Of a DNA stretch of 64,000 nucleotides, positions 1 to 64,000 are shown piece after piece. The stretch is from the NCBI RefSeq assembly GCF_001645185.1, contig NZ_LXTQ01000020.1:248001-312000 (forward strand), read 5' to 3'. Each line of letters starts with the position of its first letter. Within the stretch, counting starts at the first letter, position 1. Origin of the DNA: Methylobacillus sp. MM3. Its GTDB lineage: Bacteria > Pseudomonadota > Gammaproteobacteria > Burkholderiales > Methylophilaceae. The position numbers and the translations under genes are program-made. The notes under the pieces were generated by a model. That model saw only the letters and a list, made by a program, of their open reading frames with translations, was not told where the DNA came from and made no database searches.

Positions 1-1
1 G

Positions 2-901
2 ATAGACAAGCTGGCGCGCAGCCAGGCACCCGTTTACATCAGCGGTGAATCCGGCAGCGGCAAGGAACTCGCGGCGCGGCTGATTCACGCCAATAGCGTG
101 CGGTGCGAAGGGCCTTTCGTGCCGGTGAATTGCGGCGCAATTCCCGAGAATCTCATGGAAAGCGAGTTCTTCGGGTACAAGAAAGGTGCCTTCACCGGCG
201 CCTTGCAGGACAGGGAAGGTTTCTTTCAGGCCGCCAGCGGCGGGACGTTATTCCTGGACGAAGTCGCCGACCTGCCGTTGCCGATGCAGGTGAAGCTGCT
301 GCGCGCGATTCAGGAAAAGAAAGTGCGCATGGTCGGCAGTACGCAGGAGGAAAACGTGGATGTGCGCATCATCAGCGCAACGCATCGCAATTTGTCGCAG
401 ATGATGGAAAACGGCTTGTTCCGGCAGGACTTGTATTACCGGCTCAATGTCATCGAGCTCAGGATGCCGCCGTTGCGGGAGATGGCCGAAGATATCCCGC
501 AGCTCGCCGCGAACATACTGGAGAAGCATTGTCGGGAACTCGGCACAGCGATCCCCAGGCTTTCCGAACCCGCGGCGATGGCTCTGATCCGGCATGGCTT
601 TCCCGGCAACGTGCGCGAACTGGAAAATGTGCTCGAGCGGGCCTTGGCCTTGTGCGACGGCAGCGCTATCGAGAGCGGGGATTTGCTATTGGAGGCATCG
701 GCGTCTCCGGTTGAAGACGTCGAGTTCGCGCACGATGGAGAAATTCCGCTACCGGAGTATCTCGAGAGCATAGAACGGAAAATCATCCTCGATGCCCTCG
801 AAAAAACCGGCAACAACAAAACGGCCGCAGCCAAATTACTGGGCGTCAGCTTTCGAACCCTGCGTTACCGGCTCGAAAGACTGAATCTCGGCAAGGATTA
901 A
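2..901 (+). CDS. Sigma-54-dependent response regulator, PilR-like (5' partial)
   Basis: The reading frame is open from the first bases of the window, so the N-terminal receiver domain lies outside it. What is visible is the AAA+ sigma-54 activation domain, with Walker A GESGSGKE near the left edge and the sigma-54 contact loop GAFTGA. A Fis-type helix-turn-helix closes the protein (NNKTAAAKLLGVSFRTLRYRL). The AALLGxSFRxLRYRL ending is typical of PilR, the activator of type IV pilin transcription, but NtrC-family relatives look similar. The protein should bind an upstream enhancer and use ATP to open the promoter complex of sigma-54 RNA polymerase. The family is certain. The PilR assignment is an inference, since the partner kinase and pilin genes are not in view. 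Confidence 0.88.
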   Translation: MDKLARSQAPVYISGESGSGKELAARLIHANSVRCEGPFVPVNCGAIPENLMESEFFGYKKGAFTGALQDREGFFQAASGGTLFLDEVADLPLPMQVKLLRAIQEKKVRMVGSTQEENVDVRIISATHRNLSQMMENGLFRQDLYYRLNVIELRMPPLREMAEDIPQLAANILEKHCRELGTAIPRLSEPAAMALIRHGFPGNVRELENVLERALALCDGSAIESGDLLLEASASPVEDVEFAHDGEIPLPEYLESIERKIILDALEKTGNNKTAAAKLLGVSFRTLRYRLERLNLGKD

Positions 902-903
902 CG

Positions 904-1905
904 CTACGAAAGCGCGATAGCCAGGTAAGTCAGGTATAGCCCGCCGTTCACCCATACATGCCACACTTTCAGGTAGCCCTTGCCCGCCATCCAGCGTAAC
1001 CAGAGCGCTGCCAGCAAGGTGATGATGACGCCCGCCAGCACTTCGCTGCGCGGCTCCCACGGCGTCAGCATGATGCCGATGGCCGGCAGCAGCGTGCCCT
1101 GAAATACCATCGCGCCGGTGATGTTGCCGAACGCCAGCGTATCCTTGTGCTTGCGGATCCAGAGGATGCTGTTGACCTTTTCCGGCAGCTCGGTCGCAAT
1201 CGGGATGATCAGCAGCGACAGCAGCAGCGCGGAAATGCCGAGGATCGCAGCGGCCTCTTCGACGCCATTGATGAAACCGTGCGCACCGAAAATCAGCAGC
1301 GCGAGGCCGCCCGCCAGTTGCAGCAGAATGATGATCATGTTGTTGGGCAGGCCGATGCGGCACAGAAACATCGGGTCGTCGGCTTCGGTGGCATGGCCTT
1401 CATGCACCAGCGCCTTGGAGGCGCGCAGCGTGAGCATGATGTAGATGAAATAGATCAGCACCATGCTGAAGCCCAGCGCGGCGCGGACAGCCGTCAGGTG
1501 ATGCGGGATGAACAGGGCCAGCGTGGCGAAGGCAAAAGCGGCCAGGAAAAAATTGAGGTCGCGGATCAGGCCGGTCTTTTCCGGGCGGAATTCGCCATGT
1601 ACACCGCGCTTTTTCAGCACCGCAAATGCCAGCAGCGACAACGACAGGGTAGACAGCATCAGTGGTGCGCCAAGAATTGCGCCGACGCCGATTTCCTCGT
1701 TGACCTGGGTATTGGCCGTGCCCGCCAGCAGCGCCAGCAGAGGCACCATGGTTTCCGGCAGTGCCGTGCCGACCGCGGCGAACAACGAACCGGTGACGCC
1801 TTCGGAAATTTTGAGTTTTTCGCCCAGGTGCTCGAGAGCGTTGGTAAAGATTTCGGCAGCGACTAGAATCACCACCAGCATGACGAATAATTCGAGGAAT
1901 ATCAT
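904..1905 (-). CDS. Sodium/calcium exchanger family membrane protein
   Basis: This is a 333-residue, very hydrophobic protein with about ten membrane segments. It has the two inverted alpha-repeats of the cation/Ca2+ exchanger superfamily: GTALPETMVPLLAL in the first half and PIATELPEKVNSILW in the second, each with the conserved acidic residue after Leu-Pro. It probably exchanges Na+ or H+ for Ca2+ or another cation across the inner membrane; the ion is not decidable from sequence. I start it at the ATG at 1905, which has an AGGG six bases upstream. An ATG at 1932 would add nine residues. It is divergent from ampD, and its stop lies two bases after that of the PilR-like gene (convergent). 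Confidence 0.85.
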   Translation of the reverse strand: MIFLELFVMLVVILVAAEIFTNALEHLGEKLKISEGVTGSLFAAVGTALPETMVPLLALLAGTANTQVNEEIGVGAILGAPLMLSTLSLSLLAFAVLKKRGVHGEFRPEKTGLIRDLNFFLAAFAFATLALFIPHHLTAVRAALGFSMVLIYFIYIMLTLRASKALVHEGHATEADDPMFLCRIGLPNNMIIILLQLAGGLALLIFGAHGFINGVEEAAAILGISALLLSLLIIPIATELPEKVNSILWIRKHKDTLAFGNITGAMVFQGTLLPAIGIMLTPWEPRSEVLAGVIITLLAALWLRWMAGKGYLKVWHVWVNGGLYLTYLAIALS

Positions 1906-1962
1906 GGAAGGCCCTGACAGTTTGATTAGCATGCGATTGTATCGGAATCGGACTTGCCTCGC

Positions 1963-2499
1963 ATGAGCGCGCTGCATGTCGAGGCCGGTGGCGTTGCCCC
2001 TGAGGCGCACCAGATTGCTTCGCCCAACTACGATGAGCGCCCGGACGGGTGCGCGATCGACCTGATCGTTATCCACAATATCAGCCTGCCTCCCGGCGAA
2101 TTCGGTGGCGACGGCGTCATCAATCTTTTTACCAACCGGCTGAATCCCGAAGCGCATCCGTATTACCGCGAAATCCATCACTTGAAAGTGTCGGCGCATT
2201 TTTTCATACGGCGAAACGGCGAGCTGATCCAGTTTGTCCCATGCGACAAGCGCGCCTGGCATGCCGGCGTGTCGCAATGGCAGGGCCGCGAGCGTTGCAA
2301 CGATTTTTCGATCGGCATCGAGTTGGAAGGCGACGATGAAACGCCTTTCGAAGAGGCGCAGTACGCGACGCTGAATGCCTTGTTGACGGCATTAAGAGAG
2401 ATTTATCCCGGCGCGGCGGTGACGGGGCATTCGGATATTGCCCCGGGCCGGAAAACCGATCCGGGTCCGTGTTTCGACTGGGGCAGGGTTAGCCGCTAG
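1963..2499 (+). CDS. ampD: 1,6-anhydro-N-acetylmuramyl-L-alanine amidase AmpD
   Basis: The 178-residue product matches AmpD in length. It carries the zinc-ligand pattern of the amidase_2 family: VIHNIS near the start, then GHSDIAPGRKTDPGPCFDW at the end, which supplies the second His and the Asp. A glutamate sits in the IGIELEG segment. The enzyme acts in the cytoplasm and cleaves the stem peptide from anhydromuropeptides during cell-wall recycling. In species with AmpR/AmpC it thereby keeps beta-lactamase low; no ampC or ampR is in view here. I use the ATG at 1963; a TTG at 1954 is also in frame. Its 3' end overlaps the convergent antiporter gene by 11 bases. Confidence 0.93.
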   Translation: MSALHVEAGGVAPEAHQIASPNYDERPDGCAIDLIVIHNISLPPGEFGGDGVINLFTNRLNPEAHPYYREIHHLKVSAHFFIRRNGELIQFVPCDKRAWHAGVSQWQGRERCNDFSIGIELEGDDETPFEEAQYATLNALLTALREIYPGAAVTGHSDIAPGRKTDPGPCFDWGRVSR

Positions 2500-3718
2500 C
2501 GGGTTTTTCCGTCGCGTAGAACCATTTCAGCATGAACGGCGGCGCCATCGTGGTGAGGGCGATGACGATCAGCAATGCGGCGTAGAGCTCGCCGGGCAGA
2601 ATGTTCTGGCTGAACCCCAGCTGGGCGAAGATCAACCCCACTTCTCCGCGCGGAATCATCGACATGCCGATGGCCGTTTGCATGCGGCGCGACGCGCGGA
2701 TACAGAATCCGGCCGCGAATTTTCCAATGAAGGCCGCGACCAGCAAGGCGCCGGCCAAGGCCCAGATGAAACTCGACCCCCAGTCCACCACATTCAGATT
2801 GAGCGACACGCCGACCATCACGAAAAACAGCGGGGAGAACGTATGGATCAGCGGCCGCATCTGGTCTTCGACTTTTTGTGCCAGTTTGGGGCTGGGCGTG
2901 AAGGCGATGGCGTAGGAGGGCGTTAAGCGTATGCGCATCTTCAGGCCGAAATGCTGGCCGAACGCCAGACCGGCCGCGAAACCGCCCATGATTTCCGGCG
3001 CGCCGACCAGATGCGCCAGCCAGGAAAACAGCAGTATCAGTGCCAGCGCCATCGTCAGCAGCAGGCCGGGAGAGGCTGCTCGGCGGTCGAAGTGATCGAT
3101 GATTTCGGCGGCGAACTTGGCGACAAAGGGCGCCAGCGCCATGAACAGCACGATATACAAGCCGACTTCGCCCAGCGCTTGTACGGAAACCTGCTGCTCC
3201 ACGGCGAACTGATACAGGAAAGCCAGCGCCAGCACGCCCAGGATGTCGTCCAGCACCGCCGCGCCGATGACGATCTGCGCTTCGTCCGAGTGGCGTTTCT
3301 TGAGGTCGTCCAATACGCGCACCGTAATGCCGATGCTGGTGGCGGTCAGCGTGCCGCCGATAAACAATGCAGTGAGCAGCGACAAATCGAACAGCCACGC
3401 ACTGACAGCGTAGCCAAGAAAAAACGGCAGCAGAAAACCGACGAAAGCCACGATGACCGGCTTGGTGCCCGAGCTTGCCAGCCGACGCAGATCGGTATCC
3501 ATGCCCACTTCGAACAACAGCAGGATGATGCCGATTTCCGCCAGCAGTTTCATGGTGGCGTCCGGCGATACCCAGCCGAGCAACGAAGGGCCGACCATCA
3601 GCCCGGCCAGCAGCTCGCCGATAACGGCAGGGATGCCGAAGCGCGCGACGGTTTCGGAAAATACGCGGGCGGCGATCAGGACGATAGCGAAAAGAAGGAA
3701 AAATTGATGCAATTCCAT
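2489..3718 (-). CDS. CPA2-family cation:proton antiporter without RCK domain
   Basis: This 409-residue membrane protein belongs to the monovalent cation:proton antiporter-2 family (Kef/NapA fold). It shows the N-terminal pattern GIPAVIGELLAGLMVGPSLLG and the FEVGMDTDL segment after the third helix. About twelve hydrophobic segments fill the length, and the protein ends soon after the last one. There is therefore no cytoplasmic TrkA-N (RCK) regulatory domain such as KefB and KefC have. It likely exchanges Na+ or K+ for H+ at the inner membrane. The start at 3718 gives MELHQFFLLF; an ATG at 3745 adds nine residues but has no Shine-Dalgarno sequence. Confidence 0.85.
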   Translation of the reverse strand: MELHQFFLLFAIVLIAARVFSETVARFGIPAVIGELLAGLMVGPSLLGWVSPDATMKLLAEIGIILLLFEVGMDTDLRRLASSGTKPVIVAFVGFLLPFFLGYAVSAWLFDLSLLTALFIGGTLTATSIGITVRVLDDLKKRHSDEAQIVIGAAVLDDILGVLALAFLYQFAVEQQVSVQALGEVGLYIVLFMALAPFVAKFAAEIIDHFDRRAASPGLLLTMALALILLFSWLAHLVGAPEIMGGFAAGLAFGQHFGLKMRIRLTPSYAIAFTPSPKLAQKVEDQMRPLIHTFSPLFFVMVGVSLNLNVVDWGSSFIWALAGALLVAAFIGKFAAGFCIRASRRMQTAIGMSMIPRGEVGLIFAQLGFSQNILPGELYAALLIVIALTTMAPPFMLKWFYATEKPASG

Positions 3719-3807
3719 GAGCGCACTTTCGGTCGAAGAATGCATGCATTCTAATGGCTATTCGTTTGCCTGATCGAATGTAGTGCCTCATTGAAAGGAT
3801 ACATTGC

Positions 3808-4131
3808 ATGCCTGCTGCCACGTTTTCATATGCGCAAATCTACCGCTGCGTGTCGCGCATTCCACCCGGGCGCGTGGCTACCTACGGCCAAGTCGCGAAG
3901 CTGGCTGGCATCCCGAATGGCGCCCGTTCGGTCGGCTATGCGCTGAGTGCACTGGATGACGGCAGCCTCGTTCCCTGGCATCGCGTCGTCAATGCCGCCG
4001 GTGAAATCAGCCCGCGTTCAAGCAGTGACGCCATGGAGAACACTCAGCGGATTCGCCTTGAGCGAGAAGGCGTAGTATTCGATGCGCATGGCCGTATTCC
4101 CTTGGCGATGTTCCGGTGGAATGGCGAGTAA
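3808..4131 (+). CDS. Alkyltransferase-like protein (ATL), Trp replaces reactive Cys
   Basis: The 107-residue protein aligns with the DNA-binding domain of O6-alkylguanine-DNA alkyltransferases: PPGRVATYGQVAKLAG, then NGARSVGYALSAL with the arginine finger. The active-site motif PCHRV of true transferases reads PWHRV here, with Trp57 in the cysteine position. That makes it an ATL protein of the eATL/YbaZ type. From work on that family, such proteins bind O6-alkylguanine in DNA without repairing it and hand the lesion to nucleotide excision repair. The gene is followed after six bases by a small KTSC-like gene, so the two are probably co-transcribed. Confidence 0.9.
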   Translation: MPAATFSYAQIYRCVSRIPPGRVATYGQVAKLAGIPNGARSVGYALSALDDGSLVPWHRVVNAAGEISPRSSSDAMENTQRIRLEREGVVFDAHGRIPLAMFRWNGE

Positions 4132-4137
4132 CCAGCC

Positions 4138-4371
4138 ATGCTGACGCGCTATGAAAACCGGGCGGGCAATTCGGGTGTGGTGGCGTATGAAATCCGGCCC
4201 GACGGCATCCGGGTCAAGTTTATCGACGGCAGGATTTACACCTATACCTACCGCAGCGCGGGGCGCGGGAATGTGGAACGCATGAAGTTGCTGGCGCGTT
4301 CCGGCCGGGGGCTTAGCGGATTCATCAGCACCCATGTCAAGAACCGCTATGCCGCGCGGTCCTCAAATTGA
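4138..4371 (+). CDS. KTSC-like small protein
   Basis: This 77-residue protein has no signal peptide or membrane segment. The core AYEIRPDGIRVKFIDGRIYTYTY, followed by a helix and SGFISTHVKNRYA, resembles the KTSC domain, a short fold found alone or at the end of lysyl-tRNA-synthetase-like and phage proteins. Its function is not known. The classic KTSC letters are not conserved here, so the assignment rests on the overall pattern. It starts six bases after the ATL gene. Its stop codon overlaps the -35-like TTGACC of the downstream regulatory region. Confidence 0.6.
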   Translation: MLTRYENRAGNSGVVAYEIRPDGIRVKFIDGRIYTYTYRSAGRGNVERMKLLARSGRGLSGFISTHVKNRYAARSSN

Positions 4372-4408
4372 CCAACCGATCGGTCAGTGGCAGACTTTCT
4401 CGTAGAAT
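4368..4408 (+). promoter_or_regulatory. TetR-type operator with promoter-like -10
   Basis: A perfect 10-bp palindrome (ACCGATCGGT, 4375-4384) sits inside a longer imperfect one at 4369-4388. This is the kind of operator bound by TetR-family repressors. A TAGAAT at 4403-4408 could be the -10 box, with the palindrome covering its -35 position. It lies upstream of a decayed tetR gene and the RND efflux pair, so it was probably the autoregulatory operator of that repressor. Inference from layout; no start site is proven. Confidence 0.5.
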
Positions 4409-4441
4409 GAGCCGCGCCACACCACCGTACGCTGGCGGAGC

Positions 4442-4689
4442 AGGTTTTTCGGCAAGAATTTCTCCAAGCTGGTCGAGATCATCCGGCACGGCCAGGCGCG
4501 CGAGGAGTTGCGCACGGATATCGATCCGGCCGCCGTGGCGGTGATGTTGATTGCAGCCAATATCTACTTTTCCAGGCGCGCGAGACGCTGCGCCATTTGC
4601 CCGGTGTCGGCTTTGCGGACGATCCGGTGAGCTACAACCGGAAAATGATGCAGGTAATGCTGAACGGCTTGTTGCCGGCCAAAGAATAA
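4442..4689 (+). pseudogene. TetR-family regulator remnant (5' truncated, frameshifted)
   Basis: Only the C-terminal ligand-binding part of a TetR regulator remains. Frame 2 reads RFFGKNFSKLVEIIR and continues through DIDPAAVAVMLIAANIYF. The sense then jumps frame at the T-run 4568-4571, where one extra T would restore FFQARETLRHLPGVGF and an ending NGLLPAKE with stop at 4687-4689. No helix-turn-helix coding sequence exists between the operator at 4375 and this fragment, so roughly two thirds of the gene is gone. It sits directly before the efflux operon, where such repressors usually lie. I read it as a dead repressor gene. A sequencing error could explain the frameshift but not the missing 5' part. 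Confidence 0.75.
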
Positions 4690-4709
4690 CAATCGTGAAA
4701 GACCGTAGC

Positions 4710-5801
4710 ATGAAATCCATTCCGAACGCATTGATCGTCGCGCTGGTATTTGCTCTCGCCGCCTGCGCCCAGAAGGACGGGCAGGACGCGAAGCCGGCCG
4801 GGCCGCCCGCGACACTGGTCTCCACCGCAACGGCGCAAACCCGCGATCTTGAGATCCGCGAGGAATCCATCGGCACGCTGGAAGGCCTGGTCGACCCCAC
4901 TCTTGCCGCGGAAGTGCCGGCACGGGTGATCAAGGTGCTGGCCCATGCCGGCGATACAGTGAAACAGGGGCAGTTGATCGCGCTGCTGGATGCGGAAGAT
5001 ATCCGGCTGCAACGGCGCGAGGCGCAGGCGGAAATCGCGCGCATCGAGGCTTTGCTGGCGAATCAGGGCAAGGTGGTGGAGCGCAACCAGCGCCTGGTCG
5101 AGAAGAATTTCATTTCGCAGAATGCGCTGGATGACGTGACGACGCAGCGGGATGCGCTGCGTCAGCAACTGGAGGGTGCGCGTGCGCGGCTGGCCGCCAT
5201 CGAGCACAACAATACCAAGACCCGGGTGCATGCGCCGCTGGACGGGCGGGTCGAGACGCAGGTCGTGTCCGTCGGCGATTACGTCAAGGTCGGCGATCCG
5301 CTATTCCAGATCATCGGTACCCAGCGCCTGCGTGCACATTTGCCGTTTCCCGAAACCGTGGCGGCCGAACTGAAGCCGGGCCAGACGGTGCGCCTTTCTA
5401 CGCCTACGGCACCGGACGTGATCGTGACCACTACCATCAAGGAAATCAAGCCGCTGATAGGCAGCACTAACCGCGCCGCGGACGTGATTGCCGATGTCGT
5501 AGGCAAGGCGGGATGGCATCCCGGCGCCAGCGTCAATGGCGCAGTGGTGCTCGGCATGCGGGGGCGAGCGGTGGTCGTGCCGGAGCAAAGCGTGGTGCTG
5601 CGGCCGGCCGGCGAAGTGGTGTATGTCATTCTGAACAATCAGGCGCAGCAGCGCATCGTCAAGTCGGGGCTGCGTGAACAAGGTATGGTGGAAATTCTGG
5701 AAGGACTTTCCGGTGGCGAGATCGTCGCCGTGGACGGCGCGGCATATTTGACCGACAAGACGGCGGTGAGTGTTCAAAACGCCAAGCGCGCGGCCAAATG
5801 A
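4710..5801 (+). CDS. RND efflux periplasmic adaptor (membrane fusion protein)
   Basis: This 363-residue protein has a lipoprotein signal (LVFALAAC, lipid-anchored Cys at about residue 17). Then comes the adaptor architecture: a lipoyl half-motif (AEVPARVIKVLAHAGDTVKQG), an alpha-hairpin of coiled coil (about residues 100-150), the second lipoyl half (VHAPLDGRVETQVVSVGDYV), a beta-barrel and a C-terminal membrane-proximal domain. It links the inner-membrane RND pump to an outer-membrane channel; no outer-membrane factor gene is nearby. The start is the ATG at 4710; a GTG at 4695 is possible. It overlaps the pump gene by ATGA, so the two are translationally coupled. Confidence 0.92.
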   Translation: MKSIPNALIVALVFALAACAQKDGQDAKPAGPPATLVSTATAQTRDLEIREESIGTLEGLVDPTLAAEVPARVIKVLAHAGDTVKQGQLIALLDAEDIRLQRREAQAEIARIEALLANQGKVVERNQRLVEKNFISQNALDDVTTQRDALRQQLEGARARLAAIEHNNTKTRVHAPLDGRVETQVVSVGDYVKVGDPLFQIIGTQRLRAHLPFPETVAAELKPGQTVRLSTPTAPDVIVTTTIKEIKPLIGSTNRAADVIADVVGKAGWHPGASVNGAVVLGMRGRAVVVPEQSVVLRPAGEVVYVILNNQAQQRIVKSGLREQGMVEILEGLSGGEIVAVDGAAYLTDKTAVSVQNAKRAAK

Positions 5802-8800
5802 CCCTGCCCGAGCTATCGATCAAGCGCCACGTTCTCGCCTGGATGCTATCCGGCGTGCTGGTGCTGCTGGGCGTCATCAGCTATCAGCGCATCGGCGTGG
5901 ATCGCTTCCCCTATATCGAGTTCCCGGTCATTTCCGTCACTACGCGTCTGCAGGGTGCCAACCCGGACATCGTCGATTCCAGCATCACCAACATCATCGA
6001 AACCTCGGTCAATAGCGTGCCGGGAATCGAACATATCCAGTCGTCGTCAAGCCCCGGCGTATCAGTGGTGACGATCACTTTCGATCTGGACAAGAAGATC
6101 GATGTCGCATTCAACGAAGTGCAAGCCAAGGTCAACCAGGTGTTGCGCCGATTGCCGGATGACGTTGATCCGCCCATCGTGGCCAAGGTGGAAACCGGCG
6201 CGACGCCGATCATGTGGCTGGCGCTCCGGGGCGACCGTACGCAGCAGCAATTGAACCAGTATGCATCGAACGTGCTGAAGAAGCGCCTCGAAACCGTGGA
6301 CGGCGTGGGCGAAGTGCGGCTGGGCGGCCGCCGCGACCGCACGATACGCGTCAATCTGCTGCCGGACCGCATGGCGGCGATGGGCGTCACGCCGCAGGAT
6401 ATGCTCGCCGCGTTTCAGAAAGAGCACGTGCAGTTGCCCGGCGGATTTCTTGTTGGGCAAAAGAGCGAGTACTTGCTCAAGCTGGACATGGAGTTTCACA
6501 AGCTGAGCGATCTCGGGACGATGATCATCGGTTATCGCGACGGTGCGCCGATCAAGCTGAGGGACGTGGCCGAGCTGGAGGACGGGTTGGAGGATTACCG
6601 CCAGTTGGCGCATTTCAATGGGGAGCCGACGATCGGTCTGGGCATGGTCAAGATCGCCAATTCGAATACGGTCGCGATCATCGACGAGGTGAAGCGCCGG
6701 CTGGATGAGGAAATCCGCCCGCAGTTGCCGCCCGGCATGACCATCGAAATCGCGTCCAACGATGCGCTCTACATCCAGGAAATCATCAACGCGCTGAAAG
6801 AGCACCTGATCGAAGGCACGCTGCTGGCGGCCTTCATCGTGCTGCTTTTCCTGCGCTCGGTTCGCTCCACGCTGATCATCGCCACGGCGATTCCCGTGTC
6901 GCTGATGGGGGCGGTGGCGGTGATGTATTTCTCTGGCTTCACGTTCAATACGATGACGCTGCTGGCCCTGCTGCTGCTGATCGGCGTGGTGGTGGACGAC
7001 GCCATCGTGGTGCTGGAAAACATTTTCCGGCATCGGGAAAAAATTGACTCCGATCCAATCACCTCGGCGCTGAATGGCAGCAAGGAAGTGGTTTTCGCGG
7101 TGATGGCAGCGACGCTGTCGCTGGTGTCGATCTTTGCGCCGGTGATTTTCATGAGCGGCATCATCGGACAGTTCTTCAAGTCGTTCGCGGTGGTGGTCAC
7201 CTTTGGCGTGCTCGTGTCGCTATTCGTGTCGCTAACGCTGACGCCGATGTTGTGCTCGCGCTATCTCAAGGTTGCGCCGCAACATGGCCGCGTGTATTAC
7301 GCGCTGGACCGGTTTTTTGCAGGCATGGATAATCTCTATCGCCGCTTGCTCGGGCTGGCGCTCAACTATCGCTGGCTGGTGGTGGCAATCACGCTGCTGA
7401 GCGTTGCTTCCAGCGTCTGGTTTTTTCAGCAGGTGAAGAAGGAATTCGTGCCTGAGGAGGACGAAGGGCGTTTCATGGTGTACATGAAGACCCCGCTGGG
7501 CTCCAGCGTCGACTACACCAATACGCGCCTGATCGAGGTCGAGAAAGTGCTTGGCAGCCATCGCGCCATAGCGACCTACTTTACCGCCATTGGCATCGGA
7601 CAGGCGGGGCAGGTCAATCAGGGATTCGCTTTCGTGCGGCTCAGGGATCGCGCCGACCGCGATATCAGCCAGCAGAATCTGCTCAAACAGTTGCGCGTCG
7701 AGCTGGCACAGATTCCCGGCGTACGCGCGTTTCCGGCGCCCGTTTCCATCGTCGGCGGGCAGCGCGGCGATCCGCTGCAATTCAATTTGTCCGGTCCCAG
7801 TCTCACGCAAGTCAGCGAGCTTGCGCAGGTGTTGCAGAATCGTCTGAACAATACGCCGGGCATGGGCAAGATCGATCTCGACATGCAACTCGACCTGCCG
7901 GAGCTGGTGATGACCGTGGATCGCACACGTGCCGCGAGTTTCGGGCTTTCTGCGAACGACGTCGCGTATTCCCTCAACATGCTGACCGGCGGCATCGATG
8001 TCGCCAAATACAACGACGAGCCGGGTGACGGCGAGCGCTATAACATCCGCCTCAAGGCCAAGGAAGGATCACTGGCCCAGCCGGCCGACCTGACCAGAAT
8101 TTTCTTGCGCAGCCAGGATGGCGAGCTGGTACGTCTGGACACGGTCGCTCGCTTCGAACAGAAGCTGGGCGCCGCGGTGATCGGCCGCTTCGATTTGCAC
8201 TATGCCGCCAGCTTTTACGCGACCCCGACCATTCCCTTGGGCGACTCGGTTACTCAAGTGCGCGAGACCGCGGCGCAAATTCTGCCGCCGGGCTATGGCA
8301 TCAAATTCGTGGGCCAGGCAGAAGAGTTCGGGAAAACCGTGCAGAACATGGTCTTCGTGTTCGCGCTGGCGATGGCGCTGCTCTATATGGTGCTGGCGAG
8401 CCAGTTCAATTCCTTTCTGCAGCCGCTGATCATCATGCTGGCGCAACCGCTGGCGATTATCGGCGGAGTGATGGCCTTGTGGCTGATGGGGCACTCATTG
8501 AATATTTACTCGATGATCGGCCTGGTGCTGCTGATCGGCCTGGTGGCTAAAAACTCCATTTTGCTGGTCGATCTGACCAACCAGCGACGCGGGGAAGGCA
8601 TGGCCATCGATAGCGCATTGCAGGATGCCTGTCCGATACGCTTGCGGCCGGTGCTGATGACATCCTTGACGGTGATACTCGCATTGCTGCCGGCTGCATT
8701 GGGCTTTGGCGCCGGAGCCGAAACTAACGGCCCTCTGGCAGTGGCGGTGATCGGGGGGATGATTACGTCGACGCTATTGACGCTGGTGGTGGTGCCGGCG

Positions 8801-8854
8801 GTTTATTCGCTGACCATGCACGGCGTGGCGCGATGGGACAATAAAAAAGCCTGA
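5798..8854 (+). CDS. RND-family efflux pump inner-membrane subunit
   Basis: The protein has 1018 residues, close to the usual length of AcrB/MexF-type pumps. It begins LSIKRHVLAWMLSGVLVLLG with the first membrane helix, followed by two large periplasmic loops and twelve predicted helices. Helix 4 carries the proton-relay motif GVVVDDAIVVLENI with adjacent aspartates, and the matching helix-10 stretch has GLVAKNSILLVD with the relay lysine. It should export drugs or hydrophobic compounds using the proton gradient, as a trimer with the adaptor encoded just upstream. The substrate cannot be told from sequence. Loss of the neighbouring repressor may leave it derepressed. Confidence 0.95.
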   Translation: MTLPELSIKRHVLAWMLSGVLVLLGVISYQRIGVDRFPYIEFPVISVTTRLQGANPDIVDSSITNIIETSVNSVPGIEHIQSSSSPGVSVVTITFDLDKKIDVAFNEVQAKVNQVLRRLPDDVDPPIVAKVETGATPIMWLALRGDRTQQQLNQYASNVLKKRLETVDGVGEVRLGGRRDRTIRVNLLPDRMAAMGVTPQDMLAAFQKEHVQLPGGFLVGQKSEYLLKLDMEFHKLSDLGTMIIGYRDGAPIKLRDVAELEDGLEDYRQLAHFNGEPTIGLGMVKIANSNTVAIIDEVKRRLDEEIRPQLPPGMTIEIASNDALYIQEIINALKEHLIEGTLLAAFIVLLFLRSVRSTLIIATAIPVSLMGAVAVMYFSGFTFNTMTLLALLLLIGVVVDDAIVVLENIFRHREKIDSDPITSALNGSKEVVFAVMAATLSLVSIFAPVIFMSGIIGQFFKSFAVVVTFGVLVSLFVSLTLTPMLCSRYLKVAPQHGRVYYALDRFFAGMDNLYRRLLGLALNYRWLVVAITLLSVASSVWFFQQVKKEFVPEEDEGRFMVYMKTPLGSSVDYTNTRLIEVEKVLGSHRAIATYFTAIGIGQAGQVNQGFAFVRLRDRADRDISQQNLLKQLRVELAQIPGVRAFPAPVSIVGGQRGDPLQFNLSGPSLTQVSELAQVLQNRLNNTPGMGKIDLDMQLDLPELVMTVDRTRAASFGLSANDVAYSLNMLTGGIDVAKYNDEPGDGERYNIRLKAKEGSLAQPADLTRIFLRSQDGELVRLDTVARFEQKLGAAVIGRFDLHYAASFYATPTIPLGDSVTQVRETAAQILPPGYGIKFVGQAEEFGKTVQNMVFVFALAMALLYMVLASQFNSFLQPLIIMLAQPLAIIGGVMALWLMGHSLNIYSMIGLVLLIGLVAKNSILLVDLTNQRRGEGMAIDSALQDACPIRLRPVLMTSLTVILALLPAALGFGAGAETNGPLAVAVIGGMITSTLLTLVVVPAVYSLTMHGVARWDNKKA

Positions 8855-8874
8855 CGCCGCAACGTCAGGCTTTT
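8845..8874. terminator. Bidirectional intrinsic terminator (RND operon / tpx)
   Basis: A perfect 12-bp inverted repeat (8845-8856 with 8863-8874) encloses a six-base loop and ends in T-runs on both strands. It contains the stop codon of the RND pump gene and lies just past the end of tpx on the other strand, so it can end transcription from both sides. Confidence 0.9.
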
Positions 8875-8889
8875 GAGAATCCGTTCGTC

Positions 8890-9402
8890 TTAAACCGTGA
8901 TGTAGCGTGCAGCGGTCAGCGCTGCATCGTAATCCGGCTCCCTGCCGATTTCCTGCACCAGTTCGGCGTGCAGCACCTTGTCGTTTTCGTCCAGTACGAT
9001 CACGGCGCGGGCGGTAAGGCCTGCGAGCGGATAATCCGTGATCATCACGCCATACTCCTTGTGGAAATCGCGGCCGCGCATGGTGGAAAGGGTAAATACG
9101 TTCTGCAGGTTTTCCACAGCGCAGAAACGGCTTTGCGCGAAAGGCAGGTCGGCGGAAATTACCAGCACGACAGTATTGGGAATCATGCTCGCCAGCTCAT
9201 TGAATTTGCGGGTCGATTCGGCGCAAACCGGCGTATCCAGGCTGGGCACGATATTGAGGATTTTCCGTCGACCGGCGAACTGGCTGAGCGAAACGTCGTT
9301 CAGATCCTTATCTACCAGCATGAAGCTGCGTGCGGAATCCCCGACACGAGGAAATGTTCCGCCGACGTTGATGGGTTCGCCTTTGAAGGTCACGGTTGCC
9401 AC
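8890..9402 (-). CDS. tpx: Thiol peroxidase Tpx
   Basis: The 170-residue product is an atypical 2-Cys peroxiredoxin. The peroxidatic cysteine is Cys60 in SLDTPVC and the resolving cysteine is Cys94 in AQSRFC, the spacing typical of Tpx. It reduces hydrogen and alkyl peroxides with electrons from thioredoxin, in the cytoplasm or periplasm depending on species; no signal peptide is visible here. It begins with GTG at 9402, preceded by a strong Shine-Dalgarno sequence (AAGGGGAG). It is a single gene, ended by the shared terminator at 8845-8874. Confidence 0.95.
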
Positions 9403-9620
9403 AATTATTTCTCCCCTTGAGTATTGGTGAAAGTATGCCTCGTCGCTTCCCGTATTGGCAAGCCGGAGTGCGGCTGCAAAACGGCCTGGAGGAGATTCTG
9501 CATGCCTGCCGGCAAATTAAGTCAACGCAAGGCATATGATCAGCGTTCAATTCCGATTGCGTTGTAAGAAACATTCCACCAGAATTTCCGGTCTTATCTG
9601 AGTACTGTGAGAATCTCTTT

Positions 9621-9650
9621 ACATGAGACACGGTTGTCCATGTCTCATGT
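9621..9650. repeat. Perfect 10-bp inverted repeat with 10-bp spacer
   Basis: ACATGAGACA at 9621-9630 and its exact reverse complement at 9641-9650 are separated by ten bases. The arms and spacing would suit a dimeric regulator binding one helical turn apart from centre, or a hairpin in RNA. It is not followed by a T-run on the plus strand, so it is a poor terminator. Its function is not known. Confidence 0.55.
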
Positions 9651-9671
9651 GTGTGTTTAAGTTTCTCTCGT

Positions 9672-9706
9672 ATCATGATGACAAATCATGATTATTTAGA
9701 TACTAT
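9672..9706 (+). promoter_or_regulatory. Candidate pbpG promoter with doubled palindrome
   Basis: The palindrome ATCATGAT occurs twice, at 9672-9679 and 9685-9692, 13 bp apart. ATGACA at 9677-9682 can serve as a -35 box and TACTAT at 9701-9706 as a -10 box, spacing 18. The palindromes overlap the -35 region, as a repressor site would. Inference only. Confidence 0.4.
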
Positions 9707-9742
9707 AGTCCCCGGCAGACATAGCGTTATCAGGAGGAAGAA

Positions 9743-10765
9743 GTGAATCTAAGGTTGTTGCTACTCAGTATTGCCCTGACCTTATCTTTCTCTATGCCCG
9801 CTGCATCGGCCGCAGAGGGCAGTAGCGCCGGGGAAAAACGAAGTACGATAACCACCGCCAAGGCGAAAGCAAAAGCCAAGGCCAAAGCGAAAGCCCGGCA
9901 AAAAGCCCGCGTCAAGGCGCGTATCGCCAAGCGCTCCGCTTATATCCACAAAATCAAACACACTCCTTCCGCGATCCAGCAACTGGATGACGATCTCGGT
10001 GGGGAGCTTCGACTGGCTTCCGCCAAGGCACTGATTCTTAATCAGGAAACCGGTGAGGTGCTCTACGCCAAGAGCACCGATCTTCCGACGCCCATTGCCT
10101 CCGTCACCAAGTTAATGACGGCCATGGTCGTGCTGGATGCACGCCAGCCTTTGGATGAAATGATCACGGTGACTTCGGCGGATGTCGATATCGTGAAAAG
10201 AAGCAGCTCCAGGCTACCTGTAGGCGCCACATTGTCGCGGGCGGAAATGCTTCAGCTTGCGCTGATGTCTTCCGAGAATCGTGCGGCGTCGGCGCTGGGG
10301 CATGCCTATCCTGGCGGATATCAAGCGTTTATTAGCGCGATGAATGTAAAAGCGATGATGTTGGGCATGACGCGTTCGCAATTTGTCGATGCGACGGGCC
10401 TCAACAGCGGGAACATCTCGACGGCGGAAGATTTGGCCAAGATGGTCAATGCCGCCTATGAATATCCGGAAATTCGCCAGGTCAGTACCGCTGCATCCTA
10501 CGCTGTCGAAATGGATGGCATGCGGCGCCCCGCCGAATTCCGCAATACCAATGCCCTGGTGCGCAACAGCGATTGGAATATCGGTCTCTCGAAAACGGGC
10601 TTCATCAACGAGGCCGGCCGTTGCCTGGTGATGCAGGCATTGATTGCCGGGCAACCGTTGATCATCGTGTTACTCGATTCGGCCGGCAAGTACACCCGGA
10701 TCGGAGACGCCAACCGTGTGCGGAAATGGATAGAGAGCAACCGGCTGGTTGCAAAGATGGGGTAA
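9743..10765 (+). CDS. pbpG: D-alanyl-D-alanine endopeptidase, PBP7 type
   Basis: This 340-residue S11-family serine peptidase has a signal peptide (cleavage near SMPAASA-A). The three penicillin-binding motifs are in order: SVTK with nucleophile Ser120 and Lys123, SEN at 177-179 and KTG at 284-286. It should cleave D-Ala-meso-DAP cross-links of peptidoglycan in the periplasm. Between the signal and the catalytic domain (about residues 40-65) lies an unusual Lys/Ala/Arg-rich run with alternating AK repeats, giving a strongly basic tether. The start is GTG at 9743 after a near-perfect AGGAGG. D,D-carboxypeptidases of the same family are the alternative, but the length and lack of a C-terminal amphipathic anchor favour PBP7. 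Confidence 0.88.
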   Translation: MNLRLLLLSIALTLSFSMPAASAAEGSSAGEKRSTITTAKAKAKAKAKAKARQKARVKARIAKRSAYIHKIKHTPSAIQQLDDDLGGELRLASAKALILNQETGEVLYAKSTDLPTPIASVTKLMTAMVVLDARQPLDEMITVTSADVDIVKRSSSRLPVGATLSRAEMLQLALMSSENRAASALGHAYPGGYQAFISAMNVKAMMLGMTRSQFVDATGLNSGNISTAEDLAKMVNAAYEYPEIRQVSTAASYAVEMDGMRRPAEFRNTNALVRNSDWNIGLSKTGFINEAGRCLVMQALIAGQPLIIVLLDSAGKYTRIGDANRVRKWIESNRLVAKMG

Positions 10766-10788
10766 TCTCGGAACTGAGTTAAGTGATC

Positions 10789-10822
10789 AAATAAAGCCGG
10801 CTAAATGCCGGCTTTATTTTTT
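10789..10822. terminator. Bidirectional intrinsic terminator (pbpG / topA)
   Basis: A 13-bp arm at 10789-10801 pairs perfectly with 10807-10819 around a five-base loop, with T-runs following on the plus strand and A-rich sequence giving a U-run on the minus strand. The topA stop codon (10814-10816) is inside it. Confidence 0.9.
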
Positions 10823-13357
10823 CTTGGCTGTCGACGCCTTCTTTGCCGCAGATGCCTTCTTAGGCGCAGCTGCTTTTGCCGCGGCAGGTTTGCGTGTCGC
10901 GGGTTTCTTTTTGGCAGGAGCGCCCTTGGCTGCCTTCGCAGCCAGTAACTCCAGCGCCTGCTCCATCGTGATCGATTCGATTTGCTCGTCCTTGGGCAGC
11001 GTGGCATTGATCTTGCCGTGCTGCACATAAGGGCCGTAGCGCCCGGAATAGATCGCAATGCTGCCGCCTTCGGTCGGATGTTCGCCCAACTCGCGCAACG
11101 GTGCGGCCTTGGCCTTGGCTTGCGCCAGCAGTTCGACGGCACGCGGCATATCGATATCGAAAATACTGTCCGAACGCGGAATCGATTTGAAGGTGCCGTC
11201 GTGGTTGAGGTAAGGCCCGAAGCGGCCGATGCCGGCGGTGATCTTCTTGTTGGTGTCCGGATGCAGGCCAATCTCGCGCGGCAGGGCAATCAGCTTGAGC
11301 GCGATGTCCTGATTGACGCTCGCCAGCGGAATTTCCTTGGGAATGCTGACGCGCTTGGGTTTCTTCTTGGGATCGTCGGCGCTTTGCCCCAGTTGGAGAT
11401 AGGGGCCATAAGGGCCGTTCAGCAGCAGGATTTCCTTGCCGCTGGCGGGATCAAGGCCGACATTGACCGGTTCGGTGCTGGCCGGTGCATCGCCGTCGAG
11501 GTTGCGCGTGTAGTCGCATTCCGGGTAGCCGGTGCAGCCGATGAAGCTGCCGCGTTTCCCGAGTCGTTTCGACAATGGCTTGCCGCACTTGGGGCAGGCT
11601 TCTTCCAGCACTTCGGTGCCGGGGCGCTCAACTTCGCTCTTGTCCGTGATTTGCCGATTGAAGCCCTGCCAGAATTCGTTCAGTACCGGAATCCAGTCGC
11701 GTCCGCCCTCGGCGATATCGTCCAGCTCGTTTTCGAGATTGGCGGTGAAATCGTAATCGACGTACTTGGTGAAGTGCTCGGTCAGGAATTTATTGACGAT
11801 GCGGCCGACATCGGTCGGTTTGAAGCGCTTGTTGTCGAGCAGCACATACTCGCGATCCTGCAGCGTCGAGATGATGCTGGCGTAAGTCGACGGGCGGCCG
11901 ATGCCATATTCTTCCAGCGCCTTCACCAGACTGGCTTCGGAATAGCGCGGTGGCGGTTCGGTGAAGTGCTGGTCGCCCCACATTTTGATAAGGTCGAGCA
12001 CTTCGCCCACTTCCAGCGCCGGCAGTTTGCTTTCGCCTTCCTCCTCGGCGTCGTCCTGCCCTTCCATGTACACCGCGATAAAGCCGGGGAAAATCATGGT
12101 CTGACCGGTGGCGCGGAACAGATTGGCTTCGCTTCCGACGGCGAGATCGATGCTGACCGCGTCGAATTTCGCCGGTGCCATCTGGCAGGCTAGCGCGCGT
12201 TTCCAGATCATGTCGTAGAGGCGGAACTGCTCCGGCGTCAGGTGGCTGCGCAGGCTGTCCGGCGTGCGGCGAATGTCTGTCGGGCGGATGGCCTCGTGCG
12301 CTTCCTGCGCATTCTTGGCCTTTGTTTTATACATGATCGGCGATTTCGGCAGGTACCCTGCCTCGAAATTGCCCTTGATATAGTCGCGTATCTGCATCAC
12401 CGCTTCAGCAGCCATGCTGAAGGAATCGGTACGCATATAGGTGATCAAACCCACCGTGCCTTCCGCGCCGACGTTGATGCCTTCGTATAGTTGCTGGGCA
12501 ATGCGCATCGCGCGGCTGGTGGTAAAGCCCAGCTTGCGCACCGCTTCCTGTTGCAGCGTGGAGGTCGTGAACGGCGCGGCCGGGCTGCGATTTTTCTGTT
12601 TCTTCTCGACGCGGCTGACGGTGGTCTTGCCCGCGCTCGTCGCCAGCAGCTTGCCGACGATCTCGGCTTGCTGATCCTGCGTGGCGACGGTGAACTGCTC
12701 GACCTTGTTGCCTTCCAGCTGGATCAGGCGCGCATCGAATGCCTGTTTCTGTTTGCGGCTTTGCAGGTGGATCGTCCAGTATTCCTGGCTCTTGAACGCT
12801 TCGATCTCCAGCTCGCGCTCAACGATCAGGCGCAGCGCCGGGCTTTGCACGCGTCCGGCGGACAAGCCGCGCCGGATTTTCTTCCACAGCAGCGGCGACA
12901 AATTGAAGCCGACCAGATAATCCAGTGCGCGGCGTGCCTGCTGCGCGTTGACCAGCGGCATGGAAATGTCGCGTGGCTCGTCGATGGCATGCTGCACGGC
13001 ACTCTTGGTGATTTCGTGGAACACCACGCGCTTCAGGATCTTGTCCTTCAGCAGCTTCTTGGATTTCAGGATTTCGGCGATGTGCCAGGAAATCGCTTCC
13101 CCTTCGCGGTCCGGGTCGGTTGCCAGATAGATGGCGTCGCTGGTTTTGACTGCCTTGGCGATGGCATCGACGTGTTTGGAATTGCGATCGATGATCTCGT
13201 ACTTCATCGCAAAGTCCTGCTCGGTATCGACGGCCCCGCTTTTCGGGATCAGATCGCGCACATGGCCGTAGGACGCCAGCACTTCGAAATCCTTACCCAG
13301 GTATTTCTTCAGTGTTTTGGCCTTGGAGGGCGATTCGACGATCAGCAGTTTGGACAT
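10814..13357 (-). CDS. topA: DNA topoisomerase I
   Basis: This is a type IA topoisomerase of 847 residues. The Toprim domain starts at MSKLLIVESPSKAKT and carries the metal-binding DPDREGE at 81-87. The catalytic tyrosine is Tyr307 in TYMRTDS. A zinc ribbon follows (CPKCG with GCTGYPEC, near residues 595-625), then further TopA_C repeats. The last 35 residues or so are a Lys/Ala-rich tail, common in betaproteobacterial TopA and probably DNA-binding. The enzyme relaxes negative supercoils behind RNA polymerase. No clear Shine-Dalgarno sequence precedes the ATG at 13357. Confidence 0.97.
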   Translation of the reverse strand: MSKLLIVESPSKAKTLKKYLGKDFEVLASYGHVRDLIPKSGAVDTEQDFAMKYEIIDRNSKHVDAIAKAVKTSDAIYLATDPDREGEAISWHIAEILKSKKLLKDKILKRVVFHEITKSAVQHAIDEPRDISMPLVNAQQARRALDYLVGFNLSPLLWKKIRRGLSAGRVQSPALRLIVERELEIEAFKSQEYWTIHLQSRKQKQAFDARLIQLEGNKVEQFTVATQDQQAEIVGKLLATSAGKTTVSRVEKKQKNRSPAAPFTTSTLQQEAVRKLGFTTSRAMRIAQQLYEGINVGAEGTVGLITYMRTDSFSMAAEAVMQIRDYIKGNFEAGYLPKSPIMYKTKAKNAQEAHEAIRPTDIRRTPDSLRSHLTPEQFRLYDMIWKRALACQMAPAKFDAVSIDLAVGSEANLFRATGQTMIFPGFIAVYMEGQDDAEEEGESKLPALEVGEVLDLIKMWGDQHFTEPPPRYSEASLVKALEEYGIGRPSTYASIISTLQDREYVLLDNKRFKPTDVGRIVNKFLTEHFTKYVDYDFTANLENELDDIAEGGRDWIPVLNEFWQGFNRQITDKSEVERPGTEVLEEACPKCGKPLSKRLGKRGSFIGCTGYPECDYTRNLDGDAPASTEPVNVGLDPASGKEILLLNGPYGPYLQLGQSADDPKKKPKRVSIPKEIPLASVNQDIALKLIALPREIGLHPDTNKKITAGIGRFGPYLNHDGTFKSIPRSDSIFDIDMPRAVELLAQAKAKAAPLRELGEHPTEGGSIAIYSGRYGPYVQHGKINATLPKDEQIESITMEQALELLAAKAAKGAPAKKKPATRKPAAAKAAAPKKASAAKKASTAKKK

Positions 13358-13447
13358 GGGGTGCGCAAATTAAGAGCGAGAGCGGCAGATAATACAGACT
13401 AAACCATTGCCAAGACAAGAAATGCCGATTGGGTAGAAGGCGTTAGG

Positions 13448-15355
13448 GTGGATTTTCACCCCGGAATTCAGTGGAAATGCGCTCCGGGCGCACGTATTAT
13501 TCGTGCCATGCGACACCATGGCAGATATTCGTTCGGTCTACTGGCTCTTATCTTTTCATTGGCATGGCTGATCGAAAGCCAGTGGCTGCATATTTTTGCT
13601 CCACTGCAAACGCGTCTGATGGATGTGATGGTGGCGAACCATGCATTGAAGAGCGCTCCCGACCGCGACGTTGTCATCGTCGATATCGACGAACGCAGCC
13701 TGGCGGAAATGAGCCCCAGTGTTGGCCGCTGGCCATGGCCGCGTTCCATGCATGCGGAATTGATCGAAGCCATCGAACGTCAGCAGCCGCGCGCCATCGT
13801 GTTCGATATCCTATTCAGCGACCTCGACAAGACACGTCCGCAGGACGATGCATATTTCTTTGAGGCTATAAGCGCCACCAACAATACTTATTTTCCCATG
13901 CTGGTGCTCGACGATAACCGGCAGGCGGCGCGGATTCCGCTGGCGCAATATGGCAAATCCCTGGGTATTGTGCCGGGGCCGCATGCCGATCCGCATGCCG
14001 GCGTCACCCTGTTGTTGCCATTGATTCCCATGGTCGAGACCGGGCGGCTGGGGGCGCATAACGCCATCAACGATTCCGACGGCGTGCTGCGCGGGTATCC
14101 GGTTTATCACGAAAAATCGGGCTGGCGCATTCCTTCATTGCCCGCCAGGGTTGCGCAAGGGCTGGGCCATGCTCTTCCGGATGCGGCATGGATTACCCTC
14201 AATTGGCACGGCCGTGCCCTGTCGCACGCGCGGGTTTCCTATGCCGACGTTTACGCCGACCTGCAACGCAAGCAGCCGCAACGACCGACAAACGAGTTTA
14301 CCGGCAAAATCGTGATCATCGGCGCGACCGCCAACGGCTTGCATGATGTGCGCGCGACTCCCATCGATGGGTTTTACCCCGGCGTGGAAATCCTTGCGAC
14401 TGCGATCGATAACCTGAAAAACGGAGATTCTCTGCGGCCGGTGCCGGATTGGATTCCAGCCGCTATCGGATTCCTGTTGCTATGGTCGATATATGCCGGG
14501 TTTCTGCGTTTCCGTTATGTCATACGTATCGGGCTCGCGCTGGCAGTTGTTACCTTGTTGTCGTTGCTTGCGAGTTACATGGCATTGTCCTGGCGCTATG
14601 TATTGCCGCTGCTCGCGCCCGTGGCATTTGCCTGGCTGTATTACGTCATTGCCGCATTGATGGAGTACCTGAGTGAACGCAAGGCGCGTGAGCGGGCGGT
14701 GCAGACCTTCGGCAGGTTTCTTGACCCGCGCGTGGTGAAATCGCTGGTGGAGCGGGGCGAAACCACACAATCGTTGAGCGGGAAAAGCTGCGATATCAGC
14801 GTGCTGTTCTCGGATATCCGCGGCTTTACCACGCTGTCCGAGGCCAGCACGCCGGAAGAGGTCGTCAAGCTTTTGAACGGGTATTTCACCTTGCAGGCGG
14901 GTGCGGTTTTCGGGCAGGAAGGCACGCTCGACAAATATATCGGCGATGCTATCATGGCTTTCTGGGGGGCGCCTGAGCATCAGCCCGACCACGCTACGCG
15001 TGCCGTGGCCGCCGCGCTGGACATGAGCGAGCGGCTGGAGAAATTCCGCGAGCAGGCGGGCCCGCTCGGCAGCGAGCTTGAAATCGGCATCGGCGTACAC
15101 AGCGGCCCGGCAGTGGTTGGGTTCATCGGTTCGGAAAATCGTCAGGATTACACCGCCATCGGCGATACCGTGAATCTGGCGAGCCGGATCGAGGGACATA
15201 CCAAAGGCATTTGCCGAGTCCTGGTGTCGGAAGAAACCAAAAACAGATGCGAACAGCAGGCCGATTCCCCTTATGAGTTTGTCGACCGCGGCAGCTTCCA
15301 GGTCAAGGGAAGGGTGCAGCCGGTACGATTGTTCGAACCCAGGGAGAAGTCATGA
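13448..15355 (+). CDS. CHASE2-domain adenylate/guanylate cyclase
   Basis: The N-terminal membrane helix is followed by a CHASE2 extracytoplasmic sensor (VVIVDIDERSLAEMSPSVGRWPWPR and GKIVIIGATANGLHDVRATP). Then come three membrane helices and a C-terminal class III nucleotide cyclase domain. The catalytic set is complete: Asp456 in FSDIRGFT and Asp500 in DKYIGDAIMAF bind metal, and AIGDTVNLASRIE supplies the transition-state Asn and Arg. The Lys of DKYIGD and the Asp of GDTVN favour ATP over GTP, so cAMP is the likely product. I start it at GTG 13448, which has AGAAGG seven bases upstream; ATG 13508 (615 residues) is the alternative. It overlaps the next gene by ATGA. Confidence 0.92.
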   Translation: MDFHPGIQWKCAPGARIIRAMRHHGRYSFGLLALIFSLAWLIESQWLHIFAPLQTRLMDVMVANHALKSAPDRDVVIVDIDERSLAEMSPSVGRWPWPRSMHAELIEAIERQQPRAIVFDILFSDLDKTRPQDDAYFFEAISATNNTYFPMLVLDDNRQAARIPLAQYGKSLGIVPGPHADPHAGVTLLLPLIPMVETGRLGAHNAINDSDGVLRGYPVYHEKSGWRIPSLPARVAQGLGHALPDAAWITLNWHGRALSHARVSYADVYADLQRKQPQRPTNEFTGKIVIIGATANGLHDVRATPIDGFYPGVEILATAIDNLKNGDSLRPVPDWIPAAIGFLLLWSIYAGFLRFRYVIRIGLALAVVTLLSLLASYMALSWRYVLPLLAPVAFAWLYYVIAALMEYLSERKARERAVQTFGRFLDPRVVKSLVERGETTQSLSGKSCDISVLFSDIRGFTTLSEASTPEEVVKLLNGYFTLQAGAVFGQEGTLDKYIGDAIMAFWGAPEHQPDHATRAVAAALDMSERLEKFREQAGPLGSELEIGIGVHSGPAVVGFIGSENRQDYTAIGDTVNLASRIEGHTKGICRVLVSEETKNRCEQQADSPYEFVDRGSFQVKGRVQPVRLFEPREKS

Positions 15356-15876
15356 CATTACGCAGGCTATCGTCAGCGGCAGTATTGCTGTCTATCAGTG
15401 TTGCCTCCTTAGCCGCAGAAATGGGGCAGACACTCGTTAATACCGATCTCAAAAGCGAGCCTTTTGCCGATGCGAAAACGCTGGCGAGCCTGCCCGGCAA
15501 TAGCGCCGTGGATGTGCTCAAACGCCAGGGCGGCTGGATGCAGGTGAAGCCGGCCGGCAATAGCGAGGGCTGGGTCAAGATGACGGCAGTCAAGCTCGGC
15601 GGCGCAACTGCCAACGCCAAGGGCGACAGCGGCATGACCGCCTTGTGGAACACCGCAATGCAGGGCCGCTCCGGCAACACCGGCGTTACCGTGGCCACCG
15701 GCGTGCGCGGCCTCAGCCCGGAAGACATGAAGAATGCCCAGCCTGCGCCGGAACAAGTGAAAAAACTGGACAGCTTCGCCGCGACCAAGAGTCAGGCTGA
15801 ATCTGCGGCAAAGAGCTCCAAGCTTTCCCGCCGGAACATCGATTACATCGTCGACGCAAGCGGAGCCAGAAAATGA
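15352..15876 (+). CDS. Secreted SH3-domain protein
   Basis: The 174-residue protein has a signal peptide (cleavage near ASLAAE). A bacterial SH3-like domain (SH3_3/YgiM type) follows, reading LKSEPFADAKTLASLPGNSAVDVLKRQGGWMQVKP and ending in EGWVKMTAV. The second half is Ala/Ser/Gly-rich and ends in a short conserved-looking stretch (SRRNIDYIVDA). Such domains usually bind peptidoglycan or protein partners in the periplasm. It is coupled by ATGA overlaps to the cyclase gene before it and the M48 protease gene after it, so the three should be made together. The specific role is unknown. Confidence 0.8.
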   Translation: MTLRRLSSAAVLLSISVASLAAEMGQTLVNTDLKSEPFADAKTLASLPGNSAVDVLKRQGGWMQVKPAGNSEGWVKMTAVKLGGATANAKGDSGMTALWNTAMQGRSGNTGVTVATGVRGLSPEDMKNAQPAPEQVKKLDSFAATKSQAESAAKSSKLSRRNIDYIVDASGARK

Positions 15877-16727
15877 GAGTGCGAGTATCCCTGTTGCTTG
15901 GCGCACTCCTGTTGGCTTCGGGGTCGGTGCATGCTTTCAATCTCGATCTGAACAAACTGATCGACATTGGCAAGAAAACAACGGACTTGAAGGAGGTGGA
16001 CGAGCAAGGCGAAGCCGAGATCGGCAATGTTTCTGCCGCGGCTCTGCTTGGCGCCGCTCCGCTGGTGCAAAACGAGAAGTTGCAGGCTTACGTGAATGAG
16101 GTTGGTCTCTGGCTGGCAATGCAGACTGAGCGGCCCGATCTTGCATGGCGCTTTGGCGTGATGGATACCGACAGCGTGAACGCGTTCGCGGCGCCGGGCG
16201 GCTATGTTTTCATCACACGCGGCTTGCTGTTGCGCATGCGCAATGAAGCGGAACTGGCCGGCGTGCTGGCGCACGAAATCGGACATGTGCTGAAGCGCCA
16301 TCATCTGGTGGCCATTCAGAAGAATGCCAAAAGCGGCCTGGCTGCGAACCTGTTGAGCATGGCGGTGGATAACAGCAGCGGCGGGTATGGCGAGTGGAAA
16401 AAGAAGGCGATCGGTGCCAGCACCGAACTTTACGCGCGCGGCCTGGACAAGGAGGACGAATTCGAGGCAGATCGCCTCGGCGTGGTGATCGCGGCGCGTG
16501 CCGGCTACGATCCATACGGTTTGCCGTCGGTGCTCCAGACGCTGGATGGCATGAATGCACAAGATGGCAATCTGGCGCTGCTGTTCAAGACGCACCCGGC
16601 GGCGCGGCAACGGCTCGACCTGCTGGATACGGCGATGGCGGGAAGTCTGGATCGCTACGCGAGCCAACCGGTAATGAAGGATCGTTTCGAAAAAATCGTT
16701 GGGGAATACGCGCGCAAGGGAAAATAA
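15873..16727 (+). CDS. Periplasmic M48-family metalloprotease
   Basis: The 284-residue protein has a signal peptide (LLLASGSVHA) and a peptidase M48 domain. The zinc motif is HEIGH in AGVLAHEIGHVLKRHH, and the third ligand, Glu, is in EDEFEADRLGV. It lacks the TPR repeats of BepA, so it is closer to the LoiP/YggG group, which act in outer-membrane protein quality control. It is the last gene of a three-gene coupled operon with a membrane nucleotide cyclase and an SH3-domain protein. The linkage suggests envelope-stress sensing or response, but that is inference. Confidence 0.88.
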   Translation: MRVRVSLLLGALLLASGSVHAFNLDLNKLIDIGKKTTDLKEVDEQGEAEIGNVSAAALLGAAPLVQNEKLQAYVNEVGLWLAMQTERPDLAWRFGVMDTDSVNAFAAPGGYVFITRGLLLRMRNEAELAGVLAHEIGHVLKRHHLVAIQKNAKSGLAANLLSMAVDNSSGGYGEWKKKAIGASTELYARGLDKEDEFEADRLGVVIAARAGYDPYGLPSVLQTLDGMNAQDGNLALLFKTHPAARQRLDLLDTAMAGSLDRYASQPVMKDRFEKIVGEYARKGK

Positions 16728-16740
16728 AATCCTGGATTAA

Positions 16741-16788
16741 TCGTCGAGGCGCCGAGAAAACTCCTGGTTTCTCGACGCGCCTTGACGA
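16741..16788. terminator. Strong imperfect hairpin between convergent genes
   Basis: A stem of about 19 bp (16741-16759 with 16768-16788, with one mismatch and a two-base bulge) lies between the M48 protease gene and ttcA, which converge here. There is no T-run on either strand, so it may terminate poorly or protect the 3' ends. Confidence 0.55.
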
Positions 16789-16802
16789 TTCGGATATTAA
16801 AC

Positions 16803-17699
16803 TTATCCCGCCCGCATGAACTCGATCCGGTTCCCCACGGCGCCTGCCAGATTCAGTGCCAATTCCTGATCGATATCGCCAAACAGCGGGTCTTCCTCGT
16901 CGGCCTTGGGCGAAATCGATTTGAAATCGAACAGCTCGGTATCGGCCAGATGCGACGGCGCGACATTGGTCAGCGCACGGAAAATCTTCTCGGTACGCCC
17001 CGGATAGGTCAATTCCCATTCCTGCAGCATCTTCTTGATGTTCTGCCGTTGCAGATTCTCTTGCGAGCCGCACAAGTCACATGGAATGATCGGAAATTCC
17101 ATGCCGCGGGCATAAGCGGCGATATCTTTTTCCGCGCAATACGCCAGCGGCCGGATGACGACGAATTCGCCCTTGTCGGTGGCCAGTTTGGGCGGCATCG
17201 CCTTCAGTTTCGCGCCGAAGAACATGTTGAGGAACAACGTCTGCACGATGTCGTCGCGATGATGGCCGAGCGCAATCTTGTTGGCGCCCAGTTCCTGCGC
17301 GGTGCGGTAGATGATGCCGCGGCGCAGACGTGAGCATAGCGAGCAGGTGGTCTTGCCTTCGGGAATCTTTTCCTTCACTACGGAATACGTGTCCGCTTCG
17401 ACGATGCGGTAATCCACACCCAACATTTCCAGATAAGCCGGGAGTATGTGCTCGGGGAACCCCGGCTGCTTCTGGTCGAGATTCATCGCGATCAGCTTGA
17501 AATCGACCGGCGCGCGTTCCTGCAATGCGAGCAGCAGCATGAGCATCGCGTGCGAATCCTTGCCGCCACTCATGCAGACGAGGATCGTGTCGCCGTCCGA
17601 GATCATGTTGTAATCGCCGATGGCCTTGCCGACCGAACTGATGAGCTTGTTGCGCAGTTTCAGGAAATTGCCTGAGACATTTTCGGGGTAATGTTGCAT
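16803..17699 (-). CDS. ttcA: tRNA 2-thiocytidine(32) synthetase TtcA
   Basis: The 298-residue protein has the PP-loop ATPase motif SGGKDS at 44-49. It also has the iron-sulfur cysteines expected of TtcA: CSLC at 119-122 and a further CDLC near 207-210. It thiolates cytidine 32 in the anticodon loop of certain tRNAs, using an [4Fe-4S] cluster and ATP. It starts at ATG 17699, 11 bases after the folM-like gene on the same strand, so they probably share a transcript. Confidence 0.95.
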
Positions 17700-17710
17700 G
17701 GTGAAAGTTT

Positions 17711-18496
17711 CTATAAATTGAAGGACCGGCCGCCGTCGACGGCGATGACCTGTCCGGTGATAAAAGGCGCATCTTCAACCAGGAAGCGCACCGCCTTGGC
17801 GACGTCTTCCGGCTGCCCGACACGCTTCAGCAAGGTTTGCGAAATCACGCGCTGACGGTACACCTCGTCAAACTGCGGGTTATCTTCCGGCCACAACACC
17901 GGTCCGGGTGCCACGGCATTGACCCGCACTTCCGGCCCGAGTTCATGTGCCAGCGAGCGCGTCAGGGTGACCAGGCCAGCCTTGGCCGCGCTGTAGACCA
18001 CATAACCTTTTTTGGGGCGCTCCACGTGCATGTCGGTGATATTGACGATGCAGCCCTGATGCTTGGCAAGCTCCGATGCGGCCGCCTGCGAGAGAAACAG
18101 AGGTGCTTTCAGATTGATGCCGATCAGGTCGTCCCACTGGTGCTCGCTGATTTCGCCCAGTTCGGTCGGATAGTAGTTGGACGCATTGTTGATCAGCACA
18201 TCCAGGCGACCGAAGTGCTTGATCGTTTCCTGTACCAGTCCGGCCAGCTTGTGCAGATTATGCAGATCGCCCTGTATGATTGCGACGGAGTTGGGGCGTT
18301 TGAGGTTGAGTTCGGACTGCAATGCTCGCGCTTCGCCCAGCGACTGGCGATAATGGATCATCAGATCCGCTCCGTGCTCATGCAGCAGCCGGCATATTGC
18401 TGCTCCGACGCGCTTGGCGCCACCAGTGATGAGGATGACTTTGTTCTGGAGATTGTTCACGATGAGCCGATCCGGACGAAGGTTATAATTTACCAT
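17711..18496 (-). CDS. folM: Pteridine reductase / dihydromonapterin reductase (SDR)
   Basis: This is a short-chain dehydrogenase of 261 residues. The cofactor motif is modified to [10 protein letters not shown], the TGxxxRxG form preferred by pteridine reductases using NADPH. NNAS follows, and the active site is YSAAK. FolM-like enzymes reduce dihydromonapterin or dihydrobiopterin. The ATG at 18496 is supported by GGGAGG nine bases upstream; a GTG at 18460 is an alternative and would give a more usual N-terminus. It is divergent from the MidA-like gene, with 19 bases between the two starts, so their promoters must interleave. Confidence 0.82.
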
Positions 18497-18515
18497 ATTG
18501 ATTGGCCTCCCTCAG

Positions 18516-19667
18516 ATGATATCCCTACCCTTGCCTTCCACAGAGCAGCTTGCGCATAGCGCTGCTGTTGCCGCTGCCATCCGTGCCGAAATTGCCGTGT
18601 CCGGCGGCTGGGTCGGTTTTTCCCGCTTCATGGAAATGGCCTTGTACGCGCCCGGATTGGGCTACTACAGCGCCGGCATGCAGAAATTCGGCTCCGGCGG
18701 CGACTTCGTCACCGCACCGGAAATCTCCTCGTTATTCGGCCGCACGCTGGCGCGGCAAGTGGCGCAAGTCGTCAGAGCAAGCGATGGCGATATCATGGAA
18801 CTCGGCGCCGGCACTGGTCGTCTGGCGGTGCAATTGCTTGCGGAATTGCAGCGGATAAACGCACTTCCGGGGCGCTATTTCATTCTCGAAGTCAGCGCCC
18901 ACTTGCGAGCCGTGCAACAGGAAACCGTCTTGCGCGAGTTGCCTGAGGCATTGGCGTCGCGCGTGGAGTGGCTGGATGCCTTACCTGCCGATTTCACCGG
19001 CTGCATGCTCGGCAATGAAGTGCTGGACGCGTTGCCGGTGCACCTTGTGGCGCACCGGGAGGATGGCTTTTACGAACGGGGAGTGGGTATTGAAGACGCG
19101 GCTTTCATGTGGAGCGAGCGGCCGGCTACTGGCCCATTGGCCGACGCAGCCCGCGCGCTCGCGTTGCCCCACGGATACATGACCGAAATCTGCCTGGCCG
19201 CGCCTGCGCTGATCGCCACTCTTGCCGAGAGGCTGAAGCAGGGCGCACTAGTGCTCATCGATTACGGCTTCCCGCGGCGCGAGTACTACCATCCACAACG
19301 CAGCGGCGGCACGCTGATGTGCCACTACCGCCACCATGCGCACGACGACCCATTGCTATATCCCGGCTTGCAGGACATTACCGCGCACGTCGATTTCACC
19401 TCCGTCGCCGAAGCGGGTGTGGCGCATGGCATGCAAGTGTCGGGTTACGTTTCGCAGGCGCAATTCCTGATCAATAGTGGAATAACCGATGTGCTTGCGC
19501 AAGTTTCGCCGGGCGATGCGGCGGCCTATTTTCCTTTGGCTGCCGAGGCGCAAAAACTGATCTCGCCGGCGGAAATGGGCGAGTTGTTCAAGGTGATTGC
19601 GCTGAGCAAAGGGTTGAGCGAACCGCTGCTCGGGTTTGCCCGGGGCGACAAGCGGCACACGTTATAA
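18516..19667 (+). CDS. MidA/NDUFAF7-family class I SAM methyltransferase
   Basis: The 383-residue protein matches the DUF185 (MidA/NDUFAF7) family. It has [24 protein letters not shown] at the start, then [18 protein letters not shown], the SAM-binding glycine loop [11 protein letters not shown], and [11 protein letters not shown]. In mitochondria the family dimethylates an arginine of a complex I subunit; the target in bacteria is not established. The ATG at 18516 is chosen, and a TTG at 18498 lies in frame. A TATAAT at 18484-18489 lies upstream but has no good -35 box. Confidence 0.88.
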
Positions 19668-19722
19668 CGCTCAAAGCCGCTCGGGTATAATCCGCCCCTT
19701 TCTTCTCCGCTGGAACCCCGAC

Positions 19723-20394
19723 ATGGAAAATCACCGCGCCATCCGCAGCTTCGTCTTGCGCCAGGGACGTCTGACGCCCGCGCAGCAGCGCGCGGTGGAG
19801 ACCCTGCTGCCGGTTTACGGCGTTTCATATGCGGCTGAATCGCTCGATCTCGAGCATGCATTCGGCAGACAGGCGCCGAAAATCCTGGAAATCGGTTTCG
19901 GCATGGGCGCCGCCACCGCGCAAATCGCCGCTGCCAATCCCGACAAGGATTATCTGGGTATCGAGGTGCACACGCCGGGCGTGGGGAATCTGCTCAAGCT
20001 GATGGAAGAGCAGGAGCTCACCAATCTGCGTGTCATCCAGCACGATGCGGTGGAGGTGTTACGTCACATGATTACCGATGCATCGCTCGACGGCGTGCAT
20101 ATCTTCTTCCCCGACCCGTGGCCGAAAAAGCGGCATCACAAGCGCAGGCTGCTTCAGGCGGAATTTGTCGCGTTATTGTGCAGCAAGCTGAAGCCGGGCG
20201 GCTATCTGCATTTCGCGACAGATTGGGAGGAGTATGCGCAATGGACGCTGGAGGTACTGCGCGCGGAGTCGAAGCTTGCCAATACCGTTGCGGATTACGC
20301 GCCTCGGCCGGAGTATCGCCCGCTGACCAAGTTCGAACAGCGCGGGCTGAATCTGGGGCATGGCGTTTGGGATTTGATCTTCACCCGGAAGTAG
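19723..20394 (+). CDS. trmB: tRNA (guanine(46)-N7)-methyltransferase TrmB
   Basis: The 223-residue protein has the SAM-binding motif LEIGFGMG. It also has the family signature [15 protein letters not shown], whose aspartate and basic residues bind the tRNA variable loop. It makes m7G46 in tRNA. The start at ATG 19723 gives [18 protein letters not shown], the usual N-terminus of the family. A longer frame upstream lacks similarity. A TATAAT at 19686-19691 stands at a suitable distance for a promoter, without a clear -35 box. Confidence 0.95.
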
Positions 20395-20446
20395 CGCTCC
20401 CGGTTCATTATTCGAACGGCGCTGGTTCTGCTACGGATGGACGCAA

Positions 20447-21064
20447 CTATTCTTCCGGCGCCTCTTCCACTGGCGGATTCAGCCATGCGCCGATGATCTT
20501 TTCAGCTTCTTCCACGCCTTGTTTCTTCAGGCTCGAAAACAGCTGAACCGTGCAGTTTCCCCAGGCTTCCTGCAACTCCTTGCGCACGGCATTCAGCGTT
20601 TTCATTGCTTCGCTGCGCGAGAGCTTGTCCGATTTTGTCAGTAGCACATGGATAGGCTTGCCGGTCGGGCCGAACCAGTCGAGCATTTGGCGGTCTAGCG
20701 GAGTCAGCGGATGCCGGGAGTCCATGACCAGCACCAGACCGTGCAGACTGAAGCGTTGCGACAGGTAAGCCGCGAGGACCAGTTGCCAGTGCTTGCGCAT
20801 GGCCTCCGGTACCTTGGCGTAGCCGTAGCCGGGAAGGTCGACCAGGTAGCGGTCTTGCCCCAGGCTGAAGAAATTGATCAGTTGCGTGCGGCCGGGCTGT
20901 TTGCTGACGTAAGCCAGGCGGTTGTGATTCGCGAGCGTGTTGATGGCGCTCGACTTGCCGGCATTCGAGCGGCCGGCGAAAGCGATTTCGATACCCGTAG
21001 CCGGGGGGAGGTCGCGCAACTGATGTGCGGAAATGAAGAATTCGGCGTTTTGGAACAGGGGCAT
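20447..21064 (-). CDS. engB: Ribosome biogenesis GTPase EngB (YsxC/YihA)
   Basis: The protein has 205 residues with the TrmE-Era-EngA-EngB GTPase motifs: G1 GRSNAGKSS at 31-39, G2 region PGRTQ, G3 DLPGYGYA and G4 TKSD. It is needed for assembly of the large ribosomal subunit and cell division. ATG 21064 gives [16 protein letters not shown], typical of the family. It is divergent from the cytochrome c4 gene; the pairing engB with cytochrome c4 and resB/ccsA is known from betaproteobacteria. Confidence 0.95.
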
Positions 21065-21176
21065 ATCGAGGCTTTCGGGGAACGGCAAAATGCTATCACG
21101 ATATCCTGAATTTGGATAAAATGCTGCACATTCCGGCCCGAGGCCGTCACAGTCAGAGTTATTCGAGGAGTATTCA

Positions 21177-21785
21177 ATGAGTTTCCGAGTTTTTGCTGCA
21201 TTGGCGGTAGGTTTGATCGGCGCAACCAGCGTCCATGCGGCTGGTGATGCCACGAAGGGTTCCACCATTGCCACTACGGTGTGCGTCGCCTGCCATGGTG
21301 CGGACGGTAATAGCGTCATCACGATGAATCCCAAACTGGCCGCACAACATCCGGAGTATCTCACCAAGCAGCTCAAGAATTTCAAGTCGGGCGAACGCCA
21401 GAATGCGGTGATGTCCGGCATGGTCGCGAATCTGACCGATGAAGACATGGCCAACCTGGGCGCTTATTTCGGTTCGCAGAAGGCTAACGGCGGCGCGGCC
21501 AAGACCAACGGCGCCGGCTCGCTGGGCGAAAAAATCTATCGCGGCGGTCTGCCCAATGCTGGCGTTCCTGCCTGCGCCAGCTGCCATGGCCCGACGGGCT
21601 CCGGCATTCCTGTGAATTTTCCGCGCCTCGCAGGGCAGCATGCAGAATATACGACGAATCAGTTGAAGATTTTCCGTTCTGGAGAGCGTGCCAACGATGC
21701 GGCGCAGATGATGCGCATCATTGCCGGCAAGCTGTCGGATAGTGAAATCGCAGCAGTCGCCGATTACATTCAAGGTCTGAAGTAA
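21177..21785 (+). CDS. Dihaem cytochrome c4
   Basis: The 202-residue protein has a signal peptide ([10 protein letters not shown]) and two cytochrome c domains. Haem motifs are CVACH (Cys36, Cys39, His40) and CASCH (Cys133, Cys136, His137). Distal methionines are likely in the VMSGMVANL and AQMMRIIAG segments. It carries electrons in the periplasm, typically from the bc1 complex to terminal oxidases. A GAGGAG Shine-Dalgarno sequence precedes the ATG. The haem-attachment genes resB and ccsA follow directly. Confidence 0.93.
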
Positions 21786-21811
21786 TCCTTTTCACTTCTC
21801 ATGCGTTGACT

Positions 21812-21833
21812 GGGGGTGGCGTCTGCCGCCCCC
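21812..21833 (+). terminator. GC-rich hairpin after cytochrome c4
   Basis: A 9-bp stem (21812-21820 with 21825-21833, one G-T pair) with a four-base loop is followed by AAGTTATTT, not a clean T-run. It lies between cytochrome c4 and resB and could be a partial terminator that sets higher expression of the cytochrome. Confidence 0.5.
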
Positions 21834-21849
21834 AAGTTATTTAAAAATA

Positions 21850-23823
21850 GTGAAAAACCCTAATCTCTCTACTTCCCGTGCGCTCTACGAGCTATTGAGC
21901 TCGATGCGTTTTGCGATCAGCCTGCTGACAGTGCTGGGCATCGCTTCCATTATCGGTACCGTGCTCAAGCAGAACGAGCCATATCCGAATTATGTCGTGC
22001 AGTTCGGCCAGTTCTGGTTCGGCATGTTCGAGATGCTGGGGTTGTATGACGTTTACCACACGGCCTGGTTTCTGCTGATTCTGGTGTTCCTGGTGCTTTC
22101 CACCAGCCTCTGCATCTATCGTAATACCCCCTCGATGCTGCACGAGCTGCGCACCTTCCGTGAGCATGCCACCGAAAAATCGCTGCGCAGTTTCAATCAC
22201 AAGAACGAATATTTCTTTTCCGCCTCGCCAGAAGATGTCATCAAGCGGCTGGGTGTATTCCTGAGCGCGCGCGGATTCCGGTTCCGCACCGTGCCACAGT
22301 CCGACGGCAGCACCTTGCTTGCCGCCAAGGCCGGAAGTTATCAGCGTCTTGGCTATATCCTCACGCATTCCGCGATCGTCGTCATCTGCATCGGCGGGCT
22401 GATGGACGGCAATGTGCCGTTGAAAGTGCAGGAGCTGCTCGGCTACAAAGCTGTCGAGTCGCGCGATATTCCCGAAACGGAAGTGCCGGAAAAGAGCCGT
22501 CTCTCGACCGCCAATCTTTCTTTCCGAGCCAACATGACGCTTCCGGAAGGCGCGCAAGGCAATGTCGCTTTCATGCGCGTGCGCGACGGTTATCTGGTTC
22601 AGGAGCTGCCATTCTCGGTTGTGCTCAAGGATTTTCGCATTGAACATTACGCGACAGGCCAGCCCAAATCCTTTGAGAGCGATGTGGAAATTCAGGACAA
22701 GGATCTCAAGGGACCGCTGAAGGCAACCATACGCGTCAACCATCCGCTGATATATAAAGGTGTCGCGATTTACCAGTCGGACTTCCAGGATGGCGGGTCT
22801 CGCATGGGTTTCAATGTCTGGCCGCTACGCGGTGCGGGCCATGAGCCTGCAACCATTAAAGGGCGCGTGTTCGACAATCTGACGCAAGGCGAAGGTCAGG
22901 ATGCGCTGACCATCGAACTGGACGATTTCCGGCTCTTTAACATTCTTAATCTGAGCGCCGACGGCAAGGGCAAGCCGCGCAACGTCGGCCCCAGCGTTAC
23001 CTTCAAGGTGCGCGACGTGCAAGGTCAGGCGCGCGAATACATCAATTACATGCAGCCGCTGACGATAGGCGGTCGGCCTTACTTCGTATCCGGTGTCCGT
23101 GCGTCGCAGAACGAGGATTTCAGCTATTTGCGAATTCCTGCGGATGGCGAGAATTCGCTCGGCGATTTCATGCGTCTGCGCGCAGTCATGTTTGACGCCG
23201 GACTTGCGCCGGAAATGGCCAGAAGGCTTTCGTCCAAGGCGTTGCAGGGGCAAGAGGCCAACGCGGAGCTGCGCGGCAAGTTCGAGGGCAGCACGGTGCG
23301 GCTGTTGCAGGCGTTCTCCGAGGGCGGCTATACGCAGGTGGCCAAGCTGATCGAAGAATCGGTGCCGGAAAAAGAGCGGGAAAAAGCCGCGATGACCTAT
23401 CTCAAGATTATCGCCAATGCCGCTTACGAAGGCCTGGTTTTGAGCCGCGAGCGCGCCGGCCTGCCTGTGCCGCAGCCGGATGAATCCACGCAGCAGTTCG
23501 TGCACGAAACCCTTAATTCGATGAGCGACGTGTTTTTTTACGGTACGCCGTTCTATCTCGAAATGACTCAGTTCGAACAGCTACAGGCCAGCGGCTTCCA
23601 GTTGACGCGTTCGCCTGGCAAGAATCTCGTGTATGGCGGTTCGGTGCTGCTGGTGCTGGGTATTTTCGCGATGATTTACCTGCGCGAACGAAGAATATGG
23701 CTTCTGGTCAAACCGGGGTCGCAAAGCGTGCTCTTCGCCATGTCTTCCAACCGGAAGAATCGCGATTTCGAATTTGAATACACGCGTCACAGCGAGCAAC
23801 TGCAAACGTTGTTTAAAGGATAA
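21850..23823 (+). CDS. resB: Cytochrome c biogenesis protein ResB (Ccs1)
   Basis: The protein has 657 residues and four membrane helices, three near the N-terminus and one near residue 600. A large periplasmic domain lies between them. The beginning, LYELLSSMRFAISLLTVLGIASIIGTVLKQNEPYPNY, is the standard ResB pattern. With CcsA it forms the System II synthase that exports haem and attaches it to CXXCH motifs. The start is GTG at 21850 with no clear Shine-Dalgarno sequence. It is followed after two bases by ccsA. Confidence 0.95.
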   Translation: MKNPNLSTSRALYELLSSMRFAISLLTVLGIASIIGTVLKQNEPYPNYVVQFGQFWFGMFEMLGLYDVYHTAWFLLILVFLVLSTSLCIYRNTPSMLHELRTFREHATEKSLRSFNHKNEYFFSASPEDVIKRLGVFLSARGFRFRTVPQSDGSTLLAAKAGSYQRLGYILTHSAIVVICIGGLMDGNVPLKVQELLGYKAVESRDIPETEVPEKSRLSTANLSFRANMTLPEGAQGNVAFMRVRDGYLVQELPFSVVLKDFRIEHYATGQPKSFESDVEIQDKDLKGPLKATIRVNHPLIYKGVAIYQSDFQDGGSRMGFNVWPLRGAGHEPATIKGRVFDNLTQGEGQDALTIELDDFRLFNILNLSADGKGKPRNVGPSVTFKVRDVQGQAREYINYMQPLTIGGRPYFVSGVRASQNEDFSYLRIPADGENSLGDFMRLRAVMFDAGLAPEMARRLSSKALQGQEANAELRGKFEGSTVRLLQAFSEGGYTQVAKLIEESVPEKEREKAAMTYLKIIANAAYEGLVLSRERAGLPVPQPDESTQQFVHETLNSMSDVFFYGTPFYLEMTQFEQLQASGFQLTRSPGKNLVYGGSVLLVLGIFAMIYLRERRIWLLVKPGSQSVLFAMSSNRKNRDFEFEYTRHSEQLQTLFKG

Positions 23824-23825
23824 AG

Positions 23826-24971
23826 ATGGAATCGATACTCAGCCATGATGCACCGGCCCCTTTCCTGAAGCGCCTGACCTGGGCGGACTGGGCGTTTTTA
23901 TTGTTGTTGCTGGCCGGCGCTGCCTTTGCGTACAGTCAGTATGCCGAATACATGGATGTTTACGAAAAGGGCTTCCTGTTTGCCGCGGTGCCTGGCTTCG
24001 GCTGGCTGGGTTGGTATTTCAAGCCGATGCGCCTGTTGATTGTCGGTATCGCTGCGGTCAGTCTGTTCGGCATCAGCCAATATCACGGCGAGTTGGTGCG
24101 GGCAGATCAGGCATTCTTCCTCAAATACCTGGTGTCCAGCCAATCCGCGATCATGTGGATGAATGTACTGTTCGTGATGGCGACCGCAACGTACTGGCTT
24201 GCGTTGCTGTCCCGGTCGGACTTTGCCGGCAAGGTGGCGTCGGGTTTGACCTGGACTGCCGTACTGATGGGGTTTGTCGGCCTCATGGTGCGCTGGTACG
24301 AATCCTATTTGATCGCGCCAGATGTCGGGCATATCCCGATCAGCAACCTGTACGAAGTATTCGTGCTGTTCTGCCTGATTACCGCGCTGATCTATCTTTA
24401 TTACGAAAAATTCTACGATACGCGTCAGCTGGGCGCCTTCGTGTTGCTGGTGGTCAGTGCGGCGGTCGGTTTCATTCTCTGGTACACCTTTGATCGCGAG
24501 GCGCAGGGCATCCAGCCGCTGGTTCCCGCCCTGCAATCATACTGGATGAAAATTCACGTACCGGCCAACTTCATCGGTTATGGCTCTTTCTCGCTTGCAG
24601 CCATGGTTGGCGGAGCCTACATTCTGGCCGCACGCGGCATACTGGCAACGCGCTTGCCCAAGCTCGATGTGCTGGACGACCTGATGTACAAATCCATCGC
24701 GGTCGGCTTCGCATTTTTCACCATTGCCACCATCCTGGGTGCGATGTGGGCGGCGGAAGCCTGGGGCGGTTACTGGTCCTGGGATCCCAAGGAAACCTGG
24801 GCGCTGATCGTCTGGCTGAATTATGCCGCCTGGCTGCATTTGCGGCTGGTGAAGGGGCTGCGCGGACCGGTTCTGGCCTGGTGGGCGTTGGTCGGATTGC
24901 TGGTGACGACATTCGCTTTCCTCGGCGTGAACATGTTCCTGTCAGGGCTACATTCCTACGGCGAGCTATAG
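23826..24971 (+). CDS. ccsA: Cytochrome c biogenesis protein CcsA (CcsB)
   Basis: The protein has 381 residues and about eight membrane helices. The tryptophan-rich haem-handling motif is present (AWGGYWSWDPKETWALIVWLNYAAWLHLR), flanked by conserved histidines in HVPANFIGYGS and near the C-terminus (LHSYGEL). It is the second half of the System II cytochrome c synthase and makes no sense without ResB, encoded two bases upstream. Products in the window needing it are cytochrome c4 and cytochrome c1. Confidence 0.95.
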   Translation: MESILSHDAPAPFLKRLTWADWAFLLLLLAGAAFAYSQYAEYMDVYEKGFLFAAVPGFGWLGWYFKPMRLLIVGIAAVSLFGISQYHGELVRADQAFFLKYLVSSQSAIMWMNVLFVMATATYWLALLSRSDFAGKVASGLTWTAVLMGFVGLMVRWYESYLIAPDVGHIPISNLYEVFVLFCLITALIYLYYEKFYDTRQLGAFVLLVVSAAVGFILWYTFDREAQGIQPLVPALQSYWMKIHVPANFIGYGSFSLAAMVGGAYILAARGILATRLPKLDVLDDLMYKSIAVGFAFFTIATILGAMWAAEAWGGYWSWDPKETWALIVWLNYAAWLHLRLVKGLRGPVLAWWALVGLLVTTFAFLGVNMFLSGLHSYGEL

Positions 24972-25020
24972 TCGAATAACAGTCATTCAGGATGCGTATT
25001 ACGCTTAACCCGTTAGACGC

Positions 25021-25046
25021 GGCATTCTGATTTGCATTAGAATGCC
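25021..25046. repeat. 8-bp inverted repeat upstream of mlaF
   Basis: GGCATTCT at 25021-25028 pairs exactly with 25039-25046 across a ten-base spacer, just before the mlaF start. It may be the end of the ccsA transcript or a control site for the mla operon. A TAGAAT (25038-25043) inside it could be a -10 box. Confidence 0.4.
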
Positions 25047-25052
25047 CCGCTT

Positions 25053-25859
25053 ATGACTGATAATATCGTCGAAATAAACAATCTTTCCTTCTCGTACAAC
25101 AACCGGTTGCTGCACAAGGGAATCAACATGCGTTTCCCGCGCGGCAAGGTTGTAGCGATCATGGGCGGCTCCGGCTCGGGTAAAACCACGCTGCTGCGAC
25201 TGATCGGCGGGCAGTTGAAGCCGAGTGCCGGCGAAGTGCGCGTTGGCGGGAAGGTGGTGCATGAACAGGATCGCGCCGGAATTTACCAATTGCGGCGCAA
25301 GATGGGCATGCTTTTCCAGTTCGGCGCATTGTTTACCGACCTTTCGGTATTCGACAATGTGGCCTTCCCGATGCGCGAACATACCAACTTGCCGGAGTCC
25401 GTGATCCGCGATCTGGTATTGCTCAAGCTGAACGCAGTCGGATTGCGCGGCGCGCGCGACCTGATGCCTTCCGAGCTTTCCGGCGGCATGGCGCGTCGTG
25501 TCGCCCTGGCGCGGGCCGTGGCGCTCGACCCCTCCATCATCATGTACGACGAGCCGTTTGCGGGTCTCGACCCGATTTCGATGGGCGTGATCGTCAACCT
25601 GATTCGCAGCCTCAATGACGCGCTCGGCGCTACCTCCATCGTGGTGACGCACGATGTGCACGAAGCGTTCCTGTTTGTCGATTACGTCTATTTCGTTTCG
25701 GCAGGCGTCGTCGTTGCGGAAGGTACGCCGGAAGAATTGCGCTGCTCCGAAATGCCTTTCGTGCACCAGTTCGTGCATGGCGAAGCGGACGGTCCGGTGC
25801 CATTCCACTATGCTGCACCGGATTACCGCCAGGATATGCTGCGAGGTGCCAATGTTTAA
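25053..25859 (+). CDS. mlaF: Phospholipid ABC transporter ATPase MlaF
   Basis: The 268-residue ABC ATPase has Walker A GGSGSGKT at 38-45, signature LSGGMARR, Walker [14 protein letters not shown] and the switch histidine in VVTHDVHEA. The end ([14 protein letters not shown]) is characteristic of MlaF. With MlaE, MlaD and MlaB it forms the inner-membrane complex that moves phospholipids between inner and outer membrane. It overlaps mlaE by eight bases. Confidence 0.95.
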
Positions 25860-26643
25860 CCACTTGGTCAAATCGCTGCGCGGCATCGGCCATCGCGTGA
25901 TCGATCGCATCTGGCGCCTCGGTTGTGCGGCGCGCTTCTTCCTGCAAACGCTGGTGCTTTCCGGCGAAAGCCTGCGCCGCTTCGGCCTGACGATACGCGA
26001 AATATATTTCACCGGCGTGCTGTCGCTGATCATCATTCTGGTGTCTGCGCTATTCGTCGGTATGGTGCTGGGCCTGCAGGGCTACAACACGCTGCAGAAG
26101 TACGGTTCTTCCGAGGCGATCGGCGTGCTGGTGGCGTTGTCGCTGGTGCGCGAACTGGGGCCGGTGGTCACCGCGTTGCTGTTCGCAGGCCGTGCCGGTA
26201 CTGCAATTACTGCTGAAATCGGTTTGATGCGGGCTACCGAGCAACTTTCCGCGATGGAAATGATGGCGGTCAACCCGATTGCGCGCGTGGTTGCACCGCG
26301 TTTCTGGGCCGGTGTGATTTCGATGCCTTTGCTGGCGGCGCTGTTTTCGATGATGGGCGTGTTTGGCGGTTATCTGGTAGCGGTGCCGCTGCTTGGCATC
26401 GACGAAGGCGCCTTCTGGTCGCAGATGCAAGCCAATGTGGATTTCCGTGAGGATATCGTCAACGGCGTTATCAAGAGCTTCGTTTTTGGCATTGCCTGTA
26501 CCATCATCGCGCTGTTCGAGGGTTACGATGCTCCGCCGACGGCCGAAGGCGTGAGCCGCGCGACAACCCGTACCGTGGTGAATTCCTCACTGGCGGTACT
26601 GGGCCTGGATTTTGTGCTGACGTCGTTCATGATCAGCGTTTGA
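25852..26643 (+). CDS. mlaE: Phospholipid ABC transporter permease MlaE
   Basis: The 263-residue permease has five to six membrane segments and the MlaE family core: [57 protein letters not shown], with the conserved [13 protein letters not shown]. It starts at ATG 25852, inside the end of mlaF. It is the membrane channel part of the MlaFEDB complex. Confidence 0.95.
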
Positions 26644-26656
26644 GGAGATTAAAAGA

Positions 26657-27145
26657 ATGGATAGAACAACTCTGGATTTATGGGTCGGCATCTTCGTCGC
26701 GGCGGGGGTCGCGGCGCTGATCGGCCTGGCGATGAAGGTAGGCAACCTGACTTCCAACCCGATCGGCGAGACCTATACCGTGACCGCCGCTTTTGAGAAT
26801 ATCGGCGGGCTGAAGAGCCGCGCTCCGGTAAAGAGCGCAGGTGTCGTGGTCGGGCGCGTGGATAACATCCAGTTCGACAATGAAACCTTTGAGGCGCTGG
26901 TTACTCTGAAGATAGACAAGCACTACAATTTCCCGAAAGACACGTTCGCCAATATCTATACGTCCGGACTGCTGGGCGAGCAATATGTCGGCCTCGATGC
27001 GGGGGGTGATGAAGTCGTGTTAAAGAATGGTGATAAAATCACGCATACGCAGGACGCCGTGGTGCTCGAAAAAATGATCAGCCAGTTTCTTTATAACAAG
27101 GCATCCGAAGGCGGCGAAAAGAAAGAGACGGAGACAGCTCAATGA
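26657..27145 (+). CDS. mlaD: MCE-domain lipid carrier MlaD
   Basis: The protein has 162 residues: a single N-terminal membrane anchor (LWVGIFVAAGVAALIGLAM), then one MCE domain (YTVTAAFENIGGLKSRAPVKSAGVVVGRV). The Gly-Leu-rich loop SGLLGEQYVGL forms the hydrophobic pore of the hexamer. It links the MlaFE transporter to the periplasmic carrier MlaC. The start has GGAG about ten bases upstream, and the stop overlaps the mlaC start. Confidence 0.94.
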   Translation: MDRTTLDLWVGIFVAAGVAALIGLAMKVGNLTSNPIGETYTVTAAFENIGGLKSRAPVKSAGVVVGRVDNIQFDNETFEALVTLKIDKHYNFPKDTFANIYTSGLLGEQYVGLDAGGDEVVLKNGDKITHTQDAVVLEKMISQFLYNKASEGGEKKETETAQ

Positions 27146-27780
27146 AATTCATGGTTAATTTAATGGCCGGCATCGCGACCATGCTGCTTGTCAATGTGGC
27201 AACGGCGGAAGACGTGGCACCGGATGTACTGGTCAAGAACACGGCCAACGACGTTCTTGAAATCATCCGGAAGGATAAGGACATCCAGAGTGGCGATATG
27301 CGCAAGATTTCTGCGCTTGCTGAAGAGAAAATCCTGCCGCATTTCGATTTCGAACGCATGTCGCGCATGGTCCTCGGCAAGCACTGGAATCGTGCCACCA
27401 AGGAACAGCAGCAGCAGTTCGTCAACGAGTTCCGCTCGCTGCTGATTCGCACCTATGCTTCGGCGCTGACCAAGTATCGCAATCAGGCTATCGAGTACAA
27501 GCCGATGCGCGCCCAGCCGAGTGACACCGATGTAACGGTTCGCACGCAAATCGTGCAGCCGGGCAGCCAGCCGCTACCCATCGATTACAGCCTGGTCAAA
27601 AAAGAAGATGGCTGGAAGGTTTATGACGTGGTGATCGAAGGCGTCAGTCTGGTGACCAACTACCGTGGACAGTTCTCCTCCGAGGTTCGTCAGTCCGGCA
27701 TGGATGGTTTGATCCAGCGTCTTGCAGACAAGAACAAGCAACCATCCTCATCCGCTGCAAGCGACAGAAAGCAGGGCTGA
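27142..27780 (+). CDS. mlaC: Periplasmic phospholipid-binding protein MlaC
   Basis: The 212-residue protein has a signal peptide ending in NVATA-ED. The Tol-Tol/MlaC domain follows, recognisable by ILPHFDFERMSRMVLGKHWNRATKEQQQQF and VIEGVSLVTNYRGQF. It carries single phospholipids between the MlaFEDB complex and the outer-membrane MlaA complex. No mlaA gene lies in this operon, unlike many betaproteobacteria where it sits next to mlaC. Confidence 0.94.
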   Translation: MKFMVNLMAGIATMLLVNVATAEDVAPDVLVKNTANDVLEIIRKDKDIQSGDMRKISALAEEKILPHFDFERMSRMVLGKHWNRATKEQQQQFVNEFRSLLIRTYASALTKYRNQAIEYKPMRAQPSDTDVTVRTQIVQPGSQPLPIDYSLVKKEDGWKVYDVVIEGVSLVTNYRGQFSSEVRQSGMDGLIQRLADKNKQPSSSAASDRKQG

Positions 27781-27781
27781 G

Positions 27782-28075
27782 TTGCCGTTTATCGAATCAC
27801 AGGGCAGCACGCTGCGCATCAGCGGGGCAATGACGTTGGAAAACGTCAATGCCGTGCTGGACGAAAGTGAGGCAGCCTTTACCTCGGCCAATCTGGAGAT
27901 GGATCTCTCCGGCGTGACCGAGGTCGACTCGACGGCGGTCAGCCTGATGTTCGAATGGCTACGACAGGCGCACAGCCGCAATATCAGCCTGACTTTCGTC
28001 AATCTGCCGCCCAATCTGGTCAACATGGCGACGCTCTACGGCGTCCTTGATCTTATTCCCCAGCATCACCACTGA
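27782..28075 (+). CDS. mlaB: STAS-domain protein MlaB
   Basis: This is a 97-residue STAS protein. The core LEMDLSGVTEVDSTAVSLMFEWLRQA contains the conserved Asp-Ser-Thr of the domain. MlaB binds MlaF and is needed for assembly and activity of the transporter. The start is TTG at 27782, one base after the mlaC stop, with AGGG at a suitable distance. A longer frame upstream would lie inside mlaC and is unlikely. The stop codon is part of the terminator stem at 28072. Confidence 0.85.
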   Translation: MPFIESQGSTLRISGAMTLENVNAVLDESEAAFTSANLEMDLSGVTEVDSTAVSLMFEWLRQAHSRNISLTFVNLPPNLVNMATLYGVLDLIPQHHH

Positions 28076-28101
28076 GGCGCATTGCGCCTTAGTTCTTTTT
28101 T
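28072..28101 (+). terminator. Intrinsic terminator of the mla operon
   Basis: A 9-bp stem (28072-28080 with 28084-28092, one G-T pair), a three-base loop and a T-run at 28093-28101 form a standard terminator. It includes the mlaB stop codon and ends only six bases before the ATG of the next gene. That gene has no Shine-Dalgarno sequence in between. Confidence 0.85.
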
Positions 28102-28107
28102 ATACCC

Positions 28108-29007
28108 ATGACTCCCGCGATCCAGATCGATCAGGTCCATAAATCATTCGGCGCTTTCGAAGCGCTGAGGGGCATCGATTTGACTATCGCCCAGGGCGAG
28201 TTTTTTGCGCTGCTGGGGCCGAACGGAGCGGGAAAATCGACATTGATCAATCTGCTCGCCGGATTATTGCGCCCGACCAGCGGCAAGCTCAGCGTCATGG
28301 GGCATGACGTGGTCAACGATTATCAGAGTGCACGCCGTTTGCTGGGTGTCGTGCCGCAGGAACTGGTATTCGACCCTTTTTTCAATGTACGGGAAATGCT
28401 GCGCTTTCAGGCCGGTTATTTCGGCCTCGGCAAGGAAAACGACGCCTGGGTGGATGAGGTGATCGAGTCGCTTGGGCTGACCGACAAGGCTTATACCAAC
28501 ATGCGCCGGCTTTCCGGCGGCATGAAGCGTCGTGCGCTGATTGCCCAGGCCTTGGCGCACAAGCCGCCCGTCGTGGTGCTGGATGAGCCGACCGCTGGTG
28601 TGGACGTCGAGTTGCGACAAATGCTATGGGAATTCATCAAGCGCCTCAATCGTGAAGGCCACACCATCATTCTGACCACGCACTACCTCGAAGAGGCAGA
28701 AACCCTGTGCTCGCGCGTGGCGATGCTGAAGCAGGGCAAGGTGGTGGCGCTGGACAGTACGCACAATTTGCTTAACCGCATACCGGGCAAGAATTTGCGC
28801 CTGCGTCTCGCGGCCACTTCGCTTCCGGCGTCATTGACGCCCCTGCTGCGGTCGCAGGATGAGGGGCACTACACCTTCGCACTGCCGGAAGTCGCGCAGA
28901 TCGAATTCGTCCTGTCGGAATTGCGCAACGCCGACATCAAGGTCGAGGACATGGAGCTGATTGAGGTCGATCTGGAGGATGTGTTTATGGAGATCGTCCG
29001 CCAATGA
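28108..29007 (+). CDS. yadG: ABC-2 type exporter ATPase, YadG-like
   Basis: The 299-residue ATPase has Walker A GPNGAGKST, signature LSGGMKRR and Walker B VVLDEPTAGVDVE. A C-terminal extension follows, as in the drug/polysaccharide exporters of the DrrA/YadG group. It pairs with the permease gene that overlaps its end by four bases. The substrate is unknown. The ATG stands six bases after a terminator T-run and lacks a ribosome-binding site, so expression may depend on read-through or a leaderless start. Confidence 0.88.
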   Translation: MTPAIQIDQVHKSFGAFEALRGIDLTIAQGEFFALLGPNGAGKSTLINLLAGLLRPTSGKLSVMGHDVVNDYQSARRLLGVVPQELVFDPFFNVREMLRFQAGYFGLGKENDAWVDEVIESLGLTDKAYTNMRRLSGGMKRRALIAQALAHKPPVVVLDEPTAGVDVELRQMLWEFIKRLNREGHTIILTTHYLEEAETLCSRVAMLKQGKVVALDSTHNLLNRIPGKNLRLRLAATSLPASLTPLLRSQDEGHYTFALPEVAQIEFVLSELRNADIKVEDMELIEVDLEDVFMEIVRQ

Positions 29008-29759
29008 CCGGCATGTGGACCTTGTTCAAAAAGGAAATCCTGCGTTTCTGGAAGGTGAGTTTTCAGACCGTGGCCGCGCCGGTGATTACCGCGCTGCTGT
29101 ATCTGCTGATCTTTTCACATGTGCTGGCGTCGCATGTCCAGGTATATGAAGGGGTCACCTACACTGCCTTCCTGATCCCGGGGCTGATGATGATGTCGCT
29201 GTTGCAGAATGCGTTCGCCAATAGCTCATCCAGTCTGATCCAGTCCAAGGTGATGGGCAATATCGTGTTTCTATTGCTGACGCCGCTGTCCTATCGGCAG
29301 TTTTTTCTGGCTTTCCTGTTGGCGGCGATCATTCGTGGCCTGGTGGTGGGAGCGAGCGTGTGGCTGGTCGCCCTGTTCTTTGTTGACTTGCCGGTGGCGC
29401 AGCCGTTGCTGATCCTCACGTTCGCGGTGCTGGGTGGCGGTTTGCTGGGCACGCTCGGCATCATTGCCGGTATCTGGGCCGAGAAATTCGATCAGATGGC
29501 AGCGTTCCAGAACTTCATCATCATGCCGCTATCCTTTTTATCGGGCGTGTTTTACTCGATACATTCGTTGCCGCCGTTCTGGCAAAAAGTGTCCCATCTC
29601 AATCCGTTCTTTTACATGATAGACGGATTCCGTCACGGCTTTTTCGGCCAGGGCGATATTGCGCCGGAAATCAGCCTGACCGTTGTCGGAGTAAGCTTTT
29701 TGGCCTTATCATGGATTACTTTACGCCTGCTCAAGAGCGGCTATAAATTGCGGGGTTGA
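29004..29759 (+). CDS. yadH: ABC-2 type exporter permease, YadH-like
   Basis: The permease has 251 residues with six membrane segments and the ABC-2 signature around NFIIMPLSFLSGVFYSIHSLPPFWQKVSHLNPFFYMIDGFRHGFFG. It forms the membrane part of the exporter with the preceding YadG-like ATPase. In many betaproteobacteria this pair stands, as here, between mla and murA. That suggests an envelope substrate, but none is proven from sequence. Confidence 0.9.
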   Translation: MTGMWTLFKKEILRFWKVSFQTVAAPVITALLYLLIFSHVLASHVQVYEGVTYTAFLIPGLMMMSLLQNAFANSSSSLIQSKVMGNIVFLLLTPLSYRQFFLAFLLAAIIRGLVVGASVWLVALFFVDLPVAQPLLILTFAVLGGGLLGTLGIIAGIWAEKFDQMAAFQNFIIMPLSFLSGVFYSIHSLPPFWQKVSHLNPFFYMIDGFRHGFFGQGDIAPEISLTVVGVSFLALSWITLRLLKSGYKLRG

Positions 29760-30007
29760 TGATGTTAAGTGCAAGACAGGTCCAGGAATACATACAGCAA
29801 GGCCTCGCATGCGACCATGTCGAGGTGCAAGGGGAAGACGGCCAGCACTTCGAGGCTGTCGTCGTCAGCCCTGAATTTGTCGGCAAGAATATGGTCCAGC
29901 AGCACCAGTTGGTTTATCGGGCGCTGGGCGACCGGATGAGGCAGGAAATACACGCGCTTTCACTGCGCACGTTTACGCCCGAAACGTGGGCGTCAGTTAA
30001 CGATTAA
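29759..30007 (+). CDS. ibaG: BolA-family protein IbaG
   Basis: The 82-residue BolA-fold protein has the conserved central stretch FEAVVVSPEFVGKNMVQQHQLVYRAL and the C-terminal HALSLRTFTPETW. The position before murA and the short length fit IbaG (YrbA) rather than BolA. It probably binds a [2Fe-2S] cluster with a CGFS glutaredoxin, and exactly such a gene follows it. Two ATG codons are in tandem at 29759 and 29762; the first overlaps the stop of the permease gene by one base. Confidence 0.9.
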   Translation: MMLSARQVQEYIQQGLACDHVEVQGEDGQHFEAVVVSPEFVGKNMVQQHQLVYRALGDRMRQEIHALSLRTFTPETWASVND

Positions 30008-30018
30008 TGGAGAACATC

Positions 30019-30333
30019 ATGGATGCACAGGAAAAGATTCGAGCACAAGTGACCGCAAACCCGGTCGTGCTTTACATGAAGGGGACGCCGCAGTTTCCCC
30101 AGTGCGGTTTTTCGAGCGTGGCAGCGCAGATTCTCAAGGCGTGTGGCGTCAACAATTATGTTTCGGTGGACGTACTGAGCGATCCTGAAATCCGCGAGGG
30201 CATCAAGACCTATGCCAACTGGCCAACCATTCCGCAGCTTTACATCAATGGCGAGTTTGTCGGCGGCGCTGACATCATGCGCGAGATGTATCAGAACGGC
30301 GAACTGCAAAAGATGCTGCCGAAAGCGGCTTGA
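30019..30333 (+). CDS. grxD: Monothiol glutaredoxin Grx4 (GrxD)
   Basis: The 104-residue protein has the active site CGFS (Cys29), the hallmark of monothiol glutaredoxins that carry [2Fe-2S] clusters. TIPQLYING and GGADIMREMYQNGEL follow, forming the glutathione site. I start it at ATG 30019, with GGAG six bases upstream; ATG 30007 would overlap the ibaG stop. It delivers clusters to target proteins, often as a complex with a BolA-type partner. Confidence 0.95.
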   Translation: MDAQEKIRAQVTANPVVLYMKGTPQFPQCGFSSVAAQILKACGVNNYVSVDVLSDPEIREGIKTYANWPTIPQLYINGEFVGGADIMREMYQNGELQKMLPKAA

Positions 30334-30369
30334 GCGCATCGCGCTTCATAATTAAAACTTAAAGATTAG

Positions 30370-31918
<1,549 letters not shown>

Positions 31919-31921
31919 TAA

Positions 31922-32572
31922 ATGAGTCAGATCACTATCGCCTTATCAAAAGGCCGTATCTTCGAAGAAACCGTGCCTTTGCTGCAGGCTGCCGGGATCG
32001 TGCCAGCCGAAGATCCGGAATCTTCGCGCAAGCTCATCATCGGCACCAATCGGGATGACGTACGGCTGATTATCGTGCGTGCCAGCGATGTGCCGACCTA
32101 TGTCGAGAACGGCGGCGCCGATCTCGGCATTGCAGGCAAGGACGTGCTGTATGAACACGGCGGAGTCGGCCTCTATCAACCGCTGGATTTGCAGATTGCC
32201 CGTTGCAAGATGATGGTCGCAGTGCGCGAAGGCTACGATTACACTGCGGTGGCGCGCCCCGGCGCACGGCTCAAAGTGGCGACCAAGTACACTAAAATCG
32301 CGCGCGAGCATTTCGCTGCCAAGGGCATGCACGTCGATCTGATCAAGCTTTATGGTTCGATGGAACTGGCCCCGCTGGTAGGTCTGGCAGATGCCATTGT
32401 CGATCTCGTCAGCACCGGCGGAACCTTGCGCGCCAACCATCTCGTGGCCGTGGAAGAAATCATGCCTATCAGCTCGCGTCTGGTGATCAACCAGGCTTCG
32501 CTCAAGCTGAAGCGCAGCCAGATACAACCCATTATTGACGCCTTTGCCGGTGCCGTTACACCAGGAAAGTAA
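31922..32572 (+). CDS. hisG: ATP phosphoribosyltransferase, short form (HisG)
   Basis: The 216-residue catalytic subunit begins the histidine pathway by joining ATP and [17 protein letters not shown] and the PRPP loop [13 protein letters not shown] are present. It lacks the C-terminal regulatory ACT-like domain of the long form (about 300 residues). By family rule it therefore needs HisZ, a HisRS-like subunit, for activity and feedback control; hisZ is not in this window. There is no ribosome-binding site in the six bases between the repeat and the ATG other than what the repeat arm offers. Confidence 0.95.
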
Positions 32573-32573
32573 T

Positions 32574-33872
32574 ATGTTGAAAATCAGACGCTATACGACG
32601 ACCGATGCCACTTTCGAAGCTTCTCTGAAGCAACTGCTGGCTTTCGAAGGTGCTCAGGACGACCAGGTCGATGCCGTGGTCGCCGGGATACTTAACGATG
32701 TCAAAAAGCGTGGCGACGCTGCGGTGCTGGAGTACACGCAACGCTTCGATCGCCTCAGCGCGGATCGCATGGATGATCTTGAGCTGCCGCAAGCGCGCCT
32801 GACCGAAGCGCTGGGCAATTTGCCCACCGAGCAACGGGAAGCGCTCAAGCAGGCTGCAGAACGCGTGCGCATCTATCACGAAAAGCAATTGATGAGCTCC
32901 TGGAGCTACACCGAAGCCGACGGCACCATGCTCGGCCAGCAGGTGACGGCGCTGGACCGCGTCGGTCTGTATGTTCCCGGCGGCAAGGCAGCTTATCCCT
33001 CTTCGGTGTTGATGAACGCCATCCCAGCCAAGGTTGCGGGGGTGCAGGAACTGATCATGGTTGTCCCGACACCGGGTGGCGAAAGAAATCCGCTGGTGCT
33101 GGCCGCTGCAGCCGTTTGCGGCGTGGACCGCGTGTTCTGTATCGGCGGTGCACAAGCCGTCGGCGCGCTGGCTTACGGCACCGAAACCGTGCCGCAAGTG
33201 GACAAGATCGTCGGCCCGGGCAATGCCTATGTGGCTGCGGCCAAGCGCCGCGTATTCGGCGTGGTCGGCATCGACATGGTCGCCGGCCCGTCGGAAATCC
33301 TGGTTATCTGCGACGGCAAGACCGATCCTGACTGGGTGGCGATGGATCTGTTCTCGCAAGCCGAGCACGATGAACTGGCGCAAGCCATCCTGTTGTCGCC
33401 GGACGGCGCATTCCTCGACCGCGTGCAAGCAAGCATCGATAAACTGATCAAGGAAATGCCGCGAGCGGAAATCATCCGCACCTCGCTGGAGAATCGCGGC
33501 GCGCTGATTCAGGTACGCGATCTCGACGAGGCGGCCGAAATCGCCAACTATATTTCGCCCGAACACCTGGAATTGTCGGTCGAGGATCCGATTACGCTGA
33601 CCAGGCAGATCAAGCACGCCGGCGCCATCTTCATGGGCCGCCAGACCTGTGAATCTCTGGGCGATTACTGCGCCGGCCCCAATCATGTGCTGCCGACCTC
33701 GCGTACCGCGCGCTTCTCTTCGCCGCTTGGCGTATATGATTTCCAGAAGCGCTCCAGCCTGATCATGGTATCGGCCGAAGGCGCGCAGACACTGGGCAAG
33801 ATTGCCGGCACGCTGGCATATGGCGAAGGCTTGCAGGCGCATGCCCGTTCCGCCGAATACCGACTGAAATAA
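32574..33872 (+). CDS. hisD: Histidinol dehydrogenase HisD
   Basis: The 432-residue enzyme oxidises L-histidinol to histidine with two NAD+ in the last steps of the pathway. Family signatures seen are [24 protein letters not shown], the stretch [30 protein letters not shown], and the zinc-site region [13 protein letters not shown]. The catalytic Glu/His pair is in [11 protein letters not shown] 32574 follows the hisG stop by one base, with AGGAAAG upstream. Confidence 0.97.
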
Positions 33873-33881
33873 GGGTCTATC

Positions 33882-34943
33882 TTGAGCAAGTTCTGGAGCA
33901 CTACCGTCGAGCGGCTGACGCCTTATGTGCCGGGCGAACAGCCCAAACTCGCCAATCTGGTCAAGCTCAACACCAACGAGAACCCTTACGGGCCCAGCCC
34001 CAGAGTGCTGGAAGCGTTGCAAATGGAGGTTGCCGAATCGCTGCGTCTGTATCCGGACCCGGATTCCGAGCGTTTGCGCGGCGCGATTGCCGAGTACTAC
34101 GGCCTGAAGCCAGCCAACGTCTTTGTCGGCAACGGTTCCGACGAGGTGCTGGCGCATATTTTTCAGGCCCTGCTGAAGCACGACCAACCCATACTGTTCC
34201 CGGATATTACCTACAGTTTTTATCCGGTGTATAGCGGGCTTTATGAGGTGGGATACCAGAGGATTCCGCTGACCGCATCCTTTGAGATCGACGTCAGCGA
34301 CTATATCCAGCCCAACGGCGGCATCATTTTCCCCAACCCGAATGCGCCGACCGGACGATTGCTGGCATTGGGCGAGATAGAACGTCTGCTGCAAGCCAAT
34401 CCGGATTCGGTCGTGGTGGTGGATGAGGCTTATATCGACTTTGGCGGCGAATCGGCGATTCCGCTGATCGAAAAGTACCCGCAACTGCTGGTGGTGCATA
34501 CCTTGTCCAAGGCGCGCTCGCTCGCGGGCTTGCGCGTCGGTTACGCGGTCGGCCATCCCGATCTGATCGAAGCGCTGGTCCGCGTCAAGGACAGCTTCAA
34601 TTCCTATCCGCTGGATCGCTTTGCGCAAGCCGGCGCCGCAGCGGCGATGGAAGACCACGCCTATTTCGAACAGACGCGCCGGCAGGTGATGGCGACCCGC
34701 GAGAAACTGGTTGCCGATCTGGAGTCGTTGGGATTTACGGTGCTGCCGTCCAGCGCCAATTTCATTTTTGCCCGATACAAGGAACGCGATGGCGCCGAAC
34801 TGACCGCGGCACTGCGCGAGCGCAGCATTATCGTGCGCCATTTCAAGAATCCGGCCCGCATCGCGCCGTTCATGCGCATCACGATAGGCACTGACGAGCA
34901 GTGTCAGCAGCTGGTGTCGGCATTGCGCGAGATTTTGCGGTAG
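33882..34943 (+). CDS. hisC: Histidinol-phosphate aminotransferase HisC
   Basis: The PLP enzyme has 353 residues, fold type [13 protein letters not shown] is at the start, VGNGSDEVL binds the cofactor phosphate, and the PLP lysine is in [18 protein letters not shown]. It transaminates imidazole-acetol phosphate with glutamate. It starts with TTG at 33882, preceded by AAGGG at about eight bases. No better ATG exists near the expected N-terminus. Confidence 0.95.
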
Positions 34944-34971
34944 AATGAGCCCATTTTTCAGCGACTTAACC

Positions 34972-35559
34972 ATGCGAACCGCTCAAGTCAGCCGTAACAC
35001 ATTGGAAACACAGATTTCCGTGTCATTGAACCTCGATGGCACCGGCGTTTCCGAATTTGCGACCGGCCTTCCTTTCCTCGATCACATGCTCGATCAGATT
35101 GCACGCCACGGCATGATGGATATTTCCGTCCAGGCCAAGGGCGATTTGCACATCGACGCGCATCACACTGTGGAAGACATCGGCATCACCCTGGGTCAGG
35201 CGTTCGCCAAGGCTGTCGGCGACAAGAAGGGAATTCGCCGCTACGGTCACGCCTACGTCCCTTTGGATGAAGCGCTGTCACGCGTGGTGCTGGATATTTC
35301 CGGCCGTCCCGGCCTGGAGTTCGGCGTCGAATTCACGCGTGCCCGTATCGGCGATTTCGATGTGGACCTGTTCCACGAATTCTTCCAGGGCTTCGTCAAT
35401 CACGCCCTGGTGACGCTGCATATCGACAATTTGCGCGGCGACAACGCACACCATCAGGCCGAAACGATCTTCAAGGCGTTCGGACGCGCGCTGCGTGCGG
35501 CCGCCGAAGCCGATCCGCGCATGGCCGGCGTGATGCCTTCTACCAAGGGAACGCTATAG
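34972..35559 (+). CDS. hisB: Imidazoleglycerol-phosphate dehydratase HisB
   Basis: The 195-residue, single-function HisB lacks the phosphatase domain of the E. coli fusion. The metal-binding histidine motifs are [30 protein letters not shown] and [21 protein letters not shown] 34972 gives [15 protein letters not shown], the standard start; ATG 34945 is less likely. A separate histidinol-phosphatase is needed and is not in the window. Confidence 0.96.
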
Positions 35560-35638
35560 CCGCCTTCGCTATATTTGCAATCGAGATTGCAGATTTCGAA
35601 TTCACATTTCTGAATGCTGACGCTGACAGCTGACCATC
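35560..35638 (+). other. hisB-hisH spacer with short hairpin and GCTGAC triplet
   Basis: A 79-bp gap in an otherwise tight operon. It contains a short hairpin (TGCAATC at 35576-35582 with 35585-35591) and three copies of GCTGAC (35616, 35622, 35629) immediately before the hisH ATG, where a Shine-Dalgarno sequence would be expected. No function is known. Confidence 0.4.
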
Positions 35639-36283
35639 ATGACTGATATTGCAGTAATCGATTACGGCATGGGCAACCTGCGCTCGGTGGCCAAGGCGCT
35701 GGAGCACGTTGCTCCTGACCGTTCCATTGTAGTCACCAGCGATCCCGCCGAGATCGCCGCTGCCGAGCGCGTGGTATTCCCCGGCCAGGGCGCGATGCCG
35801 GATTGCATGCGCGAACTCGACAGCCGCGACTTGCGCCGTGCGGTGCACGAAGCTGCGGCGAGCAAGCCCTTTCTCGGCATTTGCATTGGTCTTCAATTGC
35901 TGTTCGAGCACAGCGAGGAAGGCAACGTCGACGGCCTCGGCATTCTGCCAGGCAGGGTCAAGCGCTTTCCGCAACCGCGTATGGTCGATGCCGATGGCAA
36001 CAAGCTCAAGGTTCCGCACATGGGCTGGAACGAAGTCCATCAGATGCGCAGTCACCCGATGTGGGCTGGCATCGCTCCGGATGCGCGCTTTTACTATGTC
36101 CACAGTTATTACGTGGAACCGACGGATGCGGCGTTGGAGACTGCCTATACCAACTATCCGTTTCGCTTTACCGGCGCGGTCGGGCGCGATAATATTTTTG
36201 CCGTGCAATTCCACCCGGAAAAGAGCCAACAGGCTGGATTATCCTTACTTTTCAATTTCGTCAATTGGGACGGTCGTCCCTGA
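35639..36283 (+). CDS. hisH: Imidazole glycerol phosphate synthase, glutaminase subunit HisH
   Basis: The class I glutamine amidotransferase has 214 residues. The nucleophile is Cys82 in GICIGLQLLFE, and the His-Glu pair is in FAVQFHPEKSQ near the end. It supplies ammonia to HisF through an internal channel. hisA lies between hisH and hisF here, the usual order hisH-hisA-hisF. Confidence 0.96.
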   Translation: MTDIAVIDYGMGNLRSVAKALEHVAPDRSIVVTSDPAEIAAAERVVFPGQGAMPDCMRELDSRDLRRAVHEAAASKPFLGICIGLQLLFEHSEEGNVDGLGILPGRVKRFPQPRMVDADGNKLKVPHMGWNEVHQMRSHPMWAGIAPDARFYYVHSYYVEPTDAALETAYTNYPFRFTGAVGRDNIFAVQFHPEKSQQAGLSLLFNFVNWDGRP

Positions 36284-36301
36284 TTTTATTGCCCACTTAT
36301 C

Positions 36302-37042
36302 ATGCTGATTATTCCTGCGATTGATCTCAAAGACGGCCACTGCGTGCGTCTCAAACAAGGCCTCATGGAGGACGCCACGGTGTTTTCCGAAGATCCTGCC
36401 GCGATGGCGCGGCACTGGGTGGAAAAAGGCGCGCAGCGCCTGCATCTGGTGGACCTGAACGGCGCCTTCGCCGGCAAGCCGGTGAACGAAGGGGCGATCA
36501 AATCCATCGTGGCCGCAGTGGGTGGAGATATCCCGATCCAACTGGGCGGCGGCATTCGCGACCTGGATACGATAGAACGCTATCTGGATGACGGCATCAG
36601 CTACGTCATTATCGGCACCGCCGCGGTGAAGAACCCCGGCTTCCTGCATGATGCCTGCTACGCCTTCCCCGGCCACATCATGGTCGGGCTGGATGCGAAG
36701 GATGGCAAGGTGGCGGTAGACGGCTGGTCCAAGCTGACCGGTCACGACGTGATCGATCTTGGCAAAAAGTTCGAGGATTATGGCGTCGAAGCCATTGTGT
36801 ATACCGATATCGGCCGCGACGGCATGCTCAACGGCGTGAATATCGAAGCCACGGTAGCACTGGCGCAAAGTCTGCGCATTCCGGTCATCGCCAGCGGCGG
36901 CATCACCAATCTGGAAGACGTCAAGCGCCTATGTGCTGTCGAGGAAGAGGGCATCATGGGCGCCATTACCGGCCGTGCGATTTACGAAGGCACGCTGGAT
37001 TTCGCCGCCGCGCAAGCGCTGGCGGAAGAACTGAGTGCCTGA
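36302..37042 (+). CDS. hisA: ProFAR isomerase HisA
   Basis: The 246-residue TIM barrel catalyses the Amadori rearrangement of ProFAR to PRFAR. The catalytic aspartates are in [14 protein letters not shown] (strand 1) and [10 protein letters not shown] (strand 5). The phosphate site is LGGGIRD and [11 protein letters not shown]. Its stop overlaps the hisF ATG by one base. Confidence 0.96.
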
Positions 37043-37800
37043 TGGGCCTCGCCAAACGCATCATTCCTTGTCTGGATGTGACGGATGGCCGCGTGGTCAA
37101 GGGCATCAATTTCGTTGAGCTGCGCGATGCCGGCGACCCGGTGGAAATCGCCCGGCGCTATGATGAGCAGGGTGCCGACGAGCTAACCTTCCTGGATATC
37201 ACCGCCAGCTCGGATAATCGCGGATTGATCCTGCACATCATCGAAGAGGTCGCTTCGCAGGTATTCATCCCGTTAACCGTCGGCGGTGGCGTGCGCGCCG
37301 TCGAAGATGTGCGTCGCCTGCTGAATGCCGGTGCCGACAAGGTCAGCATGAATACCGCAGCCGTGGTCAATCCGCAACTGGTGGCGGATGCTTCCAGCCG
37401 TTTCGGTGCGCAGTGCATCGTGGTTGCGATCGATGCGAAGCAAGTGGGTGACCACTGGGAAGTGTTCACCCACGGCGGGCGCAAACCTACCGGACTCGAC
37501 GCTGTGGAATGGGCGAAAAAGATGGTCGAACTGGGGGCGGGCGAACTGTTGCTCACCAGCATGGATAGGGACGGTACCAAAAGCGGTTTCGATCTTGCGC
37601 TGACGCGTGCCATCAGCGACGCCGTGGATGTCCCCATCATCGCCTCCGGCGGGGTTGGCAATCTGGATCATCTGGTGGATGGTGTCAAAAAAGGCGGTGC
37701 GGATGCCGTGCTCGCGGCCAGCATTTTCCATTTCGGCGAGTATTCGGTGAGCCAGGCCAAGCATTACATGGCCGATCACGGCATAGAAGTGCGACTCTAA
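37042..37800 (+). CDS. hisF: Imidazole glycerol phosphate synthase, cyclase subunit HisF
   Basis: The TIM barrel has 252 residues and is related to HisA by duplication. Catalytic aspartates are in [15 protein letters not shown] and [11 protein letters not shown]; the phosphate loops are TVGGGVR and ASGGVGN. It condenses PRFAR with ammonia from HisH to give imidazole-glycerol phosphate and AICAR. The structured repeat, copy 2, begins at its stop codon. Confidence 0.97.
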
Positions 37801-38067
37801 GACCCTATCTCAGCAGAAAACGAAAGATGCGTTTGAACACAAAAGGGATGAATGCAAGGCGCGGGGCGCGGCCAATGGCTATTCCATTGGCAAGCTTCGC
37901 AACGCCGCAGGCGCCCTTTTGTGTTCAAACCCTCCGGGCCGGCCATGCATTGCGCGCATGGCGTTGTTGCTCGTCGCTCATTTGGAATATCAAATTTCGC
38001 AACTCTCGCCTAGCCACGCGCGCAATGCATGGCCGGCGCACATTCGTTTCCTGCTGAGATAGGGTCT
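37801..38067. repeat. Structured multi-stem repeat, copy 2 (hisF-hisI)
   Basis: The element fills the whole gap between the hisF stop and the hisI ATG. Its outer arms, 37801-37824 and 38043-38066, pair over 24 bp with one mismatch. Hairpin B has a perfect 17-bp base stem (37831-37847 with 37914-37930). A CCC-TCC-GGG mini-hairpin follows, and hairpin C has a perfect 20-bp stem (37938-37957 with 38018-38037). The core of B (37852-37914) is 86% identical to copy 1, and the tip of C shares short motifs with copy 1. The stems of A, B and C differ in sequence from copy 1 yet pair fully. It is in the same orientation as copy 1. Confidence 0.9.
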
Positions 38068-38460
38068 ATGAGCGAAAGCTGGCTTAACAAGGTTAATTGG
38101 ACGCACGACGGGCTGGTGCCGGTTGTTGTGCAAGAGGCCGGGACCGGGCAAATGCTGATGTTCGCCTGGATGGACCGCGAGGCGCTGAGGCTCACGGAGG
38201 AGACCGGTCATGCGGTCTACTGGTCGCGTTCCCGCAAGAAGCTGTGGCACAAGGGTGAAGAGTCCGGTCATGTGCAGCTCGTCAAGGAAATCCGCCTCGA
38301 TTGCGATGAGGATGTGCTCCTGCTGACGGTGGAACAGATAGGCGGTATCGCCTGTCATACCGGGCGTCATAGCTGTTTTTTCCAGAAGCTGGAGAACCGG
38401 CAATGGATTTCGGATCAGCCGGTGCTGAAAGATCCGGAGGAGATTTACCGCCATGAGTGA
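38068..38460 (+). CDS. hisI: Phosphoribosyl-AMP cyclohydrolase HisI
   Basis: The 130-residue enzyme opens the adenine ring of PR-AMP. Conserved motifs are [36 protein letters not shown] and the metal site DCDEDVLLL with [13 protein letters not shown]. It is separate from hisE, unlike the E. coli fusion. The ATG at 38068 directly follows the repeat element, so its ribosome-binding region lies inside the right arm of that element; no Shine-Dalgarno sequence of standard form is seen. Confidence 0.95.
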
Positions 38461-38773
38461 TACGCTCAATCGACTCGCCGAAGTTCTCGAGAGCCGCAAA
38501 TCCGCCGACCCTCAGTCTTCCTATGTCGCCAAACTGTATGCCAAGGGCCTGGACAGCATACTCAAGAAGGTCGGGGAAGAGGCTGCGGAAACGATTATTG
38601 CCGCCAAGGATGGCGATCCGCAGAAGATCATCTACGAAACCGCCGATCTCTGGTTCCATACGCTGGTGATGCTTGCGCACGTCGGGCTGCACCCGGACGA
38701 TATCCTCAACGAACTGGCGCGGCGCGAAGGCCTGTCAGGCCTTGTCGAAAAGGCCTCCCGGCCGTCCGAATAA
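38453..38773 (+). CDS. hisE: Phosphoribosyl-ATP pyrophosphatase HisE
   Basis: The 106-residue all-alpha MazG-like hydrolase converts PR-ATP to PR-AMP. It has the motif [37 protein letters not shown], whose glutamates and aspartate bind Mg2+. It overlaps hisI by eight bases and so is translationally coupled. It is the last his gene of the cluster. Confidence 0.95.
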
Positions 38774-38813
38774 GCATGGCGCAAGTCCTTGAACCGCCCA
38801 TAAGGAGAAATGA

Positions 38814-39152
38814 ATGAGCGATTGCATTTTCTGCAAGATCATAGCCGGGGATATTCCGAGCAAGAAAGTGTATGAAGACGACGAGGTCGTTGCGTTTCAC
38901 GATATTCGCCCTATCGCGCCAGTACATTTCATGCTTGTTCCGAAGCTGCATGTCGCCAGTCTGACCGAATGCAACGAAAGCCATCGTGATTTGTTGGGCC
39001 GATTGTTGCTTTTGGCGCCCAGGCTGGCGAAAGAGCAAGGATTGGAAACCGGCTTCCGCACCATGATCAATACCGGGCATGACGGCGGCCAGGAAGTTTT
39101 CCACCTGCATATTCACGTATTCGGAGGCGGTGCTACGTTGCCTAAAACGTAG
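38814..39152 (+). CDS. hinT: HIT-family purine nucleoside phosphoramidase HinT
   Basis: The 112-residue histidine-triad protein has CIFCKIIAGDIPSKKVYEDD at the start and the catalytic triad HLHIHVFGG at the end. HinT enzymes split AMP from lysine or other amines. A position after hisE is common in betaproteobacteria. A good Shine-Dalgarno sequence (AAGGAG) precedes the ATG. Confidence 0.94.
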   Translation: MSDCIFCKIIAGDIPSKKVYEDDEVVAFHDIRPIAPVHFMLVPKLHVASLTECNESHRDLLGRLLLLAPRLAKEQGLETGFRTMINTGHDGGQEVFHLHIHVFGGGATLPKT

Positions 39153-39178
39153 GCTGCCTCACTTTGAGGAGATAGATG

Positions 39179-39397
39179 ATGGGTTCATTCAGTATTTGGC
39201 ATTGGCTGATCGTGCTTGTGGTGGTATTGCTGATTTTTGGCACCAAGAAATTGCGCAATGTCGGCGGCGATCTCGGTGGAGCGGTAAAAGGATTCAAGGA
39301 CGCCATGCGTGAAGAGCAATCCAAACCCAAGCTTGAAGACGAAACCGAACGGTCCAAAACCGTTGAAGGCGAAGTGACCGAGAAAACCAGGCATTAA
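39179..39397 (+). CDS. tatA: Sec-independent translocase subunit TatA
   Basis: The 72-residue protein has an N-terminal membrane helix ([17 protein letters not shown]), the conserved [21 protein letters not shown] amphipathic helix and a charged tail. TatA polymers form the pore for folded proteins with twin-arginine signals. The ATG at 39179 has GAGGAG at ideal spacing; the preceding ATG at 39176 is too close. Confidence 0.95.
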
Positions 39398-39400
39398 GCT

Positions 39401-39724
39401 GTGTTCGATGTTTCCTTTGGCGAGATCCTGATCATCGCCGTCGTGGCGCTGCTCGTGATCGGCCCGGAAAAGTTGCCCAAGGTAGCGCGCACCCTGGGTC
39501 TGCTCGCTGGGCGCATGCAGCGCTATGTGGCGACCGTGAAAGGGGACATCGAGCGCGAATTGAAGGCGGACGAGTTGCGCAAGATACATAGTGACGTAAC
39601 GAATGAGATGACCGCCCTGGAGTCGGAAATGACGAATGAAGTACGGAAGGCCGACAGCACCGCCAACTCCATTCTCAACGATATCGAGTCTTCAGCTGCC
39701 GACCAGAAAAAGCCGGGCGCCTAG
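39401..39724 (+). CDS. tatB: Sec-independent translocase subunit TatB
   Basis: The 107-residue protein begins MFDVSFGEILIIAVVALLVIGPEKLPKVARTLG, the TatB version of the hinge with GPEKLP. With TatC it receives twin-arginine signal peptides. It starts with GTG at 39401, three bases after the tatA stop. A known type of client in this window is the Rieske protein (twin arginine in KRRFLIA). Confidence 0.95.
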   Translation: MFDVSFGEILIIAVVALLVIGPEKLPKVARTLGLLAGRMQRYVATVKGDIERELKADELRKIHSDVTNEMTALESEMTNEVRKADSTANSILNDIESSAADQKKPGA

Positions 39725-39736
39725 CCGCGCTGGATC

Positions 39737-40465
39737 ATGGATACCTCAGATACCTTCATCTCCCACCTGATCGAACTGCGCGACCGTCTGCTACGGATCG
39801 TGGCCGGGATTGTGCTGGCGTTCATTTGCCTGTTTCCGTTCGCCAACAAGATATATTCGCTGCTGGCAAACCCGTTGCTGAGTCAACTGCCGCAAGGCGG
39901 GCAGATGATTGCAACCGCAGTGACCACGCCTTTTTTCGTGCCGATGAAGGTCGCCATGCTGGCGGCCTTTGTGATTTCGCTTCCCTATACCCTGTATCAG
40001 ATCTGGGCCTTCATTGCGCCCGGTCTTTATCAGCATGAAAAGCGTTTCGCCGCGCCCATGGTGGTGCTCAGCACGCTGCTGTTTCTGATAGGCATGGCGT
40101 TTGCCTATTTCCTGGTATTTCCGGTAGTTTTCGGATTTATTGCCGGTACGGCACCTGAGGGCGTGGCGGTGATGACGGATATCGGCAACTACCTCGATTT
40201 CGTCATCACTCTTTTTCTGGCTTTTGGTATCGCGTTCGAGGTTCCCGTGGCCGTGGTGATACTGGTCAGGATGGGAATGGTAAATGTAGCGACATTGAAA
40301 GAGATACGTTCTTACGTGATTGTCGGCGCATTCGTCGCCGGCGCCATCCTGACGCCGCCGGATGTGATTTCCCAGTTCATGCTGGCGGTGCCGCTTTGGC
40401 TGCTTTATGAGGCCGGCATTCTGGCTGCCGGCTTTCTGGGTTCAAAGTCGGAGAGCTACAGCTAG
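39737..40465 (+). CDS. tatC: Sec-independent translocase subunit TatC
   Basis: The 242-residue protein has six membrane helices. The signature SHLIELRDRLLRI is at the start, with FVPMKVAMLAAFVISLPYTLYQIWAFIAPGLYQHEKR after the second helix. TatC is the receptor for the twin-arginine motif. It ends 20 bases before the convergent protease gene, with no clear terminator between. Confidence 0.96.
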   Translation: MDTSDTFISHLIELRDRLLRIVAGIVLAFICLFPFANKIYSLLANPLLSQLPQGGQMIATAVTTPFFVPMKVAMLAAFVISLPYTLYQIWAFIAPGLYQHEKRFAAPMVVLSTLLFLIGMAFAYFLVFPVVFGFIAGTAPEGVAVMTDIGNYLDFVITLFLAFGIAFEVPVAVVILVRMGMVNVATLKEIRSYVIVGAFVAGAILTPPDVISQFMLAVPLWLLYEAGILAAGFLGSKSESYS

Positions 40466-40485
40466 CTTCAACCGCAGATCGAGCC

Positions 40486-41637
40486 TTAATTCACCCTGGC
40501 TTGCAGTTTCGGCCGTTTGCCGATCGGAATGCTCAACTTCTGCTCTGCCTGATTGCGCACGATCTTGACCGTTGCGAGTTGCCCCGGCTTCAGGCTGGAG
40601 ATCAGGTTAAGCATGTCGGAGCTATCCATTACCGCATTCCCGTTCACCTCCAGCAGAATATCGCCCGGCTTGATGCCAGCCTTGTCCGCCGGTCCTCCGC
40701 GCATTACACCCGCAATCAGGGCGCCGCGCACTTCCTTGAGTTTGAACGATTCCGCCAGTTCCGGCGTGATGTCCTGCGCTTCAATGCCGATCCAGCCACG
40801 CGTGACGCCGCCCTGGCGGATGATCTGCTCCATCACTTGCTGCGCCAGGCTGACGGGAATGGCGAAGCCTATGCCCATGGAGCCGCCGCTGCGTGAGTAA
40901 ATGGCGCTATTGATGCCGATCAGGTTGCCTTCGGTGTCCACCAGGGCGCCGCCCGAGTTGCCCGGGTTGATGGGGGCATCGGTCTGAATGAAGTTCTCGA
41001 ACGTATTGATGCCGAGATGGTTGCGGCCCAGCGCGCTGACGATCCCTTGCGTTACGGCTTGTCCCACGCCGAAAGGATTGCCGATAGCGAGCACCACATC
41101 GCCGATGGCGAGCTTGTCCGAGTGGCCGAACGTCACGGCGGGAAGATCCTTCATGTCGACCTTGAGTACCGCCAGGTCGGTCTCGGGGTCGCTGCCCACG
41201 ACGCGCGCCGGTACAGTGCGGCCGTCTGCCAATGCCACCTCGATTTCATCGGCGGCTTCGATCACATGATGGTTGGTCAGGATCAGGCCGTCGGTGGTGA
41301 CAATGACGCCGGAGCCGAGGCTGTTCTCGCGTTGCGGAATATCATTGAACTGGTCGCCGAAAAAATGCCGGAACAGGGGGTCGTCCATGAAAGGCGATTC
41401 GTTGGCCTGCGACTCCTTGCTGGTAAAAATATTGACTACCGAGGGCATCGCCTTCTTGGCGGCGGCGTTATAGGAAGTAATATTCTGACGCGATATGGCG
41501 GGTGTCGGCTCGACCTGCGTGACGGTGATTTCCGCATCGTTGCCGTTCAGCAAGTCCGGCCGAAAAGTCTGCAGAACGAACAGGGCGGCGAGACTGATCG
41601 TTACGCTTTGTGCAAAAATGAGCCAGAGTTTTTTCAT
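40486..41637 (-). CDS. degS: DegS/AlgW-like membrane-anchored serine protease
   Basis: This is an HtrA-family protease of 383 residues. It has one N-terminal membrane anchor (LIFAQSVTISLAALFVLQTF), the trypsin-like domain with His124 (LTNHHV), Asp154 (PETDLAVLK) and Ser228 (NPGNSGGAL), and a single PDZ domain (RGALIAGVMRGGPADKAGIKPGDILLEVNG). One PDZ plus an uncleaved anchor is the DegS/AlgW arrangement; such proteases cut anti-sigma factors in envelope stress. DegQ-type house-keeping function cannot be excluded. ATG 41637 is chosen; the longer frame to 41679 adds no similarity. Confidence 0.85.
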   Translation of the reverse strand: MKKLWLIFAQSVTISLAALFVLQTFRPDLLNGNDAEITVTQVEPTPAISRQNITSYNAAAKKAMPSVVNIFTSKESQANESPFMDDPLFRHFFGDQFNDIPQRENSLGSGVIVTTDGLILTNHHVIEAADEIEVALADGRTVPARVVGSDPETDLAVLKVDMKDLPAVTFGHSDKLAIGDVVLAIGNPFGVGQAVTQGIVSALGRNHLGINTFENFIQTDAPINPGNSGGALVDTEGNLIGINSAIYSRSGGSMGIGFAIPVSLAQQVMEQIIRQGGVTRGWIGIEAQDITPELAESFKLKEVRGALIAGVMRGGPADKAGIKPGDILLEVNGNAVMDSSDMLNLISSLKPGQLATVKIVRNQAEQKLSIPIGKRPKLQARVN

Positions 41638-41720
41638 GGTTTTTAAAATAGCTCCACGCGTTGTTCCATGAGGGACCAAACCGTTCAGACGAATGATTCG
41701 AAAGCAGATGGGGAAAGTTA

Positions 41721-42467
41721 ATGAAACTATCCGAGTTGGTTGATTATACCGGACAATTATTGCAGGTTGAGCGCTACCGGGATTACTGCCCGAATGGACT
41801 ACAGCTTGAGGGTCGGCCGGATATCCATGTCATCGTGAGCGGCGTCACGGCAAGCATGGCTTTACTGGAGCGCGCGGCTGGATTGGGTGCCGATCTGGTG
41901 CTAGTGCATCACGGATATTTCTGGAAAGGGGAGGACGCACGTGTAGTCGGCATCAAGCGTAAGCGATTGAAGTTTCTTCTGGAAAATGACATAAGTCTCG
42001 CCGCCTATCATTTGCCGCTGGATGCGCACCCGGAGTTCGGAAATAACGTCAGACTGGCGGATTTGCTAGAGTTCAATATCGACGGCTGGTTTGGCGAGCA
42101 ATCCATCGCGGCCCATGGTGTATTGAGGCAGCCGATGACACTGGGCGAATTGGGAAGATCCATCACGGAAAAGCTGGCGCGCGAGCCCATGCTGGTCGGG
42201 GATCCACATAAAAACATACGCCGTGTCGCCTGGTGTACCGGCGCCGCTCAGGATTATCTGGAGTTGGCCGTGGCATTGGGCGTGGATGTTTTCGTGACGG
42301 GAGAGGTGTCGGAACGTACCGTGCACATCGCGCGCGAATCGGGCGTGGCTTTTATCGCCGCCGGACATCATGCGACGGAACGCTACGGTATTCAGGCGCT
42401 GGGCGAACATCTTTCGCAACGCTTTGGTATTAGTCATCATTTTGTCGATATCGATAACCCTGTTTAA
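41721..42467 (+). CDS. NIF3-family dinuclear metal protein (YbgI-like)
   Basis: The 248-residue protein is of the NIF3/YbgI family. The metal-binding histidines are in LVLVHHGYFW, AAYHLPLDAHP and IAAGHHATERYG, with the glutamate in TGEVSERT. DYCPNGLQLEG near the start is highly characteristic. The proteins form toroidal hexamers with two metal ions per subunit. Their reaction is unsettled, although they are often labelled GTP cyclohydrolase 1 type 2. Confidence 0.92.
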   Translation: MKLSELVDYTGQLLQVERYRDYCPNGLQLEGRPDIHVIVSGVTASMALLERAAGLGADLVLVHHGYFWKGEDARVVGIKRKRLKFLLENDISLAAYHLPLDAHPEFGNNVRLADLLEFNIDGWFGEQSIAAHGVLRQPMTLGELGRSITEKLAREPMLVGDPHKNIRRVAWCTGAAQDYLELAVALGVDVFVTGEVSERTVHIARESGVAFIAAGHHATERYGIQALGEHLSQRFGISHHFVDIDNPV

Positions 42468-42541
42468 GCTGTTTTGCCGTTTAAGTTTTGTTTAGAAAAC
42501 TGTACAATCACGTCCTTTTAGAAAAACTCCAAGGTATTGCG

Positions 42542-43135
42542 ATGGCTAACCAAGAAGTGGATCACAGCAAGCGGCGCTTCCTGATTGCTGCGACTGCGGT
42601 GGCGGGAGGTGCGGCGACCGTGGCCGTGGCAGCTCCATTCGTCATGAGCATGTTGCCCAGCGAACGCGCCAAGGCCGCCGGCGCTCCGGTGGAAGTGGAT
42701 ATCGGCAAGATCGAGCCGGGTTCGATGATTACAGTCGAATGGCGCGGCAAGCCGGTCTGGATTGTTAACCGTAATCAGGAAATGCTGGATCAACTCGGCA
42801 AGATCGACGACAAGTTGAGCGACCCCAAGCTTGAAGTTCCGCAGCAGCCTGTCTATACCAAAAACGCAACGCGCTCCATCAAGCCCAACCTGATGGTCGT
42901 CGTCGGTATCTGCACCCACCTCGGATGCTCTCCTTCCTCCAAGCTCAAGCAGGGTGAGGACGGCATGGGCAGCGATTGGCCGGGCGGTTTTTTCTGCCCT
43001 TGCCATGGATCCAAGTTTGACCTGGCCGGCCGCGTGTTCAAGGGGTCGCCTGCCCCGATCAATCTGGAAGTGCCGCCGCATCACTACCTCAGCGATGCAC
43101 GCCTGTTGATCGGCGAAGATGCCAAGGGAGCGTAA
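42542..43135 (+). CDS. petA: Rieske iron-sulfur subunit of the bc1 complex
   Basis: The 197-residue protein has a twin-arginine signal anchor (SKRRFLIAATAVAGGAAT), exported by Tat and retained as a membrane helix. The [2Fe-2S] ligands are in CTHLGCSP and CPCHGSKFDLAG. It takes electrons from ubiquinol and passes them to cytochrome c1. AAGG stands seven bases before ATG 42542. A TACAAT (42503-42508) upstream may be the -10 box of the petABC operon. Confidence 0.96.
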   Translation: MANQEVDHSKRRFLIAATAVAGGAATVAVAAPFVMSMLPSERAKAAGAPVEVDIGKIEPGSMITVEWRGKPVWIVNRNQEMLDQLGKIDDKLSDPKLEVPQQPVYTKNATRSIKPNLMVVVGICTHLGCSPSSKLKQGEDGMGSDWPGGFFCPCHGSKFDLAGRVFKGSPAPINLEVPPHHYLSDARLLIGEDAKGA

Positions 43136-43138
43136 CGA

Positions 43139-44422
43139 ATGAATAAATACCTGACCTGTGCGCTGAACTGGGTGGACGAGCGGTTCCCGCTGACCGCCAA
43201 CTGGAAGGCACATCTTTCCGAATACTACGCGCCGAAGAATTTCAATTTCTGGTATTACTTTGGTTCCCTGGCCATGCTGGTGCTGGTGCTGCAAATCGTC
43301 ACCGGCATCTTCCTGACCATGCACTACAAGCCGGATGCCGCCCTGGCCTTTGCCTCGGTTGAATACATCATGCGTGACGTGTCGTGGGGCTGGCTGATCC
43401 GCTACATGCACTCGACCGGCGCTTCGATGTTCTTCGTCGTGGTTTACCTGCATATGTTCCGCGGCCTGCTTTACGGCTCGTACCGTAATCCGCGCGAACT
43501 GATCTGGCTGTTCGGCGTGGCGATTTTCCTGTGCCTGATGGGCGAGGCATTCTTTGGCTACCTGCTGCCGTGGGGTCAGATGTCTTACTGGGGCGCGCAG
43601 GTGATCGTGAACCTGTTTGCGACCATTCCCTTTGTTGGTCCTGATGTCGCTGAATGGCTGCGCGGCGATTATCTGGTGTCCGATGCAACCCTCAACCGGT
43701 TCTTCGCATTCCACGTGATCGCGTTGCCGCTGGTGTTGCTGGGGCTCGTGGCTGCGCACATCATCGCGTTGCATGAAGTGGGTTCCAATAATCCTGACGG
43801 TATCGAGATCAAGAAGAACAAGGATCCTGTGACCGGCATTCCGCTCGACGGCATTCCTTTCCATCCGTATTACACGGTAAAGGATATTGTCGGCGTGGCT
43901 GTCTTCCTGATCGTGTTCTCGGCGATTGTGTTCTTCGCTCCCGAAATGGGCGGCTATTTCCTCGAAGCCAATAACTTCGTGCCGGCCGATCCGCTGAAGA
44001 CGCCGGCTCACATTGCGCCTGTCTGGTACTTCACGCCCTATTACTCGATCCTGCGTGCGGTTCCGCCGCTCTTCAACTCGCAGTTCCCAGGTGTCGTTGC
44101 CATGGGCCTGTCGGTGATGATTTTTGCGGCCTTGCCCTGGCTGGACAAGAGCCCGGTCAAGTCCATCCGTTATCGTGGCGCCCAATACAAGGGCTGGCTG
44201 GCCGCATTCGTGGTGAGCTTCCTGATCCTGGGTTACCTGGGTACGGAACCCTCTAACGTGTGGGGGCAATTCGGTGCGAATGTGCCGTTGCTCGGCGGTG
44301 CGGATCGCGCTACGGTGGTGGCGCGAATGTTGACGGTGGTGTATTTCCTCTTTTTTGCACTGATGCCGTGGTACACCAAGAGAGACAAGACAAAACCAGT
44401 GCCGGAAAGGGTGACGGGATAA
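43139..44422 (+). CDS. petB: Cytochrome b subunit of the bc1 complex
   Basis: The 427-residue protein has eight membrane helices. The haem-binding histidines are in RYMHSTGASMFFVVVYLHMFRG and RFFAFHVIALPLVLLGLVAAHI. The quinol-site motif PEW-like segment reads APVWYFTPYYSILR here, PVWYF being a common betaproteobacterial variant. Two b haems carry electrons across the membrane. It ends one base into the petC start. Confidence 0.96.
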   Translation: MNKYLTCALNWVDERFPLTANWKAHLSEYYAPKNFNFWYYFGSLAMLVLVLQIVTGIFLTMHYKPDAALAFASVEYIMRDVSWGWLIRYMHSTGASMFFVVVYLHMFRGLLYGSYRNPRELIWLFGVAIFLCLMGEAFFGYLLPWGQMSYWGAQVIVNLFATIPFVGPDVAEWLRGDYLVSDATLNRFFAFHVIALPLVLLGLVAAHIIALHEVGSNNPDGIEIKKNKDPVTGIPLDGIPFHPYYTVKDIVGVAVFLIVFSAIVFFAPEMGGYFLEANNFVPADPLKTPAHIAPVWYFTPYYSILRAVPPLFNSQFPGVVAMGLSVMIFAALPWLDKSPVKSIRYRGAQYKGWLAAFVVSFLILGYLGTEPSNVWGQFGANVPLLGGADRATVVARMLTVVYFLFFALMPWYTKRDKTKPVPERVTG

Positions 44423-45150
44423 TGAAAAAACTGCTATTCATGTTCGGGCTGTTGCTGTCCCTGACAGTGCAGGCCAATGAGGATGTGCATCTGGACAAGG
44501 CGCCGATCAATCCTTCCAATCTGCCTTCCTTGCAGCGCGGCGCAAAGGTGTTCGTGAATTATTGCCTCAACTGTCACAGCGCGACCTCGATGCGATATAA
44601 CCGTCTCAAGGATATCGGCCTCACGGACGAGCAGATCAAGGCTAACCTGCTGTTTGCCGGCGAGAAAGTGGGAGAAACGATGCAGGTCGGCATGAAGCCG
44701 CGCGACGCTAAGGCCTGGTTCGGCGCACCGCCTCCGGATCTTTCGGTGATCGCCCGTTCGCGTACGCCTGATTGGTTGTATACGTATCTGCGTGGTTTCT
44801 ACCGTGACGAGACACGTCCTACCGGATGGAATAATGTCGCGTTCGCGAATGTCGGCATGCCGCATGCGTTATGGGAATTGCAGGGCGAGCAGCACCTGCA
44901 GGTTCAGGAAACCAAGGATATCGAAGGCAATGCAGTTGTGTCGCATCACCTGGTGTTGGCAAAGCCCGGCAAGATGGCGCCGGCTGAATATGATGCCATG
45001 GTGGCCGACCTGGTGAATTACCTGACATTTATGGCGGAACCTGCCAAGTCCAAGCGCCTCCAACTCGGAATCATCGTGTTGCTGGCGCTGGCGTTCTTTT
45101 TCATGATCGCATTCGCGCTCAAGAAGGAATTCTGGAAAGACGTTCATTAA
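44422..45150 (+). CDS. petC: Cytochrome c1 subunit of the bc1 complex
   Basis: The 242-residue protein has a signal peptide (LLLSLTVQA-NE), haem motif CLNCH (Cys48, Cys51, His52) and a C-terminal membrane anchor (LQLGIIVLLALAFFFMIAFALKKEFWKDV). The second axial ligand is probably the Met in VAFANVGMPHAL. Maturation needs the ResB/CcsA system encoded at 21.8-25.0 kb. Confidence 0.95.
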   Translation: MKKLLFMFGLLLSLTVQANEDVHLDKAPINPSNLPSLQRGAKVFVNYCLNCHSATSMRYNRLKDIGLTDEQIKANLLFAGEKVGETMQVGMKPRDAKAWFGAPPPDLSVIARSRTPDWLYTYLRGFYRDETRPTGWNNVAFANVGMPHALWELQGEQHLQVQETKDIEGNAVVSHHLVLAKPGKMAPAEYDAMVADLVNYLTFMAEPAKSKRLQLGIIVLLALAFFFMIAFALKKEFWKDVH

Positions 45151-45166
45151 TTATTTTTGACGTTAC

Positions 45167-45204
45167 GGGAGGTTCCGGTTTTCCGGAGCCTCCCTTTTGC
45201 TTTT
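45167..45204 (+). terminator. Intrinsic terminator of petABC
   Basis: A 12-bp stem (45167-45178 with 45183-45194, one G-T pair) has a TTTT loop and is followed by TTTTGCTTTT. It separates petC from sspA. Confidence 0.9.
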
Positions 45205-45225
45205 AATCGAGATCGGACAAAGCTT

Positions 45226-45825
45226 ATGATGACCTTATATTCGGGCACGACCTGCCCTTACAGCCAGCGCTGCCGTATTGTGCTCTTTGAAAAGGGCATG
45301 GATTTCCAGGTGATCGACGTCGATATGACCAACAAGCCGGAAGATCTGGCGGTTATCAACCCATACAATCGCGTGCCGGTCCTGGTCGAGCGCGATCTGG
45401 TGCTGTATGAGGCGAATATCATCAATGAATACATTGACGAGCGCTTTCCTCATCCACAGCTGATGCCGGCTGATCCGGTGATGCGTGCTCGCGCTCGCCT
45501 GTTCCTGCATAACTTCGAAGATCAGCTGTTCGACCATATTGCCGATATCGAATCCGATAACGCCAAGGTGGCCGATAACGCGCGTGCCATCGTACGTGAC
45601 AACCTGACGCAGATCGCACCCATCTTCAATAAGCAGGAATACATGCTGGGCGACGAGTTCTCGATGCTGGATGTGGCGATTGCGCCTTTGCTCTGGCGTC
45701 TCGGCCACTACGGCATTGAACTGCCGAAACAAGCTGCGCCATTGCTCAAGTACGCCGAGCGCATTTTCTCGCGCCCGGCTTATATCGAAGCAATGACGCC
45801 GTCCGAAAAGGCGATGCGCAAATAA
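45226..45825 (+). CDS. sspA: Stringent starvation protein A (SspA)
   Basis: The 199-residue protein has the glutathione-S-transferase fold. The thioredoxin-like half begins MTLYSGTTCPYSQRCRIVLFEKGMDF and holds NPYNRVPVLVERDLVLYEANIINEYIDERFPHP; an all-alpha half follows. SspA lacks transferase activity and binds sigma-70 RNA polymerase. The pairing with sspB, whose ATG is directly after its stop, confirms the identity. Two ATG codons are in tandem (45226, 45229). Confidence 0.94.
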   Translation: MMTLYSGTTCPYSQRCRIVLFEKGMDFQVIDVDMTNKPEDLAVINPYNRVPVLVERDLVLYEANIINEYIDERFPHPQLMPADPVMRARARLFLHNFEDQLFDHIADIESDNAKVADNARAIVRDNLTQIAPIFNKQEYMLGDEFSMLDVAIAPLLWRLGHYGIELPKQAAPLLKYAERIFSRPAYIEAMTPSEKAMRK

Positions 45826-46254
45826 ATGGCGAACGAGCCAAGCTCCACGAAGCCGTATTTTCTGCGCGCCATGTATGAGTGGTGCCTGGACAACGGCTTC
45901 ACGCCACATCTGGTGGTGGCCGTGAATTCGCGTACGCGCGTTCCGCAGGGATACGTCAAGGATGGAGAAATTGTCCTTAATATCAATTTCTCCGCTACCA
46001 AGGATTTGCTGATCGGTAACGAAGCGGTCACGTTCTCCGCCCGGTTCGGCGGTAACCCTTTCGATATATACGTGCCTGTCGACGCGGTGCGAGGAATCTT
46101 TGCCCGCGAAACCGGCCAGGGTATGTTTTTTGAGGCGGATGAAGCGGCAGCCCTGCTTGCGGAAGGTGAGCCGGAAGATCCGCCGGATGGCCCACCGGAT
46201 GAGCCGGCGCCACCCACAGGCAATAAAAGGCCAGCGCTTAAGCTGGTAAAATAG
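45826..46254 (+). CDS. sspB: ClpXP adaptor SspB
   Basis: The 142-residue protein has the substrate-binding domain KPYFLRAMYEWCLDNGFTPHLVV and ends in the ClpX-binding tail RPALKLVK. A flexible Pro/Glu/Asp-rich linker separates the two. SspB tethers ssrA-tagged proteins to ClpXP for degradation. It is coupled to sspA with no spacer. Confidence 0.95.
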   Translation: MANEPSSTKPYFLRAMYEWCLDNGFTPHLVVAVNSRTRVPQGYVKDGEIVLNINFSATKDLLIGNEAVTFSARFGGNPFDIYVPVDAVRGIFARETGQGMFFEADEAAALLAEGEPEDPPDGPPDEPAPPTGNKRPALKLVK

Positions 46255-46274
46255 CAATCTTCGTATGGCGGCAC

Positions 46275-46302
46275 TTGCTGTTCGAGTGAATGTAGGTATA
46301 AT
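46275..46302 (+). promoter_or_regulatory. Promoter of the tRNA-tuf transcript
   Basis: TTGCTG at 46275-46280 and a perfect TATAAT at 46297-46302 are 16 bp apart, ten bases before the first tRNA gene. The discriminator after the -10 box is GC-rich (CGCCGCCGCG), as in stringently controlled stable-RNA promoters. Confidence 0.8.
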
Positions 46303-46311
46303 CGCCGCCGC

Positions 46312-46387
46312 GCCGGATTAGCTCAGTTGGTAGAGCAGCGCACTTGTAATGCGAAGGTCGTCAGTTCGATTCCGACATCCGGCACCA
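46312..46387 (+). tRNA. tRNA-Thr(TGT)
   Basis: Full cloverleaf with acceptor stem GCCGGAT/ATCCGGC, discriminator A and encoded CCA. Anticodon TGT is at 46345-46347 in loop CTTGTAA. It is the first of four tRNA genes ahead of tuf. Confidence 0.97.
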
Positions 46388-46453
46388 TTCAATGTTATTG
46401 GTGGATGAGTTTGACAAGTTGCGGTAAAGGCCCGATAATCTCGGGTTCGGCAG

Positions 46454-46539
46454 GGAGAGGTGCCCGAGTGGCTAAAGGGGGCAGACTGTAAATCTGTTGG
46501 CTTACGCCTACGCTGGTTCGAATCCAGCCCTCTCCACCA
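46454..46539 (+). tRNA. tRNA-Tyr(GTA)
   Basis: Class II tRNA of 86 bases with a long variable arm; acceptor GGAGAGG/CCTCTCC, encoded CCA, anticodon GTA at 46488-46490. Confidence 0.97.
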
Positions 46540-46595
46540 AAAGCTGTTCTGGAGCCGAATGTTTGGCTTCGAGTGCATGGCTTCTGGCCGGTTGT

Positions 46596-46671
46596 GCGGG
46601 TGTAGCTCAGCTGGTAGAGCACTTGCCTTCCAAGCAAGATGTCGCGAGTTCGAACCTCGTCGCCCGCTCCA
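46596..46671 (+). tRNA. tRNA-Gly(TCC)
   Basis: Acceptor GCGGGTG pairs with CGCCCGC, discriminator T, encoded CCA. The anticodon is TCC at 46649-46651 in loop CTTCCAA. Confidence 0.97.
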
Positions 46672-46698
46672 GTTGCGAATTTTTTAGTATTTTAGAGC

Positions 46699-46773
<75 letters not shown>

Positions 46774-46806
46774 TTTTTTTAACTTGATGAGTTAAAGGGA
46801 TCGGGA

Positions 46807-47997
<1,191 letters not shown>

Positions 47998-48062
47998 TAG
48001 CAATACCCGAGGCGGCTGGTGCTTGACGTTAGTCTTGCGGCAGCCGCCGACAGCTTTAATAC

Positions 48063-48138
48063 AGGCCAGTAGCTCAATTGGCAGAGCGTCGGTCTCCAAA
48101 ACCGAAGGTTGGGGGTTCGAGACCCTCCTGGCCTGCCA
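48063..48138 (+). tRNA. tRNA-Trp(CCA)
   Basis: Acceptor AGGCCAG with CTGGCCT, discriminator G, encoded CCA. Anticodon CCA is at 48096-48098 in loop CTCCAAA. It lies between tuf and secE, the usual place. Confidence 0.97.
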
Positions 48139-48163
48139 CATAACATAACTGCATAACGACAAT

Positions 48164-48508
48164 ATGACCGAAAAAATCAAGCTGGCGCTGGCATTGCTGC
48201 TGGTAGCAGCTGGGCTTGGCGCTTTTTATCTGCTGGCCGAGCATGCGATGGTGTTGCGCGTTTTGGCAGTGCTTGTCGGTATAGGTGCGGCAGTGGCCAT
48301 CATGTTGACGACATCGATGGGTCAGGCCGCTTTTGCTTTTTCCAGGGAAGCCTTGGCTGAGGCGCGCAAGGTTGTCTGGCCGACTCGCAAGGAAACCATC
48401 CAGACCACTGCGGCGGTGTTTGCGCTGGTGGTGGTGATGGGCATCTTCCTGTGGATCGTGGATGCGGCGTTGCTGTGGGGTGTGCAATTTTTGATGGGAC
48501 GGAGTTAG
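48164..48508 (+). CDS. secE: Preprotein translocase subunit SecE
   Basis: The 114-residue protein has three membrane helices, the long form as in E. coli. The conserved cytoplasmic stretch before the last helix is [24 protein letters not shown]. SecE clamps SecY in the general export channel. The tRNA-Trp gene stands 25 bases upstream and nusG follows after two bases. Confidence 0.96.
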
Positions 48509-48510
48509 TA

Positions 48511-49047
48511 ATGACGATGAAGTGGTATGCAGTACAGGTCTACTCCGGCTTCGAGAAATCGGTTCAGCGCGCTCTTGAAGAGCGCGTAAGCCGTTCTACC
48601 CTGCAAGACAAGTTTGGCCAGATTCTGGTCCCTGTCGAAGAAGTGGTCGAAATGAAGGGTGGTCAGAAGACCATCAGTGAGCGCAAGCTTTATCCGGGCT
48701 ATCTGCTGGTGCAGATGGCTATGGATGATGATACCTGGCACCTGGTTCGCAGCGTGCCGCGTGTTTCTGCCTTTATTGGCGGCACTGCGCTGAAGCCAAC
48801 GCCGATCAAGGATGCTGAAGTCGATATCATCCTGCATCGCATGGACGAGAGCAAAAGCAATCCGACGCAAAAGCTTACCTTCGAGAAGGGCGAGATGGTG
48901 CGTGTCATCGACGGTCCGTTCAAGGATTTTTCCGGCGCGGTCGAAGATGTCAATTACGAAAAAAACAAGCTGCGGGTATCGGTGGTCATTTTTGGCCGTG
49001 CGACACCGGTGGAGCTGGATTTCAGTCAGATCGAAAAAGAGGTCTGA
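48511..49047 (+). CDS. nusG: Transcription elongation factor NusG
   Basis: The 178-residue protein has the NGN domain ([23 protein letters not shown]) and a C-terminal KOW domain ([25 protein letters not shown]). NusG binds RNA polymerase and couples it to Rho or ribosomes. ATG 48511 has GGAG seven bases upstream. A terminator follows. Confidence 0.96.
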
Positions 49048-49049
49048 CG

Positions 49050-49073
49050 AAAGCGCGCCTTCGGGCGCTTTTT
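49050..49073 (+). terminator. Intrinsic terminator after nusG
   Basis: A stem built on AAAGCGC (49050-49056) with GCGCTTT (49065-49071), with an inner CC-TTC-GG cap, runs into five Ts. It separates secE-nusG from the ribosomal protein operon. Confidence 0.75.
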
Positions 49074-49127
49074 GGTCGGGGAGCGCCGGATTTTCGGTGC
49101 GTTTGAACCCATTTTAGGAGCAAGCAA

Positions 49128-49559
49128 ATGGCAAAGAAAGTTATAGGCTATATCAAGCTGCAGATCCCTGCAGGCAAAGCCAATCCCAGCCCGCCTGTCG
49201 GTCCCGCACTGGGCCAGCGCGGTCTGAATATCATGGAATTCTGTAAGGCGTTCAACGCGGCAACCCAAGGCATGGAGCCGGGTCTGCCGGTGCCGGTGGT
49301 CATCACCGCGTTCGCCGACAAGAGCTTCACCTTCGTGATGAAGACGCCTCCGGCGACTGTACTGATCAAGAAGGCAGCCAAGATTGACAAGGGTTCTGCT
49401 CGCCCGCATACCGATAAGGTAGGCAAGATTTCCCGTGCGCAAGCCGAAGAAATCGCCAAGACCAAGATGCCCGATCTGACCGCGGCAGACATGGATGCCG
49501 CCGTGCGTACCATTGCCGGTAGCGCTCGCAGCATGGGTATTGAAGTGGAGGGCGTATAA
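49128..49559 (+). CDS. rplK: Ribosomal protein L11
   Basis: The 143-residue L11 has the N-terminal [35 protein letters not shown] and a C-terminal rRNA-binding domain. It forms the GTPase-associated centre with L10 and L12. AGGAG precedes the ATG. It is followed by rplA with no gap. Confidence 0.98.
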
Positions 49560-50252
49560 ATGGCTAACGATTCCAAGCGTCTTCAGGCACTGCGTGCCAA
49601 GATTGACCGTAACAAGGTTTACCCGCTGACCGATGCCCTGGCGCTGGTCAAGGAAACCGCAACTGCAAAATTCGACGAATCCGTGGATGCCGTGATCAAC
49701 CTCGGCATCGATGCGCGTAAGTCCGACCAGCTGGTTCGCGGCGCGCTGGTGCTGCCCAAGGGTACTGGCAAGACCAAACGCGTTGCCGTGTTTGCGCAAG
49801 GCGCGGCAGCGGAAGCTGCCAAGGCTGCCGGTGCTGACATCGTCGGTTTCGAAGACTTGGCCGAACAAGTCAAGGGCGGCATGCTGGATTTCGACATTGC
49901 GATCGCAACGCCGGATGCCATGCGTATCGTCGGCCAATTGGGCCAAGTGCTCGGCCCTCGCGGCCTGATGCCTAACCCGAAGGTCGGTACCGTTACTCCC
50001 GATGTCACGACCGCTGTGAAGAATGCCAAGGCCGGTCAGGTTCAATACCGTACCGACAAGGCCGGTATTGTGCACTGCACCATCGGCCGCGCTTCATTCG
50101 AAGTCGATGCACTGAAGGAAAACCTGCTGGCACTGATCGATGCGCTGAACAAGGCCAAGCCTTCTTCCAGCAAGGGTCAGTACATGAAGAAGGTATCCGT
50201 TTCCAGCACCATGGGTGCCGGTGTGCGGGTTGACCAGGCTAACCTGGCGTAA
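49560..50252 (+). CDS. rplA: Ribosomal protein L1
   Basis: The 230-residue L1 has the conserved [22 protein letters not shown] and [10 protein letters not shown] segments. It forms the mobile L1 stalk at the E site. In many bacteria L1 represses its own operon by binding the rplK leader; the sequence 49074-49127 is short, and I do not see a certain copy of the L1 site. Confidence 0.98.
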
Positions 50253-50518
50253 GTAATGCAACAGGCGGGCGCTTCGGCGTCCGTAGCAAAGGGCTTTGGG
50301 CCTGCCGTTTAACCGCGGCAGGGTTATCAAAGACCGTAGGTACCCGCAAGGGTTTAATCGACCGTCAAAGGCGCATGCAGGTTGTGCGAGGAGTAGCGGA
50401 AGTCCTACGCAGATGGCGTTCCCGGAACAGGATAATCCTGATGAAAGGTCGCCGTGGGTAGGTTCCCGTACTTTATAACTGAAGTGCGGGAGCTCAATTA
50501 ACGGAAGGAGGTAAGACC
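50253..50518 (+). promoter_or_regulatory. L10-type leader of rplJL
   Basis: The 266 bases between rplA and rplJ hold no gene. They contain a UUCG-capped hairpin (50267-50272 with 50277-50282), a 7-bp hairpin (50301-50307 with 50316-50322) and further purine-rich structured sequence. They end in a strong AAGGAGGT. In proteobacteria this place holds the autoregulatory L10(L12)4-binding leader. The assignment is by position and structure; it should be tested with the Rfam L10 leader model. Confidence 0.7.
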
Positions 50519-51043
50519 TTGAGTCTTAATCTTGAAGAGAAAAAGGCAGTGGTTGCCGAGGTTAGCGAGCAAGTCTCCAAGGCCCAGTCGATCATTCTCG
50601 CCGAGTATCGCGGCTTGGAAGTGGGCGACATGACCAAGCTGCGTGCGCAAGCCCGGAATTCCGGCGTGTATCTTCGCGTTCTGAAGAATACGCTGGTGCG
50701 TCGTGCCGTTGACGGCACGCCGTTCTCCGACTTGTCCGCGCAAATGGTTGGCCCGCTGGTGTTCGGTATCTCTACCGATCCGGTTGCTGCGGCAAAGGTG
50801 CTGAACGACTTTGCCAAGGGTAACGACAAGTTTGTGATCAAGGCAGGCGCGATGCCGAACCAGGTCATGGACGCCAATGGCGTCAAGGCCCTGGCATCCA
50901 TGCCGAGCCGCGAAGAGCTGCTGTCCAAGCTGCTGGGTACCATGCAAGCACCGGTTGCCAAGTTCGTCCGCACCCTCAACGAAGTCCCGACTTCGTTCGT
51001 GCGTGGCCTGGCTGCCGTTCGCGACCAGAAGCAAGCCGCTTAA
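50519..51043 (+). CDS. rplJ: Ribosomal protein L10
   Basis: The 174-residue L10 begins [46 protein letters not shown]. It is the base of the L12 stalk. The start codon is TTG at 50519, compensated by an AAGGAGGT about six bases upstream. A weak start codon behind a strong binding site fits translational feedback control. Confidence 0.97.
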
Positions 51044-51076
51044 TTCATATTTAAACTTTTATCAGGAGTAATACAA

Positions 51077-51454
51077 ATGGCTCTGTCCAAAGCAGAAATT
51101 CTCGACGCAATCGCTAGCATGACGGTTCTGGATCTGTCCGAACTGATCAAGGAAATGGAAGAAAAGTTCGGCGTGTCCGCTGCCGCTGCCGCTGTGTCCG
51201 TCGCAGCTGCTCCGGCTGCTGCCGCTGCTGCTGTTGAAGAAAAGACCGAATTCGACGTCATCCTGACCGGTGCCGGCGACAACAAGGTCAACGTCATCAA
51301 GGCCGTTCGCGAACTGACCAGCCTGGGTCTGAAGGAAGCCAAGGATCTGGTTGACGGCGCTCCGAAGGCAATCAAGGAAGGCGTGTCCAAGGCTGATGCT
51401 GACGCTGCTGCCAAGAAGCTGATCGAAGCCGGCGCTACCGTCGAAGTCAAGTAA
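51077..51454 (+). CDS. rplL: Ribosomal protein L7/L12
   Basis: The 125-residue protein has an N-terminal dimer helix, an Ala-rich hinge ([22 protein letters not shown]) and the C-terminal factor-binding domain ([40 protein letters not shown]). It forms the stalk dimers that recruit EF-Tu and EF-G. Confidence 0.98.
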
Positions 51455-51470
51455 TAGAAGTTTGCTGTAA

Positions 51471-51496
51471 AAGGCTGGCGGGAAACCGCCAGCCTT
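51471..51496 (+). terminator. rplL-rpoB attenuator hairpin
   Basis: An 11-bp perfect stem (51471-51481 with 51486-51496) with a GAAA loop lies between rplL and rpoB and lacks a T-run. By position it matches the partial terminator/processing site that lowers rpoBC expression relative to ribosomal proteins in E. coli. Confidence 0.7.
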
Positions 51497-51572
51497 CACC
51501 ATTTTCAGAGGCCAGAAGACAGGGAATCGCACGTTTTCTGTCTTTTGCCCTCTAAAGCCCAGTGGAGAGACC

Positions 51573-55742
<4,170 letters not shown>

Positions 55743-55752
55743 GGAGAATCGC

Positions 55753-58700
55753 GTGAAAGCATTACTCGATCTATTCAAGCAAGTAACTCAGGAAGAAGAA
55801 TTCGACGCGATCAAGATTGCGTTGGCTTCTCCCGAGAAGATTCGTTCCTGGTCCTACGGCGAAGTCAAAAAGCCGGAAACCATCAACTATCGTACGTTCA
55901 AGCCGGAACGCGACGGCCTGTTCTGCTCGAAGATTTTCGGGCCGATCAAGGACTACGAGTGCCTGTGCGGCAAGTACAAGCGCCTGAAGCACCGCGGCGT
56001 GATCTGCGAAAAGTGCGGCGTCGAAGTGACATTGTCCAAAGTGCGTCGCGAACGCATGGGCCATATCGAACTGGCCTCGCCGGTTGCACACATCTGGTTC
56101 CTGAAGTCCCTGCCCAGCCGTCTGGGCATGGTGCTCGATATCGCGTTGCGCGACATCGAGCGCGTACTGTACTTCGAAGCATTCATCGTCATCGATCCGG
56201 GTATGACCCCGCTCAACCGTTGCCAGCTGCTGACGGAAGACGACTACCTGGCCAAGGTGGAAGAATACGGCGACGAGTTCAGCGCTCTGATGGGTGCCGA
56301 AGGCGTACGCGAACTGCTGCGCACCATGGACCTGCACAGCGAAGTGGAAAAGCTGCGTCGCGAGCTGTCCGAAACCGGTTCTGAAGCCAAGATTAAGAAG
56401 ATCGCCAAGCGCCTCAAGGTGCTGGAAGCCTTCCAGAAGTCCGGCATCAAGCCGGAATGGATGATCCTGGAAGTGCTGCCGGTGCTGCCGCCGGAACTGC
56501 GTCCGCTGGTTCCGCTGGACGGCGGCCGCTTTGCGACCTCCGACCTGAACGATCTGTATCGTCGCGTCATTAACCGTAATAACCGTTTGAAGCGCCTGCT
56601 CGAACTGAAGGCGCCGGAAATCATCGTGCGCAACGAAAAGCGCATGCTGCAGGAATCCGTGGATTCGCTGCTGGACAACGGCCGCCGCGGTAAGGCGATG
56701 ACGGGCGCCAATAAGCGTCCGCTGAAGTCGCTCGCCGACATGATCAAGGGCAAGGGTGGTCGTTTCCGTCAAAACCTTCTGGGTAAGCGCGTCGACTATT
56801 CCGGCCGTTCCGTGATCGTGGTGGGTCCGACGCTCAAGCTGCACCAGTGCGGCCTGCCGAAGAAAATGGCGCTGGAGCTATTCAAGCCTTTCATCTTCCA
56901 CAAGCTGGAAGTGCTGGGCCTGGCGACGACCATCAAAGCCGCCAAAAAGAAGGTGGAAGAAGAAGGGCCGGAAGTGTGGGACATCCTCGAGGATGTCATC
57001 CGCGAGCATCCGGTGCTGCTCAACCGCGCACCGACGCTGCACCGCCTCGGTATCCAGGCATTCGAGCCGGTTCTGATCGAAGGCAAGGCCATCCAGTTGC
57101 ATCCGCTGGTTTGCGCGGCGTTCAACGCCGACTTCGACGGTGACCAGATGGCCGTTCACGTGCCGTTGTCGCTGGAAGCGCAGATGGAAGCCCGTACACT
57201 GATGCTGGCCTCCAACAACGTGCTGTCGCCTGCCAACGGCGAACCGATCATCGTGCCGTCGCAGGACATCGTGCTGGGTCTGTACTACATGACCCGCGAA
57301 AAGCTGCGCGCCAAGGGCGAAGGCATGCGTTTCACGAACATCGCCGAAGTGCAGCGCGCTTATCAGCTCGGCCACGTCGATATGCACGCTCGCATCACGG
57401 TGCGCATCAAGGAATTTGATGTCAGCGAAGACGGCGAAAAGACCGAGAAGATGACACGCTACGAAACGACCGTCGGTCGCTCGCTGCTGTCGGAAATTCT
57501 TCCGCCGGGCCTGCCGTTCAGCAACATCGATCGCGCGCTGAAGAAGAAGGAAATCTCCAAGCTGATCAACGCCAGCTTCCGCAAGGTCGGCATCCGCGAA
57601 ACGGTGATTTTCGCCGACAAGCTGATGTACACCGGTTACAGCTATGCAACTCGTGCGGGTATCTCCATCAGCATCAACGACATGCTGGTTCCGCCCGAGA
57701 AGGAAGAGCTGATTGCCGCCGCTGAAGGCGAAGTGAAGGAAATCGAAGACCAGTATGTTTCCGGCCTGGTGACCCAGGGCGAACGCTACAACAAGGTGGT
57801 CGACATCTGGGGCCGCGCTGGCGACAAGGTGGCCGAGGCCATGATGAAGCAGCTGCGCGAAGAGCCGGTGCTGGACGATGACGGCAAGGTGATGAAGGAC
57901 GAATCCGGCAAGGAACTGCGCCAGGAGTCTTTCAACGCGATTTACATGATGGCCGACTCCGGCGCCCGGGGCTCTGCTGCCCAGGTGCGTCAGCTGGCCG
58001 GTATGCGCGGCCTGATGGCAAAGCCGGATGGCTCCATTATTGAAACGCCGATTACCGCGAATTTCCGCGATGGTCTGAACGTGTTGCAGTACTTTATCTC
58101 GACCCACGGTGCTCGTAAAGGCCTGGCCGATACCGCGCTGAAGACCGCCAACTCCGGTTACCTGACCCGTCGTCTGGTCGACGTGACGCAGGATCTGGTT
58201 GTGACCGAAGACGATTGCGGCACGGTCGAAGGCCTGGTTACCAAGGCATTGGTCAAGGGCGGTGAAGTCGTTGAACCGTTGCGCGATCGCATCCTCGGCC
58301 GCGTATCCGCGCTGGACATCATCCATCCGGAAACCCAGGAAGTGGTCATTCCTGCGGCAACTCTGCTGACCGAAGACGAAGTGGATCTGATCGATTCGCT
58401 GGGCATCGACGAAGTCAAGGTGCGTACCGCACTGACCTGCGATACCCGTTACGGCATTTGCGCCAAGTGCTACGGTCGAGATCTCGGCCGCGGCAAACTG
58501 ATCAGTATCGGTGAAGCGGTCGGGGTGATCGCTGCGCAGTCAATCGGCGAACCTGGTACCCAGCTGACCATGCGTACCTTCCACATTGGTGGCGCGGTAT
58601 CGCGTGCAGCTTCCGTGAGCCAGGTCGAGTCCAAGTCCAACGGTGTGGTGCGTTTCACCTCCACGATGCGTTATGTGACCAATGCGCGCAACGAGCAGGT

Positions 58701-59997
58701 TGTCATCTCCCGCAATGGCGAAGCCATGGTGCAGGATGAAAACGGCCGCGAACGCGAGCGTCACAAGGTGCCGTACGGCGCGACGCTGCAAGTCACCGAC
58801 GGCAAGCAGGTCAAGGCTGGCCAAGCGCTGGCTACATGGGATCCGCACACCCGTCCGATCATTACCGAGTACGCGGGTCGCGTGAAGTTCGAGAACGTCG
58901 AAGAAGGCGTGACCGTAGCCAAGCAGATCGACGAAGTGACCGGTCTGTCTTCGCTGGTCGTCATCGATCCGAAACAACGGGGCGGACAATCGAAGGGCCT
59001 GCGTCCTCAAGTCAAATTGCTTGACGAGAATGGTGTTGAGGTCAAGGTGGCAGGCAGCGACCTGTCGGTGAACATCACCTTCCAGATCGGCTGCATCATC
59101 ACCGTGAAGGACGGTCAGGATGTGGGCGTCGGTGAAGTGCTGGCCCGTATTCCGCAGGAATCCTCCAAGACCCGCGACATTACCGGGGGTCTGCCGCGCG
59201 TGGCTGAACTGTTCGAAGCACGTTCGCCGAAGGATGCCGGCATGCTGGCGGAAATCACCGGCACGCTGTCGTTCGGCAAGGATACCAAGGGCAAGCAACG
59301 TCTGGTCATTACCGACCTTGACGGTGTTGCGCACGAGTTCCTGATTCCGAAGGACAAGCACGTGACCGTCCATGACGGTCAGGTGGTGACCAAGGGCGAA
59401 ACCATTGTCGACGGTCCGGCAGAGCCGCAGGATATCCTGCGCCTGCAAGGCCGCGAAGCGCTGGCACGTTACATCATCGACGAAGTGCAGGACGTTTACC
59501 GCCTGCAAGGCGTGAAGATCAACGACAAGCACATCGAAGTGATCGTGCGTCAGATGCTGCGCCGCGTTCGCGTGACCGATGCTGGCGACACCAACTTCAT
59601 CCTGGGTGAGCAGGTGGAACGTGCCGATCTGCTGGCAGAAAACGAACGCGTGCTGGCAGCAGACAAGGACAAGCGTCCGGCCAGCTTCGAGTACGTGCTG
59701 CTCGGTATTACCAAGGCTTCGCTGTCTACGGATTCCTTCATCTCCGCGGCTTCCTTCCAGGAAACCACGCGCGTGCTGACCGAAGCGGCCATCCTTGGCA
59801 AGCGCGACGATCTGCGCGGTCTGAAGGAAAACGTGATTGTCGGTCGCTTGATTCCGGCCGGTACCGGTCTGGCATATCACGACACACGCAAGCGTCAGGG
59901 TGCCGGCGTCGATGCTGGTTCCAGCGTGATCGTGGAGTCCGATGCCGTCGCGGAAACTCCGTCGCAGGAAACCGAAGGTGATGCCAAGGTTGCTTGA
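55753..59997 (+). CDS. rpoC: RNA polymerase subunit beta'
   Basis: The subunit has 1414 residues. The N-terminal zinc site reads [21 protein letters not shown]. The catalytic Mg site is NADFDGD with Asp460, Asp462 and Asp464, the same numbers as in E. coli. The bridge helix and trigger loop follow, and the second zinc site is [15 protein letters not shown]. It starts ten bases after rpoB. Its TGA stop lies inside the -35 box of the str operon promoter. Confidence 0.99.
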
Positions 59998-60022
59998 CAA
60001 CACCTTGACTAGAAAATAGAAT
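59994..60022 (+). promoter_or_regulatory. Consensus-like sigma-70 promoter of the str operon
   Basis: TTGACA at 59994-59999, a 17-bp spacer and TAGAAT at 60017-60022 make a near-consensus promoter. The -35 box contains the rpoC stop codon (59995-59997). It would start transcription near 60029 and give a leader of about 50 bases before rpsL. Confidence 0.85.
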
Positions 60023-60033
60023 GCTGTGTTTTT

Positions 60034-60066
60034 CGGGATGGCGGGATTCGCCGTCCCGTACTTTTT
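60034..60066 (+). terminator. Hairpin with T-run in the rpsL leader
   Basis: A 10-bp stem (60034-60043 with 60049-60058, one G-T pair) and a five-base loop are followed by TAC and five Ts. It could end rpoBC transcripts. Because it lies after the promoter at 59994 it also sits in the rpsL leader, so it may act as an attenuator. Confidence 0.65.
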
Positions 60067-60080
60067 AGGGATTACAGAAT

Positions 60081-60458
60081 ATGCCAACGATCAATCAGTT
60101 GGTGCGCAAGCCGCGCCAAAAGGTGGTAACGAAGAGCAAAGTGCCTGCGCTGGAAGCATGTCCGCAGAAGCGCGGCGTTTGCACTCGCGTCTATACCACC
60201 ACCCCGAAGAAGCCTAACTCCGCGCTGCGTAAGGTGGCCAAGGTGCGCCTGACCAACGGTTACGAGGTCATCAGCTACATCGGCGGTGAAGGCCATAACC
60301 TGCAGGAGCACTCCGTGGTACTGCTGCGCGGCGGCCGTGTGAAGGACTTGCCTGGTGTGCGTTACCACATGGTGCGCGGCAGCCTGGATACCGCCGGCGT
60401 CAAGGATCGTAAGCAGTCGCGCTCCAAGTACGGCGCAAAGCGTCCTAAAGCTGCGTAA
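60081..60458 (+). CDS. rpsL: Ribosomal protein S12
   Basis: The 125-residue S12 has [22 protein letters not shown] and [13 protein letters not shown]. Lys43, Lys44 and Lys88 (from Met) are the wild-type residues, so ribosomes should be streptomycin-sensitive. It sits at the decoding centre. First gene of the str operon. Confidence 0.98.
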
Positions 60459-60486
60459 TTTTTGAGATTAGGAATCGAGATAAACC

Positions 60487-60957
60487 ATGCCAAGACGTAG
60501 AGAAGTCCCCAAGCGCAATATTCTTCCCGACCCGAAATTCGGTAGCCAGGAAGTTTCCAAGTTCGTTAACGTGCTGATGACCGGCGGCAAGAAGTCCGTC
60601 GCGGAAAGCATTCTGTACGGCGCGCTGGCTCAAGTTGAACAAAAGAGCGGCAAGAACCCGCTGGAAGTGTTTACCACTGCCATCAGTAATCTGCGCCCTG
60701 TCGTTGAAGTCAAGAGCCGCCGTGTCGGTGGTGCGAACTATCAGGTGCCGGTCGAAGTGCGTCCGGTTCGCCGTACTGCGCTGGCCATGCGTTGGCTGCG
60801 TGATGCTGCGCGCAAGCGTGGCGAAAAGTCGATGGGCCTGCGTCTGGCTGCTGAGCTGGTCGAAGCTTCCGAAGGTCGCGGCGCCGCCATGAAGAAGCGT
60901 GAAGAAGTGCACCGTATGGCGGAAGCCAACAAAGCCTTCTCGCATTTCCGCTTCTAA
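60487..60957 (+). CDS. rpsG: Ribosomal protein S7
   Basis: The 156-residue S7 begins [40 protein letters not shown] and ends [15 protein letters not shown]. It organises the head of the small subunit and is the translational repressor of the str operon in E. coli. It lies 28 bases after rpsL. Confidence 0.98.
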
Positions 60958-60987
60958 TTCAACAGATTTAAGTAAAAGGTATTCGCT

Positions 60988-63081
60988 GTGGCTCGCAAAA
61001 CCCCCATTGAACGTTACCGTAACATCGGCATCAGTGCGCACATCGACGCTGGTAAAACTACCACCACCGAACGCATTCTTTTTTATACCGGTGTGAACCA
61101 CAAGATCGGCGAAGTGCATGATGGCGCTGCGACGATGGACTGGATGGAGCAGGAGCAAGAACGCGGCATTACCATTACTTCTGCTGCGACCACCTGCTTC
61201 TGGAAGGGTATGGATCTGTCCTTCCCGGAACATCGCTTCAATATCATCGACACCCCGGGTCACGTGGACTTCACCATTGAGGTGGAGCGCTCCATGCGTG
61301 TGCTGGACGGTGCGTGCATGGTTTATTGTGCCGTCGGCGGTGTGCAGCCGCAGTCTGAAACGGTGTGGCGCCAGGCCAACAAGTACAAGGTGCCCCGTCT
61401 GGCATTCGTGAACAAGATGGACCGTACCGGCGCCAACTTCTTCAAGGTTGTCGACCAGATGAAGTCGCGCCTGAAGGCAAATCCGGTGCCGATCGTAATC
61501 CCAATTGGCGCTGAAGATACCTTCCAGGGCGTTGTTGATCTGCTCAAGATGAAGGCTGTCATTTGGGACGAAGCATCCCAGGGCATGAAGTTTGAGTACG
61601 GTGAAGTTCCTGCGGATCTGGTCGAGCTGGCCAAGAAGTGGCGCGAGAACATGGTTGAGGCGGCTGCGGAAGCCTCCGAATATCTGATGAACAAGTATCT
61701 GGAAAATGGCGAACTGACCGAAGAAGAAATCATTCTGGGTCTGCGCACGCGTACTATCGCGACTGAAATCCAGCCGATGCTGTGTGGTTCCGCATTCAAG
61801 AACAAGGGTGTGCAGCGCATGCTGGACGCGGTTGTGCAGCTGCTGCCTTCCCCGGTGGATATTCCCGACGTCAAGGGTGAAACCGAAGTCGGTGAGCCAA
61901 CTACCCGTAAGGCGGATGACAAGGAAAACTTTTCCGCGCTGGCGTTCAAGCTGATGACCGACCCGTTCGTCGGCCAGTTGACTTTTGTACGCGTGTATTC
62001 CGGCGTGCTGAAGAAGGGCGACACCATTTACAACTCGGTCAAGGGTCGCAAGGAGCGTATCGGCCGTATCGTGCAGATGCACGCAAATGACCGTCAGGAA
62101 GTGGACGAGATTCTTGCCGGTGACATCGCTGCATGTATCGGTTTGAAGGATGTGACCACGGGCGAGACGCTGTGTGACTCCGACAAGCCCATCATCCTTG
62201 AGCGCATGGTGTTCCCTGAGCCCGTGATTCACGTCGCGGTAGAGCCGAAGACCAAGGCTGACCAGGAAAAGATGGGTATTGCGCTGGGCCGTCTGGCACA
62301 GGAAGATCCGTCTTTCCGCGTGCGTACCGATGAAGAAACCAATCAGACCATCATTTCCGGTATGGGCGAGCTGCACCTGGAAATTCTGGTAGACCGTATG
62401 CGTCGCGAATTTGGCGTCGAAGCCAACGTGGGTGCGCCGCAAGTGGCATACCGCGAAGCGATCAAGAAGAAAGTTGAAGTTGAAGGCAAGTTCGTCAAAC
62501 AGTCCGGTGGTAAGGGTCAGTTCGGTCACGTGTGGATCACCATGGAGCCCAGCGAACCCGGTAAGGGCTTCGAGTTCGTTGATTCCATCAAGGGGGGTAC
62601 CGTGCCGCGCGAATTTATCCCGGCAGTTGAAAAAGGTCTGCGCGAAACCATCCCGAACGGCATTCTGGCCGGCTTCCCGGTGGTGGACGTGAAGGTAACC
62701 CTGTTCGACGGTTCTTACCACGATGTTGACTCCAACGAAAACGCCTTCAAGATGGCGGCTTCGATGGCATTCAAGGATGGTATGCGCAAGGCGGATCCAA
62801 TTCTGCTGGAGCCTATCATGGCGGTTGAAGTTGAAACCCCTGAAGACTACATGGGTGACGTGATGGGTGACTTGTCTTCCCGTCGTGGCGTTATCCAGGG
62901 CATGGACGATATGGCAGGCGGCGGCAAGGCAATCCGTGCCGAAGTGCCGCTGTCGGAAATGTTCGGCTACTCCACGACGGTTCGTTCGCTGTCCCAGGGC
63001 CGCGCGACCTACTCGATGGAATTCAAGCATTACTCCGAAGCCCCGCGTAACGTGGCTGACGCGATCATCAACAAGAAATAG
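60988..63081 (+). CDS. fusA: Elongation factor G
   Basis: The 697-residue translocase GTPase has G1 AHIDAGKTT, switch region [13 protein letters not shown]3 DTPGHVDF and G4 [10 protein letters not shown], followed by domains II-V. The start is GTG at 60988 ([18 protein letters not shown]), with AAAGG upstream. It drives movement of tRNA and mRNA after peptide transfer. Confidence 0.98.
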
Positions 63082-63107
63082 TAAGTTATTAATAGAGGAA
63101 AACAATC

Positions 63108-64000
<893 letters not shown>

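Follow-up and report, generated by a model that had tools for sequence, protein, structure and literature searches.

A Three-Armed Inverted-Repeat Element at the hisF–hisI Junction of Methylobacillus sp. MM3, Very Probably a Type II MITE with IS5-Family-Type Termini

Two Copies of the Element at the his Junctions

The window analyzed here, a 64,000-nucleotide stretch of Methylobacillus sp. MM3 (contig NZ_LXTQ01000020.1, positions 248,001 to 312,000 of the forward strand), carries two copies of a three-armed inverted-repeat element, one between murA and hisG (copy 1) and the other between hisF and hisI (copy 2). The limits of copy 2 were set by comparison with 65 parsed elements from the window genome, its relatives, and named public genomes (Thiobacillus, Sulfuriferula, Rhodocyclaceae, Gallionellaceae, Methylophilaceae, and others). 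The features, in window coordinates, are as follows.

31649–31916, + strand, copy 1, whole, at murA/hisG; 268 nt, terminal type B (GGGCGTG...)
31678–31778, + strand, hairpin H1 of copy 1; R1 match at 31691–31763
31784–31886, + strand, hairpin H2 of copy 1, approximate limits
37798–37800, + strand, hisF stop codon TAA, bordering the insertion on its left
37801–38066, + strand, copy 2, whole three-armed inverted-repeat element at hisF/hisI; 266 nt, terminal type A (GACCCTATCTCAG.../...CTGAGATAGGGTC)
37801–37824, + strand, left outer arm (terminal inverted repeat) of copy 2, immediately 3′ of the hisF TAA
37831–37930, + strand, hairpin H1 of copy 2; its conserved core, 37844–37916, is model R1
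37938–38037, + strand, hairpin H2 of copy 2, akin to H1 in reverse orientation, with opposite-strand R1 pairs
38043–38066, + strand, right outer arm (terminal inverted repeat) of copy 2, holding a weak Shine-Dalgarno (SD) sequence AUAGGG; ends 1 nt 5′ of the hisI ATG
38068–38070, + strand, hisI start codon ATG; its start region ranks last in accessibility among the 13 genes tested

The original prediction had the arms of copy 2 running from the first base after the hisF stop to two bases before the hisI ATG. The left end was placed correctly, but the right end was one base off, T38067 being the sole base between the end of the element and the ATG. The minimum free energy of copy 2 was −171.5 kcal/mol versus −106 ± 5.3 kcal/mol for shuffled sequences (z = −12.3), with 0 of 100 shuffles as stable, and copy 1 gave a z of −13.4. 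Both window copies fold as a three-way junction, in which an outer stem of ~30 pairs formed by the terminal repeats encloses H1 (~100 nt), a short CC-nnn-GG turn, and H2 (~100 nt). The terminal inverted repeats pair at 23 of 24 positions in copy 2 and at 29 of 31 in copy 1, and the outer helix of copy 2, 24 nt with one A·C mismatch, extends to ~30 pairs. Neither a promoter-like site nor a convincing terminator was found inside copy 2. The structure first noted for this copy is confirmed with small corrections.

The same geometry had been claimed for hisG in copy 1, which holds approximately, except that copy 1 starts within the last codons of murA, whose stop codon (31654–31656) comes from the terminal repeat of the element, and that its right end lies 5 nt 5′ of the hisG ATG. 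Over 31649–31656, the C-terminus of murA is altered relative to that in the related genome G006. Elsewhere in the window, a 300-nt repeat with 100% identity occurs at 46807–47106 and 63108–63407, 16.3 kb apart, and is probably part of two putative tuf (EF-Tu) gene copies.

A Dispersed Repeat Family

A nucleotide search of the window genome recovered ~17 copies adjoining unrelated genes, and the covariance model R1, which represents the H1 core, gave 17 matches in the same genome. R1 often matched both strands ~110 nt apart, H1 and H2 being related in opposite orientation. Hairpin losses were seen among the copies, L009 being devoid of H2 and L010 and L017 of H1. Beyond this genome, R1 matches (E ≤ 1e-6) occurred in 78 of 369 class-level genomes and in 30 of 299 phylum-level genomes; the window genome was part of both samples, and strict filters were applied in each search. 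Genomes G084, G143, G181, and G405 contained full three-armed elements. A comparison with Rfam 15 returned no match above the curated gathering threshold, and the sub-threshold matches to microRNA and snoRNA models were taken as chance. No paper on the element family was found in the literature searched, which is no proof that none exists.

Several variant forms were also observed. A further copy in the window genome (L097:276–542) has different outer arms (TAGAGCCTCCTTCAATAGG...), with H1 and H2 both matching the model. At L093, L095, L096, and L100 of the window genome, solo 22-nt hairpins, of which AGAGCCTGTTTCAGCGGGCTCT is an example, comprise nothing but the type-A terminus; these look like collapsed remnants formed by slippage of whole elements, or terminators. 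In genome G126, a second mini-hairpin (GGAATCTCTGAATAAATCAGAGATTCC) separates H1 from H2 in the element at L222:2222–2540 and seems to be a nested or collapsed element.

Insertion at the his Junctions

Related genomes display the corresponding junctions without the element. The hisF and hisI genes overlap by TGATG in G001, a genome of the same genus, as well as in G006, and by ATGA in several further relatives, and murA and hisG overlap by ATGA in G006. Judging from these empty sites, the window genome most likely gained one insertion at each his junction. Considering that the relatives' genes overlap or abut, the stop-to-start fit of copy 2 would result from insertion at a T-N-A/stop-codon site within overlapping genes. 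The flanks at hisF–hisI read CTCTAA on the left and TATGAG on the right of the element, compatible with an insertion into a T-R-A stop codon that overlapped the ATG of hisI and a subsequent small change; neither window copy has a perfect target duplication (TAA...TAT for copy 2 and TGA...TCT for copy 1). Copy 2 would thus have landed on the overlap of the hisF stop and the hisI start, with the duplicated T-R-A triplet preserving the hisF stop.

The insertion would have left hisI its ATG but not the SD found in the hisF tail of several relatives. In G006 and several other relatives, GAGG lies ~10 nt 5′ of the hisI start within this tail. The equivalent position in the window reads GAAG and is displaced ~266 nt from hisI by the insertion. 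Since L056, from a relative without the element, likewise has GAAG at that position, the window GAAG is no evidence of SD decay. A preference for stop codons as targets was considered and rejected: stop codons account for 27% of the element sites and for 15% of TNA sites drawn at random from non-coding DNA (p = 0.037), a weak excess mostly explained by TNA targeting in compact genomes.

Mobility and the IS5-Family Link

Taken as a whole, the feature is very probably a type II MITE of ~266 bp with IS5-family-type terminal inverted repeats, moved in trans by an IS5-family DDE transposase and inserting at T-N-A/TA, with hisI presumably translated by coupling. In the proposed mechanism, an element without an evident gene, whose two internal hairpins H1 and H2 are related in opposite orientation, would have been mobilized in trans by such a transposase at T-N-A (or TA) sites. 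MITEs are below 500 bp and lack a transposase gene; here, 48 of the 59 elements within 255–290 nt measure 266–268 nt, which is too short for a transposase gene, and none is listed. Terminal inverted repeats are present in both window copies, and the ~17 copies in the window genome are dispersed. MITEs are usually AT-rich and variable in length, whereas the mean GC content of this element is 59%; AT-richness is typical of MITEs, not strictly defining.

The flanks and termini provide the link to a transposase family. The flanks of the 65 elements are TNA-rich, and identical 3-nt flanks were found in 14 of them versus 6.7 expected (p = 0.0025), while six of the nine GGGCGTG-type elements, the class of copy 1, are flanked by TA on both sides. 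The type-B 21-nt terminus TAGGGCGTGTTCACACTAATT also ends an 817-bp IS in Cupriavidus necator (left 21/21, right 19/21) and a similar IS in Caballeronia, a match that holds for the type-B consensus, from which copy 1 itself has diverged. Two ORFs of the Cupriavidus IS match Pfam DUF4096 (IS4/5 family transposase) and DDE_Tnp_1; this IS has TA flanks, and omission of the insert plus one TA copy yields an uninterrupted host frame. In addition, the first 16 nt (GGGTCTGTTGACGTTT) of the Azotobacter element terminus are common to an IS in L179. Copies with 97–99.6% identity lie in unrelated flanks in G084, G143, and G181, indicating recent movement.

For type A, the class of copy 2, we infer the identity of the transposase. 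The draft window genome has no transposase with DUF4096 (PF13340), the domain to which this search was confined, and type-A termini form no IS-sized pair in the window genome, nor in G011 among the matches listed; these searches yielded no autonomous partner for copy 2. The idea of an autonomous partner in the same genome was set aside, as none was found for the elements' own termini in G084, nor in G011 and G143 among the matches listed. Host-derived arms, arising from inverted duplication of flanking gene ends, seemed possible from copy 1 alone and were rejected in view of the recurrence of the terminal repeats in other copies.

Conservation of Shape over Sequence

In many bacterial families, the element retains a length of ~266 nt and its three-armed fold, with arm sequences that vary almost freely. 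Outer-arm bases 7–30 share a mean identity of only 39% between elements, yet are 87% complementary within an element, without gaps, and the H1 core shows both-sided changes in 9 of 26 pairs. Such matched arms, together with the near-fixed length, exceed the needs of a plain MITE. If the fold were kept as RNA of one strand, G·U mismatches would exceed A·C on that strand. The counts were 33 G·U versus 42 A·C in the outer stem and 95 versus 93 in all stems (p = 0.94; elements oriented by flanking transcription), giving no sign of selection on one RNA strand. The lack of strand bias suggests that the cause acts on DNA, or that RNA of both strands is involved.

It is quite possible, if somewhat short of an even chance, that pairing of the arms is maintained in the DNA itself, through quasipalindrome template switching that copies one arm onto the other or through a requirement for folded DNA (a cruciform or single-stranded three-way junction) in mobility, which would add to the MITE reading. 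The near-constant length, the contrast between complementarity and identity, and the unbiased mismatches all agree with this explanation, as does one matched double change between L236 and L237, two copies with 97% identity. Against it, the differences within L229/L230 and L234/L235 and most of those within L236/L237 hit one arm only, which indicates that arm copying is not immediate.

Translation of hisI and Possible Regulatory Roles

In the predicted fold, the start region of hisI has a mean unpaired probability of 0.15, the other 12 of the 13 genes ranging over 0.32–0.62 and hisG reaching 0.32. The claim that the region upstream of the hisI ATG is locked in a 24-bp stem is borne out by this lowest accessibility and by the 24-nt outer helix with its single mismatch. 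That hisI shows no SD was overstated, considering that the weak AUAGGG (−4.1 kcal/mol, spacing 3 nt) falls within the range of SD energies of the other his genes (+0.7 to −9.5 kcal/mol). One further feature bears on the downstream gene.

38436–38442, + strand, strong SD GGAGGAG of hisE, within hisI and outside the element; −9.5 kcal/mol

Since this SD lies outside the element, hisE initiation need not depend on copy 2. Translation of both hisI and hisE had been suggested to depend on the structure; for hisI this is physically plausible, but only hisI initiation would be masked. The masking itself is real in the predicted fold, and control of hisI by the element is possible.

Under the MITE reading, the hisI start would now sit in the base of a long stem, and hisI may be kept translated through coupling with hisF. 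On reaching the hisF TAA, a terminating ribosome would occupy approximately 12 nt at the beginning of the left arm, whose pairing partners lie in the hisI start region, and would thereby free the matching bases of the right arm. The long stems may also be cut by RNase III. Any regulatory benefit of the element is putative.

An exaptation of the mobile element would be compatible with the MITE reading: serving RNase III processing or mRNA stability, it would uncouple segments of the operon. Stems of 24–33 bp are long enough for RNase III, and the Correia/NEMIS elements of Neisseria offer a precedent (PMC10969869, PMC2229807), but nothing is conserved at the his locus; this role is conceivable, and we would sooner expect it not to hold.

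A dedicated cis-regulatory RNA of the his operon, in which the stem would block the hisI (and hisG) start and its opening or cleavage would adjust the levels of hisG and hisIE, is improbable: the strong fold of both copies, the poorly accessible hisI start, and the orientation of 22 of 30 elements lying between co-directional genes, in which transcription reaches H1 before H2 (p = 0.016, relatedness ignored), speak for it, but the copies adjoin many unrelated genes, the element is missing at the his loci of relatives, hisE has its own SD, and G·U is not favored over A·C on the transcribed strand (95 versus 93). With pair mismatches free of RNA-strand bias, no evidence speaks for retention of the fold as an mRNA regulator, and such a regulator was rejected as the origin of the element on account of the ~17 copies elsewhere and the empty his sites. 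The earlier regulatory interpretation is partly supported in that its anatomy was right. The element itself did not originate for the his operon; it is a mobile repeat dispersed through the genome.

Comparison with Known Repeats and Significance

The closest comparison is with type II MITEs of the IS5 family, which are likewise shorter than 500 bp, without an evident gene, multi-copy, intergenic, and stably folded into stem-loops, with terminal inverted repeats common to a full IS (as in type B) and TA/TNA flanks. The present element differs from them in being GC-rich and near-invariant at 266–268 nt, in its two internal head-to-head hairpins, in arms that are largely free in sequence with pairing kept, and in the lack of a DUF4096 transposase in the window genome.

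The Correia/NEMIS elements of Neisseria are also mobile inverted-repeat elements found in mRNAs, with a long stem and TA termini, and their cleavage by RNase III has been reported (PMC2229807, PMC10969869); compared by description, they differ in being 107 or 155 bp and folding as an end-to-end stem loop without extra arms. The ERIC/IRU and YPAL repeats of enterobacteria resemble the element as small mobile palindromic elements between genes, and ERIC has been reported to affect transcript levels (PMC10969869); however, by description, these repeats (127 bp for ERIC/IRU and 168 bp for YPAL) form a stem loop without extra arms. CIR elements of Caulobacter likewise have two long hairpin arms with a linker between them (PMC2229807), but have no closing outer stem of terminal repeats and carry a GANTC motif.

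A broader and rather doubtful proposal is that these elements form a widespread proteobacterial class of mobile elements inherited by shape and not by sequence, namely a ~266-bp three-armed DNA whose arm sequences, including the terminal repeats, turn over while length and pairing are held at the DNA level by arm copying or by a mobility machinery that recognizes the folded junction. If this were true, the element could change between different IS5-type transposases.

What seemed a riboregulator of the his operon has become a general repeat family with no description in the literature searched; the covariance model finds it in about one-fifth of the sampled genomes of the class. With this family, one can cleanly test how structure is kept without sequence in a palindromic mobile element and, at hisF–hisI, how translation continues after an insertion has displaced a gene's ribosome-binding site.
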